Origin: Cyanocohniella sp. LLY | GTDB lineage: Bacteria > Cyanobacteriota > Cyanobacteriia > Cyanobacteriales > Nostocaceae | Direction: 5' to 3' | DNA length: 64,000 nt | NCBI GenBank assembly: GCA_022241785.1 | Contig: JAKOMP010000018.1 | Location: 1 to 64,000, forward strand | In this document: in pieces, positions 1 to 64,000 of the stretch | How the letters are laid out: the number at the start of each line of letters is the position of its first letter | Position numbering within the stretch: position 1 is the stretch's first letter | Position numbers and translations under genes: made by a program | The notes under the pieces: model-generated | Databases searched by the model: none | Seen by the model: the letters and a program-made list of their open reading frames with translations, nothing else | What the model was told of the DNA's origin: nothing

Positions 1-220
1 CTACTACGATATCGTCTGAGTAAACTTTGAACAAAACTCAAGCTGACACTAAATCTTTTTGCCAGTTGTCGTTGAGAGCCTTCTGTGTTGTTATGTGCAT
101 TAATCACTTTCTGGCGCAGATCACAGGAGTAAGGTTTCATTCCACAGACACTTAGATGTTAATATACTCCATCATCCCATACTGTATTGTACTCAAGCAG
201 GAACCGCTATATAGTAATTT
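1..220. other. Non-coding left edge, possible hetF leader on the minus strand
   Basis: No open frame here looks like a gene. The stretch lies directly upstream of the NsiR1-like array. In Nostoc sp. PCC 7120 the first NsiR1 copy lies antisense to the 5' leader of hetF, so the equivalent leader, read on the minus strand, may occupy this edge with the coding part outside the window. That placement is inferred from known gene order; hetF coding sequence is not visible. Confidence 0.3.
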
Positions 221-259
221 TCCGGAAAATGGTAGTTGCGATTAGAAGATTAAATTAGT

Positions 260-317
260 AGATGCACCCTGATAATAATTCCCCTGGCTGGCTAACACCC
301 GTTGGGGGATTTTTTTT
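260..317 (+). ncRNA. nsiR1: NsiR1-like small RNA, copy 1
   Basis: About 58 nt. It has the conserved 5' part CCCTGATAATAATT, then a C4/G4 hairpin (281-308) ending in an eight-T run, which makes an intrinsic terminator. The promoter motif TTTTCCGGAAAA (TCCGGA at 221-226) lies about 38 bp before the expected start. In PCC 7120 NsiR1 is an early heterocyst-specific RNA. The loop CTGGCTGGC matches copy 3. The exact 5' end is inferred. Confidence 0.8.
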
Positions 318-401
318 GTTCTGTAAACAGCAATCATCATAACACTAATGAAAATTTTGTCCAGAACAAACTCTATGAAATTTTAAAACACACTGTTGAT
401 A

Positions 402-458
402 AATTCGCCCTGATAACTAACTCCTCTAGCAGACTGCCACCAATGGGAGATTTTTTTA
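402..458 (+). ncRNA. nsiR1: NsiR1-like small RNA, copy 2 (divergent)
   Basis: The core CCCTGATAACTAACTCC is conserved, and the hairpin ends with GGGAG and seven T residues. The upstream motif is TCCAGA (360-365) instead of TCCGGA, and its spacing to the core is 2 bp longer. The loop also differs (TCTAGCAGACTGCC). This copy may be weaker or differently controlled. That is inferred from the sequence only. Confidence 0.7.
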
Positions 459-537
459 TGGTAAATCCCACCAATATCCCTATTTGTGACAATTTTATCC
501 GGAACATGTTGTTTATTCCTAGAAAGGTTTATTGGTA

Positions 538-593
538 GATACACCCTGATAACTAACTCCCCTGGCTGGCTGCCACCGCTGGGGGATTTTTTT
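538..593 (+). ncRNA. nsiR1: NsiR1-like small RNA, copy 3
   Basis: The best consensus copy: TCCGGA at 498-503, core CCCTGATAACTAACTCCCC from 544, loop CTGGCTGGCTGCCACCG, closing GGGGGA and a seven-T run. The length of about 56 nt agrees with the roughly 60-nt NsiR1 of Nostoc. Confidence 0.82.
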
Positions 594-670
594 ATTTCAG
601 AAAAATAACAGATGACCAGAGGACAAATTTATCCGGAGGACTTTATTTAATCTGAGAACATTTAATTAGT

Positions 671-724
671 AGATACACCCTGATAACTAACTCCCCCAGT
701 TGACAAAGACTTTGCGGGGTTTTG
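671..724 (+). ncRNA. nsiR1: NsiR1-like small RNA, copy 4 (divergent 3' half)
   Basis: The promoter motif TCCGGA (632-637) and the core from 678 are intact. The hairpin loop is unrelated to the other copies (AGTTGACAAAGACTTTG), and the terminator T run is reduced to four. The seed-like 5' part is therefore conserved while the 3' half has drifted or been replaced. Confidence 0.7.
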
Positions 725-725
725 G

Positions 726-1387
726 AAAAAATCTTTGACTTATAGCCTTTGCTCATTTGTAGTTGCTTAGGGCAACATTCTAACGCAAGATTGTCAAAAT
801 ATTCTACTATAATTTAGTTTTTTATTGTTTTTCGTGTCATAGTTTGTTGACCAAACCTAGCTTTAAACTATAGCTAGTATCTTTTCCACCAATAAGGCTT
901 CATAAAATACTTTTAGTGTCTATGCTATTTTTTAGATTAATTCACCCTAACACTATTACAAAAATAGTGAATCAGTATTGCTTATTTGCAATTTTTATTT
1001 AAAGATGCATAAACTTAGCTACTTTATCCCTGACAAACTACATGTAGCTGTTGTGTATTGTAGTTTAATATATCCTACCATAATTTTTGGTTAGTTATCT
1101 AGATTATTTACTGATTAGCTGGAAAGTTTCCCACTGTTAAAAGCCAGGGGATCATTTTATAGCAAGCTTTTCGATGAATTTACCTAGCCTACTATACCGC
1201 TTTGCTCATACAGATATTGTCATTACCTGATGAACTACAAAGTATCTAAAGAGGTATATCTGCCAATCTTGTAGCAAATCTATTAATTTTTTCTATAATT
1301 TTATTGTTGGGTTGTTAGCAATATGCTACGCTCCCTTAGAGTTTTTCCTAAAGTACACTGCCTAAGTCAAGAAAAGCGCAGAGCCAA
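726..1387. other. Intergenic, no gene seen
   Basis: AT-rich, with no convincing frame and no further NsiR1 copy. It contains the upstream region of the thioredoxin-like gene. No strong promoter or hairpin was recognised. Confidence 0.5.
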
Positions 1388-1711
1388 ATGAGTTTAGCTG
1401 TTATTAAGTTTTCTTCAGAAGAGTGTGGTATCTGCCACAAAATGTCTTTTTATGACAAAAAAGTGGCTGAAGAGCTGGGGTTGCAATTTATAGATGTGAA
1501 AATGCAAGACACAGCTAGTTACCGCAAGTATCGAAAGATATTGCTGTCTCAGTATCCAGATAAATCAGAGATGGGATGGCCCACTTATATTATCTGTGAA
1601 TCTCCTGAAGGGGAATTTCAGATTATAGGTGAAGTAAAAGGGGGTCATCCCAAAGGTGAGTTTAGAACTCGTCTACAAGAAGTTCTCAATTCGATGGCTG
1701 GTCAAAACTAG
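1388..1711 (+). CDS. Thioredoxin-fold protein with a CGIC active site
   Basis: 107 residues, about the size of a single thioredoxin domain. The motif ECGICHKM places the redox cysteines at residues 13 and 16, after a short first strand (AVIKFSS). The cis-proline position is WPTYII near residue 67. There is no signal peptide, so it is probably a cytosolic thiol-disulfide protein. CGIC differs from the classical CGPC, so the redox potential and partners are likely to differ from housekeeping thioredoxin. The gene stands alone, and its stop overlaps the stop of the convergent gene in a CTAG. The fold is clear; the substrate is unknown. Confidence 0.75.
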   Translation: MSLAVIKFSSEECGICHKMSFYDKKVAEELGLQFIDVKMQDTASYRKYRKILLSQYPDKSEMGWPTYIICESPEGEFQIIGEVKGGHPKGEFRTRLQEVLNSMAGQN

Positions 1712-1932
1712 ATGACTTCATAGGATTTCACTTCTAGGACGGGGCCAATCATGGCTGCGGTCATGATATCTTCACGTACTTGTCCTGTGACTTTTGCGGC
1801 TTGTCCTGCTTTGAGTAAGTTTTTGTCAGCACCTCTGAGGATTTCGTAAGTAACACCCTCGTCTGTGACTAACGCCCAAGCGCCAGTACCAATGTCTCGG
1901 CGTTGAATTTTTCCTGTAACTGTAATGCTCAT
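1708..1932 (-). CDS. Small conserved-looking hypothetical protein
   Basis: 74 residues with alternating beta-rich stretches (SITVTGKIQRRDIGTGAW, VTYEILRG, AKVTGQVREDI). This looks like a small beta-barrel or OB-like fold, but no family is assigned. It is convergent with the thioredoxin-like gene, and the two stop codons interlock in CTAG at 1708-1711. The coding bias and compact layout suggest a real gene. G-rich tandem repeats begin immediately upstream of its start, so its promoter must lie within or beyond them. Confidence 0.55.
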   Translation of the reverse strand: MSITVTGKIQRRDIGTGAWALVTDEGVTYEILRGADKNLLKAGQAAKVTGQVREDIMTAAMIGPVLEVKSYEVI

Positions 1933-1935
1933 AGT

Positions 1936-2008
1936 TGGGGAGTGGGGAGTGGGGAGTGGGGAGTAGGGAGTAGGGAATGGGGGAATGATCAGGGGAATGG
2001 GGAGATGA
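1936..2008. repeat. G-rich heptanucleotide tandem repeat
   Basis: Repeats of TGGGGAG and TAGGGAG in tandem, drifting to AATGGGG. This is the short tandemly repeated repetitive (STRR) type common between genes of Nostocales. Similar blocks occur at 23536, 42775, 48731, 51450 and 59187. Confidence 0.8.
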
Positions 2009-2033
2009 GACTAGTGCCGCTTGTGAAGTCAAG

Positions 2034-2069
2034 TTGGCTTCGTTGGGTTGCGCTGCGCTTAACCCAACC
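2034..2069. repeat. Extragenic palindrome
   Basis: GTTGGGTT and AACCCAAC face each other around TGCGCTGCGC. It lies just after the end of the subtilase gene (minus strand) and may act as its transcription end. Similar hairpins are widespread in Nostoc intergenic DNA. Confidence 0.5.
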
Positions 2070-2081
2070 TACTTTTCGGCT

Positions 2082-3944
2082 CTAGCCTCTAGCCCCTATC
2101 CCCTCTTCGTTTTTCAATGCTAAACGAGCTAATCCATAACACAGTAGGGCATTGATTATGAGGAAGCTGCGAGCTAGGTAACTGCTTCCTAAGCCCCAAA
2201 CGGCTGGGTCATAAATGGCGCTGACTGTTAAAAATGCTGCTATGCCTAAGGTGGAACCAATGGCAAACCATTTCCAACTGGGATGCCCTAATAGCAATGC
2301 TATTAATACAAGGGGAATTAATACGCTGGCAAATAGTGGATTTAAGGCGTTGGCTCCTTGCAGGGTATTGCCTAATTCGGGAATGGAACTGCCTAGAACC
2401 CGGAAAGGCCATTGGGGTAGGTCAAAAATATATAATCCTCTGAGGAAGAATAAACCAGAACTACCAGCAATTAAGCCGCTGGATAATGACCAACTCCAGG
2501 TGAAGGGGAAGTAAACTCGCAAAAACCATGCTAGTAGATAGGAACCTAATACCATGAGGAGTTTGGGTACAAGTGCTACAGCACCGCCATCAATCCAAAA
2601 GCGGGGGTTGAGATAGCCGTTATCGCGCAACCAGCGGAAGAAGTCTTGGAAACTGATTTGTCCTTCAGTGGCTAGTTTGACTGCGGCTTCGGCGTTCAGT
2701 TGTCCAGCGCCATAGTAGTTCAAGCTATCATCCTGGATGACTCTTGCTGACTGCTTGAGGACTTTTAAAATTTCTTCTGGTTCGTTAACGCCACTAGCTT
2801 TAATTAATGCTGCGACACCTGCAACGTGGGGAGAAGCCATGCTTGTACCCTGGAGTTCCAAAAATACTCCTTCGCCGTTGTTTTCGGGGTCTATGGTTTC
2901 TTGCAGAATCTTACCAGCATCGCTACCACCAGGGGCGGAGATATCTACCCCAGCACCAAAGTTGGAATAAGGGGCTTTTTCTCCGTTGGGGCCAAATGCA
3001 GAAACGCCAATCACATAGGGGTAACGGGCTGGATAACTGGCACCATTATCATTTTCATTGCCGGCCGCAGCTACTATGGTTACGCCTTTTTTATGGGCAT
3101 ATTCAATGGCTTGTTTCATTAATTGGCTTTCACCACTACCACCCAAGCTCATATTAATGACATCTGCTCCATTGTCAGCAGCAAATTTAATGGCTTCGGC
3201 AATATCAGCAACGGTACCACCGCCATAGGCACTGAGTACCTTCAACGGCATGAGGTTGGCTTCGTAGGCGATGCCAGCTACGCCATAATTATTATTGGTA
3301 GCTTCGGCTATGGTGCCGGCAACGTGGGTTCCATGTCCATTATCATCGGTGGCTTCTTCACGGTCGTTAACGAAATCATAGCCTTTGACAAATTTCGTTT
3401 CTTGCAGGTCACGCACCTTAGTGATGCCAGTGTCAATCACTGCTACTGTGACACCAGAGCCTTTGGTTTGTCCCCAGGCGCCTTCCATGCCGATATTGTG
3501 CAGGTTCCACTGTTTACTGTAATATTGGTCGTTGGGGCCTTTTAATGAAGGCTGGGCTGTATTATTTTGAGATGGTGAAGTTTCTCTTGACCCAGTTACC
3601 GCGGCTGGTTGAGGAATTTTTCTATAGATGTAATTCGGCTCGATTATTTGTGTAAATTCGGCGAATCGAGATTTTTTCAGTTCTTTGAGTCTCTGGCGAT
3701 CGCCTTCAATAATATACACATGATCTCGCGCTGAAAACTGATTGTCTAATCTGGGTGTGACGTTGTATTCTTGAGCGATCGCTTGTAATTTCTGCTGTAC
3801 CAATTCTGTAGGAACATCTTCGCGGAAATCCAGCAAAATCGTCTCAAATTCGCCTTTAGCTGCCAATCCCTGAAAATTCAGGAACCCAAAAACCGCAGCC
3901 CCCAGCCCAATGACAAACAAGCACAATAATATAAGTCTTTTCAT
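2082..3944 (-). CDS. Membrane-anchored subtilisin-like serine protease (S8)
   Basis: 620 residues. An N-terminal hydrophobic segment (residues 1-20) is followed by a propeptide-like stretch up to about 110. The S8 catalytic domain has the triad motifs VAVIDTG (Asp, about 171), NGHGTHVAG (His, about 207) and GTSMASPHVAG (Ser, about 368), with the oxyanion-hole region AAAGNEND. The C-terminal 150 residues are hydrophobic, with several predicted transmembrane segments (for example VPKLLMVLGSYLLAWFL and LFASVLIPLVLIALLL). This is unusual for a subtilase and implies a membrane-bound, outward-facing protease. Calcium binding is likely for the family but was not shown here. Substrates are unknown. 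Confidence 0.88.
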   Translation of the reverse strand: MKRLILLCLFVIGLGAAVFGFLNFQGLAAKGEFETILLDFREDVPTELVQQKLQAIAQEYNVTPRLDNQFSARDHVYIIEGDRQRLKELKKSRFAEFTQIIEPNYIYRKIPQPAAVTGSRETSPSQNNTAQPSLKGPNDQYYSKQWNLHNIGMEGAWGQTKGSGVTVAVIDTGITKVRDLQETKFVKGYDFVNDREEATDDNGHGTHVAGTIAEATNNNYGVAGIAYEANLMPLKVLSAYGGGTVADIAEAIKFAADNGADVINMSLGGSGESQLMKQAIEYAHKKGVTIVAAAGNENDNGASYPARYPYVIGVSAFGPNGEKAPYSNFGAGVDISAPGGSDAGKILQETIDPENNGEGVFLELQGTSMASPHVAGVAALIKASGVNEPEEILKVLKQSARVIQDDSLNYYGAGQLNAEAAVKLATEGQISFQDFFRWLRDNGYLNPRFWIDGGAVALVPKLLMVLGSYLLAWFLRVYFPFTWSWSLSSGLIAGSSGLFFLRGLYIFDLPQWPFRVLGSSIPELGNTLQGANALNPLFASVLIPLVLIALLLGHPSWKWFAIGSTLGIAAFLTVSAIYDPAVWGLGSSYLARSFLIINALLCYGLARLALKNEEGIGARG

Positions 3945-4063
3945 ATTAACGGATCACCGCTTTTTGCCAGTTTGTTCACTACCATAACTTATCTATGTCC
4001 CTGGTTGGTGTAGTTTGCACTTTAGTTACAACATTCACACAAGATTTAGGACTTGTTTAAACA

Positions 4064-4498
4064 ATGGAACGTGGTCTTTTATGGTTGCCTTTGTTAGTGG
4101 CTTTTGTTTGGTTGGCTTGGCAGGGCGCTAAGGAATATCAAAAAGTTGAAGCATACCGCGTGTGGGCGGAAAATTTTGACAAAGCTAAGTATGATATTTA
4201 TGCTGTCATGGGTCAAAAAGAGCAAAATATAACTTGGGGAAAGCCCACACCGAAAGGCCCAATTAATTTAGCAACCTTTTCTTTATTAGATGTCAAAGAA
4301 ATACGACTTTTGATAGATGACAAAGTAGTAGCCGTCGAAGAAACACCAGAAAAAGGTCGTGTTATTGAGTTGGAATTTTTATTTTCCACATCTACTGAGT
4401 CAGTGCGCGTTCCGTTTACGGAAATTCCTTTAGCCGCAAAATGGGCTGAGTATTTGCAGGGAGTCTTGCCTAGCCTAGAGTTACCACACCATGAGTAG
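4064..4498 (+). CDS. Single-pass membrane hypothetical protein
   Basis: 144 residues. Residues 4-20 (GLLWLPLLVAFVWLAWQ) form a membrane segment followed by a basic, soluble domain of mixed alpha/beta character. No family was recognised. It is divergent from the subtilase gene, sharing a 120-bp intergenic space, which suggests neighbouring promoters but no proven link. Possibly a cyanobacterial conserved hypothetical. Confidence 0.6.
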   Translation: MERGLLWLPLLVAFVWLAWQGAKEYQKVEAYRVWAENFDKAKYDIYAVMGQKEQNITWGKPTPKGPINLATFSLLDVKEIRLLIDDKVVAVEETPEKGRVIELEFLFSTSTESVRVPFTEIPLAAKWAEYLQGVLPSLELPHHE

Positions 4499-4898
4499 TG
4501 ATGAATTAATTATAGCGATTTGATTTTTAATAGCTGGCGTGGTGTAGGTATGCAATAGGCAATAGAAATATAGACTTTGGTGGGCAAGTCTCACCTGACA
4601 TTACTGAAACTTTTCACAATAGGCATTACTGTAGCTATTTTAGAAAATCGAAAAACTTGCCAAAATGGCAACCAGGATGAGTTTAACTGAGTTAAATTAT
4701 AGAACATAAAGAAAAGCCAGATTTTTGTTATCAGGTATAACCAAATAGCTAAATTATTTTGGTTACTATGATCTAGAAGTGTTTTTCATGACCTAAAAAA
4801 TATATCTACCATTAGTTAATTTCTCAAAGATTGTTTTCTTGAGTAAACAAACATTAATTATCAGACTTGGCATTTGTCACACCAGGAATAATAGATGT
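4499..4898. other. Intergenic, no gene seen
   Basis: AT-rich spacer before the small-RNA locus. No coding frame, strong hairpin or repeat was recognised. Confidence 0.45.
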
Positions 4899-4940
4899 GT
4901 ATAGGTGTTGTCAATGACGTATACATTAGCCCCCTAAATA
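4899..4940 (+). promoter_or_regulatory. NtcA-like promoter of a small RNA
   Basis: TGTATAGGTGTTGTCA is an imperfect match to the NtcA palindrome (consensus GTA-N8-TAC). GTA is at 4899-4901, and the second half reads GTC at 4910-4912. A -10-like TAAATA lies at 4935-4940, exactly 22 nt after the second half-site. That spacing is typical of NtcA-activated promoters. The geometry fits; the half-site match is partial. Confidence 0.5.
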
Positions 4941-4946
4941 CAGGGC

Positions 4947-5037
4947 AGAGTCTGTACATGTTCCTGAACACTACAGTGAGAAATGCCTGAGTGGGAGATT
5001 CGAGGCGATTGGTATGCCTCCTCTCACTCTTTTTTTA
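4947..5037 (+). ncRNA. Candidate nitrogen-regulated small RNA
   Basis: About 90 nt from the expected start, 7 nt after the -10 box, to a strong terminator. The terminator stem pairs GAGTGGGAG (4989) with CTCTCACTC and GAGGC with GCCTC, and ends in seven T residues at 5030-5036. There is no + strand gene upstream that needs this terminator, and in the minus direction no T run follows, so it most likely ends an independent + strand transcript. An NtcA-type promoter plus a short transcript recalls NsiR4, but the sequence could not be checked, so the identity is left open. Confidence 0.5.
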
Positions 5038-5047
5038 TGTAATAACT

Positions 5048-5983
5048 TTAAAAGAAATTTGTGTCTTGTAAAAACTCAATAATAGCCGCATTTAAAACTT
5101 CAGCAGAACCGGAGGAAGCATCGTGACAGCAGTTCTCTAGAATTTTTATCTGGGAGTTGGGAATACTTTGATGTAACTTCTGCCCATGACTAGCAGGAAA
5201 CCAACTATCTTTGTCTCCCCATAAAATGAGTGTGGGACATCTAATATCACCCAACTTATTTTGAATTTGACTGAGCATATTCGGTTTATTTACTTGCCAA
5301 TGCTCAATTTCTCGCGCAGCTATTTGTAACTCTTCACCGACTTTTAAAATAGTGCCAGGAAGCTCTATAAATGGATAAGTTATCCAATACACATCTTCTT
5401 GTGTCAAAAGTGATGGGTCGAAAAGCACTGCACGCCTTTCCATTGCCATAATTTCTCTAAACAGAGGTGCAAATAAATACGTTAAACGCAAAGAATCTAT
5501 TGTTTGTAAGATTTCTAGCGGTGTTTGGGCAAGTAACCACATTGCCCAATGGGGTAGGCGTTCAGCAAAAATAGGCACATTGACAACTATTAACCGCGCT
5601 ATTACTTGGGGATTATGTTGAGCAAGGGCCAGACCAACTAAGCCTCCTAAAGATTCGGCGACAATTACGGCTGGTTCATCACATAATTCTTGCAAAATTC
5701 GCTCTAGTTCAATAATTTGATGCCCGTTTTTTTCGCGGCGAGACTGAGGTTTTTCCGAAAACCCATATCCTTTAGCATCAAAGCAAATTACCCGAAAATA
5801 TTTAGATAAGGGAGCAATATTGTGACGCCAATTGTAGCTCCAAGCACCCATACCATGTAATAAAACTAACGGCTTACCTGTACCTATTTCACCGTAAGCA
5901 ATTTGCACAGGATATCCATGTGCATCAGTAATAGTTATATTTTGCCTTCCTTGCGGAAAAGTAGCTTGCCACCAATCTTTCAT
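5048..5983 (-). CDS. Alpha/beta-hydrolase fold protein
   Basis: 311 residues. The oxyanion-hole strand is VLLHGMGAWSYNW (about 38-50). The nucleophile elbow is AESLGG (Ser about 110), the acid is WGDKDSWFP (Asp about 257), and the catalytic His is in NCCHDASSG (about 286). The cap region is about 120-215. It belongs to the broad epoxide-hydrolase/haloperoxidase-like group, but the serine nucleophile points to an esterase or C-C hydrolase type. It has no signal peptide. Substrate unknown. The gene stands alone, with a DUF4112 gene in the same direction upstream. Confidence 0.8.
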   Translation of the reverse strand: MKDWWQATFPQGRQNITITDAHGYPVQIAYGEIGTGKPLVLLHGMGAWSYNWRHNIAPLSKYFRVICFDAKGYGFSEKPQSRREKNGHQIIELERILQELCDEPAVIVAESLGGLVGLALAQHNPQVIARLIVVNVPIFAERLPHWAMWLLAQTPLEILQTIDSLRLTYLFAPLFREIMAMERRAVLFDPSLLTQEDVYWITYPFIELPGTILKVGEELQIAAREIEHWQVNKPNMLSQIQNKLGDIRCPTLILWGDKDSWFPASHGQKLHQSIPNSQIKILENCCHDASSGSAEVLNAAIIEFLQDTNFF

Positions 5984-6093
5984 TCTTTTGTTAACAATTC
6001 GTTAAAATGCCAATTAAATCTTGCTACAGCATTCTAATTAGTATCATGGGAATGCTATTCGGACAATGGCAACTAATAATCATTCAGCTAAAT

Positions 6094-6483
6094 CTATTTT
6101 TTTGACGGGGGAGGATTTAAATGTTCTTCTAATAGTTTCATATTATACACATTAGCTGTCCACACAAAATCAAATAAGTCTCCCATGCCTGGGATGCTGC
6201 CTACCAAACCGTCGATCAAGATATTAAAAAACATTCTCATCAAAGTAGCTTTAGGGACACCTAACCGAGCTGCTTCTATGACAATGTAACTAGCAAGGAT
6301 GAATCCTAACAAATCACCACCAACAGGTATAAATCCTACCAGGGGATCTAGACCAATATGAATTGGTGTTCCGGGAATAGTCACAACTTTATCTAAGATG
6401 CGGCTGAGGTGACGCAGCCGATTCAATGTCAGTGCTTGAGCGTCAGAGTTAATATGAGAAACCCGTCGATAAGAATCAGGCAT
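6094..6483 (-). CDS. DUF4112 family membrane protein
   Basis: 129 residues. The DUF4112 pattern is clear: RLRHLSRILDKVVTIPGT, then GLDPLVGFIPVGGDLLGF, then DGLVGSIPGMGDLFDFVW. Two hydrophobic stretches follow Gly/Pro-rich turns and probably form membrane hairpins. Function is unknown in the family. It lies 60 bp after the YihY/BrkB-type gene on the same strand, so co-transcription is plausible. Confidence 0.8.
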   Translation of the reverse strand: MPDSYRRVSHINSDAQALTLNRLRHLSRILDKVVTIPGTPIHIGLDPLVGFIPVGGDLLGFILASYIVIEAARLGVPKATLMRMFFNILIDGLVGSIPGMGDLFDFVWTANVYNMKLLEEHLNPPPSKK

Positions 6484-6542
6484 TCAGGCGATCGCTTGTC
6501 TGCGGTTAAATAGTTAGGTATTATACTACAATATTTACTGTT

Positions 6543-7442
6543 TTATTGCTTGTCTAGTAAATTTTTATTTGCTTTTGACCGCATCCGTTCACCCACAGTC
6601 ACGTTCAATTGATCGCCTACTAGCATCACAGCAGCACTCATCCACAACCACAACATTAAAACTATGACAGTCCCTACAGCGCCATAGACTTTGTTGTAGT
6701 TGCCGAAATTGGCTACATAAGCCCGAAATAAGCCTGACAAAATTGCCCAGAAAATAGCTGCTAATATTGCCCCTGGCATCATTGGCGTACCGGAATTCCA
6801 GACGCTAGGGCCATAGCGATAAACTAAGCCAAAGGCCGTAGCCACAATCCCTAAAGCTAAAGGCCATCTCAACAACTGCCAAAGATGCAACACGAAAATT
6901 AAAGAACCGTTTTCATTCACCACCATCCCTAGAAGTAAATCGCTGATAAATACCAAGAAGGAAGCCAACATCAACAGTAAAATCGTGCCTACGGTTAATC
7001 CTAAAGAAACAAGCTTGGCTTTCCAAAAAGGGCGTGTCTTTTCAGCGGGAATTTGATGAATTTGATCAAAGGCAGTCATGGCAGTACTTATGGCCCCAGA
7101 AGCAGTCCAAATGGCAATTACAAAGCTGAGAGAAAACAAACCACCATTTCTAGAATTAGTGATTTCTCTGGCTGTAAAATCGCGAATTAAAACTAGCACT
7201 TCTTCTGGTGCAACTTGACTGATTTGAGCCGCCAACTGTTTAAAAGTTGCTTGTAAGGATTCTTCAAATAAACCGATGGCTGTCAGTAGGGCAATAATCG
7301 CCGGAAACAACGATAACATTGCATTGAAAGCGATTTCCGAGCCAAGTCCCAAAAGTCGCCTTTCGGATGTCCTGGTAAAAGTTTGTTTGAGTACGCGCCA
7401 ATTAAGGTGGCGAAAGAAGCTGACAAAAAGAGTCTTTGGCAT
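6543..7442 (-). CDS. YihY/BrkB family inner-membrane protein
   Basis: 299 residues with about six membrane segments. Family hallmarks are the N-terminal FTRTSERRLLGLGSEIAFNAMLSLFPAIIALLTAIG, the middle TRPFWKAKLVSLGLT, and the C-terminal YNKVYGAVGTVIVLMLWLW. The family was once called ribonuclease BN by mistake; its transport role remains unsettled. It heads a minus-strand run followed by DUF4112. Confidence 0.85.
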   Translation of the reverse strand: MPKTLFVSFFRHLNWRVLKQTFTRTSERRLLGLGSEIAFNAMLSLFPAIIALLTAIGLFEESLQATFKQLAAQISQVAPEEVLVLIRDFTAREITNSRNGGLFSLSFVIAIWTASGAISTAMTAFDQIHQIPAEKTRPFWKAKLVSLGLTVGTILLLMLASFLVFISDLLLGMVVNENGSLIFVLHLWQLLRWPLALGIVATAFGLVYRYGPSVWNSGTPMMPGAILAAIFWAILSGLFRAYVANFGNYNKVYGAVGTVIVLMLWLWMSAAVMLVGDQLNVTVGERMRSKANKNLLDKQ

Positions 7443-7509
7443 AACTAAGGTTGCAGCTTGTTAATCAATTAACAAGAGAAAAACCGAATTTTATCTCTTC
7501 GTATTGAAT

Positions 7510-9270
7510 TTAAGAGGATGCGGGTATCTTGTGCACTGGTGGCTTTCTCCGTGAGTTTACCCTAAGTTGGAGTATTGCGCTACGTTGAGACTCTGTTCCT
7601 GTTTGCCAGCTTATTCTGTCATCACTGATTTGCCAATTTGACTGGAGGTATGTTGTAATGGCTTGCGATCGCAATTGAACAATTTCAGCTAGCTCATTTT
7701 CTTCTTGGTTAACTACCATTTCCAGCCTTAAATTTGGCTGTTGCTGCAAAGTTTGACCAATACTGTCTAATAATTGGCTGTTATCTGTCGTCAATTCTGA
7801 TTCCTCTTCCTCAAACAGAATTTCTCCCACAGAACTATCTATTCTCTGCATAGTCACCTGGGCAGACTGGTAATTCAACCTAGTTCTGATGTTATCGGCA
7901 ATCAGTATTTGACCATCTCCATCAATATCACGCTCACTCAGATACAGTAATCGGATACTTAAGGGTGAAATGGGACTAGTGATTAACTCATAATTTATTA
8001 GTTCCGCTGGTTGGGGTAGCCTCAAATCACTCAAAGCAGATTGGACTTCTTGCACAAAACTTGATTGTAATTGAGCAATAGTAGTTATTGGTTCAGGAAT
8101 CCTTTCTTCGCGGGCTGGGCGTAAAAGTTCGTTTGAGGCGGTAGGAATTTCAATTAATTTGAGTGATAACGAATCGGCAGATCTCCCTAAACGCGAGGCT
8201 AGTTGTTGCACATAAATATCTTGTTCATCTGGGGTGTATTGTTGACTAGTAAACACCTGAAGTTGCACTGTCAGCCTATTGTTGCGTTCTGAGGTCGCCA
8301 TACTACTAATATAAGAACGTGATTCACCATTAGGAAAAGTGGCAAAATTTTTCTGCCACAAATCTGTAGCTGTACGACGAATCAGATTCTCTTGTTGCTG
8401 CAACGAAATTTCTTGTCTGAGTTGACTAAGAGATCGATTCAGTGGGAAGATGATTGCCACAATTGTAAAAAGAATCAACAAAAATCTCCCCGGCAGAGAA
8501 CCAATTGTTTTTAGCTTGCCATAAACAGGTAATTTCTCCATAATGCTCTGTATCCAGAGACTTTCTGGATGTACTGCCCGCCATTCTCTGACTTTTGCGC
8601 GCACCTGATTATTATCTATATGCAAGCCTAAAAAAACTAGCATGGCGGTAAATGTAATTGCTACCAAGTTGGTGAAAAACAGTAAGCCACCACCACTAGC
8701 TATGCGGAAACCATTGGTAAAATTCACATTCAAAGCTATCCCCATGCCATAACCTACAACACATAATGGGGGCATTAAAGCAACCGCAATAGCTACACCA
8801 GGAATAGAAGTTGCTACTCCTTTGGGTTCTTTACAAATAGCAACTGAACCTACTGCACCAGAAAACAGCGCCACTACCAAATCTAAAATATTAGGTCGAG
8901 TTCTAGCCAAAATTTCACTAGTTACTTCCTTAAATGGCAGCAATGATACCAAGATCATGGCAAAGACAATGGCAACAAGACAACTCAAAATTAGATTGAT
9001 TAATGCCCGCATAGCCAAAATCACATCACCCGCAGCCAGGGCCAGTCCATTGGCGAGAATACCTCCCATCAATGGAGAAATCAGCATCGCGCCAATGATG
9101 ACAGCGGGACTGTTCAAGACTAGTCCGAGGGTAGCAATACCAGCGGATAACAAAACTTGAATCCAATAGCTGAGATCATCAAGGCTCAGTGAACTGCATA
9201 TTTCCAGATATACTTGTTCTTTACGCGCCTGACCAACTCCCAAGTTATGGGAAAACCAGTCTCTAAACAT
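7510..9270 (-). CDS. DUF389 family membrane protein
   Basis: 586 residues. The DUF389 hydrophobic core occupies about residues 35-215 with Gly-rich helices (NSPAVIIGAMLISPLMGGI, VAIAVALMPPLCVVGYGMG). Another membrane segment near 265-280 is followed by a long soluble C-terminal part (about 290-586). The tail contains an OmpA/OmpB-like beta-alpha pattern near 500-570 (LRLEMVVNQEENELAEIVQLRSQAI). Function is unknown; transport or stress sensing has been suggested for the family. It lies 15 bp after the stop of the 9286-10140 gene, so the two form a minus-strand pair. Confidence 0.82.
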   Translation of the reverse strand: MFRDWFSHNLGVGQARKEQVYLEICSSLSLDDLSYWIQVLLSAGIATLGLVLNSPAVIIGAMLISPLMGGILANGLALAAGDVILAMRALINLILSCLVAIVFAMILVSLLPFKEVTSEILARTRPNILDLVVALFSGAVGSVAICKEPKGVATSIPGVAIAVALMPPLCVVGYGMGIALNVNFTNGFRIASGGGLLFFTNLVAITFTAMLVFLGLHIDNNQVRAKVREWRAVHPESLWIQSIMEKLPVYGKLKTIGSLPGRFLLILFTIVAIIFPLNRSLSQLRQEISLQQQENLIRRTATDLWQKNFATFPNGESRSYISSMATSERNNRLTVQLQVFTSQQYTPDEQDIYVQQLASRLGRSADSLSLKLIEIPTASNELLRPAREERIPEPITTIAQLQSSFVQEVQSALSDLRLPQPAELINYELITSPISPLSIRLLYLSERDIDGDGQILIADNIRTRLNYQSAQVTMQRIDSSVGEILFEEEESELTTDNSQLLDSIGQTLQQQPNLRLEMVVNQEENELAEIVQLRSQAITTYLQSNWQISDDRISWQTGTESQRSAILQLRVNSRRKPPVHKIPASS

Positions 9271-9285
9271 ATTTAACTCTACTTT

Positions 9286-10140
9286 TTAAGTTGATGTCTG
9301 CCGGTTGAGAATAATCATCTCATTGCCCACAACGGGGTTACGCGCTATTAGCCTATCTTGGGAATCGACAATTTCTAGATGGGTAAAATCAAGTTCTTGA
9401 GAGCGTTGTAATATTTCCGCCGCTAGTTTGTTTTGTTGAGATTCTGCGAGTGTATACCAATCATCGTTAATTTTGACAGTGAGATTGCTAGTGCGGAAGT
9501 TAGCTTGTATTGACTCTATCAAACCAGAGGCAAAGCGATCGCTTATTTCGGCTACTTGATTTTCAATCGCTGCAATCAGGGTTTGTTCTGGTGTCAAGTT
9601 GATAATTGGCTTTGGAGTCGGTGTCGGAGTTGGCGTTGGAGTCGGTTCCGGTGTTGGTTCTGGTGTCGGCGTCGGCGTTGGCGTTGGCTCCGGTGTAATT
9701 TCCTCTAGTGGCTGTGGTTCTGGTGTGGTTAATTCTGGTGGAATAGTGATTGTTGGACTTGGCGTTGGTACAGGAACCTCCTCAACTGGTGGGACTGTTG
9801 CTATTTCAGTCGGATTTTTAGTCAACAAAGTTGCAGTTGTCCAAAATATAGCTACAGTCATTACTGTCAAAATTCCTGTCAATACCGTATCTGACAAGTT
9901 ATTAGATACATTTGATGGTAAAAACAAACGGACTTGTCTTAAAAATCGATTCCATTGTGTTTCCAGACGTTGCCAAAAACTGGGTGTTGCTTCAGTACCT
10001 GTTGGGGGTGCAGTCTCCAGTTTGACTACCGCAGTTTCTAAAATACCAATCGTCCCTCGAAGAACTTGGATGATTTTGACTTTCCAAAAAGGTGGTTGGC
10101 GGGAATCAGGGGGTTGTGAGTTGGGATTGTCTTGTGACAT
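9286..10140 (-). CDS. Membrane protein with a Pro-Thr repeat linker
   Basis: 284 residues. One membrane segment lies near 88-105 (LTGILTVMTVAIFWTTATLL). A low-complexity linker of PTP and PEP repeats spans about 115-180. A soluble C-terminal domain (about 185-280) contains KINDDWYTLAESQQNKLAAE. The linker probably spans the cell wall or periplasm. It is encoded directly upstream of the DUF389 gene, and the 15-bp gap suggests an operon and possibly a shared complex. No known domain name was assigned to the C-terminal part. Confidence 0.65.
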   Translation of the reverse strand: MSQDNPNSQPPDSRQPPFWKVKIIQVLRGTIGILETAVVKLETAPPTGTEATPSFWQRLETQWNRFLRQVRLFLPSNVSNNLSDTVLTGILTVMTVAIFWTTATLLTKNPTEIATVPPVEEVPVPTPSPTITIPPELTTPEPQPLEEITPEPTPTPTPTPEPTPEPTPTPTPTPTPKPIINLTPEQTLIAAIENQVAEISDRFASGLIESIQANFRTSNLTVKINDDWYTLAESQQNKLAAEILQRSQELDFTHLEIVDSQDRLIARNPVVGNEMIILNRQTST

Positions 10141-10275
10141 GGAACTTTCACCAAAAGCAGCGAATCAAAGACAAATGACCAGCATTCTTACTGCTGCCTC
10201 TTTTGCCTTAATGTATCACTTCAATGCTCTTGCTACTTGGGCTAAACTGACTAGTTAATGAGTTTTGGTGAGTTT

Positions 10276-11190
10276 ATGAGCCTGAAACGCCGTCAATTTT
10301 TATTTTTAAGTAGCCTCGGCACTCTAGGTACAGGAGTTCTCGGTTGGACGTTAACTCGTCAAAATAATCAAGTTGCGAATATTGCTGACTCAACAGTCAT
10401 CGCCGCCACCCCACGCCAAAATGACTTGCTATTACGTTTTGCCTCTGTTGCGGATACGGGAACTGGCGCTAAAGGTCAATATGCTGTAGCTGATGCGATG
10501 AATTTTTATCACCAGCGAAATCCTTATGATTTGGTAGTTTTAGCTGGAGACAACATTTATAACGATGGCGAAATTGAAAAAATAGGTGCAGTTTTTGAGC
10601 GTCCCTATGAAAATTTACTGTCTCAGGATGTCAAATTTCACGCTTGTTTAGGCAACCATGATATTCGCACTGAGAACGGTAACCCACAAATTAAATATCC
10701 CGGCTTTAATATGCAGGGGCGTTATTACACATTTCGCCGTGACGCAGTGCAATTTTTTGCTTTAGATACTAACCGTAATGCTGATTGGAAAAACCAAGTA
10801 GTTTGGTTAGAACAAGAATTAAGCCGCAGTGACGCACCGTGGAAGGTAGTATTTGGGCATGACCCATTTTATTCATCGGGACACTATGGTGTAAGTCAAT
10901 CACTGATTAAACGCTTTGTACCTTTATTTAAAAAGTACAATGTGCAACTTTACATCAATGGACACGACCATCATTATGAGCGCACGCTTGCTATTGAAGG
11001 CACAACTTATTTAACTACTGGTAGTGGTGCCGGTGTTCGTCCTACAGGGCGTTCTAAGTGGACAGAACATTCTGCTGAAAGGTTGGCTTTTGCCGCTTAT
11101 GATGTGTATTCAGATAGAATTGAAATAAATACAATGGGTACTGATAAAAAGATTTTTGACAAAGGTGTCATTAAGTTTAAATCTGCTTAA
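10276..11190 (+). CDS. Tat-exported purple-acid-phosphatase-like metallophosphoesterase
   Basis: 304 residues from the ATG at 10276, which follows a GGTGAG ribosome site; an ATG at 10258 is the alternative. The N-terminus SLKRRQFLFLSSLGTLGTGV is a twin-arginine signal. Metal ligands are visible as FASVADTGTG (Asp), VVLAGDNIY (GDN), CLGNHD (GNHD), VVFGHDPFY and INGHDHHYE (GHDHH). The set matches the tartrate-resistant acid phosphatase branch. It is likely periplasmic and active on phosphomonoesters. No PHO-box was recognised upstream. Confidence 0.85.
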   Translation: MSLKRRQFLFLSSLGTLGTGVLGWTLTRQNNQVANIADSTVIAATPRQNDLLLRFASVADTGTGAKGQYAVADAMNFYHQRNPYDLVVLAGDNIYNDGEIEKIGAVFERPYENLLSQDVKFHACLGNHDIRTENGNPQIKYPGFNMQGRYYTFRRDAVQFFALDTNRNADWKNQVVWLEQELSRSDAPWKVVFGHDPFYSSGHYGVSQSLIKRFVPLFKKYNVQLYINGHDHHYERTLAIEGTTYLTTGSGAGVRPTGRSKWTEHSAERLAFAAYDVYSDRIEINTMGTDKKIFDKGVIKFKSA

Positions 11191-11204
11191 ATTTAGCTAA
11201 TTAA

Positions 11205-11222
11205 GGTGGGCAAATGCCCACC
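11205..11222. terminator. Short hairpin between the phosphatase and ptuA
   Basis: GGTGGGCA and TGCCCACC form a perfect 8-bp stem with a 2-nt loop. It has no T run, so it is either a weak terminator or one of the dispersed GGTGGGCA palindromes seen again near 23419. Confidence 0.4.
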
Positions 11223-11252
11223 AAATACATTCTATTCAGTTGAGTTAAAACT

Positions 11253-12506
11253 ATGAAAGTCAAGCGCCTAAAAATGCAATCATTCCGGGGGATTGGCGAT
11301 TTGACATTGGAATTTGACGAAAATAAACCGACTGTACTGATTGGTATTAATGGAGTAGGTAAATCAAGTATTCTGGATGCAATATCCCTCTTACTTTCTC
11401 GTTTTATGGAATGGATTGGAGGTGTTTCTCCAACAGAAAAACTAAGAGCATTCAGTGAACAAGATATTTCTAATAAACATTCATTCACAAAACTCAAGAT
11501 TACGGCTTCATTAAGAGGTGTAGAAGAAGATTGGGAAATATCCCGAATTTATAATGGAGTATCGCAAGATTCAGGTCATAAAAAGATTAAAGCGGCTGCT
11601 AATGCAATTTGGCGACATTGGCAAAATGAGCCTGAATACAATCTACCATTAGTAGTATATTATTCTGTAAATCGTGCCGTTATTGATATTAGTCTAGAAA
11701 TTCCTAAAAAAACTCAGTTTAAACAAATAGATGCTTACGAGAAAGCACTCATAGGTAACAGAAATGATTTTTCTAGTTTTTTTCAATGGTTTAGAAATCG
11801 AGAGGATTTAGAAAGTGAGTTGCTACGAGATAACCGTGATTATCAAGATATACAATTAGAAGCAGTCAGGCAAGCTATATCTTTATTGATACCCAGTTTT
11901 TCTAACTTACGTGTACGGCGTTCTCCCTTAAGAATGACTGTAATCAAGCAAGGAGAAGAACTGATAGTTAATCAATTATCTGATGGTGAGAAATGCTTGC
12001 TAGCAATGGTAGGAGATTTAGCAAGACGTTTGGCAATTGCTAACCCAGGTTTAGAAGATCCATTGCAAGGTAGTGGAGTGGTGTTAATTGACGAAATTGA
12101 ACTACACCTACACCCAAAATGGCAACGAGAAATCATTCCAGCTTTAACACGCACATTTCCTAATTGCCAATTGATTGTCACTACACATTCCCCTCAGGTC
12201 ATTAGTCATGTTAAACCTGAAGGAATTTATATTTTAGAAAAAACAGATAATAATGTTATTGCCAAACGGCCAGAAAGTTCTTTTGGTAAAGATAGTAATA
12301 GTATCTTAGAAGACCTGATGGATGTTCCTGAACGTCCACAAGAAATAAAAGAAAGGCTTTTAGAATTATTCAGATTAATTGATGCTGGTAATTTAGAAGG
12401 TGCTAGACAGTTACGTCAACAGTTAGTACATGATATTGGTGCAGATGAAGCAGAATTTGTCAAAGCAGATGTACTCATCCGGCGTAAGGAAATTCTCAAT
12501 CGATGA
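11253..12506 (+). CDS. ptuA: Septu defence ATPase PtuA-like (AAA/ABC type)
   Basis: 417 residues. Walker A is GINGVGKSS (residues 31-39). The ABC-like signature is QLSDGEKCLLAM (about 240). Walker B is VVLIDEIELHLHPKW (about 275), and the H-loop is IVTTHSPQVISH (about 310). The N-terminal KVKRLKMQSFRGIGDLTLEF is typical of RecF/OLD-like DNA ATPases. Its stop overlaps the start of the HNH gene by 4 bp (ATGA), the classic PtuA-PtuB arrangement. In Septu systems the ATPase controls the HNH nuclease, which degrades invader DNA. Phage specificity cannot be read from the sequence. Other OLD-like ATPase/HNH pairs cannot be fully excluded. Confidence 0.78.
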   Translation: MKVKRLKMQSFRGIGDLTLEFDENKPTVLIGINGVGKSSILDAISLLLSRFMEWIGGVSPTEKLRAFSEQDISNKHSFTKLKITASLRGVEEDWEISRIYNGVSQDSGHKKIKAAANAIWRHWQNEPEYNLPLVVYYSVNRAVIDISLEIPKKTQFKQIDAYEKALIGNRNDFSSFFQWFRNREDLESELLRDNRDYQDIQLEAVRQAISLLIPSFSNLRVRRSPLRMTVIKQGEELIVNQLSDGEKCLLAMVGDLARRLAIANPGLEDPLQGSGVVLIDEIELHLHPKWQREIIPALTRTFPNCQLIVTTHSPQVISHVKPEGIYILEKTDNNVIAKRPESSFGKDSNSILEDLMDVPERPQEIKERLLELFRLIDAGNLEGARQLRQQLVHDIGADEAEFVKADVLIRRKEILNR

Positions 12507-13153
12507 AGTACATCAAAAAAAATCAGGAACCACACAAATTTTCTAGGTGGAAAGCTTTAGAAAACGATGATTGGAAACCTAGTTGGGATGATAATTTTCA
12601 AGCACCAGAAAAACCTATTGTGCATGATGCTTTGCTAAAAGAACAGGGTTATCTCTGTTGCTATTGTGGAATGCGTATCACTAGAACAACTAGCCACATA
12701 GAACATCTCCAACCTCGCACTAACTATCCACATTTGGCACTAGAGTACAGAAATTTAATTGCTTCATGTCAAGGAGAAAGTGAAGAACCTCCTCTAGTTC
12801 CAGTACATTGTGGTCATAAGAAAAAATATTGGTATGATACGCTTTTAACGGTTTCGCCTCTAGAAATCAACTGTGCAGATTTTTTTCAATACCCTGCTTC
12901 TGGCGAAATTTTGCCAACAGATGATCCCTATCAAAGTGCTGCTGCTGAAACAACAATTGAGAAGCTTGCACTTAATATTAACAAGCTGCAAAAAATGCGA
13001 AAGGCGGCAATTGATGGTGTATTACTAGATATTGATGCTTTAACCGATGTAGAAATACAGCAACTAGCTCAAGGTTACGACAAACCTGATGGCAATGGAC
13101 AACATACGCCGTTTTCTGCTGCAATTATCTATTTACTGAAGAATTATTTTTAA
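12503..13153 (+). CDS. ptuB: Septu HNH endonuclease PtuB-like
   Basis: 216 residues. HNH core: CCYCGMRI (two zinc-like cysteines, about 51-54), then SHIEHLQPR (His-Glu-His, about 65-73), then LALEYRNLIASC (Asn, about 88). A second Cys/His pair occurs in PVHCGHKKKYW. This matches the PtuB family found with PtuA and in retron Ec78. Translation is probably coupled to ptuA through the ATGA overlap. Confidence 0.8.
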   Translation: MKYIKKNQEPHKFSRWKALENDDWKPSWDDNFQAPEKPIVHDALLKEQGYLCCYCGMRITRTTSHIEHLQPRTNYPHLALEYRNLIASCQGESEEPPLVPVHCGHKKKYWYDTLLTVSPLEINCADFFQYPASGEILPTDDPYQSAAAETTIEKLALNINKLQKMRKAAIDGVLLDIDALTDVEIQQLAQGYDKPDGNGQHTPFSAAIIYLLKNYF

Positions 13154-13216
13154 TTTGTTAAGAAGTTAAAGAACGCATTATAGTAAATCACATCAATTGG
13201 ATTCAGGAAAAAGTTA

Positions 13217-13513
13217 ATGATTTTAGAAGCAGTAATGCTGAATATCAAACCCGGACTGGAAGATGATTTTGAATTGGCTTTCAAAAAAGCTTCTAGTATT
13301 ATCTCTTCAACTAAAGGATATTTATCTCATGAACTTCATAAATGTATAGAAGCTCAAGGTAAATATTTGTTACTTGTCAAATGGGACAGTTTAGCAGCTC
13401 ATACTGTAGAATTTAGAGGCTCTGCTGAGTATCAAGAGTGGAAAAAATTGCTGCATCATTTCTATGAGCCATTTCCCACTGTTGAACACTTTGAAGAAAT
13501 AGAATTAGCTTAA
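13217..13513 (+). CDS. Antibiotic biosynthesis monooxygenase-like domain protein
   Basis: 98 residues of ferredoxin-like beta-alpha-beta pattern. It runs MILEAVMLNIKPGLEDDFELAF, then KGYLSHELHKCIEAQGKYLLLVKWDS, then GSAEYQEWKKLLHHFYEP and EEIELA. This matches the ABM family of small dimeric oxygenases and heme-degrading-like proteins. The exact reaction is unknown. It lies just after the Septu genes on the same strand, but a 63-bp gap and housekeeping-like character argue against it being part of the defence system. Confidence 0.8.
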   Translation: MILEAVMLNIKPGLEDDFELAFKKASSIISSTKGYLSHELHKCIEAQGKYLLLVKWDSLAAHTVEFRGSAEYQEWKKLLHHFYEPFPTVEHFEEIELA

Positions 13514-13570
13514 TTTTTTTTAGCCTGATATTAATTCCTCACTCGTTTTTTGAGAGGACAAAAATCAATA

Positions 13571-15901
13571 TTACTCCACTCTTTGTAACTGTGCTATCCT
13601 TGGGTCAACAATTTTTTGCCCCAAACTGGCAAATTTAATCGCCACAGATACTTTATTTGCTTCACCGAAGACGTGCGTAATTTCACCTATACCAAAAGTT
13701 TTATGTAAGACGCGATCGCCTACTTGCCAATTAGAGGGCGTATAGGGCTTACCGCCAGCTTTAGCAGCAGTTTTGGTCTGTGTATGTCGTCCTTTATTTC
13801 GAGTAGCTAATAGTTCTTCTGGCAATTCATCCAGAAATTGCGATCGCATGGCGGGTTCTCGAGAACCATACAAACGACGTTCACGGGCATGTGATAAATA
13901 TAACCGTTCTTGGGCGCGAGTAATGCCGACATAACACAATCGGCGTTCTTCTTCTAAGGATGCTGGGTCGTTCATGGAACGGTAATTAGGGAATAGTCCC
14001 TGTTCTAACCCCACCAAAAATACCACGGGAAATTCTAACCCTTTGGAAGAATGCAATGTCATCAAAGATACTGCTGTTTGCCCTTCCTTGAGGTTATCTA
14101 AATCAGAACTGAGGGCGGTACTTTGCAAAAAGGCGGGAAGAGATACATCTTCGTTTTCGTTCTCTTCTTGGAATTGTAATGTGGCGTTGTAAAGTTCTTG
14201 GACGTTTTGGATGCGGTCTTCGGCTTCATCTGTGCCTTGGTTTTGCAAGTCTTTAATGTAACCAGACTCGTCTAAAAGTCCCGTCAGCAATTCGGAAACT
14301 GGAACTGTTGCTACTTGTTGTTGACAGTTGCGAATCATGGCTGCAAAGTTATTTACAGCCTTAGCGGAACGTCCAGCTAATGTATTGACTGATGTTTCAT
14401 CGCTAATAATTTCCCACAAATTTGTACCTAATTGCTGGGAGGCGTTCACTAAGTTGTCAATGGTGGCTTTACCAATTCCTCGCCGGGGAGTGTTAATCAC
14501 TCGTAATATACTGACTGTATCCGAGGGATTAGCGATCGCTCTTAAATAAGCTACAACATCTTTAATTTCTTTGCGATCATAAAATTTCATTCCTCCCACC
14601 ACTGTGTAAGGAATTTGATTCCTCACCAACAGTTCTTCAAAGGGACGTGATTGAGCGTTGGTACGATAGAGGATGGCAAAACTTCCCCAATCTAACTCGG
14701 GGTTTTGGTGTTCCAGTGTCTTAATTTGCCGAATCACAAAATCTGCTTCGTCTAATTCATCATCGGCTTTGTGACAATAAATTTGCTCACCCTCTCCCCG
14801 TGTGGCTTTGAGGACTTTATCAATTCTTTGGGTGTTATTTTCAATTAGTTCATTGGCTGCTTGGAGAATATTTTCACAAGAGCGATAATTTTCTTCTAAC
14901 TTCACCATTGACCGGGTATCTTCATCTGGCAAACCATCGCCAAAGTCTTGTTGAAATTCCAGCAAAATCGTGAAATCTGCCATTCTAAAGCTGTAAATCG
15001 ACTGGTCAGCGTCACCTACAACAAAAACCGAGCGATTGCGCCATTCCCAAGCACTCTTTTCGTTTTCACCATTCGTCACCAATAGGCGAATCAAATCATA
15101 CTGAGTGCGGTTGGTATCTTGATATTCATCTACAAGAATATGACCAAATTTACGATGCCAGTAATCTAATACTTGCTCGTTTTGCTGAAATAACTTTGTA
15201 GGAACTAAAATCAAATCATCAAAATCGAGAGCATTATTTTCGGCTAACCTAGCTTGATAAGTATCATAGACATTAGCTATCACCCGTCCCCGATAATTTG
15301 GTTGTTCTCGCTCAAAGTCTTGGGGTGATAAGCCTTGGTTTTTGGCGTTACTGATAGCGTAGCGGACAGAACGGGCATCAAATTTTTTATCGTCTAAATT
15401 TAACTGTTTGGTGACGATATCTTTCATCAGACTTTGAACATCCGATTCATCAAAAATAGAAAAATTGCGATTCCAACGCCGTCCTTTTTCATCTTGATAT
15501 TTTTCAATATCAAACCTGAGTATCCGAGACAATAAACTGTGGAAAGTGCCACACCACAAGTCTTTAATGGTGTTTTTGTAGACCTGCGATCGCAATTGTG
15601 TTTGTTGGTATTCTGTTAATAAATCAAACCGTTGACCATGTTGTTTCATGGCCAATTGTTCCGCAAATAATTTTTGAATCCGTTCCTTCATTTCCCGTGC
15701 GGCTTTATTCGTGAAGGTCACCGCCAGGATATTTTCTGGATGGACACGATGTTGGAGAATCAGATTAGCAATGCGATAAGTCAGCGCGCGTGTTTTACCG
15801 GAACCTGCACCAGCAACAACTAACAATGGGCCGCAGTGATGTTCGACGGCTTGACGTTGGCTGGGGTTAAGGTGGCTGAGGAAATCAATGGTGGTTGTCA
15901 T
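13571..15901 (-). CDS. pcrA: UvrD/Rep-family DNA helicase PcrA
   Basis: 776 residues, the family's usual length. Superfamily 1 motifs occur in order: Q-motif LNPSQRQAV, Walker A GAGSGKTRAL, Ia VTFTNKAAREM, II LVDEYQDTNRTQY, III VVGDADQSIYSFR, IV YRTNAQSR, V SLMTLHSSKGLEFPVVFLVG and VI CYVGITRAQERLYL. The C-terminal WQVGDRVLHKTFGIGEI is the PcrA/UvrD Tudor-like domain that contacts RNA polymerase. Expected roles are repair, replication restart and removal of recombinase filaments. No LexA box was found upstream, unlike uvrA. Confidence 0.95.
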   Translation of the reverse strand: MTTTIDFLSHLNPSQRQAVEHHCGPLLVVAGAGSGKTRALTYRIANLILQHRVHPENILAVTFTNKAAREMKERIQKLFAEQLAMKQHGQRFDLLTEYQQTQLRSQVYKNTIKDLWCGTFHSLLSRILRFDIEKYQDEKGRRWNRNFSIFDESDVQSLMKDIVTKQLNLDDKKFDARSVRYAISNAKNQGLSPQDFEREQPNYRGRVIANVYDTYQARLAENNALDFDDLILVPTKLFQQNEQVLDYWHRKFGHILVDEYQDTNRTQYDLIRLLVTNGENEKSAWEWRNRSVFVVGDADQSIYSFRMADFTILLEFQQDFGDGLPDEDTRSMVKLEENYRSCENILQAANELIENNTQRIDKVLKATRGEGEQIYCHKADDELDEADFVIRQIKTLEHQNPELDWGSFAILYRTNAQSRPFEELLVRNQIPYTVVGGMKFYDRKEIKDVVAYLRAIANPSDTVSILRVINTPRRGIGKATIDNLVNASQQLGTNLWEIISDETSVNTLAGRSAKAVNNFAAMIRNCQQQVATVPVSELLTGLLDESGYIKDLQNQGTDEAEDRIQNVQELYNATLQFQEENENEDVSLPAFLQSTALSSDLDNLKEGQTAVSLMTLHSSKGLEFPVVFLVGLEQGLFPNYRSMNDPASLEEERRLCYVGITRAQERLYLSHARERRLYGSREPAMRSQFLDELPEELLATRNKGRHTQTKTAAKAGGKPYTPSNWQVGDRVLHKTFGIGEITHVFGEANKVSVAIKFASLGQKIVDPRIAQLQRVE

Positions 15902-16015
15902 GGGTAATCAGGGCGACTGAGCAAATAATCGCTTCTTCTGAGAGTATCGCAATTAGCAACTACAATTCTAGATTAATTAAAAGCGTCTAGGTATGAATCA
16001 TGTCCACACTCTCTA

Positions 16016-17731
16016 TTAATCTTGCACAGTCAATGGTAGGTGAACAGTGAAAGTAGACCCAACCCCAAGCTGACTTCTCACCATAATTTCACCGCCCATC
16101 ATATGGCAAAAGTGGCGGCTAATTGCTAACCCCAATCCAGTACCACCATATCTTTTTGTGGTTGATGTATCCCCTTGTGTAAATGGTTTAAATAACTGTT
16201 TCTGTTGACTAATAGACATGCCAATACCAGTGTCAACCACGGTGAAGCTAATTACACCTAAGGGAGCATTGGGGAGTATGTCTGTCTTTTCGCTCTGTAC
16301 TATTAAGCTTACCTTACCATTGGTGGTAAACTTGGCGGCATTGCTGAGTAAGTTTAATAACACTTGCCGCATCCGAGTTTGATCTGCGTACATTGTACCC
16401 AAATGCTCATCACAATAAACTTCCAGAATATTGCCATTCTTGTCTATAGCGGATTTGACTGTAAGTACAACGTTATTAATTAAGGTGGTTATTTGAAACG
16501 TCTCTGGGTAGAGAGTCATTTTTCCCGCTTCAATTTTGGACAAATCAAGGATGTCGTTAATCAGTTCTAGCAGATGTCTACCGGCAGAGTTGATTGTTTC
16601 CAGGTCAGTGATGAAGTCTCCCGATAAGTTTAAATCAGTAGCGTCATCTTGAAGCAGTTGACTCAAGCCAATAACTGCATTTAACGGTGTGCGTAACTCG
16701 TGACTAACATTTGCTAGAAATATACTTTTTGCCTTGCTAGCAGCTTCTGCTAATTCTTTAGCTTGTTCTAGTTCTTTAGTCCGTTCAGAAACTCGTTCAA
16801 TCAGACGGTTGAGGGATTTGGCTAATAAGCCAATTTCATCTTCAGTAGTTACGGGAGCGCGTAAATCAAAATTAGATTTTCTGGCTACTTGTTCAGCTAC
16901 TTGGGTGACAGTGATTACTGGTTCGGCGATCGCTCGACTAGTACGCCAGGCGACAATGGCTGCAATGGCCACTGACACCAGCATACTCATCATCACAATC
17001 AGTCTTTCAACTTGCTTGGCCTGTTCTACATCTTGTTGTCTTGTTGCTTCTTCTCGTTCGGCAGTTTGCAGAATATTGTTTAATCTGGAACTGAAACTAT
17101 CAAGCTGCATGGCGGTTCCACCACGCATAATTTTCAGCAACTCATCACGGGCGATCGCTACCTGTTCTTCCTCAGAGTCATTTTCTTGTAGGATATTCTC
17201 TATTTGCTCAACGTAGGATTCTAAACTTGTTTTATATTCTCGTAATAAAGCCTGTAAATTATCAGCAGGCACTGCTAATCCGCGAGGATTCCTGGCGACA
17301 AATTCAGCAATATCTTGCTCCAATATTTTCGCTGTGTTAACACTCTCGATAAATTGAGCTTTTTTATTTGGCAGTTGTTGTGAATCTTCCAAAACTGCAA
17401 CTAAATTGGAGCTATGCAGTTGCGCCCCTAATACTGCATCTTTATAATTTGTGAGCAGTTGTCTTTGCTCTTGGGCTTGATTGAATTGCCTAATTTCTCT
17501 TCCTCGGTAGTAATTGGCGATTACTAACCCAGTCAATGAACCGAAAAAGCCAATTCCAATTGCCACAAAATATCCGTAGCCAATTTTTTGATGTATGCGC
17601 CAGGAACTGGCTTTGAGTTTCCCTCGCGTGGGAAATTCAATAGTCGGGAGTTCGTCTATCGAAGGCTCTTCGGCTGGCACTTTTTTACTTTCTAAACTGC
17701 TGTCAAAAGGGATTGGCTTTTGAGTTTGCAT
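16016..17731 (-). CDS. Membrane sensor histidine kinase
   Basis: 571 residues. One membrane segment lies at about 50-72 and another at about 242-262, enclosing an extracytoplasmic helical sensor region. A HAMP linker ([21 protein letters not shown]) follows, then a coiled coil. HisKA has [18 protein letters not shown] (phospho-His about 347), and HATPase_c has NLLSNAAKF (N box), VVDTGIGM (G1) and [11 protein letters not shown] (G2). There is no receiver domain and no response regulator next to it, so it is an orphan kinase with an unknown partner and signal. Confidence 0.92.
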
Positions 17732-18315
17732 ACCTCAAATCTCCTTACCCTCCCGCAAATATGACCGCATCATTTTTGTTGCTACGATCAAATTGATTGA
17801 TGATTAACATTATCTTCTTTTATAAAAATCTCACAACTTTGCTGACTAGATAATTTTCCTGAGTACATTAATCTTTAATAAATTTTGATATGAATGTTTA
17901 CACAGATACCTAGTTAAAGCAAAAAAATCCCTGGTTATTAAATATCTTTCTTGGCGGTGATGGCTTGTTCATGTTCACCACTATTCTTGACGCTCGCTGA
18001 ATTGTGATGATATCCTGACCGTTGATTGATAAACTACCCTATATTAACTTTATCCTGGGGAATCTATACATAGTTCTTATACAAAAATTTCTACTTATTC
18101 TTTTTGTCCAGAGACTTCAAATCAACTATATCCTGATAGAAGCAATAAATCACAGCATATTCTACCATGAAGTGAACAGATACTCAAATAATTTTCATCT
18201 GAGTATCTGTCCTCGTCGAGAAATAATAGTTAACGTGGGTACTTCGGGAAAAAAGATGAGGAAGAAAGATTGTGGTACTAGCTCAAAATCTTTCCCCCTA
18301 CACCCTAACTTTTTA
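17732..18315. other. Intergenic, no supported gene
   Basis: AT-rich stretch holding the upstream region of the histidine kinase gene and the tail of metK (both minus strand). Near 18258-18293 the arms GAAAGAT and ATCTTTC could form a weak metK terminator. A + strand frame at 18022-18399 runs into metK and has no recognisable features. Confidence 0.45.
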
Positions 18316-19578
18316 CTAGGCGATCGCTGCCGACAACTGTTGAGTTACAAGTTGCTGCAACAATTCCGCCTTATCGGTACGTTCCCAAGGCAAATCTAAA
18401 TCGTTCCGCCCCAAATGACCGTAAGCCGCGATGTCCTGATAAAAACGTCCGCCTCGTTCACTTGGTAAGTTACGTAAATTGAAGACATGGATAATCCCCG
18501 CCGGTCGTAGTTCAAAGTTTTGTTTGACTAATCCCAGCAAGATTTCATCATCCACTTTGCCCGTACCAAAGGTATCCAGAAAAATGCTCACCGGTCGCGC
18601 TACACCAATGGCATAACTTAACTGCACTTCACATTTTTCTGCTAGGCCAGCAGCCACAATATTCTTGGCCACATAACGAGCAGCATAAGCCGCAGAACGG
18701 TCTACCTTTGTGGGGTCTTTACCCGAAAAAGCGCCACCACCATGTCGGGAATAACCACCGTAGGTATCAACAATAATTTTCCGCCCAGTCAAACCAGAGT
18801 CACCTTGAGGGCCACCAATGACAAATTTGCCAGTGGGGTTGACTAAAAAGCGCGTTGCTTGATCTGGCTTAATGTCAATGTCACCGAAAATCGGTTCCAC
18901 TACCACCGACCACAGGTCTTGTTTAATCTTGGCTTGAATTGCTACTTCATCTGTTATGTCCCCGATAGCTTCTGTGTGCTGCGTGGAAATCAGAATCGTA
19001 TCAATACCTACTGGATACCCGTTTTCGTAAGCCACAGTAACTTGTGTTTTACCATCGGGGCGCAGGTAGGGTAATTTACCTGTTTTGCGTACTACTGCCA
19101 GTCGGCGAGCAATACGATGAGCCAAACTGATAGGCAAAGGCATCAGTTCTGGTGTTTCATTACAAGCGAAGCCAAACATAATACCTTGATCACCCGCGCC
19201 AATGGTATCAAATAGTTCATCACTATTTTGTTGGCGTGTTTCATGGGCGGTGTTAACACCTTGGGCTATATCGGGTGATTGTTCGTCTAAAGCTACCAGA
19301 ACGCTGGTGCTGCTGGCAGAAAAACCATTTACAGCATCTAAATAGCCAATTTCAGCTATTTTCTGGCGAGCCAGGTTGACATAATTAACGTTAGCCTTGC
19401 TGGTAATTTCACCAGTTATTAGAACTAATCCAGTATTAACTACTACTTCAGCAGCTACACGACTGGTAGGATCTTCTGTCAGTAAAGCATCCAAAATCGT
19501 ATCAGAAATCTGATCGCAAATTTTATCTGGATGACCTTCGGTAACAGACTCGGAGGTAAATAAATAGCGACGAGACAA
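18316..19578 (-). CDS. metK: S-adenosylmethionine synthetase
   Basis: 420 residues from a TTG start. The longer frame begins at 19596, but it would contain the ribosome site AAGGAGG within codons 2-4. The TTG lies eight bases after that site and gives the usual N-terminus [18 protein letters not shown]. Signature motifs are [25 protein letters not shown] and [16 protein letters not shown]. It makes SAM from methionine and ATP, and pairs functionally with ahcY at 47297-48574. Confidence 0.95.
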
Positions 19579-19767
19579 AGAGTGTTCCTCCTTCAAAATA
19601 ATTGTCGCTGGCTAAATTTGGGATATTTTAGTTCAGCTACTAATTTCTGAAATCATAACAATATTGACACACTCAGTAGTTAGTATTTGATTTCTTTGCG
19701 AGAAATTACTAATTTAGATTCGGTATTTTGTCAGAAAATTTAAACTGTAAAATATTATTTCCCAAAT

Positions 19768-19796
19768 GAAAAAGGGGGTCACCCGGAAGCACCCCC
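19768..19796 (-). terminator. Intrinsic terminator of prk
   Basis: Read on the minus strand, GGGGGT and ACCCCC pair around GCTTCCGGGTG and are followed by a five-T run. It lies 27 bp after the prk stop. Confidence 0.8.
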
Positions 19797-19822
19797 AAAG
19801 CTTTGACACAAACACTGCTGCT

Positions 19823-20827
19823 TTAAACTTGAACCGCTAGTTTTGCTTCCTTCGCTGTCAACCGTTCGTAGGCGGCACGCATTTTCAAGCCTGTCAGCAC
19901 TTGGAACAAACCAGTTCCGTTGTTGGAACCTGGGTACTCACGGTGTTGAAGTAGCAAGTGAGTCATTTCACCATCGTATTTGGTGGATGTTTTGCTGAGA
20001 TGGGTTTCGATATAAATAACTTCTTCCAGGTTGTCGAATTGACCATCTACCTCTAATACTGAGACGTAGCGACCGTAGTAAACATCTGACCCATAGTACA
20101 CTTGCATACCGGGATAGGAACAAGTCAGCTTACGTCCGCAAGGAGTCCAGTTAATTGTTGAACCTTCATCAAACAAATAGCTAGGCTCAAAGCCTTCCTT
20201 ACCTTCACGTTGGAGCATCCTTACCCGCAGTACTTTACGCTCTGTATCGTTTTTGATCAGGTTTGTGGGTAGTACCTGGAGAACCACATCAGCAAATTCT
20301 CTTTGTGGTTCGATGAATTTTTCAAAGTCTGGTTTACGAGAATTGATTTGAGCTAAAACATCTTCATAGCGATGTCCTCTTTCTGCCATATCTCGCTGGA
20401 TTTTCCAGGCAATTTTCACTTCATCGCTGATGTCAAAATAAACGCTGAAATCGAGCAGCGATCGCACCCGTTCATCATATAAAGGATGTAGACCTTCAAC
20501 CACGACAATGTGATTCGGCTCGATGTGTTCTGGGGGGTCAATCATGCCGGTTTCGTGGTTGTAAATCGGCTTATCAATTGCTTGACCTTCTTTCAGCGCT
20601 TTGATTTGCTCATACATCAGGTCAAAATTGTTTGCCCTGGGGTCAAGTGCAGTTATCCCTGTTTCTTTGCGCTGTTTGCGATCTAGGGAATGATAGTCAT
20701 CTAAGCAGATGACAGTCATAAACTCTTCACCAAATAAATCTATTAAACGACGCAAAAACGTAGATTTACCGCACCCGGAGTCTCCGGCTACTCCAATCAA
20801 TACCACGCGTTCCGGCTTACTTGTCAT
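19823..20827 (-). CDS. prk: Phosphoribulokinase
   Basis: 334 residues. The P-loop is GVAGDSGCGKSTF, with the redox cysteine Cys19 inside it and its partner near Cys41 (TVICLDDYHS). Other family motifs are NFDLMYEQIKAL, VVEGLHPLYD and the C-terminal cysteine pair about Cys231/Cys237 (TPCGRKLTCSYPG). It phosphorylates ribulose 5-phosphate to ribulose 1,5-bisphosphate in the Calvin cycle. The four cysteines support thioredoxin/CP12 control as in other cyanobacteria. It is monocistronic, with its own terminator. Confidence 0.97.
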   Translation of the reverse strand: MTSKPERVVLIGVAGDSGCGKSTFLRRLIDLFGEEFMTVICLDDYHSLDRKQRKETGITALDPRANNFDLMYEQIKALKEGQAIDKPIYNHETGMIDPPEHIEPNHIVVVEGLHPLYDERVRSLLDFSVYFDISDEVKIAWKIQRDMAERGHRYEDVLAQINSRKPDFEKFIEPQREFADVVLQVLPTNLIKNDTERKVLRVRMLQREGKEGFEPSYLFDEGSTINWTPCGRKLTCSYPGMQVYYGSDVYYGRYVSVLEVDGQFDNLEEVIYIETHLSKTSTKYDGEMTHLLLQHREYPGSNNGTGLFQVLTGLKMRAAYERLTAKEAKLAVQV

Positions 20828-23371
<2,544 letters not shown>

Positions 23372-23418
23372 GTTAGTTATTAGTCATTGGACTAAGGTGG
23401 CTAATATCAAGATAATAA

Positions 23419-23443
23419 GTAGGGTGGGCAATGCTCACCCTAC
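23419..23443. repeat. Dispersed GTAGGGTGGGCA palindrome
   Basis: GTAGGGTGGGCA pairs with TGCTCACCCTAC, one wobble included. It follows petH and could serve as its transcription end. Related short palindromes are common in cyanobacterial spacers. Confidence 0.5.
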
Positions 23444-23477
23444 AATTGTTTTATATGGAATAGCTGAGAAAATAGTT

Positions 23478-23608
23478 CTAAGGGACTTCCAGAAATTAAA
23501 TTGTCCAATTTACTGGGATGTAAGGTTGTCTTTCTCCCCCCTGCTCCCTGCTCCCTGCTCCCCTGCTTACCCAGTGATTGGACATTTATTTAGTTTGAAG
23601 TCCCTAAG
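23478..23608. repeat. Palindromic element with 40-bp imperfect arms
   Basis: The left arm (about 23478-23517) contains GGGACTTCCAGAAATTAAAT and TTGTCCAATTTACTGGG. The right arm (about 23569-23608) is its imperfect reverse complement (CCCAGTGATTGGACATTTA, GAAGTCCCTAAG). The interior holds a C-rich tandem repeat. A 30-bp piece of the left arm recurs at 59310-59339 in opposite orientation with 28 of 30 matches, so this is a dispersed family. Confidence 0.7.
23536..23566. repeat. C-rich heptanucleotide tandem repeat
   Basis: CTCCCTG repeated in tandem (CCCCTGCTCCCTGCTCCCTG). It is the complement of the G-rich STRR blocks elsewhere and sits inside the loop of the palindromic element. Confidence 0.75.
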
Positions 23609-23688
23609 TGCTTGATTTTTCCCAAAGCTGTGATTAGCCGGGTAATTATTATAGAGACTCAGCATTAAAAAAATAGGGTGCAAAATCT

Positions 23689-24984
23689 GTGGGTGTGAAA
23701 CTAGGAATATTAGGATTAGGCACTGTCGGCACAGGTACGGTGCAATTACTGCAAGATTTAGTGGGGCGTAACCCATTATTGCAGGAGATAGAAATATATC
23801 GCGTGGGAGTACGATCGCTTGATAAAATCCGTGAAGTCGAATTACCTGCGGAGGTATTAACCACCGATTTAGAAGCTATCGTCAGTGATCCGGCTGTGGA
23901 CATAGTCGTTGAGGTGATGGGTGGACTAGAACCAGCGCGATCGCTTATTCTCCAAGCCTTAAAAAATGGTAAGCACGTTGTAACTGCCAATAAAGCGGCG
24001 ATCGCTCGGTTTGGTGCTGAAATTTTCACAACTGCCAACCAAGCTGGGGTATACGTCATGCTGGAAGCTGCTGTGGGCGGTGGTATCCCTGTAATCCAAC
24101 CCTTAAAACATTCCTTAAGAGTTAACCGTATTCATACTATAACTGGCATCGTTAACGGTACAACTAACTACATCCTCACACGGATGCAAACCGAAGGTAG
24201 CGACTTTAGCGATGTCTTAGCAGATGCCCAAAGACTAGGTTACGCCGAAGCTGACCCTACAGCGGACGTAGAGGGCTTAGACGCAGCCGATAAAATTGCC
24301 ATTCTCGCCTCATTGGGCTTTGATGGCCGCATCAACCTCCAGGATGTTTATTGTGAAGGGATTCGGCAAGTCAGCAAAACAGATATTACCTACGCCGAAA
24401 AATTGGGATTTGTGATTAAATTACTAGCGATCGCTAAACAATCGACTCCCTCCTCCCCCTCTTCTTCGCTTTCCGTCAGAGTTCATCCCACTTTAGTGCC
24501 GAAAGCCCATCCATTAGCTAGCATTAACGGCGTTTACAATGCCATTCTCGTAGAAGGAGAACCCATTGGGGAGGTAATGTTTTTCGGGCCCGGGGCGGGG
24601 GCGGGTGCTACAGCCAGTGCCGTAACCTCGGATATTTTAAATTTAGTCGCTGTCCTCAAAACTAGTACAGTCAACCCCAATCCACTATTAACCTGTGGAC
24701 ATCAAGACTACTGTCAAATTGCCCCAATGACAGAGCTAGTAACGCGATTTTATGCCCGATTCCTGACCAAAGACCAACCCGGAGTCATCGGTAAATTAGG
24801 TACTTGTTTTGGCAATCATGGCGTCAGCTTAGAGTCAGTTGTGCAAACAGGCTTTCAGGGAGGACTAGCAGAAATTGTAGTTGTCACCCACGATGTCCGA
24901 GAAGGTGATTTTCACCAAGCCCTAGCTGAAATTCGTAATTTAGAAGCGATAGACAGTATACCCAGTCTGCTGCGAGTGCTGTGA
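23689..24984 (+). CDS. hom: Homoserine dehydrogenase
   Basis: 431 residues from GTG at 23689; GTG at 23695 is equally possible. The NAD(P)-binding motif is GILGLGTVGTGTVQLL. The catalytic-domain signatures are TANKAAIARFG, VGGGIPVIQPLKHSL, GIVNGTTNYILTRM and AEADPTADVEGLDAADK. The C-terminal ACT domain (about 355-431) contains PGVIGKLGTCFGNHGVSLES. It reduces aspartate semialdehyde to homoserine toward threonine and methionine; the ACT domain implies feedback control. It has no adjacent thrB or thrC. Confidence 0.95.
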   Translation: MGVKLGILGLGTVGTGTVQLLQDLVGRNPLLQEIEIYRVGVRSLDKIREVELPAEVLTTDLEAIVSDPAVDIVVEVMGGLEPARSLILQALKNGKHVVTANKAAIARFGAEIFTTANQAGVYVMLEAAVGGGIPVIQPLKHSLRVNRIHTITGIVNGTTNYILTRMQTEGSDFSDVLADAQRLGYAEADPTADVEGLDAADKIAILASLGFDGRINLQDVYCEGIRQVSKTDITYAEKLGFVIKLLAIAKQSTPSSPSSSLSVRVHPTLVPKAHPLASINGVYNAILVEGEPIGEVMFFGPGAGAGATASAVTSDILNLVAVLKTSTVNPNPLLTCGHQDYCQIAPMTELVTRFYARFLTKDQPGVIGKLGTCFGNHGVSLESVVQTGFQGGLAEIVVVTHDVREGDFHQALAEIRNLEAIDSIPSLLRVL

Positions 24985-25052
24985 TGTTGGGAGTCGGGGG
25001 CAAGATTTTGGAGGTGTACTAAAAACTAAAATTATTCTCCCTCATCCCTCTC

Positions 25053-25177
25053 CTGACTTTTCACGTCATGTGGAAAAGTCCCCGGAAAATCTAACTTCCG
25101 CTCTCAGCAATTCAAAGTCTCTCGCCTCGCAGGAGAGAGATTTAGAGAGAGGTTTTCCAGATACCGTGAAAAGTTAG
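25053..25177 (-). mobile_element. 125-bp MITE, copy 1
   Basis: The ends are CTGACTTTTCACG and CGTGAAAAGTTAG, a 13-bp terminal inverted repeat with one mismatch. It is flanked on both sides by ATCCCTCTC, a 9-bp target duplication. Apart from two interior differences and the end bases it is the reverse complement of the element at 50889-51013. It encodes nothing, so it must be moved by a transposase from elsewhere. Confidence 0.85.
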
Positions 25178-25242
25178 ATCCCTCTCATCACCCTCATCGT
25201 TGTAAAGTAGAAACAAATTTTACTGTCCCCAGGGTATTTACG

Positions 25243-26280
25243 ATGACAAATCGACCTCCTTCCGAACAGGAGTCATCTCAAAAAACTGCCCTTGGCTTTG
25301 ATGAATTTATCGCCATTCTGGTTGCCTTTTTGACTTTGGGCGGAATTTTATTTTGGTCAATTTTTCGCAGTGGTTCTAGTTGGGATTTTCAGCTTTTCCC
25401 AAATTTATCTCCTACCGCTGAACCTCAACCGGGTTCAACATCTCCATTACCTCGGTTGGAACCCAATACAGATAATAATTTCCGTACCTTTCCATCATCT
25501 TCAGCAAATACAACCGTTGTTGAACCTAGCACGACTCGTCCCCTAGTACCCCTGCCCACCTTAGCGCCCTCTGATGCACCACGTAGGCAAATGCCTTTCT
25601 TCCGGAGAAGCTTTGAGTCATCCCTGAAATCATTACCGTTGCCTTTAGTCGCTCCTGCTGAGAAAAAGTCAACTATTCCCCCACCAGTTGCATTTAATGA
25701 TGTCCCCTCTGATTTTTGGGCAGGTCGTTATATTGATGTTCTTTCTTCTCGTGGCATTATTAAGGGCTTTCCAGATGATTCTTTTAGACCAAATCAGCCT
25801 GTAAACCGGGCTGAATTTGCGGCTATTCTGCAACAGGCTTTTAACCAAACTACGACTAATACAACTATATCTTTCACAGACCTACCAGCTAACTCCTGGG
25901 CATCACCAGCGATTGAACAAGCTGTTGGCACTGGCTTTTTGAAAGGTTACCCTGACCAAACATTTCAACCAGAAGAAAAGATTCCCAGAGTACAAGTTTT
26001 AGTTGCTCTTGTTAGTGGTTTGAATCTACCAGAACCTGAGGAATCATCTCAAGTATTAAGTATCTACGAAGATGCTCAAGAAATTCCTCAATACGCCATT
26101 GACAAAATAGCCGTGGCTACAGCTAACGACCTTGTGTTTAATTATCCAGAATCAAATATTTTGGCTCCTAATCAAGAGGCTACACGTGCTGAGGTAGCTG
26201 TCATGATTCATCAAGCTTTGGCTTTAAAAGGCAGGGTAGAGAAAATTTCTTCTCAAAATTACCCACGATTATCTCAGTGA
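25243..26280 (+). CDS. S-layer homology (SLH) domain protein
   Basis: 345 residues. A membrane segment lies near 24-42 (FIAILVAFLTLGGILFWSIF), then a Pro/Ser/Thr-rich linker to about 150. Three SLH repeats follow: FNDVPSDFWAGRYIDVLSSR, then FTDLPANSWASPAIEQAV, then IYEDAQEIPQYAIDKIAV. SLH domains bind cell-wall polymers, so this is probably anchored in the inner membrane and contacts peptidoglycan. Cyanobacterial SLH proteins also occur in outer-membrane porins, but no barrel is present here. Confidence 0.88.
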   Translation: MTNRPPSEQESSQKTALGFDEFIAILVAFLTLGGILFWSIFRSGSSWDFQLFPNLSPTAEPQPGSTSPLPRLEPNTDNNFRTFPSSSANTTVVEPSTTRPLVPLPTLAPSDAPRRQMPFFRRSFESSLKSLPLPLVAPAEKKSTIPPPVAFNDVPSDFWAGRYIDVLSSRGIIKGFPDDSFRPNQPVNRAEFAAILQQAFNQTTTNTTISFTDLPANSWASPAIEQAVGTGFLKGYPDQTFQPEEKIPRVQVLVALVSGLNLPEPEESSQVLSIYEDAQEIPQYAIDKIAVATANDLVFNYPESNILAPNQEATRAEVAVMIHQALALKGRVEKISSQNYPRLSQ

Positions 26281-26630
26281 GATTAAACAGGGAGTAGGGG
26301 GGAAGTTTTTTCCCAATCACTAATGGTTAATGACCCTACTCTTGAGATAATTGCAACTAAGTTCGCAGAAAATCTGTAAAATAAATAGCATTATTGAATG
26401 CTTGGTGTGAGTAATAGGTGAGGCGATCGCTCTCATCAGTGACAATGCGATCGCCTATATTTTACAAGTCCCTGAGTAAGTGCTTAAGACATCGCACTTA
26501 CCTAAAAGAAGACGCCCCAAAGGGCGCCTTAAAATACATAAACAGTAGCTTTTGTCAATAGCTACTTGATAAAACGTCTACCCTCAAGTAAGGACAAAAC
26601 CAGAACAAGAGGATAACGATGGTGAAGGTA
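26281..26630. other. Spacer with a terminator
   Basis: Contains two HIP1-type GCGATCGC sites in a short repeat-like segment (26422-26457) and the hairpin at 26503-26530. No gene was seen. Confidence 0.45.
26503..26530 (-). terminator. Intrinsic terminator after the CAAD gene
   Basis: On the minus strand GGCGCCC and GGGGCGTC pair around TTT and are followed by TTCTTTT. It lies about 100 bp after the CAAD gene stop. Confidence 0.55.
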
Positions 26631-27068
26631 TTAAGCTTCTGGAAGGTTTTTACCGACGACTTGTGATTTGAGGGTTGTAATTTCGTCAGTTAACTCTCGG
26701 CGGGTTGTAGCTTTGAGTAAATAGCGGTAAACAAACCAAGCAGAGTAGCCAATACCAATCAACTCAAAGGTCGGTGCGACTAAAGGAACATCATTCAAAG
26801 CGTCTAATATTGCCAAGAGTACCTTAACCGAAACAATTGCTGCGACAATTAAGCCAACACTAACTAGGGGCTGTTTATATTGATTAAAGAAGCTTCCCAG
26901 ATATTCGGGCAGTGTTGCTAAAAAGCCAGAAATTTGTTCACCGTATTTTTGCCATTGCTCTTGAGACTGCACAGGAGGCTGGAGTTTGGTAATAGTTCCT
27001 GTTTGGTTGTTGATATTTGGCACAGCGGCCTCTGTAGATTTGGTTTCTGTGAATTCTGGTTCTTGCAT
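26631..27068 (-). CDS. CAAD domain thylakoid membrane protein
   Basis: 145 residues from the ATG at 27068, which follows GGGAG; a start four codons further upstream lacks this. An acidic N-terminal region is followed by a CAAD domain (about 55-140) with two membrane helices (VSVGLIVAAIVSVKVLLAIL and LIGIGYSAWFVYRYLL) and the tail TTRRELTDEI. CAAD domains occur fused to some cyanobacterial aminoacyl-tRNA synthetases and as stand-alone proteins related to plant CURT1, which bend thylakoid membranes. A thylakoid-shaping role is inferred. Confidence 0.85.
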   Translation of the reverse strand: MQEPEFTETKSTEAAVPNINNQTGTITKLQPPVQSQEQWQKYGEQISGFLATLPEYLGSFFNQYKQPLVSVGLIVAAIVSVKVLLAILDALNDVPLVAPTFELIGIGYSAWFVYRYLLKATTRRELTDEITTLKSQVVGKNLPEA

Positions 27069-27660
27069 TTTCACTCCCAATAAATTTAACAGTTGAGTTT
27101 ATCTAATCCGGACAGTTACAACCACAAGGCTGTTGATTAGGCAATGCACGAGGATATCGGTACACCTGAGTTTGAGGCACAAAAGGGTTTAGTGTCCTAT
27201 AACCATAATTGCCCAGTATGCTCTACTGCATCAACTACAAGATAGACAATCAGTAGGCAATATAGAAGTCAGAAGGCAGCAGGATATATTAAAATCAGCT
27301 TTCTGAGTTCTGTATTTTGTGAATCAATATAGAATCCTCAGGTTGTGATTATCCCATACCGTGTCAATTGCTCATAATCGTACTCATTTGAGTACAAATC
27401 ATGCAAAAATCAAACCACCTCTCATTTATACAAGCATAAACGCCGATTTTATCTGATATTAAAGCTATCTTAAGCCGCCTTCGTCAATTAGCTCATTGGT
27501 CATTGATATTAATATGTAATCTCAGTTTTTATGTATGCAAACGAACTAGACATAATGGCTATTTTATGATAAGGGTATGGGTATGGAGTCAGTTGTGATT
27601 GGCAATATGTAGGACTGCTACTTTTTCTAGATTAGGACAAGTAGACAAATTTTGTTAGTG
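27069..27660. other. Intergenic region with an upstream dyad
   Basis: Contains the leader of the CAAD gene. At 27380-27395, GTACTCA-TT-TGAGTAC is a perfect dyad. No gene was seen. The 3' part holds the presumed promoter of the structured RNA downstream. Confidence 0.45.
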
Positions 27661-27972
27661 CTAACCAAAAAAGTTTTTACACAAATTGCAGTCTGTGCAT
27701 CTACACGCAATCACATCACAGGTAATACGCCTAAATAACTGGCAATATCCTGAAGATATGGATTGGATTAATCTGAGCGCTAATGCTACAGCACTTCCAG
27801 CAGCTATGAGGTACATCCTCAAAACTGAAAGCTTTGCTAGGAGAGGGGCCGGGAGAAAACCGGATTGCATAATAGCGGGAACCGCTGTAACCCGGAATGA
27901 AGTGTAAAGTAAGCACGACGCTGATAAGGCTATGTTAGGGTCGGGGTATAATAACACTCCCTACCCTTTTCT
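27660..27972 (+). ncRNA. Candidate structured non-coding RNA
   Basis: No frame here looks protein-like on either strand. Several hairpins are evident: ATATC/GATAT near 27748, GAGG/CCTC near 27808, CCGGGAG..CCGG near 27850 and AGCGG/CCGCT near 27875. The unit ends at a terminator where GGGT..ACCC and GGGG..TCCC pair and four T residues follow (27938-27970). Another GTGGA/TCCAC hairpin follows. It does not show RNase P, tmRNA or SRP RNA signatures. The 5' end is a guess. Confidence 0.4.
27938..27972 (+). terminator. Intrinsic terminator of the structured RNA
   Basis: GGGTCGGGG pairs with TCCCTACCC around an AT-rich loop and is followed by TTTTCTT. The orientation indicates a + strand transcript, but no + strand gene precedes it. 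Confidence 0.6.
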
Positions 27973-28162
27973 TGTGGAACGCTCCACGAACCAGCTAAGA
28001 AAACCGCAGGGTGATAATTTCCCTAGTGGCGTATTTGCACTATGAGCAATTAGAATTCACCAAAGGTGTAAGGATAATGCTTGCCAACAACAATTCATTT
28101 TATCCCTACACCCGTCTCAATTTATATTTCTTGACAACAGACAACAATCTACTTAGTTCAGC

Positions 28163-28621
28163 CTAGTCCCAATCGGGGAACATATCTGCGTCTTCGCCAC
28201 CAATACCAATACCAGTGTGATAGATTTCCGCGTCGGTAATGATCATATGATCCATCGATGCTCCATACACATTGGAGTCGTAAATCTGAGCGCGAGTCAG
28301 ATTTGCACCGTTGAGATTAGCATTCTTAAAATTAACATTGGTCAGGAAGGCTGAAGTTAAGTTGGCACCTTTCAAATTAGCATCAGTTAGGTCTGCACCT
28401 TCGAGATTGACTCCTTCGAGGTTAGCTCCTTGGAGGTTAGCTCCTCGTAAGTCAGCACCAATTAAATGAGCGCCACTAAGGTTAACTTTTGAGAGATTGC
28501 ACTGTACACATTCTCTAGTGAAATGTAATTTTTGTAAGTCCTGGGAATTCCCAGCGTTCACAACACTAGCAAAAATTAGGGGAGTTGCTAAGGCTAGAGT
28601 GGCGAATAGCTTGAGTTTCAT
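28163..28621 (-). CDS. Secreted pentapeptide-repeat protein
   Basis: 152 residues. A signal peptide occupies residues 1-22 (KLFATLALATPLIFASVVNA). About twelve A(D/N)LxG-type pentapeptides run from residue 43 to 125 (LSGAHLIGADLRGANLQGAN), expected to form a right-handed quadrilateral beta helix. A CVQC motif precedes the repeats, possibly a disulfide or metal site. Function unknown; many cyanobacterial members are periplasmic or lumenal. Confidence 0.88.
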   Translation of the reverse strand: MKLKLFATLALATPLIFASVVNAGNSQDLQKLHFTRECVQCNLSKVNLSGAHLIGADLRGANLQGANLEGVNLEGADLTDANLKGANLTSAFLTNVNFKNANLNGANLTRAQIYDSNVYGASMDHMIITDAEIYHTGIGIGGEDADMFPDWD

Positions 28622-28934
28622 AAATTTTTCCCCTTGGTCATTAGATTAAATCCGTTCTTTTCCTCACAAATGTATTATCTCACTAAATTTATGAAAATAG
28701 TTGATTTACTATACAAATTGATATTGATTTACAAAAATGTCTTTATGCACTCAGAAGTACTGTTGCTTATGATTTTAGGCATTCGCTATCCGATAATTTT
28801 TGCCAAAATAATGCCATTAAATTAAAATTAAATCTTTTTCAGAAGCTGTGCCACTTGGCATAGTTGAACATGAGATATTGACTAGTGTTCTCCTAATACC
28901 AAATAGCACACAGTATAAATATCTAAGTAGTAGT
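28622..28934. other. Intergenic, no gene seen
   Basis: AT-rich spacer. A frame at 28634-28825 has low-complexity hydrophobic content and no ribosome site and is not supported. Confidence 0.45.
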
Positions 28935-29798
28935 TTAAAGTACCAGAAATTCCCTCATATACTGATTAACTAAATCAGGCTTTTCTTGCTGAACCCAATG
29001 TCCGCAATGGGGAATATACTTAATTTGGAAGTCTCTGACATAAAGTTTTGTGTCGTAAGTCATTTCCTTTCCTAATGCAGTATCGTTTTCTCCCCAAATC
29101 ATTAATGTAGGCATAGTCAAAATTCCCCAATTTTCAGTGAGAAAAGGTTCTTGAAAAATGTTACGATAGTAGTCCAACATGGCTGTAACCGCGCCACGTT
29201 TAGCCGCAGCATTTTTATAAGCCTCAATATCTGCTGGGGTGAAAGCATTTTTATTAACGGCTGTGCCTTGAAAGATATGATCAATGACTTGATAATCTGA
29301 AGATTGTAGGATTAATTCTGGTAGCCAAGGTAGTTGAAATAAGAAGATATACCAACTGCGTAGCAACTGCTGAAAAGTGCGTAAACCTTGGGAAAATTTA
29401 GCAGGGTGAGGGAGGTTGAGGATAATTAATCGCTCTACCATTTCCGGATGAGCATAGGCAAAAGACCAGGCGATCGCACCGCCCCAATCATGACCAACTA
29501 ATATACACTTGTCATATCCTAAGCCTTTAATGACCCCCTCCACATCTTTGATAAATTCATCCATGACATAAGCTGATTGCTCTTTGGGTTTATCACTATC
29601 GTTGTATCCGCGTAAATCCAGGGCGACGACTTGAAAATATTTGGCGAACTCTGGGATTTGATGTCGCCACGAATACCAAAACTCAGGAAAGCCATGTAAC
29701 ATCAGCATTAATGGCCCTGCTCCTTGGGTAACGTAGTGCAGTTTCACCCCATTGGTGGTGATATATTCGTGTTTCCAGGAATTTTGGATTACAGACAT
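28935..29798 (-). CDS. Soluble epoxide hydrolase-type alpha/beta hydrolase
   Basis: 287 residues from the ATG at 29798; the longer frame needs a TTG start. Motifs: HGFPEFWYSWRHQ (oxyanion hole HGFPE), GHDWGGAIAW (nucleophile Asp), IWGENDTALG (acid), IPHCGHWVQQEKPD (His). An Asp nucleophile with HGFPE is the hallmark of epoxide hydrolases, which open epoxides to diols; haloalkane dehalogenases share the fold. The lid supplies a Tyr near SWYIFLFQLPWLPE. Physiological substrate unknown. Confidence 0.88.
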   Translation of the reverse strand: MSVIQNSWKHEYITTNGVKLHYVTQGAGPLMLMLHGFPEFWYSWRHQIPEFAKYFQVVALDLRGYNDSDKPKEQSAYVMDEFIKDVEGVIKGLGYDKCILVGHDWGGAIAWSFAYAHPEMVERLIILNLPHPAKFSQGLRTFQQLLRSWYIFLFQLPWLPELILQSSDYQVIDHIFQGTAVNKNAFTPADIEAYKNAAAKRGAVTAMLDYYRNIFQEPFLTENWGILTMPTLMIWGENDTALGKEMTYDTKLYVRDFQIKYIPHCGHWVQQEKPDLVNQYMREFLVL

Positions 29799-30002
29799 AT
29801 GTTGTATTTCTTCCAAGTATGATGTGAGTATTGTAAAAATTATGGGTTGAGTTTTGGGTCAACACATCTGTTAAGCGACAGTTTCGTATAGTGATTATCC
29901 CTAAACTAGATATGGGGTTAAGTCAGAAAACTATCACATTAAGTAGTATGTCAAGTCAAAGGGGATTGACAAAAAGCCCTTCATTTGTAGAGGAAAAGAA
30001 GA

Positions 30003-30431
30003 GTGAAATCTCAATTACAGGTTGAACAGGTAATTAATACTCTGAAGTTAGATTTACCAACACTGTTTAAAAAAGATATTTCCTATGAAATTTATACGCA
30101 GGATATTTACTTTCAAGACCCGGTAAATAAATTTAAATGGAAATTTAACTACCGCATTATATTTTGGACATTGCGATTTCACGCCCGGCTATTTTTTACG
30201 CAAATTTATTTTGACTTGCATGAAGTCTCTCAGCCAGCCGAAGATACTATTTTAGCCAAGTGGACAGTTCGCGGAGTCTTACGTGTTCCCTGGAAAGCAC
30301 CGCTATTTTTTAATGGCTATTCAACATACAAACTTAACCAAGATAACTTAATATATGAGCATATAGATACATGGGATCGCCCACCAGGAGAGATTTTACA
30401 GCAGTTTTGGCAAAGAGGAGCAGATAACTAA
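30003..30431 (+). CDS. DUF2358 family protein
   Basis: 142 residues from GTG, preceded by AGAGGAAAAGAAGA. It matches the DUF2358 pattern of plants and cyanobacteria: LPTLFKKDISYEIYTQDIYFQDPVNKFKW at the N-terminus and DTWDRPPGEILQQFW at the end. The fold is likely NTF2-like. Function unknown. Confidence 0.8.
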   Translation: MKSQLQVEQVINTLKLDLPTLFKKDISYEIYTQDIYFQDPVNKFKWKFNYRIIFWTLRFHARLFFTQIYFDLHEVSQPAEDTILAKWTVRGVLRVPWKAPLFFNGYSTYKLNQDNLIYEHIDTWDRPPGEILQQFWQRGADN

Positions 30432-30574
30432 AATATTCTCCTGATGTGGCTGTAAAGATAATTTTTTGATATTACAGATTTGGGGGATGATTTGTTTCAC
30501 GCAGAAACAAGCCAGTGCTTTGGGCGAGTTACTCCACTTGTAGCAACTGGCGCGCAGAGAGGTATGAAATAAAA

Positions 30575-31006
30575 TTAATTAGGGGTTGCTAAAATCAAAT
30601 TTAAAGCTTCTTGAATTATGCTCTCTTGATTGACCACTTCACTTAATTCATCTGCCGAATATTTACCTTCATAAACTTCTAATGCAGCCTTTCTTAATGC
30701 TGATTCATAAGCATCTTGTAAGGTTTCTAGTAATTCTGCTTCGGTTAAATAATTACCCTTAGTCTTTGGTCGTTTATTGGTGCGTTGAATTTGCTTAACA
30801 GCATTAAAAATGGAAGCTTCCCAAGACCTAGTTGTACGTTTCTCTGCTGCTTGTTTAATTAAATGCAATAAAACAATAATTCCATAACTAAAAATTTTAT
30901 TCAGCTTGTCAGATTTACTCATTTCCTCCAATTCTTCTACCAATTCCAATGCTTCGGGAATTTTCCCCTCCTGTAATAATTCCTTTAACATCAATAACTC
31001 TTCCAT
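30575..31006 (-). CDS. DUF29 family protein
   Basis: 143 residues, helical. The DUF29 signature is VEELEEMSKSDKLNK, then GIIVLLHLIKQAAEKRTTRSWEASI. It lacks the usual N-terminal YxxDFxxW segment, so it is a shortened member. DUF29 proteins are highly expanded in cyanobacteria and have no established role. It lies 43 bp after the uvrA stop on the minus strand. Confidence 0.75.
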   Translation of the reverse strand: MEELLMLKELLQEGKIPEALELVEELEEMSKSDKLNKIFSYGIIVLLHLIKQAAEKRTTRSWEASIFNAVKQIQRTNKRPKTKGNYLTEAELLETLQDAYESALRKAALEVYEGKYSADELSEVVNQESIIQEALNLILATPN

Positions 31007-31048
31007 CCTTTCCTCTCTTCCTTCGCGACTTTGCGTGAAATATAACCT

Positions 31049-33922
31049 CTACTTCTTCACCGCTGGATACTGCTGTAACACTTGTTGTAAATATTGCCCA
31101 GTATAAGACCGGGGATTTTTTGCAACTTCCTCCGGTGTACCCACACCAATAACTTCTCCGCCTTTATCGCCACCTTCTGGCCCCAAATCTATCACCCAGT
31201 CAGAACAACGAATGACATCTAAGTTGTGTTCAATAACTAAAATTGAATTACCTTTATCTACTAACCTTTGCAACACATCTAACAATTTATGGACATCATA
31301 AAAAGATAACCCTGTAGTAGGTTCATCGATTAAATAAAGTGTCTTACCTGTGGCGCGGCGAGAGAGTTCTGTGGCTAATTTTACTCGTTGCGCTTCTCCA
31401 CCAGATAAAGTTGTAGCAGGTTGTCCCAATTTTACATAACCTAAGCCGACATCATATAAAGTTTGCAAACGAGTTACGGCTTTGGGAATATTTTGGAAAA
31501 ATTCTAAACTCTCCTCAACTGTCATATTGAGAACATCAGAAATAGACTTATCTTTGTATTTCACCTGCAAAGTTTCGCGGTTATATCTCGCACCTTTACA
31601 CACATCGCATTGCACATAAACATCGGGAAGAAAGTTCATTTCAATGACATTTACACCTTGTCCGCTACAAGCTTCGCAACGCCCACCTTTAACATTAAAA
31701 GAAAATTGACCCGGTTTATATCCCCTGGCTTTGGCTTCTACTGTTTGAGAAAATACATCTCGTATCGCATCAAAAATACCTGTGTAAGTTGCAGGATTAG
31801 AACGTGGTGTACGTCCTATGGGAGATTGGTCAATCACAATTGCTTTATCAACAGCATTTAATCCCTTAATTTCTTGTAAATGTTTCGGTAAAGGAACCTT
31901 TTTGGTGAGATGATGTTGTAATGATGGATAAAGTAATTCATTAATTAAAGTAGATTTCCCTGAACCAGAAACACCAGTCACGGCGACAAGTTTACCTAAA
32001 GGAATTTCTACATCTATATTTCTTAAGTTATTGCGATGGGCATTTTTAATTACCAAACTGCGTCCGTTTCCTTCTCGACGTTCTTTTGGTGTATGAATTA
32101 CCCGTCTCCCAGATAAATAAGCACCAGTTAATGATTCTTCTGCTGTGAGTAAAGCTTGTAAGTCACCTTGGGCGATTATATTACCACCATGAATCCCCGC
32201 ACCAGGTCCAATATCAACAATATGATTGGCTGCACGAATGGTTTCTTCATCATGCTCAACTACGATTAAAGTATTACCTAAATCGCGCAATTTAGTTAAG
32301 GTTTGGAGTAACCGTCCATTATCTCGTTGATGCAAACCAATACTCGGTTCATCTAAAACGTAAAGTACACCGGTTAACCCAGAACCAATCTGCGTTGCTA
32401 AACGAATACGTTGGGCTTCCCCTCCAGAAAGAGTCATGGCGGGACGGTCAAGGGTAAGATAATCTAAACCCACATCTAACAAAAATTGCAATCTAGCTTT
32501 GATTTCTTTTAAAACTAAATCTGCAATTTGTATTTGCCGATCGCTTAACTTTAACTGATCAATTCTCCCCCGACAATCCCGAATCGATACACCTGTTAAC
32601 TCTAAAATGCCATATTGTCCCAAGCGTACCGCTAAAGCTTCTGGTTTTAAGCGTTTCCCTTGACAAACCTCACACGGCTGGTCAACTAAATATTGCTCTA
32701 ATTTCTGCTTAACTAACTCAGTACCACCTTCATATTGCCGTTGTAAAATGGGAATTGCACCCTTAAAAGTCTGTTTTCTTTGGGCTGCTGTGGTTCCTTC
32801 GGTGTTCTCTCCATACAACACAGTCTGCTGTTGTTCTACCGTCAGCTGATTCCACTTAGCTTGTAACTCAAACCCATAAGCCTGTCCGACACTATAAAGC
32901 AATTCCAAATAATAAGAATTGTCTTTTTCTGACCAAGGCGCGATCGCAGCATAAACTGGTGCTTCTGGGTCAGGTACAATCAAATCCGGCGCAAATCTTT
33001 TTAATGTCCCCAAACCATGACAGTGGGGACAAGCACCATAAGGTGAGTTAAACGAAAACAACCGGGGTGATAATTCTTCCATCACCGCCCCGTGGACTGG
33101 ACAAGCAAAGTTCTCGGAAAATACTAATTCTTCTTCTCTATCTTCATCTGACACCAGAATGTTAGCAATACCACCAGATTGCTTTAAGCACGTAGATAAA
33201 GAATCCACCAACCGCTCTTGAATACCGTCTTTTTTCACCAAGCGGTCAATGACAACTTCAATGGTGTGAGTCAAATTTTTATCTAGCTCAATAGAGTCAG
33301 ACAATTCCCGCACTTCCCCATTGATGCGTACACGCACAAAACCCTGAGATGCCAAACTAGATAGCAGCTTGCGGTGAGTACCTTTTTTACCCCGGACAAC
33401 TGGTGCAAGAATTTGGAAGCGGGTACGATCAGGTAAATCCCCGATGCGATCGCACATCTCATCAATGGTCTGAGGCGCAATGGAGCGATCGCAGATGGGA
33501 CAATGAGGTTCACCAGCGCGACCAAACAATAGTCGCAAATAATCGTAAATTTCCGTCACCGTCCCCACTGTGGAACGGGGATTATGGGAAGTTGATTTTT
33601 GGTCAATGGAAATCGCTGGACTTAAGCCTTCAATGGCTTCCACATCCGGTTTATCTAATTGTCCGAGAAATTGTCGGGCGTAGGCGCTGAGGGACTCCAC
33701 ATAACGCCGTTGACCTTCTGCAAAAATGGTATCAAACGCCAGAGAAGACTTACCCGAACCAGAAACGCCAGTAAATACAATCAGGCGATCGCGTGGTAAT
33801 TCCAAGTCAATATTTTTCAGATTATGCTGCCTAGCACCCCGAATGCGAATGGTATTCTGGCTATTGTGGTTAGGGTAGGGAAGATGTCCATTTAAAGATG
33901 TGGCTAGCTTTTTATCTGACAT
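31049..33922 (-). CDS. uvrA: Excinuclease ABC subunit A
   Basis: 957 residues from the ATG at 33922 (the frame extends to a TTG). Two ABC modules are present. The first Walker A is [12 protein letters not shown]. Zinc finger cysteines occur in CPICDRS and CPHCHGLG, and again in CEACSGQGV with [12 protein letters not shown] signatures [12 protein letters not shown] and [12 protein letters not shown], and Walker [12 protein letters not shown] and [10 protein letters not shown], are intact. It recognises bulky DNA lesions in nucleotide excision repair with UvrB. A LexA box lies upstream at 33993-34006. Confidence 0.97.
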
Positions 33923-33992
33923 ATCGACTGGCTGATAATGGGAGGCTGCGGGCAACAGTTCTTAATAATACTATCTTTACATTAGTTATAGT

Positions 33993-34006
33993 AGAACAAT
34001 CGTACT
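33993..34006 (-). promoter_or_regulatory. LexA (SOS) box of uvrA
   Basis: On the minus strand AGTACGATTGTTCT matches the cyanobacterial LexA consensus RGTACNNNDGTWCB at every position. It is followed two bases later by TATAAC, a -10-like box, so LexA binding would block the promoter. It lies about 70 bp before the uvrA ATG. Confidence 0.8.
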
Positions 34007-34105
34007 GTTTTAGGTAGGGATTCCTCCATATTCTGTCCGCAGACATCCTCCCACGTCTGTTAATTTAAAAGCATCCCTATTTAACATCCTGCTGAGGGCG
34101 AAGCT

Positions 34106-34861
34106 ATGGTATCGCATATCCCACCACAGACCCAACCAGAGGTCATTTACCCAGATAGCGACGGAAAACCAGTGGCGAATAACACGATTCAGTTTCGCTG
34201 GATTGTTGAAATTAAGCAAAATCTCGATTGGCTATTTGCTGATCATCCTCATGTATTTGTTGCCGGAGATTTATTTTGGTATCCGGTAGAAGGACGTAAT
34301 ACTATCGTCAACGCCCCAGATGTCATGGTGGTCATAGGTAGACCGAAAGGCGATCGCTTGTCTTATTTACAATGGAAAGAAGGCGGAATCTCACCCCAAG
34401 TAGTGTTTGAGATTCTCTCACCCAGTAATACGAAAGTAGAAATGGAGAAAAAATTACTTTTCTATGACCGTTACGGTGTGGAAGAGTATTACATTTATGA
34501 TCCTGACAGTAATAGTTTACAAGGTTGGCTGCGTGGGGAAGATGGCTTAGATATCATCCCCCAAATGGCAGATTGGGTGAGTCCGAGATTACAAATTCGT
34601 TTCGTACCATCAGAGACTGGTTTGCAACTTTATCGTCCAAATGGTGAACGTTTTTTGAGTTATGCAGAAATTTCCCAACGCTTAGAACAAGAACACCAAC
34701 GGGCGGAACAAGCAGAACAAGCTAGAAGAAATGCTGTACCTCAATTATTGCAAATGGGTTTGAGTGTAGAACAAATTGCCCAAGCCTTGAGTTTATCAGT
34801 GACAGAAGTGCAATCGCTTGTTCCAGAATCAGGTTTTGATTTTAGGGAAAAAATGGTCTGA
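34106..34861 (+). CDS. Uma2 family endonuclease-like protein
   Basis: 251 residues. The Uma2/DUF820 core spans about 20-190: VNAPDVMVVIG (Asp) and VVFEILSPSNTKVEMEKK (Glu-x-Ser plus Lys), then YDRYGVEEYYIYDPDS. It resembles a PD-(D/E)xK nuclease site, with a C-terminal coiled coil (LEQEHQRAEQAEQA) and a helix-turn-helix-like tail. These proteins are abundant in cyanobacteria and often relic-like; nuclease activity is not established for most. Confidence 0.82.
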   Translation: MVSHIPPQTQPEVIYPDSDGKPVANNTIQFRWIVEIKQNLDWLFADHPHVFVAGDLFWYPVEGRNTIVNAPDVMVVIGRPKGDRLSYLQWKEGGISPQVVFEILSPSNTKVEMEKKLLFYDRYGVEEYYIYDPDSNSLQGWLRGEDGLDIIPQMADWVSPRLQIRFVPSETGLQLYRPNGERFLSYAEISQRLEQEHQRAEQAEQARRNAVPQLLQMGLSVEQIAQALSLSVTEVQSLVPESGFDFREKMV

Positions 34862-35042
34862 AAACCTGATATAACAACACAATTACAATGGGGACAATAA
34901 TAGGGATAAATACAATCAGTGCTGATTTGTCAAAGCGAATCGCTTGACCTTCCGACTTGACAAGAGCAATTACCGCCACAACTCCCATGAGTATCCAAAT
35001 AAAGCCGAAGATAATAAAAATAGTAAATGCTGAATCTGGCAT
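34842..35042 (-). CDS. Small two-helix membrane protein
   Basis: 66 residues with two hydrophobic segments (FTIFIIFGFIWILMGVVAVIAL and LIVFIPIIVPIVIVLLYQVF). Its 3' end overlaps the convergent Uma2-type gene by 20 bp. No family recognised. Coding status is moderately likely given its compact membrane-hairpin pattern. Confidence 0.5.
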   Translation of the reverse strand: MPDSAFTIFIIFGFIWILMGVVAVIALVKSEGQAIRFDKSALIVFIPIIVPIVIVLLYQVFRPFFP

Positions 35043-35592
35043 TTTCTCTATAGTGTTTATCTGAGAAATTTCATTTCTAGGCTAGCTTTAATTAACGGGC
35101 GATCGCCTAAATATTTATCATACGCGTTTGTACACAATTAATTAGACAAAATTGGGGCTGCAACTTTACAAAGCCCTTGCAGGAATACCCTAAGAGCAGG
35201 CAGATAGATAATAAAATATAAATTAGATAAATAAATATTTTTATTCTCTAATCCGCCTCTACCAAAAGAAATATTTATAATTAGCACCTATTAGAGATTA
35301 TTAAGCTGACACCAGATAATTATCTATTCTTTGAGGAAAAATATTAAATTAAACTTAAGATCAATCTTAAAAATTTTTCAATGGGATACTAAATTTGTTA
35401 GTCTTTCATGGAGACATTATAGGCATTGTGCAATTATTTATTGGCAATTGATTAACCGTAATCATGAATAATCTTGCCTCATCTTCCAGTAACAACCTGG
35501 AAAACTTGATTGTGGGTAAGATGGACTGCTGACCACAGACAACTAAACTGGCATACTGACGAATTGGTAAAAATACTTTTGTAGGGTTGGAT
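35043..35592. other. Upstream region of phosphoketolase
   Basis: About 550 bp without a supported gene. It includes a perfect dyad TTAAGAT-CA-ATCTTAA at 35355-35370, which may be regulatory. A frame on the minus strand at 35406-35654 overlaps the xfp start and is not supported. Confidence 0.45.
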
Positions 35593-37974
35593 ATGACTTT
35601 AGTAAGTACTCCACAAACCAAGCCGTTAACAGACGGAGAACTGCATAAAATCAACGCTTACTGGCGTGCAGCTAACTATCTTTCAGTGGGGCAAATATAT
35701 TTATTAGACAATCCCCTACTGCGAGAACCTTTAAAACAGGAACACGTTAAACCCCGACTCCTGGGTCACTGGGGAACCACACCTGGGCTGAACTTCATTT
35801 ATGTTCATTTCAACCGGATCATCAAAAAGTATGACCTCAACGCCATCTACATTGCTGGCCCTGGTCATGGCGGTCCAGGACTAGTAGCCAATACCTATTT
35901 GGAAGGTACATACAGCAAGTATTACCCCAACATTTCCCAAGATGCTGAGGGAATGCAGAAACTCTTCAAACAGTTTTCCTTTCCTGGTGGTATTCCTAGC
36001 CACGTAGCGCCAGAAACGCCCGGTTCAATTCATGAAGGTGGTGAACTGGGTTATGCCCTCGTCCATGCCTATGGTGCGGCTTTTGACAACCCTGACTTGA
36101 TTGTGGCGGCTGTAGTGGGTGACGGCGAAGCAGAAACAGGGGCTTTAGCGACAAGTTGGCATTCCAACAAGTTTCTTAATCCTGTGCATGACGGTGCAGT
36201 CCTCCCCATCTTGCACCTGAACGGGTATAAAATTGCTAACCCCACTTTACTGGCAAGGTTGAGTTATGAAGAATTGGAAAACCTATTTGTAGGTTATGGT
36301 TACAAACCTTACTTTGTCGAAGGTGCCGATCCCACAGATGTTCACCAACAAATGGCCGCAACTTTAGATATTGCGATCGCAGAAATTCAAAACATCCAAA
36401 GAGAAGCGCGGGTACACGGTTTTAAAAAGCGTCCCCAATGGCCCATGATTATCCTCAGAACCCCCAAAGGTTGGACAGGGCCTAAGGAAGTAGATGGCAA
36501 GAAAACCGAAGGTTACTGGCGATCGCACCAAGTTCCTTTTGGGAATGTAGTCGGTAATCCAGAACATTTGAAGTTGCTAGAAAACTGGATGAAGAGTTAC
36601 AAACCCGAAGAACTCTTCGATGAACATGGCCAACTAATTCCCGAATTAGCAGAACTCGCCCCTGTAGGACATCGGCGCATGGGTGATAATCCTCATGCTA
36701 ACGGCGGTATACTGTTGCGTGACCTGAAGATGCCCAACTTCCAGGACTATGCTGTTGATGTCAGCCAACCAGGTAAGAGTTATGCCGAAGCTACCAGAGT
36801 GACGGGAAAATTCTTGCGGGATGTGATGAAACTCAACGAAGAATATCGCAACTTCCGCATCTTTGGCCCTGATGAAACCGCTTCAAATCGCCTAGATGCT
36901 GTACTGGAAGTTACAGACCGGACTTGGGTAGCCGAAATCCTCCCAGAAGATGAGCATTTATCTGCTAACGGTCGGGTGATGGAAGTTCTCAGCGAAACGA
37001 ATTGTCAAGGATGGTTAGAAGGTTACCTATTAACAGGTCGTCACGGATTTTTCTCCTGTTATGAGGCGTTTATCCACATCATTGACTCGATGTTTAACCA
37101 GCACGCCAAATGGTTGAAAACTACCAATGATATCCCTTGGCGGCGACCCATTGCTTCCCTCAACTATTTACTAACTTCCCATGTGTGGCGACAAGATCAC
37201 AACGGTTTTTCTCACCAAGACCCTGGTTTTATTGACCATGTACTTAACAAAAAAGCCGAGATTATTCGGGTATATCTGCCCCCCGATGCCAATACTTTGC
37301 TGTCGGTGACAGACCATTGTTTAAGAAGTCGTCACTACGTGAATGTCATAGTCGCTGGGAAGCAGCCATCATTGCAATTTTTAGATATGGATGCCGCCAT
37401 TAAGCACTGTACTAAAGGTATCGGTATTTGGGAATGGGCTAGCAATGATAAAGGTAGTGAACCAGATGTAGTCATGGCTTGTGCTGGGGATGTTCCCACA
37501 TTAGAAACCTTGGCAGCTGTTGATATTTTGCGTCAGCACTTCCCAGACTTAAAGGTGCGGGTAGTCAACGTAGTGAATTTGATGAAACTACAGCCACAAA
37601 GTGAGCATCCCCACGGTTTAAGTAGTAAAGATTTTGACACGATTTTTACCACTGATAAACCGATTATTTTTGCTTTTCATGGCTATCCCTGGTTAATTCA
37701 TCGTCTGACTTATCGCCATACCAACCACAAGAACTTGCATGTGCGTGGTTATAAGGAAGAGGGTACTACTACCACGCCCTTTGATATGGTTGTACTTAAC
37801 GATCTAGATCGTTTTCATTTGGTGATGGATGTAATTGACCGTGTGCCGAAACTGGGGTACAAGGCGGCTTATGTCAAGCAGATGATAGAAGATAAGTTAA
37901 TTGAACACAAGCACTACATTGAAAAGTACGGTGAAGATATGCCGGAAATTCGCGATTGGGAGTGGCCTTATTAA
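35593..37974 (+). CDS. xfp: Xylulose-5-phosphate/fructose-6-phosphate phosphoketolase
   Basis: 793 residues from the ATG at 35593; a TTG two codons upstream also starts the frame. Phosphoketolase motifs: [58 protein letters not shown] and the TPP-binding [19 protein letters not shown]. The C-terminal half contains [17 protein letters not shown]. It cleaves xylulose 5-phosphate or fructose 6-phosphate with phosphate to acetyl phosphate. In cyanobacteria it acts in dark carbon metabolism and as a bypass of glycolysis. The usual ackA neighbour is absent. Confidence 0.95.
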
Positions 37975-37991
37975 GGCTACATGAGTTGATA

Positions 37992-38018
37992 TAGCCCCAG
38001 GTTTTAACCTGTGGGCTA
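37992..38018. terminator. Palindromic hairpin after xfp
   Basis: TAGCCC and GGGCTA with inner GGTT/AACC give a strong hairpin 17 bp after the xfp stop. No T run follows, so a terminator role is tentative. Confidence 0.45.
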
Positions 38019-38026
38019 CGGGGTTT

Positions 38027-38119
38027 GTAGTAGGGACTTTAGTCCCTAAAGACCGTTAACACAATACCTTTCAAAACTGAACCGGATTGCCCTAAAGACA
38101 GGACTAAAGTCCTGACTAC
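38027..38119. repeat. Palindromic element with 19-bp ends
   Basis: The left end GTAGTAGGGACTTTAGTCC and right end GGACTAAAGTCCTGACTAC are inverted repeats with 17 of 19 matches, separated by 55 bp. Each end is itself a short palindrome (GGGACTTTAGTCCC). It lies in the convergent space between xfp and murJ. No target duplication was evident. Confidence 0.65.
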
Positions 38120-38132
38120 GAGCAAAAATTTT

Positions 38133-39737
38133 TTATCTCTTCAAAAATCGCTGACGCATCCGTACGGCAAAAGTATTAACCTCTGGTATTTTCATGAAAG
38201 AGGTAATGATGGCAAATATGATAATTCCTACGAAACCGGAGATACACAACTGCAACAGTTGAACGATTAAGCCTTCTGTACCTAAGAACTGCTGCAAACC
38301 CACTAAAGTCCCAAAGCTGGCAAATCCAGCGACAACGCTACCCCCAGTTAATCCCAAAATAGGCACACTCCATTCACGCAACGGTAAGCCATTGAGTTTA
38401 CGATCCAGTAACCACAACAGCATTAACATTGAGCTGCAATTGACACCTACGGTTGCTAAGACAATCCCAGTAGCACCAAAAGGTCTTACCAAAATCCCAT
38501 CTAGTACAACGTTGAGGAAAATATTAAAGGTGCTGATACGAAAAGGTGTCTGTCCATCTCCCAAGGCATAAAATACTCGCACTAAAACATCACGCCCCAA
38601 ATACACAAACATGCCAATACCGTAAGCAATCAGCAGTGATGAAACTAGCTGTGTAGCCTCTTGTGTGAAAGCACCCCGTTCATATACTATCTGCACAATT
38701 GGCACCGATAACACTACCATCAGCGCCCCTAGCGGTAGCATCGTCACGGCGGTGAGCAAAATTCCTTGACGAATGCGTAACTTAAGGTCTGGCCAATGTT
38801 CTGGGGCGGCTAATTTGGCAAACATTGGTAATAGAGGCAGCAAAATAATATTAGAAATAATTCCTAATGGAGTTTGCACTAGCAGATTGGCATAGTTAAA
38901 GCCAGCCGCTGCACCAGGGATAGGACTAGCAAAGTACAAGTCAGTGGCGACATTAATGGGCATCATCCCAGAGGAAATTGTTGCTGGAGTCATGATTCTA
39001 ATGACTTCTTGCACCCCAGGGGATTTAAAATCAAACCGCAGACGTAATGTACCTAATCCCAAACGCCACTGCACAATTAACTGCGCCAACCACTGGAGTA
39101 TTGCCCCCGCCAAGGTTCCCAAAGCTAAGACAATACCACCAATAAAGGCGTATTCTGGGTTAATAATATCCCTACCCAGTTGCCCTGTTAAGATGGCAAT
39201 CCCGGCAATCACAGTCACGCTGGATAATAAGGGACTGATTGAGAGTAACCAATATTGATTAGCTGCATTGAGAGTGCCGAAACCAATACCAATTAAGCCC
39301 GCAAATAAAGCCATTGGTGCCATAATGCGGATTTGTTGAATGGCGATCGCTCTGGTTGTGGGTTCCAAACCATAACCGACAATATCAACGATCGCATCAG
39401 CAAACAAAAGTTGTCCCACTGTCACCAGCAACAGTAATCCACCCACCAGGGTTGTCACTGTTTCCACCAGAGGCGCAGCTTCTTCACGTTTGCGCTTGGC
39501 TAAAACGCTAACCACCGCACTGTGTAATGGGCCATTTACACCACCTAAGAGGATTAATAAAAAGCCAGGAATAATGTAAGCATAGCTGTAGGCAGTAGCA
39601 GCAGCACCCACACCAAAAGCGGCAGCGATCGCCTGCTGTCGCACTAAACCAAATATTTTACTAATTAATGTGGCTGCGGCAACAATGCCAGCAATCCCGG
39701 CGAATGAACGAGAGGGTTTCGAGTCTTGTTGTGTCAC
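38133..39737 (-). CDS. murJ: Lipid II flippase MurJ
   Basis: 534 residues with about 14 membrane segments. Family signatures: RSFAGIAGIVAAATLISKIFGLVRQQAIAAAFG at the N-terminus, and YERGAFTQEAT and RVFYALGDGQTPFRIS in the second half. MurJ moves lipid II across the inner membrane in peptidoglycan synthesis. It stands alone. Confidence 0.93.
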   Translation of the reverse strand: MTQQDSKPSRSFAGIAGIVAAATLISKIFGLVRQQAIAAAFGVGAAATAYSYAYIIPGFLLILLGGVNGPLHSAVVSVLAKRKREEAAPLVETVTTLVGGLLLLVTVGQLLFADAIVDIVGYGLEPTTRAIAIQQIRIMAPMALFAGLIGIGFGTLNAANQYWLLSISPLLSSVTVIAGIAILTGQLGRDIINPEYAFIGGIVLALGTLAGAILQWLAQLIVQWRLGLGTLRLRFDFKSPGVQEVIRIMTPATISSGMMPINVATDLYFASPIPGAAAGFNYANLLVQTPLGIISNIILLPLLPMFAKLAAPEHWPDLKLRIRQGILLTAVTMLPLGALMVVLSVPIVQIVYERGAFTQEATQLVSSLLIAYGIGMFVYLGRDVLVRVFYALGDGQTPFRISTFNIFLNVVLDGILVRPFGATGIVLATVGVNCSSMLMLLWLLDRKLNGLPLREWSVPILGLTGGSVVAGFASFGTLVGLQQFLGTEGLIVQLLQLCISGFVGIIIFAIITSFMKIPEVNTFAVRMRQRFLKR

Positions 39738-39866
39738 TAATATTACCTGACAACTCTTACAGAGTGCATATCTGAAACATTTAACCTAAATTTTAGAAGG
39801 ATGTCAGGTAAATTTTGACTAATTCTTAATTATTCCCCAGCAATGCACTGATCTGGCGATATCCTG

Positions 39867-40112
39867 TTAAGCTGAGATATCTTGTAGACCAATCCATCCG
39901 GTTATGGTTGTCTTTTTACTAATGTAAATAGAATTATTTTTGTGATTTTTGCTCTCTTGGAGTGATTCTTCTACCACCATCTCAGCCAAGGAACTAGAAT
40001 TTACGTGATGATATACTGGCATATCTTGCCAGCAATGACGGCAAAACCAAGTCATTCCTGAAGCACGTATATGTTGCAAAAGTATCCCAGAACAACAAGG
40101 ACAGTAATTCAT
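39867..40112 (-). CDS. Small zinc-ribbon-like protein
   Basis: 81 residues if translation starts at the ATG at 40112; a TTG at 40244 would give 125. The CPCC (start) and CRHC pairs are spaced as in a zinc ribbon (MNYCPCCSG and WFCRHCWQDMP). The acidic C-terminal part has no recognised fold. Similar orphan ribbon proteins occur in Nostocales and may bind nucleic acid. The start is uncertain, and the extension upstream has a plausible but unconfirmed reading. Confidence 0.5.
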   Translation of the reverse strand: MNYCPCCSGILLQHIRASGMTWFCRHCWQDMPVYHHVNSSSLAEMVVEESLQESKNHKNNSIYISKKTTITGWIGLQDISA

Positions 40113-40397
40113 ACTTTTCTCAAATCCTGATGATAAAAACGGTGTGTCTTGAAAAGGCGAGCAGTCAATAAATTGCCCGTCGTTATTAAAAAACTGTTTA
40201 TATCTCAAGAATAGTAATGAAGTATGAGGAACTTGTGAGGACAATTATATTAATCAATTATTTGTAATTTATATACACAAGCCCCTATGTAATATTCTCG
40301 TTATTGTTACTAAAAGGTTACATATACTGTGACAGACATAGATAAAATTACTCACACCAAATATAAAAAAGGCAGAGGGACATGCGGCGAAGCCCAT

Positions 40398-40429
40398 CCC
40401 AGAAATAATTTTGGAAAATTATTTCTGGG
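40398..40429. repeat. Perfect 32-bp palindrome
   Basis: CCCAGAAATAATTTT and AAAATTATTTCTGGG are perfect 15-bp arms with a 2-bp loop. It lies downstream of glnB and next to a MITE. No T run follows on either strand. Confidence 0.7.
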
Positions 40430-40453
40430 GAAATCCCTAAAAAATAAAATTTA

Positions 40454-40523
40454 ACGTGAGTTCGACATATTTAAGCCCCTCTCCGCGTCGGAGAGGGGTT
40501 GGGGAGAGGTCATCGAACTCAGG
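40454..40523. mobile_element. 70-bp MITE-like element with 9-bp target duplication
   Basis: The ends TGAGTTCGA and TCGAACTCA are inverted; inside, CCCCTCTCC and GGAGAGGGG form a second hairpin. The element is bracketed on both sides by TAAAATTTA (40445-40453 and 40524-40532), a perfect 9-bp duplication. It inserted in the spacer about 70 bp from the glnB 3' end. Confidence 0.75.
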
Positions 40524-40590
40524 TAAAATTTAGGGTCTAATTCGCTATAGATTACTGGGGATACAGTAGAATCTACCGAATTACCGTAGC

Positions 40591-40941
<351 letters not shown>

Positions 40942-40990
40942 TTACTTCTTATAGGATAGGTTCGTTTATATATCTAACCAGATATACTGT

Positions 40991-41021
40991 CTGAGAATGT
41001 TACCATTGGCGCTATTCTCAG
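40991..41021. promoter_or_regulatory. Long-spaced dyad upstream of glnB
   Basis: CTGAGAAT and ATTCTCAG form perfect 8-bp arms separated by 15 bp. It lies 62-92 bp before the glnB start. A role as operator or upstream activator site is inferred. No good NtcA match was found. Confidence 0.4.
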
Positions 41022-41158
41022 AAAATAGTAAAAATTGCAACTTTTTTTAAAACTGTATGTGTCCTGATGATGTATTTCTGGCACATAAATGAGTTCCACT
41101 TGGGAGTTCCTGAGTGACTAACAAAAAATAAAAGCTTTCAAAAGTCAGGGGATTATAA

Positions 41159-41770
41159 CTAACGATTGTGATGTTCAAACAAGGGACGCACAATCAAATA
41201 CCCAGCACCAAAAGCGGTGAGCATGATTAACAAGATAGTGATAGCTAACCACCAGCCACTAAATTCTTTTACTTTTGTCTCCATCGGAGAATAATAGCGG
41301 ACTTCTTGCTCTTCTATGAAGACTGGTTCTGGCATAGGGTAATTTATTTCCTCTATAGGCACAGAAAAGTTAGATTTATGGCTTTTGCTTTTTGGGGCTT
41401 CAGTAACCACAGGTGAACGTGGACGGGGAGCCGGCTGAGGTTGACGAGTTTCCTTGACTGGTTTTTTTGCTGGAGTTTTTACTTCATGAGTCGTATGGGC
41501 AGTTTGCTGAGAACTCGGCTGAGGATGAAAATCGACAAGTTTTTGCAGGTGGCTAAAAGACTGGGCTACTTTGGTAATTTCTTGGCGTAGTAGTTGATTT
41601 GCCTGCTCTAGTTGCTGATTTTGGACGGTGAGAGCATCTAATTTCGCCTGTGTTGAATGTAACTCTGTTGCTAATTCCCGGTATACGGACAGAGGCACAG
41701 TAGGGGAGTGAGTTTGGGGAGTTGGTGGTTTTGGTGGATTGCGGTGAACAGAACTTGGGGTTGTTCGCAT
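41159..41770 (-). CDS. Coiled-coil membrane-anchored hypothetical protein
   Basis: 203 residues from the ATG at 41770; a longer frame starts at 41824. A coiled coil near 37-75 (LATELHSTQAKLDALTVQNQ) is followed by a Pro/Lys-rich linker and a single C-terminal membrane segment (LAITILLIMLTAFGAGYLI, near residue 180). The layout is a tail-anchored protein with a cytoplasmic coiled coil. No family recognised. Confidence 0.55.
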   Translation of the reverse strand: MRTTPSSVHRNPPKPPTPQTHSPTVPLSVYRELATELHSTQAKLDALTVQNQQLEQANQLLRQEITKVAQSFSHLQKLVDFHPQPSSQQTAHTTHEVKTPAKKPVKETRQPQPAPRPRSPVVTEAPKSKSHKSNFSVPIEEINYPMPEPVFIEEQEVRYYSPMETKVKEFSGWWLAITILLIMLTAFGAGYLIVRPLFEHHNR

Positions 41771-41947
41771 TAGTGACCTGGTATCAAAAATTAAGTTTAT
41801 GAGATCGTACAGAGATGCTAACAAAGTCTAGCAATCTCGGAAACTAGCCCAAGAATAATTGATAAATGCTCAGACAGCAAAGATTTTTAATTTACTGGGA
41901 AATATCTCAGTAATCAGTGGTTAGCAGCTATGGCTGCTGACGGTGAA

Positions 41948-42769
41948 TTATGGTTGTAACAAAGGAAAAAAGTGTCCTACAGGCCCTTGCCCTTTGCCGA
42001 TATCTAAGGCGTAAGTCAGAGCATGAGTGACATAGTTTTTTGCTTGTTGTACTGCTGGCCACAAGTCCATACCCATTGCCAAATTAGCTGCGATCGCAGC
42101 TGATAATGTACAACCAGTACCATGAGTATTTTGAGTATCTACTTGTTGTGTAATCAAAGTTTCCAGCTTTTGCCCATCAAACCAGATATCAACACCACGG
42201 GAGTTACCCTGCATTCCTCCACCCTTAACTAATACAGCTTTCACTCGGAGATTTCGGTGTATGGTTTGAGCTGCGGCCCGCATATCGTCTAGGGAATTAA
42301 TGGGGAACCCACTTAAAATCTGTGCTTCATAGCGATTTGGCGTGACAATAGCGGCTTGGGGAATCAAAGCATGACGCAATGTCTTGACCGCATCATCATC
42401 AATCAATTGCGCTCCTGTGCGTGATACCATCACTGGATCAACAACTAAGTTTTGAATTGCTAATGCTTCGACTTGTTGGGCAACAGCAGAGATAATTTCT
42501 TGGTTCAGCAACATTCCTGTTTTTGCAGCTTGGACACCAATATCTTCTACCACCGCTTGAATTTGGGCTACTACCGCCTCTGTGGGCATAGCGTCAACCC
42601 GTCTTACCTCTAAAGTATTTTGTGCCGTCACACAGGTAATAGCGCTAGTACCGTGGACACAATGAAAAGCAAAGGTGCGTAAATCAGCTTGAATACCTGC
42701 ACCACCACCGCTATCCGAACCAGCAATGGTTAAAGCAACAGGTGTGGGAGATTTTGTGGTGGAGTTCAT
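41948..42769 (-). CDS. thiD: Hydroxymethylpyrimidine/phosphomethylpyrimidine kinase
   Basis: 273 residues, the usual ThiD length. Motifs: ALTIAGSDSGGGAGIQADLRTF, CVTAQNT, DPVMVSRTGAQL and THGTGCTLSAAIAANLAMG (ATP and catalytic Asp/Thr-Gly-Thr region). It phosphorylates HMP in thiamine synthesis. No TPP riboswitch was seen upstream. Confidence 0.93.
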   Translation of the reverse strand: MNSTTKSPTPVALTIAGSDSGGGAGIQADLRTFAFHCVHGTSAITCVTAQNTLEVRRVDAMPTEAVVAQIQAVVEDIGVQAAKTGMLLNQEIISAVAQQVEALAIQNLVVDPVMVSRTGAQLIDDDAVKTLRHALIPQAAIVTPNRYEAQILSGFPINSLDDMRAAAQTIHRNLRVKAVLVKGGGMQGNSRGVDIWFDGQKLETLITQQVDTQNTHGTGCTLSAAIAANLAMGMDLWPAVQQAKNYVTHALTYALDIGKGQGPVGHFFPLLQP

Positions 42770-42774
42770 ATGAG

Positions 42775-42868
42775 TAGTGGGGGAATGGGGGGATGAGGAG
42801 ATAGGGGGGATGGGGGGATGGAAGTATTTTCGTTCTTGTCCACTCCCTACTCCCTACTCCCCTCTTAG
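42775..42868. repeat. G-rich and C-rich short tandem repeats
   Basis: GTGGGGGAATGGGGGGATG-type repeats, then CCACTCCCTACTCCCTACTC, filling the spacer between thiD and the 42959 gene. The two halves are roughly complementary and could fold on each other. Confidence 0.65.
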
Positions 42869-42958
42869 TGTATTTATATACTTTTAAGGGCACGGTCAGA
42901 CCGTACCCTTATTGGTTAGAAGCTTCTTGATTTCAAAAGTTTTTCTTTTACAGTAATA

Positions 42959-43603
42959 TTAATACTTCTGTAAAATTCCAGACAAAGAATTTTGTTTACG
43001 TATATCCATCAACTCTGCCAAAGATTCTTTTCTTTGATCTAGTGGATGCCTATGTTCTGTGGGCAGAACTGTCACCAAAGTTCTGGGTTTGGGCCGCATG
43101 GCGTGAATGGGCCTTAATGGTTGCCTGGGCACAAAAACTGGCGGATTTTTTAAAGCTGCTGGCTCCCATGTTGGACGCTCGCCTGGTGTCAAGGGTATGG
43201 GTTGACGTTGGCGTTTGATCGGTTTGCGGACTTTTTGACGCTGTTTAGGAAGGTTGAGTAACCGGACAATGATGAAGCAACCACTCCCACAACTGAGGGC
43301 GATCGCAAATACCATCCATAAAGGTGTAGGATTGCTATTCTCAGAGGGTGTTGTGATTGGTGTTTCCACTACAGCCGGAATTTCTTCTATTTCTGCTGTG
43401 TCCGCATTGCCAGCATAACCCAAGCTATATAAGGCTAAAGCCGCAGATCCCATAAGCATTGTTAACAATCCAGCTAACAATAGCAGTGGGTGGCGTGTAA
43501 GCATATAGATAAACATGTTGGAGCTACCTATTAGTCCAGATCCACTGTGGGGCAGGTCTGGGACTTTTATTAGCTCTTGCTGTACGCTCTGACTATGTTC
43601 CAT
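42959..43603 (-). CDS. Membrane protein with basic C-terminal tail
   Basis: 214 residues. Two membrane segments occur at about 35-60 (HPLLLLAGLLTMLMGSAAL) and 93-115 (PLWMVFAIALSCGSGCFIIV), followed by a Lys/Arg/Pro-rich tail (RQKVRKPIKRQRQPIPLTPG). No family recognised. The basic tail may bind nucleic acid or membrane phosphates; that is speculation. Confidence 0.55.
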   Translation of the reverse strand: MEHSQSVQQELIKVPDLPHSGSGLIGSSNMFIYMLTRHPLLLLAGLLTMLMGSAALALYSLGYAGNADTAEIEEIPAVVETPITTPSENSNPTPLWMVFAIALSCGSGCFIIVRLLNLPKQRQKVRKPIKRQRQPIPLTPGERPTWEPAALKNPPVFVPRQPLRPIHAMRPKPRTLVTVLPTEHRHPLDQRKESLAELMDIRKQNSLSGILQKY

Positions 43604-43772
43604 GATTACTTTCAGATTTGTACCCCTCTAGCCCATGATTGTACTGGAGGAGTTAAGCATCAGGTATCCGTAGCCAGATTTCGGAATTCAGTAGCTTTTT
43701 TTTGGCTGCATAGGCTACTAAATCCGATACTTTTTGTCAAAATAACTGCTTTTAGTGGGATTGTTCTGGGGT

Positions 43773-44846
43773 TTATGATTTTGATTCGTGACTAGAATGT
43801 CTTTCTAAAGCTAATTGAATCAACCGATCAACTAACTCAGAAAATGGGATGCCGCTATAGCCCCACATTTGAGGGTACATGCTAGTAGCAGTAAAGCCTG
43901 GAAAGGTGTTGATTTCATTAATTAATACTTCCCCTGTGGCTTCTACGTAGAAAAAGTCTACTCTTGCTAACCCGGCTGCGTCAACAGCTGCAAAGGCTTG
44001 TAATGCCATTTCCTGAATTTGGCTAATAATGGCATCTGGGAGAGGCGCAGGTATCAGTAAATCTGCTTTACCGACAGTATATTTAGTTTCATAATCATAA
44101 AAGTCACTGTTAAAGGTAATCTCACCTACGATAGAGGCTTGAGTTTGATCATTACCTAATACGGCACATTCGACTTCTCTAGCAACTACGCCTGCTTCGA
44201 CGATGATCCGGCGATCATAACTAGCTGCATTATCTAAAGCCGCTTCTAATTCAGAGCGCGATCGCACTTTGGCAATACCCACTGATGAACCTAAGTTAGC
44301 AGGTTTAACAAAACTGGGATAGCCTAAAGCCGCCTCAATTTCATCGCATAATTTCGGGAATACACAAGGATTCGACCAAACTTGCGCTCTTGTCAACGCC
44401 TGATATTTCACCTGGGGTAATCCTGCTTGGTCAAATGCCATTTTCATGGCAATCTTATCCATACCCAGTGCTGAACCTAACACCCCAGAACCGACAAAAG
44501 GAACTTGCATCAAGGTAAGTAATCCCTGAATCGTCCCGTCTTCACCGTTAGGGCCGTGGAGAATGGGAAACCAAACATCCACTTCCGTAACTTGATCAGG
44601 ATATTGCCATAAGCCGAGAGGAGAGCTTTGACTTTCTTGGTGGGGAATGCCAGACTCTAGAACTTGTTGAGGTACTTCCCCGCCTAACCAGCACCCATCT
44701 TTTTGGATATAAAAAGGCAGAATTTCGTACTTATTAGCATTTTCCTCTGCACTTAAAGCCTTAGCGATCGCCCGTGCTGAACTAATAGAAACCTCATGCT
44801 CACCTGAACGACCACCAAACAGTAGTCCCACCCGTAATTTAGTCAT
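43773..44846 (-). CDS. ddl: D-alanine--D-alanine ligase
   Basis: 357 residues from the ATG at 44846, preceded by GAGGTAC; an upstream extension is less likely. Motifs: [38 protein letters not shown] and [21 protein letters not shown]-grasp enzyme making D-Ala-D-Ala for peptidoglycan precursors. The length and sequence fit normal Ddl rather than a resistance ligase. Confidence 0.95.
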
Positions 44847-44886
44847 TTTGAGTACCTCTACATTCCTCAAGCAGATAGCGTATCAC

Positions 44887-44989
44887 AAGAGGAAGGGATA
44901 AGGGGATAAGGGGACAAGGGGAGTGGGGGACAAGGGGATAAAGGGACAAGGGGACAAGGGGACAAGGGGACAAGGGGACAAGGGGATAA
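44887..44989. repeat. GGGGACAAG nonamer tandem repeat
   Basis: At least ten tandem or near-tandem units of GGGGACAAG with GGGGATAAG variants, ending near 44989. It sits between ddl and the next minus-strand gene. Copy number probably varies by slippage. Confidence 0.85.
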
Positions 44990-45011
44990 GAACAAAAATA
45001 CTTCCTCTCTT

Positions 45012-45479
45012 CTATTCTCCATTTCTTTCTCGTGTCAAACTATCAATAGCGTCACCCAAGGCGGTAGTGAGGCTTTGGCGAGTTTGGGCGTGATTTTCTT
45101 GCTCGGTTTTCAAGGCTTGCTGTAGGCGATCGCGTTCTTTCATAATGGCGATTAGTTTGGTTTGCAAGTCTTCTATGGATTGGATTTGCTGAATTTTTTG
45201 TTGGGCTTCTGTGCTGGCTTTGCCGTCAACGAGTATATCGGTTTCTAGTCCCTTGAGTTGGTGTATCTCTGCTTTGAGGGAGGCGATGGCTTGTTGGGCT
45301 AAATTAGCATCTGTGCGGCGTTGTTCTGCTTCGGTGTTATAGAGTTTACGCCATTTTTGGGCGCTCTCCCAAGCCGTATGGCGATCGTGCTGCTGTTCTA
45401 CTAGTTGTTGCTTGAGTGTTTGGATTTCTGTCAACCACTGTTGTGTTAAGGCTGTGCTTTGATCAATACTTTCCGTCAT
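45012..45479 (-). CDS. Coiled-coil hypothetical protein
   Basis: 155 residues, almost entirely helical with heptad-like Gln/Leu/Lys content (IQTLKQQLVEQQHDRHTAWE, LQTKLIAIMKERDRLQQALK). No enzyme motif or membrane segment. Probably a cytosolic scaffold or cytoskeletal-type protein; family not recognised. Lies upstream of radC, divergent from it. Confidence 0.6.
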   Translation of the reverse strand: MTESIDQSTALTQQWLTEIQTLKQQLVEQQHDRHTAWESAQKWRKLYNTEAEQRRTDANLAQQAIASLKAEIHQLKGLETDILVDGKASTEAQQKIQQIQSIEDLQTKLIAIMKERDRLQQALKTEQENHAQTRQSLTTALGDAIDSLTRERNGE

Positions 45480-45668
45480 ATTAATGCTCTTTTATATACT
45501 AGGATTTCAGTATTTATCAGAAAATGGCGTCATTAGCTAAGATACAGTTATCACATTGACTGGCAATTCTCAAAGATTAAAGATTTTTTCCTGAAGAGAT
45601 GATTTGCAGCGTAAACAAGGGATAACTAAAGATAGTTCCTTCTAAGTGACTATTCTCTTAGTTGTTCT

Positions 45669-46400
45669 ATGACCTATTGCCTCAGAATTGCCGATATCCC
45701 CACCAATGAGCGTCCGCGTGAGCGTTTGATGACCCACGGCCCCAAAATTTTAGCTACAGCTGAGTTAATTGCTATTCTTTTAGGTACTGGTCAAGGGCCA
45801 GGAAAACTGTCAGCCGTGGGTTTGGGTCAATATATCCTACAAGAATTGAGTAAACACCAACGTGATCCCTTGGCAGTTCTGCGAGAAGTTACCCCGGCGG
45901 AATTAATGCAAATTCCTGGTATTGGCCCAGCAAAAGCCACAACTATTTTAGCGGCAATTGAATTAGGTAAGCGTGCCTTTCAATTTCGTCCCACAGACAG
46001 TATACCTATTGATAACCCCATTGTGGCTGCGGCTGCACTCAGTCAAGACCTGATGTGGCAAACACAAGAACGTTTTGCTGTGTTGCTGTTAGATGTCAAA
46101 AATCGCTTATTAGGAACTCAAGTAATTACCATCGGCACTGCCACAGAAACTTTAGCATCTCCCCGTGACATTTTTCGAGAAGTCATCCGTCAAGGAGCAA
46201 CACGAGCAATAGTCGCACATAATCACCCTTCAGGTAATGTAGAACCAAGCCAGGAAGATATAGAGTTGACACGCCAATTATTAGCAGGGGCGCAACTTTT
46301 AGGTATTCCATTATTAGATCACTTGATTTTGGGCAATGGTGATTACCAAAGCTTACGTGATATTACAAAATTATGGATTGAGTATCCTCAAGGGGATTAG
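45669..46400 (+). CDS. radC: RadC family JAMM/MPN+ protein
   Basis: 243 residues. A helix-hairpin-helix region ([22 protein letters not shown], about 78-100) precedes the JAMM metal motif [14 protein letters not shown] (about 182-195). RadC-like proteins were once linked to DNA repair, but the role remains unclear. It is intact. Confidence 0.93.
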
Positions 46401-46506
46401 ATGACAAATTTTGCTGGCGTAAGTCCTGTAGCCAACACGATTACTTATAATCAATGTTTGCGCTCGTTATATCAATGGTAAGTTACTGTATAAAGGATAA
46501 ACAGAA

Positions 46507-46761
46507 ATGCACAGTATTAAATTAAAGAAGCGTGTCGGTGCAGATGGAGTTTTACATTTAGATATCCCAGTGGGAATAACAGATAAAGAAGTTGAAATCA
46601 TGGTAATTTATCAACCACTAGAAACATCACTTCAGCAAAAAACACCAGAGCAAAGCGGCTGGATACCTGGTTTTTTTGAAGAGGTAATTGGTGGTTGGGT
46701 AGGAGAACCCCTAGAACGACCAGAACAGGGAGATTATGAAAATAGGGAGCAGCTATTTTGA
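46507..46761 (+). CDS. Antitoxin of a VapBC-type pair
   Basis: 84 residues. The N-terminal part (IKLKKRVGADGVLHLDIPVGI) resembles AbrB-like or cyanobacterial antitoxin beginnings, and the C-terminal part is the toxin-binding tail (EEVIGGWVGEPLERPEQGDY). Its stop overlaps the toxin start, as in toxin-antitoxin operons. Assigned mainly by its position. Confidence 0.72.
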   Translation: MHSIKLKKRVGADGVLHLDIPVGITDKEVEIMVIYQPLETSLQQKTPEQSGWIPGFFEEVIGGWVGEPLERPEQGDYENREQLF

Positions 46762-47165
46762 CTTGTCTGCTCGATTCAAATGTTTGTATTCGCTTAATAA
46801 ATAACAGCAGTCTTGCGGTAACAAATCGGCTAGTATCACTACAACCAAACGATATTGTAATCTCTACGATAACCCAATTAGAACTTTACTATGGTGCTTA
46901 CCGTAGCAGACAACAGGAGAGAAATTTAGCAATATTGCAACGTTTTTTTAGTCAATTTACTATTATACCTTTAGACCCAGAAGCCGCGAGGATAGCAGGG
47001 AAAATTCGGGCTGAATTGGCAGCTAGCGGTAAGCCGATTGCCCCATATGATGTGCAGATTGCTGCTATTGCAATAGCGAATAATTTAATATTAGTTACAC
47101 ATAATACACGGGAATTTAATCGTGTGAATGGGTTGCAAATTGAAGATTGGGAGGAAGAAATTTGA
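46758..47165 (+). CDS. vapC: VapC-type PIN-domain toxin
   Basis: 135 residues from a TTG start that overlaps the antitoxin stop in TTGA. PIN residues: LDSNVCIRL (Asp), TQLELYYG (Glu), PYDVQIAAIAIANNLILVTHN (Asp) and NTREFNRV. PIN toxins are ribonucleases that cut tRNA or rRNA and are blocked by the partner. The start codon should be confirmed, as no ATG is available at the N-terminus. Confidence 0.85.
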   Translation: MTCLLDSNVCIRLINNSSLAVTNRLVSLQPNDIVISTITQLELYYGAYRSRQQERNLAILQRFFSQFTIIPLDPEAARIAGKIRAELAASGKPIAPYDVQIAAIAIANNLILVTHNTREFNRVNGLQIEDWEEEI

Positions 47166-47296
47166 ACATTGATGAATTAGCAGAACTACTGTTCGATTAA
47201 AACAGGAAATTTACCAAACTTCTCACGGATACCAGTCCCCAAAAAAAAGGGATAAGCAAAATGCCTATCCCCCAAAAGTCAATTAATCAACGAATA

Positions 47297-49077
<1,781 letters not shown>

Positions 49078-50883
49078 GTGCGCTTTCAATTTTTGGCGAT
49101 CGCAAAGCAAGTCTTGTGGCCTAATTTTGCTTCTCTCAAGCAGAAACAGGCATGGAGGGAAGAAAATTGCTTAGGTAACATCCGGACTTTCGCCAAGGGC
49201 GTCCCCAACTTGGACGCATCCCATAAAGCCTCCCCATCACTAGTTAGACGAGTGCAACCTAAACGCCGTCTGGGTAGGGGTGTAATGTTGACCATTGCAG
49301 GTTCAATGGCTGTGGCTGTTGTACCTATGTCCACAGCTACGGCTCAATTGCCCATAAATTTAGCTCCCAACACTTTTACTAGCGATGCAGATACTCGAAT
49401 TGTATCTGGGTGGATTTATTTGGATGGAAGACCATTATTTCAAATAGCGGCAACAAGAAGTAGTCTTTCTGAGCGGTCGCGGAATATCCAACAAAATCTC
49501 AATCAAATCCGTCAAAATTACGTCAGGTCTTCTACAGAAGCACCCAACATCACGCAGAGCGTCTTAAATGGATTACCAGTCATTTATGTTGATGAGCGAT
49601 ACTTAATGACTGTTACTACCGAAGATGCCAGACTAAGAGGGCAAGATTCACCAGCTGTCACGGCCACTCAAATCACCGAACAGTTGAAAGAATCTTTGCA
49701 ATTAGCCAGAGAAGAACGACAAACTCCATTTTTAATCAACCGAGGTCAGATTGCTGGTGGGGTTGTATTGCTAGTACTTGTCATCAGTGGAGGAGTCAAT
49801 TATTTCCAGCACCATTCCAAACATCACTCCAAACAACCTATTTTCCCACTTTCTATCAAAGCTCAACAAATCACAACTCAACTCAATGAACAGCAACATC
49901 AACACATTGAAGATATCAAGAAAAGACTGTTTCAATTAACTCAAATAGGAATTTGGGGCAGTGGATTTGTGTTCATCTTGGGTTTATTTCCCTATACACG
50001 GATATTTCAGGTAGGGATTCTCTCATTTGCTCAAATTCCTTTACGGGTTGGTGTAGTGCTGTTAGGAACTTATGTGGCGATCCGTTTCACCTATGCCCTG
50101 ATTGACCAGTTCACTTCTACTTTGATTAGCAGTGGTGCTTTATTAACTTCAGACACTTCGGAACGGATGCAACTGCGAGTGTCCACGTTTTCTGGTGTGA
50201 CTAAAAGCATTACTACTGGTATCTGGCTAGGAATTGGCATTTTATTAGCCTTAGTTTCATTGGGTATAGACATTGTGCCTCTACTCGCAGGTGCTAGTTT
50301 AATTGGTGTGGCAGTTTCCCTTGCTTCTCAAAACTTAATTAAAGACGCGATTAACGGTTTTTTGGTGATTATAGAAGACCAGTATGCCTTGGGCGATGTC
50401 ATTAATGTGGGAGATGTAGGAGGCTTAGTAGAAAATCTCAATTTGCGGATGACTCAGTTACGGGATGCTGAGGGACGCTTGATTACGATTCCCAACAGTG
50501 AAATTAGAATTGTTGCCAACCTTTCTAGCCGTTGGTCACGTGCCGATTTAACTATTCCAGTTGCCTATCAAGCCAATATTGATGATGCTTTACAGCTAAT
50601 TAAAGATGTGGCTATGGAGATGAATCAAGATCCAGTATGGAAACATAAAATCATCGCACCACCTGAAGTTTTGGGAATAGATGACTTTGGGGTGCGTGGT
50701 TTGATGATTCGTGTCTGGATTAAAACGCAGCCACTCAAACAATGGGACGTGGGACGAGAGTATCGCCGACGCTTAAAAGTCACTTTGGATAAAGCCGGCA
50801 TTTCTATTCCTGCGCCTCAACAAGATATTTGGGTCAACGATGCTCATTTACTGGGCGCGCAAACAAATGGTAAAGCAGAGTAG
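49078..50883 (+). CDS. MscS-family mechanosensitive channel
   Basis: 601 residues from GTG, preceded by AAGGAGG. A long basic N-terminal extension (1-70) is followed by a signal-like segment (LTIAGSMAVAVVPMSTATA). A periplasmic domain covers about 90-215. A first membrane helix (about 221-235) and several more at about 300-430 follow. The MscS core contains GVAVSLASQNLIKDAINGFLVIIEDQYALGDVI, and the beta domain TIPNSEIRIVANLSSRWSR. It probably releases solutes on osmotic downshock. The N-terminal extension includes a short palindrome (GCGTCC/GGACGC). Confidence 0.9.
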   Translation: MRFQFLAIAKQVLWPNFASLKQKQAWREENCLGNIRTFAKGVPNLDASHKASPSLVRRVQPKRRLGRGVMLTIAGSMAVAVVPMSTATAQLPINLAPNTFTSDADTRIVSGWIYLDGRPLFQIAATRSSLSERSRNIQQNLNQIRQNYVRSSTEAPNITQSVLNGLPVIYVDERYLMTVTTEDARLRGQDSPAVTATQITEQLKESLQLAREERQTPFLINRGQIAGGVVLLVLVISGGVNYFQHHSKHHSKQPIFPLSIKAQQITTQLNEQQHQHIEDIKKRLFQLTQIGIWGSGFVFILGLFPYTRIFQVGILSFAQIPLRVGVVLLGTYVAIRFTYALIDQFTSTLISSGALLTSDTSERMQLRVSTFSGVTKSITTGIWLGIGILLALVSLGIDIVPLLAGASLIGVAVSLASQNLIKDAINGFLVIIEDQYALGDVINVGDVGGLVENLNLRMTQLRDAEGRLITIPNSEIRIVANLSSRWSRADLTIPVAYQANIDDALQLIKDVAMEMNQDPVWKHKIIAPPEVLGIDDFGVRGLMIRVWIKTQPLKQWDVGREYRRRLKVTLDKAGISIPAPQQDIWVNDAHLLGAQTNGKAE

Positions 50884-50888
50884 TTGTT

Positions 50889-51013
50889 CTAACTTTTCAC
50901 GGTATCTGGAAAACCTCTCTCTAAATCTCTCTCCTGCGAGGCGAGAGACTTTGAATTGCTGAGAGCGGAAGTTAGATTTTCCGTGGACTTTTACACATGA
51001 CGTGAAAAGTCAG
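50889..51013 (+). mobile_element. 125-bp MITE, copy 2
   Basis: The ends are CTAACTTTTCACG and CGTGAAAAGTCAG. Both sides carry AGTAGTTGTT, a 10-bp duplication (50879-50888 and 51014-51023). The left copy includes the stop codon TAG of the preceding MscS-type gene, so insertion occurred right at the gene end without changing the protein. The sequence is nearly identical to copy 1 (25053), reversed. Confidence 0.85.
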
Positions 51014-51076
51014 AGTAGTTGTTAGGGGCTAGGGGCTAGAGCAAATCTTTCACAACAGCATTTTTCTTCCCATTTA

Positions 51077-51095
51077 AGTACATATGTACTATAAT
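51077..51095 (+). promoter_or_regulatory. Perfect palindromic LexA box overlapping a -10 box
   Basis: AGTACATATGTACT is a perfect palindrome that fits the cyanobacterial LexA consensus RGTACNNNDGTWCB. TATAAT (51090-51095) abuts its last base. The geometry matches that seen upstream of uvrA. It should place the downstream small genes under SOS control. Confidence 0.75.
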
Positions 51096-51177
51096 AAGTA
51101 TAGCCTCCACAAAGCCTAGTCAAGTGCAACGCGGCGATGTGAAAGTCTTCTGGAAGATGGATTCAAGGGTTAAGCCA

Positions 51178-51441
51178 ATGATCAAGCATTACATCCTCAA
51201 CCTCAACCCGACTGCCAAGCACGAATGGGATCGGTGTATATTACGTGACCCGTTGACAGCCAAACGCCCGGAGATTGCTAAATTAATCGCCGAAGCTGTT
51301 GGTGCTGAGACAGGTAGTTATTTAGTAAGTGTGAATATCGAAGTACAAGTTTTGCAAGAAGCTGCGGCACCCCAAGCTGAACAACTCTCGCTGCCATTTC
51401 CAGAGATTAATGTTCTAGCGCAATTGCGGGAAGTGGCCTAA
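51178..51441 (+). CDS. Small hypothetical protein behind a LexA box
   Basis: 87 residues from the ATG at 51178; the frame extends to a GTG at 51124, and an ATG at 51157 is also possible. It runs IKHYILNLNPTAKHEWDRCI, PEIAKLIAEAV and YLVSVNIEVQVLQ. No known family. It is the first gene after the LexA box and is followed on the same strand, after a G-rich repeat, by the 51603 gene. DNA-damage-inducible expression is inferred. Confidence 0.55.
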   Translation: MIKHYILNLNPTAKHEWDRCILRDPLTAKRPEIAKLIAEAVGAETGSYLVSVNIEVQVLQEAAAPQAEQLSLPFPEINVLAQLREVA

Positions 51442-51449
51442 GGGGAAGA

Positions 51450-51510
51450 AGAAGCAGGGAGCGAAGAAGCAGGGGGGCAGGGGGCAGGGTGCAGGGGGGA
51501 AAGATTTTCC
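51450..51510. repeat. G-rich short tandem repeat
   Basis: GAAGAAGCAGGGAGC-type and GGGGGCAGGG-type units, followed at 51535-51580 by a complementary C-rich stretch (CCCCTCATCTCCCCATCCC). Same class as other G-rich spacers here. Confidence 0.65.
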
Positions 51511-51602
51511 GTGAGTACCAACATCTGTGTTTTTCCTCTCCCCCTCATCTCCCCATCCCCCATCTCCCCAGTCCCAATCCCTATTTATAGGAAGGTAATT
51601 TG

Positions 51603-51974
51603 ATGGTGCAATTAAGTTATTATCCCAGTGCGATCGCCCAAGCGGCTCAACGGGTGAACGAAATAGATTCTCAGCTAATGGCGGTGCAGCACCAGATTAA
51701 CCGATTTGAAGGTAATGCCGACCGTGTTGCCGCTTTTGAGATGGATTTGAAAAATGATGCTCAACGCAAGTCTCGTCGCTTTGAAGTGCTGTTGGTGAAT
51801 CAAGAGTATCAACAAGCAGTGGATATGCAGATGCGATTATCTGTGGAAAAAGCCAATGCGATGGCTCATTTAGAATATCTCCGTAACCAGTTTAGTGTAG
51901 CGAAATTAGCAGCGAGATTGGCTATCGCTCAACAACTCTCTGATTTTGAATCTCGTGAATTAGTTGGTTTGTAG
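51603..51974 (+). CDS. Small helical hypothetical protein
   Basis: 123 residues from the ATG at 51603, preceded by GGAAGG. Mostly helical with Gln/Ala-rich heptads (IDSQLMAVQHQINRFEGN, QAVDMQMRLSVEKANAMA). No family recognised. Together with the 51178 gene it may form the LexA-box operon, separated by repeats. A structural or DNA-associated role is possible but not shown. Confidence 0.55.
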   Translation: MVQLSYYPSAIAQAAQRVNEIDSQLMAVQHQINRFEGNADRVAAFEMDLKNDAQRKSRRFEVLLVNQEYQQAVDMQMRLSVEKANAMAHLEYLRNQFSVAKLAARLAIAQQLSDFESRELVGL

Positions 51975-52014
51975 TGGCGTAGAATAGTATCTTTCTTGAT
52001 CCAGGCGATCGCTC

Positions 52015-52911
52015 ATGGCCATCACTAAACGTCAGCTGCCAACATTTTTACGTTTTACCCAAAATCCCAATCTTTCACAGAAATTAATGCTGATTGGGAT
52101 TGCCATTACTTTATTTTTCTTTTTTCTGGCGTTCTTTGCTCCTGTCTTGCAGGGTTGGGGATGGCTACAAAACCCTAGAGAATTTCTGGCTAACCCTATC
52201 CAAGAACCACCATCAGCTAAATATTGGTTCGGGACGAGTCGCTTAGGACATGATGTATTTTCCCGTACATTGTTTGGCGCTCAAGCTGCGTTGCAAGTAG
52301 TAATTTTAGCTACAGCACTCAGCATGATTATTGGTGTGCCTTTGGGGATGCTAAGTGGCTATCTTGGCGGTAATTTGGATAAGGTGTTGCTGTTTGTCAT
52401 GGATAGTATCTACACCTTACCGGGGCTATTGCTATCTGTGACACTAGCTTTTGTGGTGGGTCGAGGAATTTTAAATGCGGCGATCGCCATTAGTATTGCT
52501 TACGTTCCCCAATATTACCGAGTTGTCCGTAATCATACTGTTAGTGTTAAAACAGAAGTATTTATTGAAGCAGCTCAAGCAATGGGTGCTTCTACTTGGG
52601 TTGTATTATCTCGCTATCTCTTTTTTAACGTTATTCAAAGCGTACCTGTATTATTTACCCTCAACGCCGCCGATGCAATTTTAGTATTAGGCGGTTTAGG
52701 CTTTTTGGGATTAGGACTTCCCGAAGAAGTGCCAGAATGGGGCCACGACTTAAGACAAGCCCTAGAAGCCTTGCCCACAGGCATTTGGTGGACTACTCTC
52801 TTCCCCGGTTTAGCCATGACATTAATGGTAGTAGGGTTATCACTACTTGGTGAGGGGTTAAATGAGTTTGTCAATCCTCGATTACGGCGCGAGAATGGAA
52901 TCCGGAAATAG
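52015..52911 (+). CDS. ABC transporter permease, DppC/OppC family
   Basis: 298 residues with about six membrane segments. Hallmarks: NPIQEPPSAKYWFGTSRLGHDVFSR, then the permease motif EAAQAMGASTWVVLSRYLFFNV (EAA loop). It belongs to peptide/nickel-type importers. The partner permease, ATPases and binding protein are not nearby, as is usual in cyanobacteria. Substrate unknown; peptide import is the default guess. Confidence 0.9.
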   Translation: MAITKRQLPTFLRFTQNPNLSQKLMLIGIAITLFFFFLAFFAPVLQGWGWLQNPREFLANPIQEPPSAKYWFGTSRLGHDVFSRTLFGAQAALQVVILATALSMIIGVPLGMLSGYLGGNLDKVLLFVMDSIYTLPGLLLSVTLAFVVGRGILNAAIAISIAYVPQYYRVVRNHTVSVKTEVFIEAAQAMGASTWVVLSRYLFFNVIQSVPVLFTLNAADAILVLGGLGFLGLGLPEEVPEWGHDLRQALEALPTGIWWTTLFPGLAMTLMVVGLSLLGEGLNEFVNPRLRRENGIRK

Positions 52912-52997
52912 TCCATCTTTGCTGAAAAAAATAAATTGGAGCGAAGTGACTGTTTCTGAGTCTGAATATTTGTTGATTTTATTACCGAGAGAACTGA

Positions 52998-53198
52998 GTG
53001 AAAGATAATATTTCCTTAATCGCCGCCGCTGCTGGTGGGTTCATGCTATCCGTTGCCCTAACTGGACTGTTACACGGTACACCAGTGACAAATTGGCAGC
53101 AATCAAGTTTTCATTCTTCAATGGCGACTAATTTACATATCACATCCAAAAATACAGAAGACTCAGAGATGTTTCGCACCAAAACGCCAAAAAACTAA
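52998..53198 (+). CDS. Small hypothetical protein with one membrane segment
   Basis: 66 residues from a GTG. Residues 8-25 (IAAAAGGFMLSVALTGLLHG) are hydrophobic. The C-terminal half is polar. Family unknown; coding support is moderate, and the start is uncertain. Confidence 0.4.
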   Translation: MKDNISLIAAAAGGFMLSVALTGLLHGTPVTNWQQSSFHSSMATNLHITSKNTEDSEMFRTKTPKN

Positions 53199-53504
53199 TA
53201 CTATTTCTTTATCTGTATGGATTGATTTCCAGATATTCCTGGGGGTCGACTTTGCTAAGGAATGTGGATTTAATAAAATATAGAACCTCACCCCCAACCC
53301 CTCTCCTTGGTAAGGAGAGGGGAGACTTTGACGCAAGTCAAAGACGGGGTGAGGTCAAAAACTAGACTTGCATGTTATTTAATTCGTGTTGCTAAGGAGT
53401 TAAAGGCTATATACCAATGCTTTAAAATCCGGCAACACATCCAAAACCACAAACCCAGTTTCTATCTGGCTTTCTGAATTACGAATTGGTTTATATTTTA
53501 TCAG
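53199..53504. other. Spacer with a palindromic element
   Basis: Holds a 74-bp element at 53283-53356. Its ends are GAACCTCACCCC and GGGGTGAGGTC, and two inner hairpins are CCCCTCTCC/GGAGAGGGG and TTTGAC/GTCAAA. No target duplication is clear. Otherwise empty. Confidence 0.5.
53283..53356. repeat. Palindromic repeat element
   Basis: Inverted ends ACCTCACCCC and GGGGTGAGGT frame two consecutive hairpins, a common cyanobacterial interspersed repeat. It shares the CCCCTCTCC/GGAGAGGGG core with the 40454 element, so the two may belong to related families. Confidence 0.6.
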
Positions 53505-54401
53505 GTGATTAATTCTCAAGTAATTGGTATTGATGTGGGGGGAACAGCAATTAAGCTGGGAAGGTTCCAACCAGATGGCACTTGCCTACAATCTTTGACT
53601 GTAGCAACTCCCCAACCATCGACACCAGAAGCGGTTCTGGTGGTTTTGATAGATGCGATCGCTCAAGTAGACCCCTACAATGAAGCTGTAGCTATTGGTG
53701 TGGGAACTCCTGGCCCTGCCGATAAAACAGGACGTATTGCCCAAATCGCCATCAACTTACCGGGATGGATAAATGTACCGTTGGCCGACTGGTTAGAAGC
53801 CAAAACTGGTAAACCGACGATTATTGCCAACGATGCCAACTGTGCAGGCTTGGCAGAATCTTGGCTCGGAGCAGGGCGCCACTTTCAAAATCTTATTTTG
53901 TTGACCTTGGGAACTGGGGTAGGTGGAGCGATTATTTTGGATGGCAAACTGTTTGTCGGACATCAAGGCGCAGCCGGAGAACTGGGTTTAATTACCTTGA
54001 ACCCCAATGGCCCCACGTGTAATAGTGGCAATCGAGGCTCTTTAGAACAGTATGGGTCAGTTGCCGCCATTCGTCAGCACACCGGGAAGGAACCCGTGGA
54101 ATTAGCTGCTCTTGCCCAAGCCGGAGATATTTGTGCCTTGACTTTTTGGCAAGAATATGGTAAAGGTTTAGGTATTGGTTTAGCTAGTTTAATTTACGTT
54201 TTAACACCAGAAGCAGTTGTTATTGGTGGCGGTATTAGTGGTAGCTTTAAGTTTTTTATCTCCGCAGCTAAAGCAGAAATTGAACAGCGAGTCATGCCCA
54301 CATCTCGCGCCGGCTTACAAATTTTACCCGCTGAATTAGGCAACTCAGCCGGAATGGTGGGTGCAGCAAAATTGGCATCATCATTGGTTATTCATCATTA
54401 G
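53505..54401 (+). CDS. ROK family sugar kinase/glucokinase-like
   Basis: 298 residues from GTG. The phosphate motifs are VIGIDVGGTAIKLG and LTLGTGVGGAIIL; VGHQGAAGELGLI carries the zinc His. The usual CxCGxxGCxE zinc site is altered here to CNSGNRGSLEQY, keeping one cysteine and the Glu. It is probably a glucokinase or related kinase, but the metal site is degenerate. The downstream gene starts 19 bp later, so they may be co-transcribed. Confidence 0.88.
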   Translation: MINSQVIGIDVGGTAIKLGRFQPDGTCLQSLTVATPQPSTPEAVLVVLIDAIAQVDPYNEAVAIGVGTPGPADKTGRIAQIAINLPGWINVPLADWLEAKTGKPTIIANDANCAGLAESWLGAGRHFQNLILLTLGTGVGGAIILDGKLFVGHQGAAGELGLITLNPNGPTCNSGNRGSLEQYGSVAAIRQHTGKEPVELAALAQAGDICALTFWQEYGKGLGIGLASLIYVLTPEAVVIGGGISGSFKFFISAAKAEIEQRVMPTSRAGLQILPAELGNSAGMVGAAKLASSLVIHH

Positions 54402-54419
54402 CCATCTTCCCAGTTTCCT

Positions 54420-55043
54420 ATGGTGCAAATTATTCCAGCAAGAGAAATCAGTCTTGATGAATTGGAAGACAAGTTTGGTTTGCAACTGGCCTCAGATACC
54501 AATTTCTTTAGAGAGTGGCAAGATAATTTACCGACTCTAACTGCTGTAGAAAAGCAAGCAATTGAGCGAATTAAAAGCAATTATTTTAACTTAAATAAAC
54601 GCCGTTTCATGTCAGAAGAGGCGGTGAAGATGGTAGTGCTGTCTCCTTTATTAGATTTAGCTGGATTTTATCAACCTCCTTTTGAGATTGAAACTGAAAC
54701 TGCTATAGAAATCACTGCTGAAGATGAAGGTTTGATTGTTAAAGGCAATATTGATGTTCTGGTTATTCAAAAACGTTTGTGGATACTGGTAATTGAATCA
54801 AAAAGCAGTAAATTTGATGTGATGATAGCCTTGCCTCAAGCCCTCAGTTATATGCTTGCTAATCAAAATCTTACACAACCAACTTTTGGTTTATTAATTA
54901 ATGGGAGAGAGTTTGTTTTTGTCAAATTAATGCAACAAGAACAACTTTCTTATGCTCGTTCTTATGCTTTATCAATGGAACGCGATGCAGAATTACAGCA
55001 AGTACTTAGTATATTAAAGCGTCTAGGAAGCTTGATAATTTAA
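54420..55043 (+). CDS. HsdR-N-like nuclease-fold protein
   Basis: 207 residues. A region at about 80-165 shows a restriction-endonuclease-like pattern: MVVLSPLLDLAGF, NIDVLVIQKRLWILVIESKSSKF (Asp, Glu-x-Lys), then QALSYMLANQ and PTFGLLINGREFVFV. This resembles the N-terminal domain of type I restriction subunit R and related PD-(D/E)xK proteins. No helicase part is attached. Function unknown; stand-alone members are frequent in cyanobacteria. Confidence 0.7.
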   Translation: MVQIIPAREISLDELEDKFGLQLASDTNFFREWQDNLPTLTAVEKQAIERIKSNYFNLNKRRFMSEEAVKMVVLSPLLDLAGFYQPPFEIETETAIEITAEDEGLIVKGNIDVLVIQKRLWILVIESKSSKFDVMIALPQALSYMLANQNLTQPTFGLLINGREFVFVKLMQQEQLSYARSYALSMERDAELQQVLSILKRLGSLII

Positions 55044-55049
55044 TCGACT

Positions 55050-55084
55050 TAGGAAGAGGCTAGGGGCTAGGGGCTAGGGGCTAG
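55050..55084. repeat. GGGGCTA tandem repeat
   Basis: AGGGGCTAGGGGCTAGGGGCTA in tandem, 6 bp after the nuclease-fold gene. Similar short runs occur near 51025. Confidence 0.65.
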
Positions 55085-55091
55085 AAATTAG

Positions 55092-55514
55092 TTATGATAA
55101 AGAATATCCCGTGGACTTTTGCACAAATTTTAAAACTTTTTCATAAGATTCTGGATTACTCACAGGGTTGATAATAATAGGAATCGTCCCATCGGGTAAC
55201 CAAAAAGTTATTCTGTTATTAGGTTCTTGACAAAAGGAACTAATACAAGTGAGGTTAATTATATATTCATTTTTTTCATAAAAGATTTTTACCCAATGGG
55301 CATTTTCTAGTTCTAGCCCTGTCACATATTCTAAATATTCTAAAACTTTTTGATAATCTTCTAAATTACTCTGCGGGTTAATCACAATGGGAATAGCACA
55401 ATCAGGTAGCCAAAAAGTAACCCTGCCATTCTTTTCATAACAAAAAGCATTAACACGGTCGAAATTGACTACATATTCTTTCTTTTCGTAAAGGATTTTC
55501 ACCCAGTACGCCAC
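55092..55514 (-). CDS. Two-repeat hypothetical protein
   Basis: 140 residues made of two homologous units, about 1-70 and 72-140. The units correspond as WVKILYEKKEYVVNFDR and WVKIFYEKNEYIINLTC, then RVTFWLPDCAIPIVINPQSN and RITFWLPDGTIPIIINPVSN, then VLEYLEYVTG and VLKFVQKSTG. An internal duplication is evident. The beta-strand pattern suggests a small barrel, but no family is known. Lies convergent with the 54420 gene and upstream of pyrG's tail. Confidence 0.6.
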   Translation of the reverse strand: MAYWVKILYEKKEYVVNFDRVNAFCYEKNGRVTFWLPDCAIPIVINPQSNLEDYQKVLEYLEYVTGLELENAHWVKIFYEKNEYIINLTCISSFCQEPNNRITFWLPDGTIPIIINPVSNPESYEKVLKFVQKSTGYSLS

Positions 55515-55648
55515 AACATCTCCTTAAGTTTGAAGTTTATGAATGATGCACCCTGTATATGTCTGAACAAAAGTCTCCAGTCCTAAGTTAATGTTGCTGT
55601 GCGTGGATTCAAAACTCAAAAAAGTGTTTTTCTTGAGTTTTGAATTAT

Positions 55649-57340
<1,692 letters not shown>

Positions 57341-57371
57341 TCACTGTGGTTAAATCTTTGGTTCTGTTGTC

Positions 57372-59192
57372 GTGAAAAAACTTTTAGGATTAGGAATATC
57401 AGGTTGTATTGTTACCTCCTCTGTAGTAGCCTTGGCAGAATCACCACTTTTAGTTGTTTATCCCCCAAACAACCATCAGACAAGTGCGGAAAAAATCTTT
57501 TTTATTGGCACAGCGCCAGCGGATGGACAGGTTCTCATCAATGGTAAGCCAATTAACCGCAGCAAAGCCGGTCATTTTGCCCCAAGTTTTCCCTTAGAAG
57601 TGGGAGAGAATCTCTTTACTGTACGCCACCAAAACCAAGAACTTCAGATTCAAGTTACAAGGCGTACCACTCAGCCTGAATTGCCACAAGGGCTAGACTT
57701 TGCCAAAGATTCTCTCACTCCAGCAGCTGACATTGCCAGACTACCAGGAGAACTAATTTGTTTTAGTGCCATTGCACCCCCTAATGCCAGTGTATCTGTG
57801 AACCTGGCAAATCAAACAATTACTCTTGCACCCCAAACCCAACAAGTAAGTTTACCAAGTAATACAGCTGCCCTCACCGGAAGTAACCAGCCTACTGCCC
57901 AGTCTATCCCAGGCAAGTATGAGGGTTGTACTACATTGCCACAACCTACTTCCCTCACCTACGGTAACAACATCATGTCTGGTGCTGTAATCCCAGATGC
58001 CCGTAAAAATGTGGATTTGGGTAAACCAGAATTTCAACTCACACTCAATGGTAAGACGATAACTCAACCAGGAATCGGTCAAATTCAAATCCTCTCACCC
58101 TCAAACTTGCAAGTTGCTGAGGTGGTAGTAGATGCAGGGGTGGCACGTACTGGCCCCAGTACCGATTATTCTCGACTCACCCCACTACCTCACCGAACAC
58201 GGGCATCAATTACTGGAAGAGAAGGTGAATGGCTACGCTTAGACTATGGCGGTTGGATTAATAGTCAGGAAACTCGCGCTTTACCAGGTGCTATTCCGCC
58301 ACGTACCACTATTCGCAGTGTTGGATATCGCCGACTTCCTGATGCCACAGAGATAGTTTTTCCCTTACAAGTTCCTGTACCAGTGAGTGTGCAACAAAGT
58401 GATGAAAAATTCACCCTCACACTTTACAACACCACTGCCCAAACAGACACAATTCGTCTAGATGATGACCCTTTAATTTCTCGTCTAGATTGGCAGCAGG
58501 TAGCTCCAGGACAAGCGCAATACACCTTTAACCTCAAAAAAGCTCAACAATGGGGATATAAGCTGAGATACGACGAGACAACCCTGGTTTTATCTTTACG
58601 CCATCCGCCGACGATGAAGCGTGAAAGACGCAACCCTTTATCTGGTATCAAGATTCTACTCGATCCAGGGCATGGAGGCAAAGAATCAGGTGCTACTGGG
58701 CCAAACGGATATACAGAAAAAGAAGTCAATTTAGTCGTATCCAAATTATTGCGTGATGAATTGGTGAAACTAGGGGCCACAGTAGTCATGACTAGAGACA
58801 CTGATGTTGAAGTTTCCTTAGGCGATCGCATGGCCATGATACATCGAGAATCACCCGCGATCGCCCTTTCCATACATTACAACGCCTTACCCGATAGTGG
58901 TGACGCGGAGAACACCAAGGGAATCGGCACTTTCTGGTATCATCCCCAAGCTCATAGCCTAGCTATATTTATGCATAACTATTTAGTCAAAAGGCTAAAT
59001 CGACCTTCCTACGGCGTGTTTTGGAATAATTTAGCGCTGACGCGTCCCCATGCAGCACCATCGGTTTTATTAGAGTTAGGTTTTATGATTAATCCTGAAG
59101 AATTTGAATGGATAGAAAATCCCCAAGAACAGCAAAAGTTAGCTAGGGCTTTAGCTGATGGGGTTGTTGAGTGGTTTAAAACTAGGGAGTAG
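57372..59192 (+). CDS. amiC1: N-acetylmuramoyl-L-alanine amidase, AmiC type (first paralogue)
   Basis: 606 residues from GTG, with a signal peptide (KKLLGLGISGCIVTSSVVALA). Beta-rich segments are followed by an SH3b-like part (VARTGPSTDYSRLTPLP, EWLRLDYGGWI) near 255-310, an AMIN-like domain near 325-410, and the Amidase_3 domain from about 420. Zinc ligands are present: DPGHGG (His), Glu fifteen residues later (TEKEVNL), and SIHYN (His). The catalytic Glu is in LLELGFM. In Nostoc, tandem AmiC amidases drill septal nanopores for cell-cell exchange. The number is assigned from gene order only. Confidence 0.9.
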   Translation: MKKLLGLGISGCIVTSSVVALAESPLLVVYPPNNHQTSAEKIFFIGTAPADGQVLINGKPINRSKAGHFAPSFPLEVGENLFTVRHQNQELQIQVTRRTTQPELPQGLDFAKDSLTPAADIARLPGELICFSAIAPPNASVSVNLANQTITLAPQTQQVSLPSNTAALTGSNQPTAQSIPGKYEGCTTLPQPTSLTYGNNIMSGAVIPDARKNVDLGKPEFQLTLNGKTITQPGIGQIQILSPSNLQVAEVVVDAGVARTGPSTDYSRLTPLPHRTRASITGREGEWLRLDYGGWINSQETRALPGAIPPRTTIRSVGYRRLPDATEIVFPLQVPVPVSVQQSDEKFTLTLYNTTAQTDTIRLDDDPLISRLDWQQVAPGQAQYTFNLKKAQQWGYKLRYDETTLVLSLRHPPTMKRERRNPLSGIKILLDPGHGGKESGATGPNGYTEKEVNLVVSKLLRDELVKLGATVVMTRDTDVEVSLGDRMAMIHRESPAIALSIHYNALPDSGDAENTKGIGTFWYHPQAHSLAIFMHNYLVKRLNRPSYGVFWNNLALTRPHAAPSVLLELGFMINPEEFEWIENPQEQQKLARALADGVVEWFKTRE

Positions 59193-59250
59193 GGAGTGGG
59201 GAGTAGGGAGTGGGGAGTGGGGAAGCAGGGGGCAGGGGGGAAATACTTTT
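59187..59250. repeat. G-rich STRR block
   Basis: TAGGGAGTGGGGAG-type repeats directly at and after the first amidase stop, then GCAGGGGGCAGGGGGG. The repeat overlaps the last codon and stop, showing how close the expansion came to the gene. Confidence 0.75.
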
Positions 59251-59309
59251 GGCTATGACTACAACATTTTCTATTGCTTATTGCCTAAGCGGAAAATTTC
59301 ATCTGATGA

Positions 59310-59339
59310 AAATTGGACAATTTATTTTCTGGAAGTTCC
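59310..59339 (-). repeat. Dispersed element fragment, second copy
   Basis: The reverse complement of the left arm at 23482-23511 with 28 of 30 matches (core TTGTCCAATTT and GGAACTTCCAGAAA). The other arm is missing, so this is a solo or decayed copy. Confidence 0.65.
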
Positions 59340-59401
59340 TAAAACTCAAGTTGAGAATTAGTGCTAGTTTGAAAAATATAGTTGTGTATAAGAGCTAAAT
59401 C

Positions 59402-59632
59402 ATGTCATCACCAGCAGTTATCACAATTGTCAAGATGTTAGAATCCTTACCCGTTGAGATACAAGAGCAAGTTGTAGATCATCTTCGAGAGTATCTTGAA
59501 AACTTGCAAGATGAAATGAAATGGAATCAGTTGTTTCAACATAGTCAATCAAAACTTGTTGCTGCTGCACAAAAAGCTAAACAGGAAATTACTGAAGGAA
59601 AAGCAACAGCAATGGATTATGACCAGTTATGA
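59402..59632 (+). CDS. Antitoxin-like protein of a RelE-type pair
   Basis: 76 residues. The helix-rich N-terminal part (MSSPAVITIVKMLESLPVEIQ, EQVVDHLREYLE) is typical of small antitoxins found in cyanobacteria next to RelE-type toxins. The 4-bp overlap ATGA with the toxin supports an operon. Confidence 0.75.
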   Translation: MSSPAVITIVKMLESLPVEIQEQVVDHLREYLENLQDEMKWNQLFQHSQSKLVAAAQKAKQEITEGKATAMDYDQL

Positions 59633-59892
59633 ACTCAGCAGTTCTTCCCTCGTTCTGGGCTGAGTATCGAAAGTTAAACTACGAAATTCGGCAAAGTGCA
59701 AGGAAAGCATATCGTTTATGGCAGGAGAACCCTTTTCACCCATCTTTACATTTCAAGTGCATCAACAGTGAAGAAGATATTTGGTCGGTGAAGATAACGC
59801 GAAGCTATCGAGCATTGGGGATTTTGCAGGGTGAGACAGTAACATGGTTCTGGATTGGTAGCCATGATGATTATGAGCATTTCTTCTCATGA
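59629..59892 (+). CDS. RelE/ParE family toxin
   Basis: 87 residues. RelE-like pattern: RKAYRLWQENPFHPSLHFKCI, WSVKITRSYRALGIL, TVTWFWIGSHDDYEHFF. The fold matches ribosome-dependent mRNA interferases or ParE-type gyrase poisons; the exact class is unsure. The pair sits exactly between the two amidase genes. Confidence 0.8.
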   Translation: MNSAVLPSFWAEYRKLNYEIRQSARKAYRLWQENPFHPSLHFKCINSEEDIWSVKITRSYRALGILQGETVTWFWIGSHDDYEHFFS

Positions 59893-59965
59893 ATTGCAGC
59901 AATCCAAAAATTTGAATGTACCAGACAAACAAAATTTTTGCAATTTCCCCTCTCTGAACTTTCCC

Positions 59966-61711
59966 ATGCGAACATTTATCGGATTAGTGGTTTTACTTAC
60001 TCCTGCTGTGGCTTTAGTGCAAGAAAATAAGCTCACAGTAGTTTATCCACCAGCAAATCATCAAACGAATACAGATAAAATATTCTTTTTAGGAACTGCA
60101 CCACCAAGTGGAGAAGTTTATATTAATAATCAATTAATAAACCGCAGTCAATCTGGTCATTTTGCTCCTAGTTTCCCTTTGCAGATGGGAAAAAATGTGT
60201 TTACTGTGCGTCACCAAAATCAAGAAATACAAATGCAGGTGACTAGAGTTGATGTTCAACAACAAACACCAACCCAATTAGGTTTTATTGCCGATTCTTT
60301 AACTCCTCAAGTTGATATTGCTCGTTTACCAGGTGAAGAAATTTGTTTTAGTGCCATAGCTACATCCAATGCAAAAATACAAGTCAACTTAGGACAACAA
60401 ACTGTTAATTTAACACCACAAACACAACAAATATCTCTACCCAGTAATGCGGCAATTTATATAGATGAAAATCAACCTATTACTCAAAATATCCCAGGTA
60501 AATATCAGGGATGCACTACATTGACAACATCTGGTGATATTAAACAACCAGAATTTCAATTAACCCTTAATAACCAGACAATTACTCAAGTTAGCCCTGG
60601 AAAAATTCACAGCCTTTCACCAGCCAAACTCCCAGTAGTAGAAGTCATAGCTGAGGCTGGTGTGGCGCGAACCGGCCCCAGTACCACTGACTCGCGCTTA
60701 ACTCCGTTACCCAAAGGTGTCAGGGCTGCTGTTACAGGTAAACAAGGTGATTGGTTACGTTTAGATTATGGCGGTTGGATTCATCGTCCAGAAACTCGGA
60801 CTATACCAACCGCTATTCCCCCACGTTCCCACATTCGCAGTATCATATCGCAGCAATTACCCACAGCCACAGAGATTGTCTTTCCGCTACAAGTACCTGT
60901 ACCTGTGAGTATAGAACAAGGCGATCGCACTTTTACCTTAACTCTACATAATACCACTGCCCAAACAGACACAATTCGTCTAGATGATAACCCCATGATT
61001 GCCCGCCTAGATTGGCAGCAAATCGCACCAGAAACAGTGCAATATACTTTTAACCTCAAAAATGACCAACAATGGGGTTACAACCTGCAATACCAAGATA
61101 CCAGTTTAGTTTTAAGTTTACGTCATCCCCCTACTATTTCCCGTAGACAACAAAGGCCATTGTCTGGGTTGAAAATTCTGCTGAACGCCGGACATGGTGG
61201 GGAAGAATTAGGTGCAGCCGGGCCCACAGGTTATTTAGCCAAAGATTTAAATTTGGTAGTTACAAAACTATTGCGGGATGAATTGGTGCGGCGCGGCGCA
61301 TTAGTGGTGATGACTAGGGAAGATGATCGGGATATGTCTTTAGTGGCACGTCAGAGAATGATAGATCAGATTGAACCTGCGATCGCACTAACTTTTCATT
61401 ATCGATTTTTGCCCGATGACGGCGATGCTGAAAATACCAAAGGTGTCAGTAGTTATTGGTATCATCCTCAAGCCCACAGTTTAGCAGTGTTATTGCAAAA
61501 TCGGTTAGTTCAAGACTTAGGTAGGTCGTCTTTTGGGGTGTATTGGAATAATTTAGCTCTCACACGTCCCCACACCGCACCATCGGTTTTATTAGAGTTA
61601 GGTTTTATGAGTAACCCTGATGATTTTGAATTAGCAATGAATCCTCAAGAACAACAAAGGTTAGCCAGAGTTTTAGCTGAAGGTATTGTTGAGTGGTTTA
61701 GTTCTCAATAA
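59966..61711 (+). CDS. amiC2: AmiC-type amidase paralogue lacking a zinc ligand
   Basis: 581 residues from the ATG at 59966 (RTFIGLVVLLTPAVAL signal peptide); the frame extends upstream to 59855 through the toxin gene, but that extension is unlikely. The domain layout follows the first amidase: beta-rich segments, SH3b-like, AMIN-like, Amidase_3. The first zinc His (NAGHGG) and second His (TFHYR) remain, but the Glu ligand fifteen residues after the first His is replaced by Ala (YLAKDLNL). DPGHGG has become NAGHGG and SIHYN has become TFHYR. The catalytic Glu (LLELGFM) is kept. It may be an inactive partner that still binds wall or partner. Named by gene order. Confidence 0.82.
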   Translation: MRTFIGLVVLLTPAVALVQENKLTVVYPPANHQTNTDKIFFLGTAPPSGEVYINNQLINRSQSGHFAPSFPLQMGKNVFTVRHQNQEIQMQVTRVDVQQQTPTQLGFIADSLTPQVDIARLPGEEICFSAIATSNAKIQVNLGQQTVNLTPQTQQISLPSNAAIYIDENQPITQNIPGKYQGCTTLTTSGDIKQPEFQLTLNNQTITQVSPGKIHSLSPAKLPVVEVIAEAGVARTGPSTTDSRLTPLPKGVRAAVTGKQGDWLRLDYGGWIHRPETRTIPTAIPPRSHIRSIISQQLPTATEIVFPLQVPVPVSIEQGDRTFTLTLHNTTAQTDTIRLDDNPMIARLDWQQIAPETVQYTFNLKNDQQWGYNLQYQDTSLVLSLRHPPTISRRQQRPLSGLKILLNAGHGGEELGAAGPTGYLAKDLNLVVTKLLRDELVRRGALVVMTREDDRDMSLVARQRMIDQIEPAIALTFHYRFLPDDGDAENTKGVSSYWYHPQAHSLAVLLQNRLVQDLGRSSFGVYWNNLALTRPHTAPSVLLELGFMSNPDDFELAMNPQEQQRLARVLAEGIVEWFSSQ

Positions 61712-61825
61712 TTTGTCTGGCGCATACCGCAAGCGAAACAAATCACCCCATCAAAAGCACAGCCATAAACCTTAAGTAATTTTAAGCAACTCCCACACTC
61801 ATCGAGTAACTTAAAACACCATATA

Positions 61826-61870
61826 TTGACGCTCCCCGCATTCCGCTTACGCTAGATACGGGGATTCTTG
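61826..61870 (-). ncRNA. Right-end hairpin and omega-RNA-like scaffold of the tnpB element
   Basis: Read on the minus strand after the tnpB stop, GAATCCCC and CGGGGAGCGTCAA frame a hairpin, the classic right end of IS605/IS1341-type elements. The GTCAA is the expected cleavage end (+ strand TTGAC at 61826-61830). In this family the 3' end of the transcript with its right end forms a guide RNA for TnpB. The guide would be the flanking DNA beyond 61826. Confidence 0.6.
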
Positions 61871-61872
61871 CT

Positions 61873-63069
61873 TCACTGAGCAACCTTGCCTAGACTTGTT
61901 GCCAAATCTGGGTAGAGGGTCATCTCTCCACAAGCGTTAAAAGTTTCGGTGCGCCCCACCGTACTTAAGTCGTAATTAGTTTGTTTCAATGCCTTGTTCA
62001 AGATGTTGATAGATGCGTTCAAATCCCGATCTAAAACACATCCACACTTACAAATATGAGTACGAACAGATAGGGATTTCTTGACGGTTTCACCACATAA
62101 TGAACAGTTTTGGCTTGTAAATTTTGGGTCAACAGATACAACAACTCGTCCATATATTTTCCCAAAATATTCTAGCCATTGGGTGAACAAAGACCATGAA
62201 ACATCACTAATCGATTTCGCAAGCTTGCTATTCTTAACCATGTTTTTCACTTGCAATTTTTCATACGCCACAAGGTCGTTAGACCTTACCACGCATAACG
62301 CTTGCTTAATTGCGTTATCTTTACGCTGACGCGAAACTTTCAAGTGCTTTCGACCAAGACGGTTAATAGCTTTTTTGCGATTATTAGACCCTTTCTTTTT
62401 ACGGCTAACTGATGAGTGAAGACGTTTTAACGCCTTCTCTGACTTGCGTAAATATCTAGGGTTTTCTACAGTATTTCCTTGTGAGTCAGTGTAGAAGTGA
62501 TTCAGTCCAACATCTAAACCTATGGTTTTACCCGTTGGTTGAGCATCTATATTGCGTTCTGCATCTACACAGAATTGAACATAGTAACCATCTGAACGCT
62601 TAACTATTCTGACTCGCTTGATTTGTTTACTTTGGTAAAGATGTAAGTCCCAAGTCCCTATTAACTTCAGTTGACCAATATTACATTTATCTGTGAATTT
62701 AATGTACTTGCGGTCATCTGAAAGCTTCCATCCACTCAACTTATATTCAACTGAGCGATTGTTTTTTTGAAACTTTGGATATCCCTTTTTACCTGCAATA
62801 TTAGCTTTGCAATTATCAAAAAATCTCTTGATTGCGAAAGCTGTTCTCTCTGCTGCTGCTTGTCTTGCTGAAGAATTTAATTTATCAGCAAAGTCAAACT
62901 CGTTAGCTATGACAGCTGTGTATTTATTCAAGTCGTAAGGCTTGACATTTTGATTGTCTACCCAAAACCGCAAACACTTATTACGGATGAATTTGGTAAT
63001 CCGCAATGCTTCATTTATCTGTTGATATTGTCGCAAAGTGCCTTTGGCTTTGAACTCAAAAACAATCAT
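61873..63069 (-). CDS. tnpB: TnpB, RNA-guided nuclease of IS1341 type
   Basis: 398 residues, full length. RuvC-like acidic residues: IGLDVGLNHF (Asp), VAYEKLQVKNMVKN (Glu) and LDRDLNASINIL (Asp). The zinc ribbon has CSLCG followed by CKCGC. The helix-turn-helix part near the N-terminus (RQYQQINEALRITKFIRNKC) is present. TnpB proteins cut DNA at the element donor site under guide RNA direction. No frameshift was seen. Confidence 0.92.
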   Translation of the reverse strand: MIVFEFKAKGTLRQYQQINEALRITKFIRNKCLRFWVDNQNVKPYDLNKYTAVIANEFDFADKLNSSARQAAAERTAFAIKRFFDNCKANIAGKKGYPKFQKNNRSVEYKLSGWKLSDDRKYIKFTDKCNIGQLKLIGTWDLHLYQSKQIKRVRIVKRSDGYYVQFCVDAERNIDAQPTGKTIGLDVGLNHFYTDSQGNTVENPRYLRKSEKALKRLHSSVSRKKKGSNNRKKAINRLGRKHLKVSRQRKDNAIKQALCVVRSNDLVAYEKLQVKNMVKNSKLAKSISDVSWSLFTQWLEYFGKIYGRVVVSVDPKFTSQNCSLCGETVKKSLSVRTHICKCGCVLDRDLNASINILNKALKQTNYDLSTVGRTETFNACGEMTLYPDLATSLGKVAQ

Positions 63070-63273
63070 TATTTTTACCTTCTCGACCTGAGAGGATTGT
63101 ATAATATCTTAGGGAGCAACACAATCCCTAAAATTGTTAAATACTCAACTATCCCTTTCTCTGTTCTTGCCCCGCAAGAAATCATTCAAGAGATGTTTCG
63201 TATTTAACCGCCTCTCATCCCCAAGCTCCACTCCGTTTCGCATGGGGTCTTCCCGGCAATTAGAGATAAAAGC

Positions 63274-63606
63274 ATGAATAGCGATCGCAACCCCACCCCA
63301 ACCAACACCCTCTACAGACATGGCGACGTTCTCATCAGACGTATAGCCACCTTACCTGTAGGCGCACAAAAACGTGAAGGTACAACTCTCGCTCACGGTG
63401 AAGTAACAGGACATAGCCATCGCATTCAGCAATCCCAGGCTGTGCAATTGTGGGCAAATGGTAACGACTTATTTCTGGAAATCAAACAACCAAGCGCCAC
63501 CTTAATTCACGAAGAACATCGAGCAATAGAATTACCCCAAGGACTTTACCGAGTCTGGAAACAAAGAGAATACCGTCCTGATGCTTACATAGAGGTAGAG
63601 GACTAA
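63274..63606 (+). CDS. Conserved-type small hypothetical protein
   Basis: 110 residues, beta-rich. Motifs are YRHGDVLIRRI, TTLAHGEVTGHSHRI and LPQGLYRVWKQREY. The HGEVTGHSH cluster of three histidines plus Glu resembles a cupin-like metal site, but no enzyme is known. Its stop overlaps the next start in TAATG, so the two genes are translationally linked. Function unknown. Confidence 0.6.
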   Translation: MNSDRNPTPTNTLYRHGDVLIRRIATLPVGAQKREGTTLAHGEVTGHSHRIQQSQAVQLWANGNDLFLEIKQPSATLIHEEHRAIELPQGLYRVWKQREYRPDAYIEVED

Positions 63607-64000
63607 TGCTCAACATCATGTCCAATGGGCGTGTCCCGAAAAAACCTGTAAAACAACGCCCCGACTCTAACCATGAACCCGTACCACCTGAACGTGGGCG
63701 AAAACTGATTTTAGAACATCGCGCCTGGGATGGAATACGCATTTTAGGTCATCTGAATTTAAGTAGTGCAGCCCATCTTTACCAACTTCCAGAAAATCTC
63801 ACCTGTGAAAGCCTAGATATTACAGACTGTGTAAACTTAACTACACTCCCTCCTGGTCTTCACGTCACTCACTGGATTGAATTAGCTGGTAGCGGTATTA
63901 CTAACTTACCTGCGGGACATGGTTTCGTTTTGCACTGGCGAGGCTTGCGGGTAACTAATGAAATTGCCTTTGCCTCACACACCCTCTCAGGACAAGAGAT
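63606..64000 (+). CDS. Leucine-rich-repeat-like protein, partial
   Basis: Starts at the ATG at 63606 overlapping the upstream stop and runs off the right edge; about 131 residues are visible. A Pro/Arg-rich beginning is followed by leucine-rich segments (LNLSSAAHLYQLPENLTC, LDITDCVNLTTLPPGLHV, IELAGSGITNLPAGHG) and the start of a different domain (LHWRGLRVTNEIAFA). The order resembles DUF6745-type proteins with an N-terminal repeat region. No stop codon is in the window. Confidence 0.6.
   Translation, partial: MLNIMSNGRVPKKPVKQRPDSNHEPVPPERGRKLILEHRAWDGIRILGHLNLSSAAHLYQLPENLTCESLDITDCVNLTTLPPGLHVTHWIELAGSGITNLPAGHGFVLHWRGLRVTNEIAFASHTLSGQE

What the first reader, a model, noticed from the sequence alone, without database searches (positions are those of the whole stretch)
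11253..13153. Septu-type anti-phage module
A RecF/OLD-like ATPase overlaps by 4 bp an HNH nuclease with the PtuB pattern. This is the minimal Septu defence architecture. It is embedded between a phosphatase and a monooxygenase-like gene without other defence genes or an integrase.
Basis: partly seen in the sequence, partly recalled or inferred. Interest (0 to 1): 0.65.

Follow-up and report, generated by a model that had tools for sequence, protein, structure and literature searches.

The report
Mosaic Septu phage-defence pair, fixed site
This is a genuine two-gene Septu anti-phage system in a cyanobacterium; unlike defence genes that hop around, it sits behind the same housekeeping gene in many related genera, and its presumed sensor and nuclease parts have been swapped independently between strains.

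Summary
In detail: PtuA (11253-12506, 417 aa) and PtuB (12503-13153, 216 aa) overlap by 4 bp. PADLOC PtuA and PtuB profiles are the best hits (6.9e-159; 5.9e-73). ATPase and HNH residues are intact, predicted folds match solved PtuA and PtuB, and no retron reverse transcriptase was found. It is a type I (PtuA+PtuB) Septu; defence itself is untested. A near-core divergent gene pair (9286 and the exported phosphoesterase 10258) is followed by PtuAB in many Nostocaceae and some other cyanobacteria, with a 5-bp gap in eight Nostoc-type loci. Remnants at the site show loss in place. Within this fixed site, PtuA aa ~22-230 and, separately, PtuA aa ~345-417 plus PtuB behave as two cassettes exchanged by recombination. 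One pair of strains is 89-100% identical from phosphoesterase towards PcrA except 56-80% across the first cassette; another differs mainly in the second. The PtuA tail aligns fully only to PtuB-bound chains, so cassette 2 is probably dock plus nuclease. Cassette 1 as trigger sensor is inferred. Known system, newly seen evolutionary behaviour.

The parts
11253..12506 (+). PtuA, ABC/RecF-like ATPase (Walker A K37, signature LSDGEK 242-247, Walker B D280-E281, H312)
   Evidence: PADLOC PtuA 6.9e-159; motif columns invariant or nearly so; AF2 pLDDT 82, best PDB matches retron and Septu PtuA, VIA Z 41-39.7
12503..13153 (+). PtuB, HNH nuclease (H65, E67, H68, N84; C52, C55, C89, C103)
   Evidence: PADLOC PtuB 5.9e-73; TIGR02646 105.6 bits, cut-off 52; residues conserved in 19 aligned PtuBs; Foldseek 8eea_G PtuB 2.4e-9
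11316..11942 (+). cassette M: PtuA aa ~22-230 (most variable aa ~50-135), exchanged as a block between strains
   Evidence: breakpoint maps, block dS, Mantel, AU tests
12285..13153 (+). cassette TB: PtuA C-tail aa ~345-417 plus all of PtuB, exchanged as a block independently of M
   Evidence: T-PtuB distance correlation r=0.81-0.86 against M-PtuB 0.17-0.24; tail aligns fully only to PtuB-bound chains
10258..11190 (+). upstream flank: calcineurin-like phosphoesterase (MPPE) with a Tat-type N-terminus, near-core; not thought part of Septu
   Evidence: 47/60 genera against PtuB in 24/60; twin-arginine N-terminus read from sequence
9286..10140 (-). gene divergent from MPPE, the second half of the conserved pair; no Pfam match
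13217..13513 (+). downstream flank: ABM-domain protein
   Evidence: PF03992; MPPE-ABM-PcrA order also without PtuAB in L120, L122 and, with other genes between, L121
13571..15901 (-). downstream flank: PcrA/UvrD-type helicase (named from sequence, not profile-scanned)
   Evidence: synteny; MPPE-PcrA distances r=0.91
11205..11222 (+). perfect hairpin GGTGGGC-AAAT-GCCCACC between MPPE and PtuA, no T run
   Evidence: sequence; single copy in the genome; related hairpins at the same place in L035, L083, L141

Best explanation
A type I (PtuA+PtuB) Septu system. SHOWN: two overlapping genes, intact ATPase and HNH motifs, purifying selection, a fixed syntenic site, two independently exchanged cassettes. 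INFERRED from Septu and retron I-A work: PtuA forms an ATP-binding oligomer that holds PtuB through its C-tail; phage infection releases the inhibition; PtuB then cuts a nucleic acid (tRNA-Tyr or DNA), stopping phage growth. INFERRED here and less sure: cassette M (PtuA ~22-230) carries the surface that meets the infection trigger, and cassette TB is the dock plus nuclease. Homologous recombination through the conserved P-loop, the ABC signature region and the core flanks swaps them, so a population keeps many sensor x effector combinations at one chromosomal site, as type I restriction loci do with HsdS. The confidence given is for Septu identity plus cassette exchange; for M as the sensor I would give about 0.4.
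For: PADLOC and NCBIfam profiles; conserved motifs, with PtuB H68-N84 in the same 16-residue spacing as the essential H75/N91 of Septu EcB88; folds; no retron RT found, the two RTs above cut-off being RT-Cas1-Cas2 and a group II intron. Site. Mosaic: L033/L040 dS is 0.16 (MPPE), 0.21 (PcrA), 0.12 (PtuB) but 1.31 in M; L033/L034 dS is 0.12 in M but 1.30 in PtuB. Sharp edges. AU tests reject one genealogy (p 3.7e-7, 1.4e-30, 1.4e-45). Each main M type occurs with more than one PtuB type and the reverse. The PtuA tail aligns to aa 417 in 8eea_D and 9e90_A but only to 340-365 in PtuB-free entries 8sux, 9e91, 9n6c, 8ee4. Window/L033 dN/dS about 0.03-0.22 in PtuA and PtuB blocks.
Against: No activity data for any member of this clade. 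The trigger role of M is inferred from variability and exchange only; a variable oligomer or regulator interface would look the same. The target (tRNA-Tyr or DNA) cannot be assigned: PtuB scores equally to the DNA-targeting and the tRNA-targeting types (42.8 and 41.9 bits). Half of the complete cyanobacterial PtuAB lie away from the MPPE site, so horizontal movement also happens.
Confidence: 0.85

Rival explanations
1. Effector half of a type I-A retron whose RT and ncRNA act from elsewhere.
For: PtuA scores better to retron PtuA (198 and 174 bits) than to Septu 8ee4 (130 bits); PADLOC ATPase_I-A 1.1e-110 is second best.
Against: No RT gene adjacent in the window; the two RTs above cut-off in the assembly are RT-Cas1-Cas2 and a group II intron; PtuA lacks the ~60-aa N-terminal extension of the Eco7 and Ec83 retron PtuA, which align only from residue 61-64; NF041760 retron PtuA scores 348 against a cut-off of 500.
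Confidence: 0.03
2. Three-gene system in which the phosphoesterase is a functional Septu partner.
For: Same-strand neighbours in 26 of 52 complete GTDB pairs; gap of 5 bp in eight Nostoc-type loci and 8-9 bp in several others, including other families.
Against: MPPE is near-core and often lacks PtuAB beside it (47 against 24 of 60 genera); it carries a Tat-type export signal while PtuAB has none; many PtuAB loci have no MPPE.
Confidence: 0.06
3. M is simply a fast-evolving region; no cassette exchange.
For: M also has somewhat higher dN/dS than the backbone within a type.
Against: Synonymous divergence jumps with it: dS 1.31 in M between strains with 0.12-0.21 around it, and dS 0.12 in M between strains with 1.30 in PtuB; AU tests.
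Confidence: 0.03
4. The MPPE 3' side is an insertion site repeatedly re-colonised by Septu, rather than an ancestral site with losses.
For: Patchy presence; G010, 89% identical in MPPE, has other sequence there; PtuAB elsewhere in Dolichospermum, Hormoscilla and others.
Against: Remnants in place (L124, L132, L086, L094), near-identical junctions, and mostly ordinary-looking genes at the site when PtuAB is absent.
Confidence: 0.3

Closest known systems
Septu, E. coli PtuAB (PDB 8eea, 8ee4)
   Same: PtuA+PtuB only, no RT; full-length fold match Z 39.7 over 409 residues
   Different: 26-30% identity; PtuA 465 aa; fixed synteny and cassette exchange not described in the papers found
Septu EcB88, E. 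coli (PMC13096335)
   Same: two-gene Septu; HNH residues in the same spacing
   Different: shown to need ATPase and HNH residues and to cut the tRNA-Tyr variable loop; target and activity here unknown
Retron I-A Eco7/Ec78 and Ec83 PtuAB
   Same: highest sequence and fold similarity for PtuA
   Different: those belong with an RT and msDNA and have an extra N-terminal ~60 aa; none here
Core defence hotspots of P. aeruginosa (PMC10250203)
   Same: defence genes at a fixed site between core genes
   Different: those host dozens of different systems; this site holds alleles of one system
Type I restriction hsd loci with exchangeable HsdS domains (from memory)
   Same: one locus, conserved flanks, swapped modules
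   Different: different protein family; a specificity role of cassette M is unproven

Membership tests
Septu type I | PtuA: ABC/RecF-like ATPase with Walker A, signature, Walker B | tested here: met
Septu type I | PtuB: HNH nuclease with catalytic His and Asn | tested here: met
   H65, H68, N84 conserved; H68-N84 spacing equals EcB88 H75-N91
Septu type I | ptuA and ptuB adjacent, no RT | tested here: met
Septu type I | PtuA6:PtuB2 assembly, ATP inhibition (from memory of Li et al. 2024) | not testable with these tools
   only monomer folds predicted
Septu type I | protects against phage | not testable with these tools
   needs plaque assays
Retron type I-A | reverse transcriptase with ptuAB | tested here: not met
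   no RT beside it; genome RTs above cut-off are of other kinds
Retron type I-A | msr/msd ncRNA | tested here: inconclusive
   no Rfam hit at the locus, but not all retron ncRNAs are in Rfam

The most novel reading that the evidence does not exclude
Cyanobacterial Septu is a fixed, polymorphic immune locus in which recombination assorts an exchangeable sensor cassette inside PtuA and an exchangeable dock+nuclease cassette, generating combinatorial anti-phage specificities much as type I restriction loci do. The M cassette then marks where PtuA detects infection.
Probability: 0.4. Interest if true: 0.7.

Novelty: new member of a known kind. Interest (0 to 1): 0.45.

Why it matters
What Septu senses is, as far as I know, not settled. 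A natural set of alleles that differ mainly in PtuA aa ~22-230 (L033/L040, L034/L069) or mainly in the tail plus PtuB (L033/L034) is a ready-made domain-swap experiment to find the trigger-sensing and target-choosing parts. It also shows a defence system kept at one core-flanked site across genera and diversified by allele shuffling, rather than only by moving in islands.

Tried and rejected
Retron membership: rejected, no retron RT. A general defence hotspot at the MPPE 3' side: ORFs there in genomes lacking PtuAB look mostly ordinary by eye, with a Dam-like methylase in L119 and L125 and a PIN-domain-like ORF in L127; not scanned with profiles. Mobility: no plasmid or phage record at 60% identity or more to this PtuA. 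Promoter and terminator scans: no more sites than in shuffles. The mad3 defence hit at 31049 is UvrA. The structural paper of Li et al. 2024 is not held, so its details are from memory.

Full report
The observation. The two ORFs are exactly as described, with a 4-bp ATGA overlap that is kept in nearly all complete cyanobacterial homologues. PADLOC's best families are PtuA (6.9e-159) and PtuB (5.9e-73). NCBIfam gives TIGR02646 above cut-off for PtuB; the retron-specific PtuA and PtuB models score below their cut-offs. Walker A K37, signature LSDGEK, Walker B D280-E281 and H312 of PtuA, and H65, E67, H68, N84 and the cysteines of PtuB, are conserved across the alignments. The H68-N84 spacing equals H75-N91, both essential in Septu EcB88 (PMC13096335).

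Fold. AlphaFold2 models (PtuA pLDDT 82, PtuB 78) match retron I-A PtuA and Septu PtuA (VIA Z 41.0 and 39.7 over 409 residues each) and Septu PtuB (8eea_G, 2.4e-9). The PtuA C-tail (aa ~341-417) is aligned in PtuB-containing complexes such as 8eea_D and 9e90_A. In structures without PtuB the alignment stops at aa 340-365 (8sux, 9e91, 9n6c, 8ee4). I read the tail as the PtuB dock; this is an inference from which residues align, not from inspected contacts.

Not a retron. No RT gene lies beside it. Of the RTs above cut-off in the genome, one is followed by Cas1-like and Cas2-like ORFs (C72) and the other reads as a group II intron maturase with an HNH end (C162) (identified by reading the ORFs, not by profile). 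The PtuA lacks the ~60-residue N-terminal extension of Eco7 and Ec83 retron PtuA.

The site. The window belongs to a heterocystous cyanobacterium (two NsiR1 RNAs). In one genome per genus (60 genera) MPPE is present in 47 and PtuB in 24. PtuAB lies directly behind MPPE in many Nostocaceae and in Argonema, Limnofasciculus, Trichocoleus and Oscillatoriales USR001, in all in 26 of 52 complete GTDB cyanobacterial pairs (window included). In eight Nostoc-type loci the gap is exactly 5 bp, in several others 8-9 bp; in the window it is 62 bp. MPPE-ABM-PcrA occurs without PtuAB in L120 and L122, and with other genes between in L121. PtuA remnants remain behind MPPE in L124 (aa 1-73) and L132 (aa 1-55 and 386-417); L086 and L094 are also truncated. 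This favours an old site with repeated loss, but re-entry by recombination through the flanks is not excluded.

The mosaic. Against the window, PtuA aa 1-50 and 200-340 are about 70-98% identical in nearly all relatives examined, while aa 50-200 fall into types that differ down to 25-60%; the tail and PtuB fall into other types. In 26 MPPE-site loci, tail and PtuB distances correlate at r=0.81, M and PtuB at 0.17. In the 15 with PcrA, MPPE and PcrA correlate at 0.91, MPPE and M at 0.12. AU tests reject a common genealogy. Codon analysis excludes simple fast evolution: L033/L040 dS is 0.16 in MPPE, 0.21 in PcrA, 0.12 in PtuB and 1.31 in M; L033/L034 dS is 0.12 in M and 1.30 in PtuB. Sliding identity places the edges near aa 22 and 200-230 for M and near aa 345 for TB. 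The clades used in the AU tests were chosen after seeing the clusters, so the p-values are indicative; the dS contrast does not rest on that choice in the same way, since it compares blocks within fixed strain pairs, though the pairs were picked as clear examples.

Mechanism. By homology, PtuAB is an infection-triggered nuclease complex. E. coli Septu EcB88 and retron-Eco7 deplete tRNA-Tyr, while Septu of ATCC 25922 was reported to act on nicked DNA (cited in PMC11555353). The window's target cannot be assigned. The most likely reading of the mosaic is sensor (M) and effector (TB) modules under recombination-driven diversification; only the exchange is shown.

Comparison and score. This is a member of Septu type I by every feature that could be tested. 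Fixed core-flanked defence sites are known in P. aeruginosa, but there with many unrelated systems. None of the papers found in the held library is, by title and abstract, about a fixed cyanobacterial Septu site or cassette exchange; subscription literature was not searched. Interest is moderate: the gene pair is ordinary, the allele structure of its locus is not.

Noticed in passing
window 11205-11222: Perfect hairpin GGTGGGC-AAAT-GCCCACC between MPPE and PtuA, single copy in the genome; similar hairpins at the same place in L035, L083, L141 although the genes are only 5-9 bp apart in other strains.
   Followed up: partly
window 256-316 and 533-593: Two NsiR1 nitrogen-stress RNAs in tandem (Rfam RF02399), marking a heterocyst-forming cyanobacterium.
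   Followed up: no
L152 (G000:C72) 1830-4462: Reverse transcriptase ORF followed by Cas1-like and Cas2-like ORFs: an RT-associated CRISPR adaptation cluster in the same genome.
   Followed up: no
L119 2102-2932 and L125 3233-4108: Dam-like DNA adenine methylase behind MPPE in two genomes without Septu there.
   Followed up: no
window 34106-34861: Uma2-family putative restriction endonuclease (PF05685).
   Followed up: no
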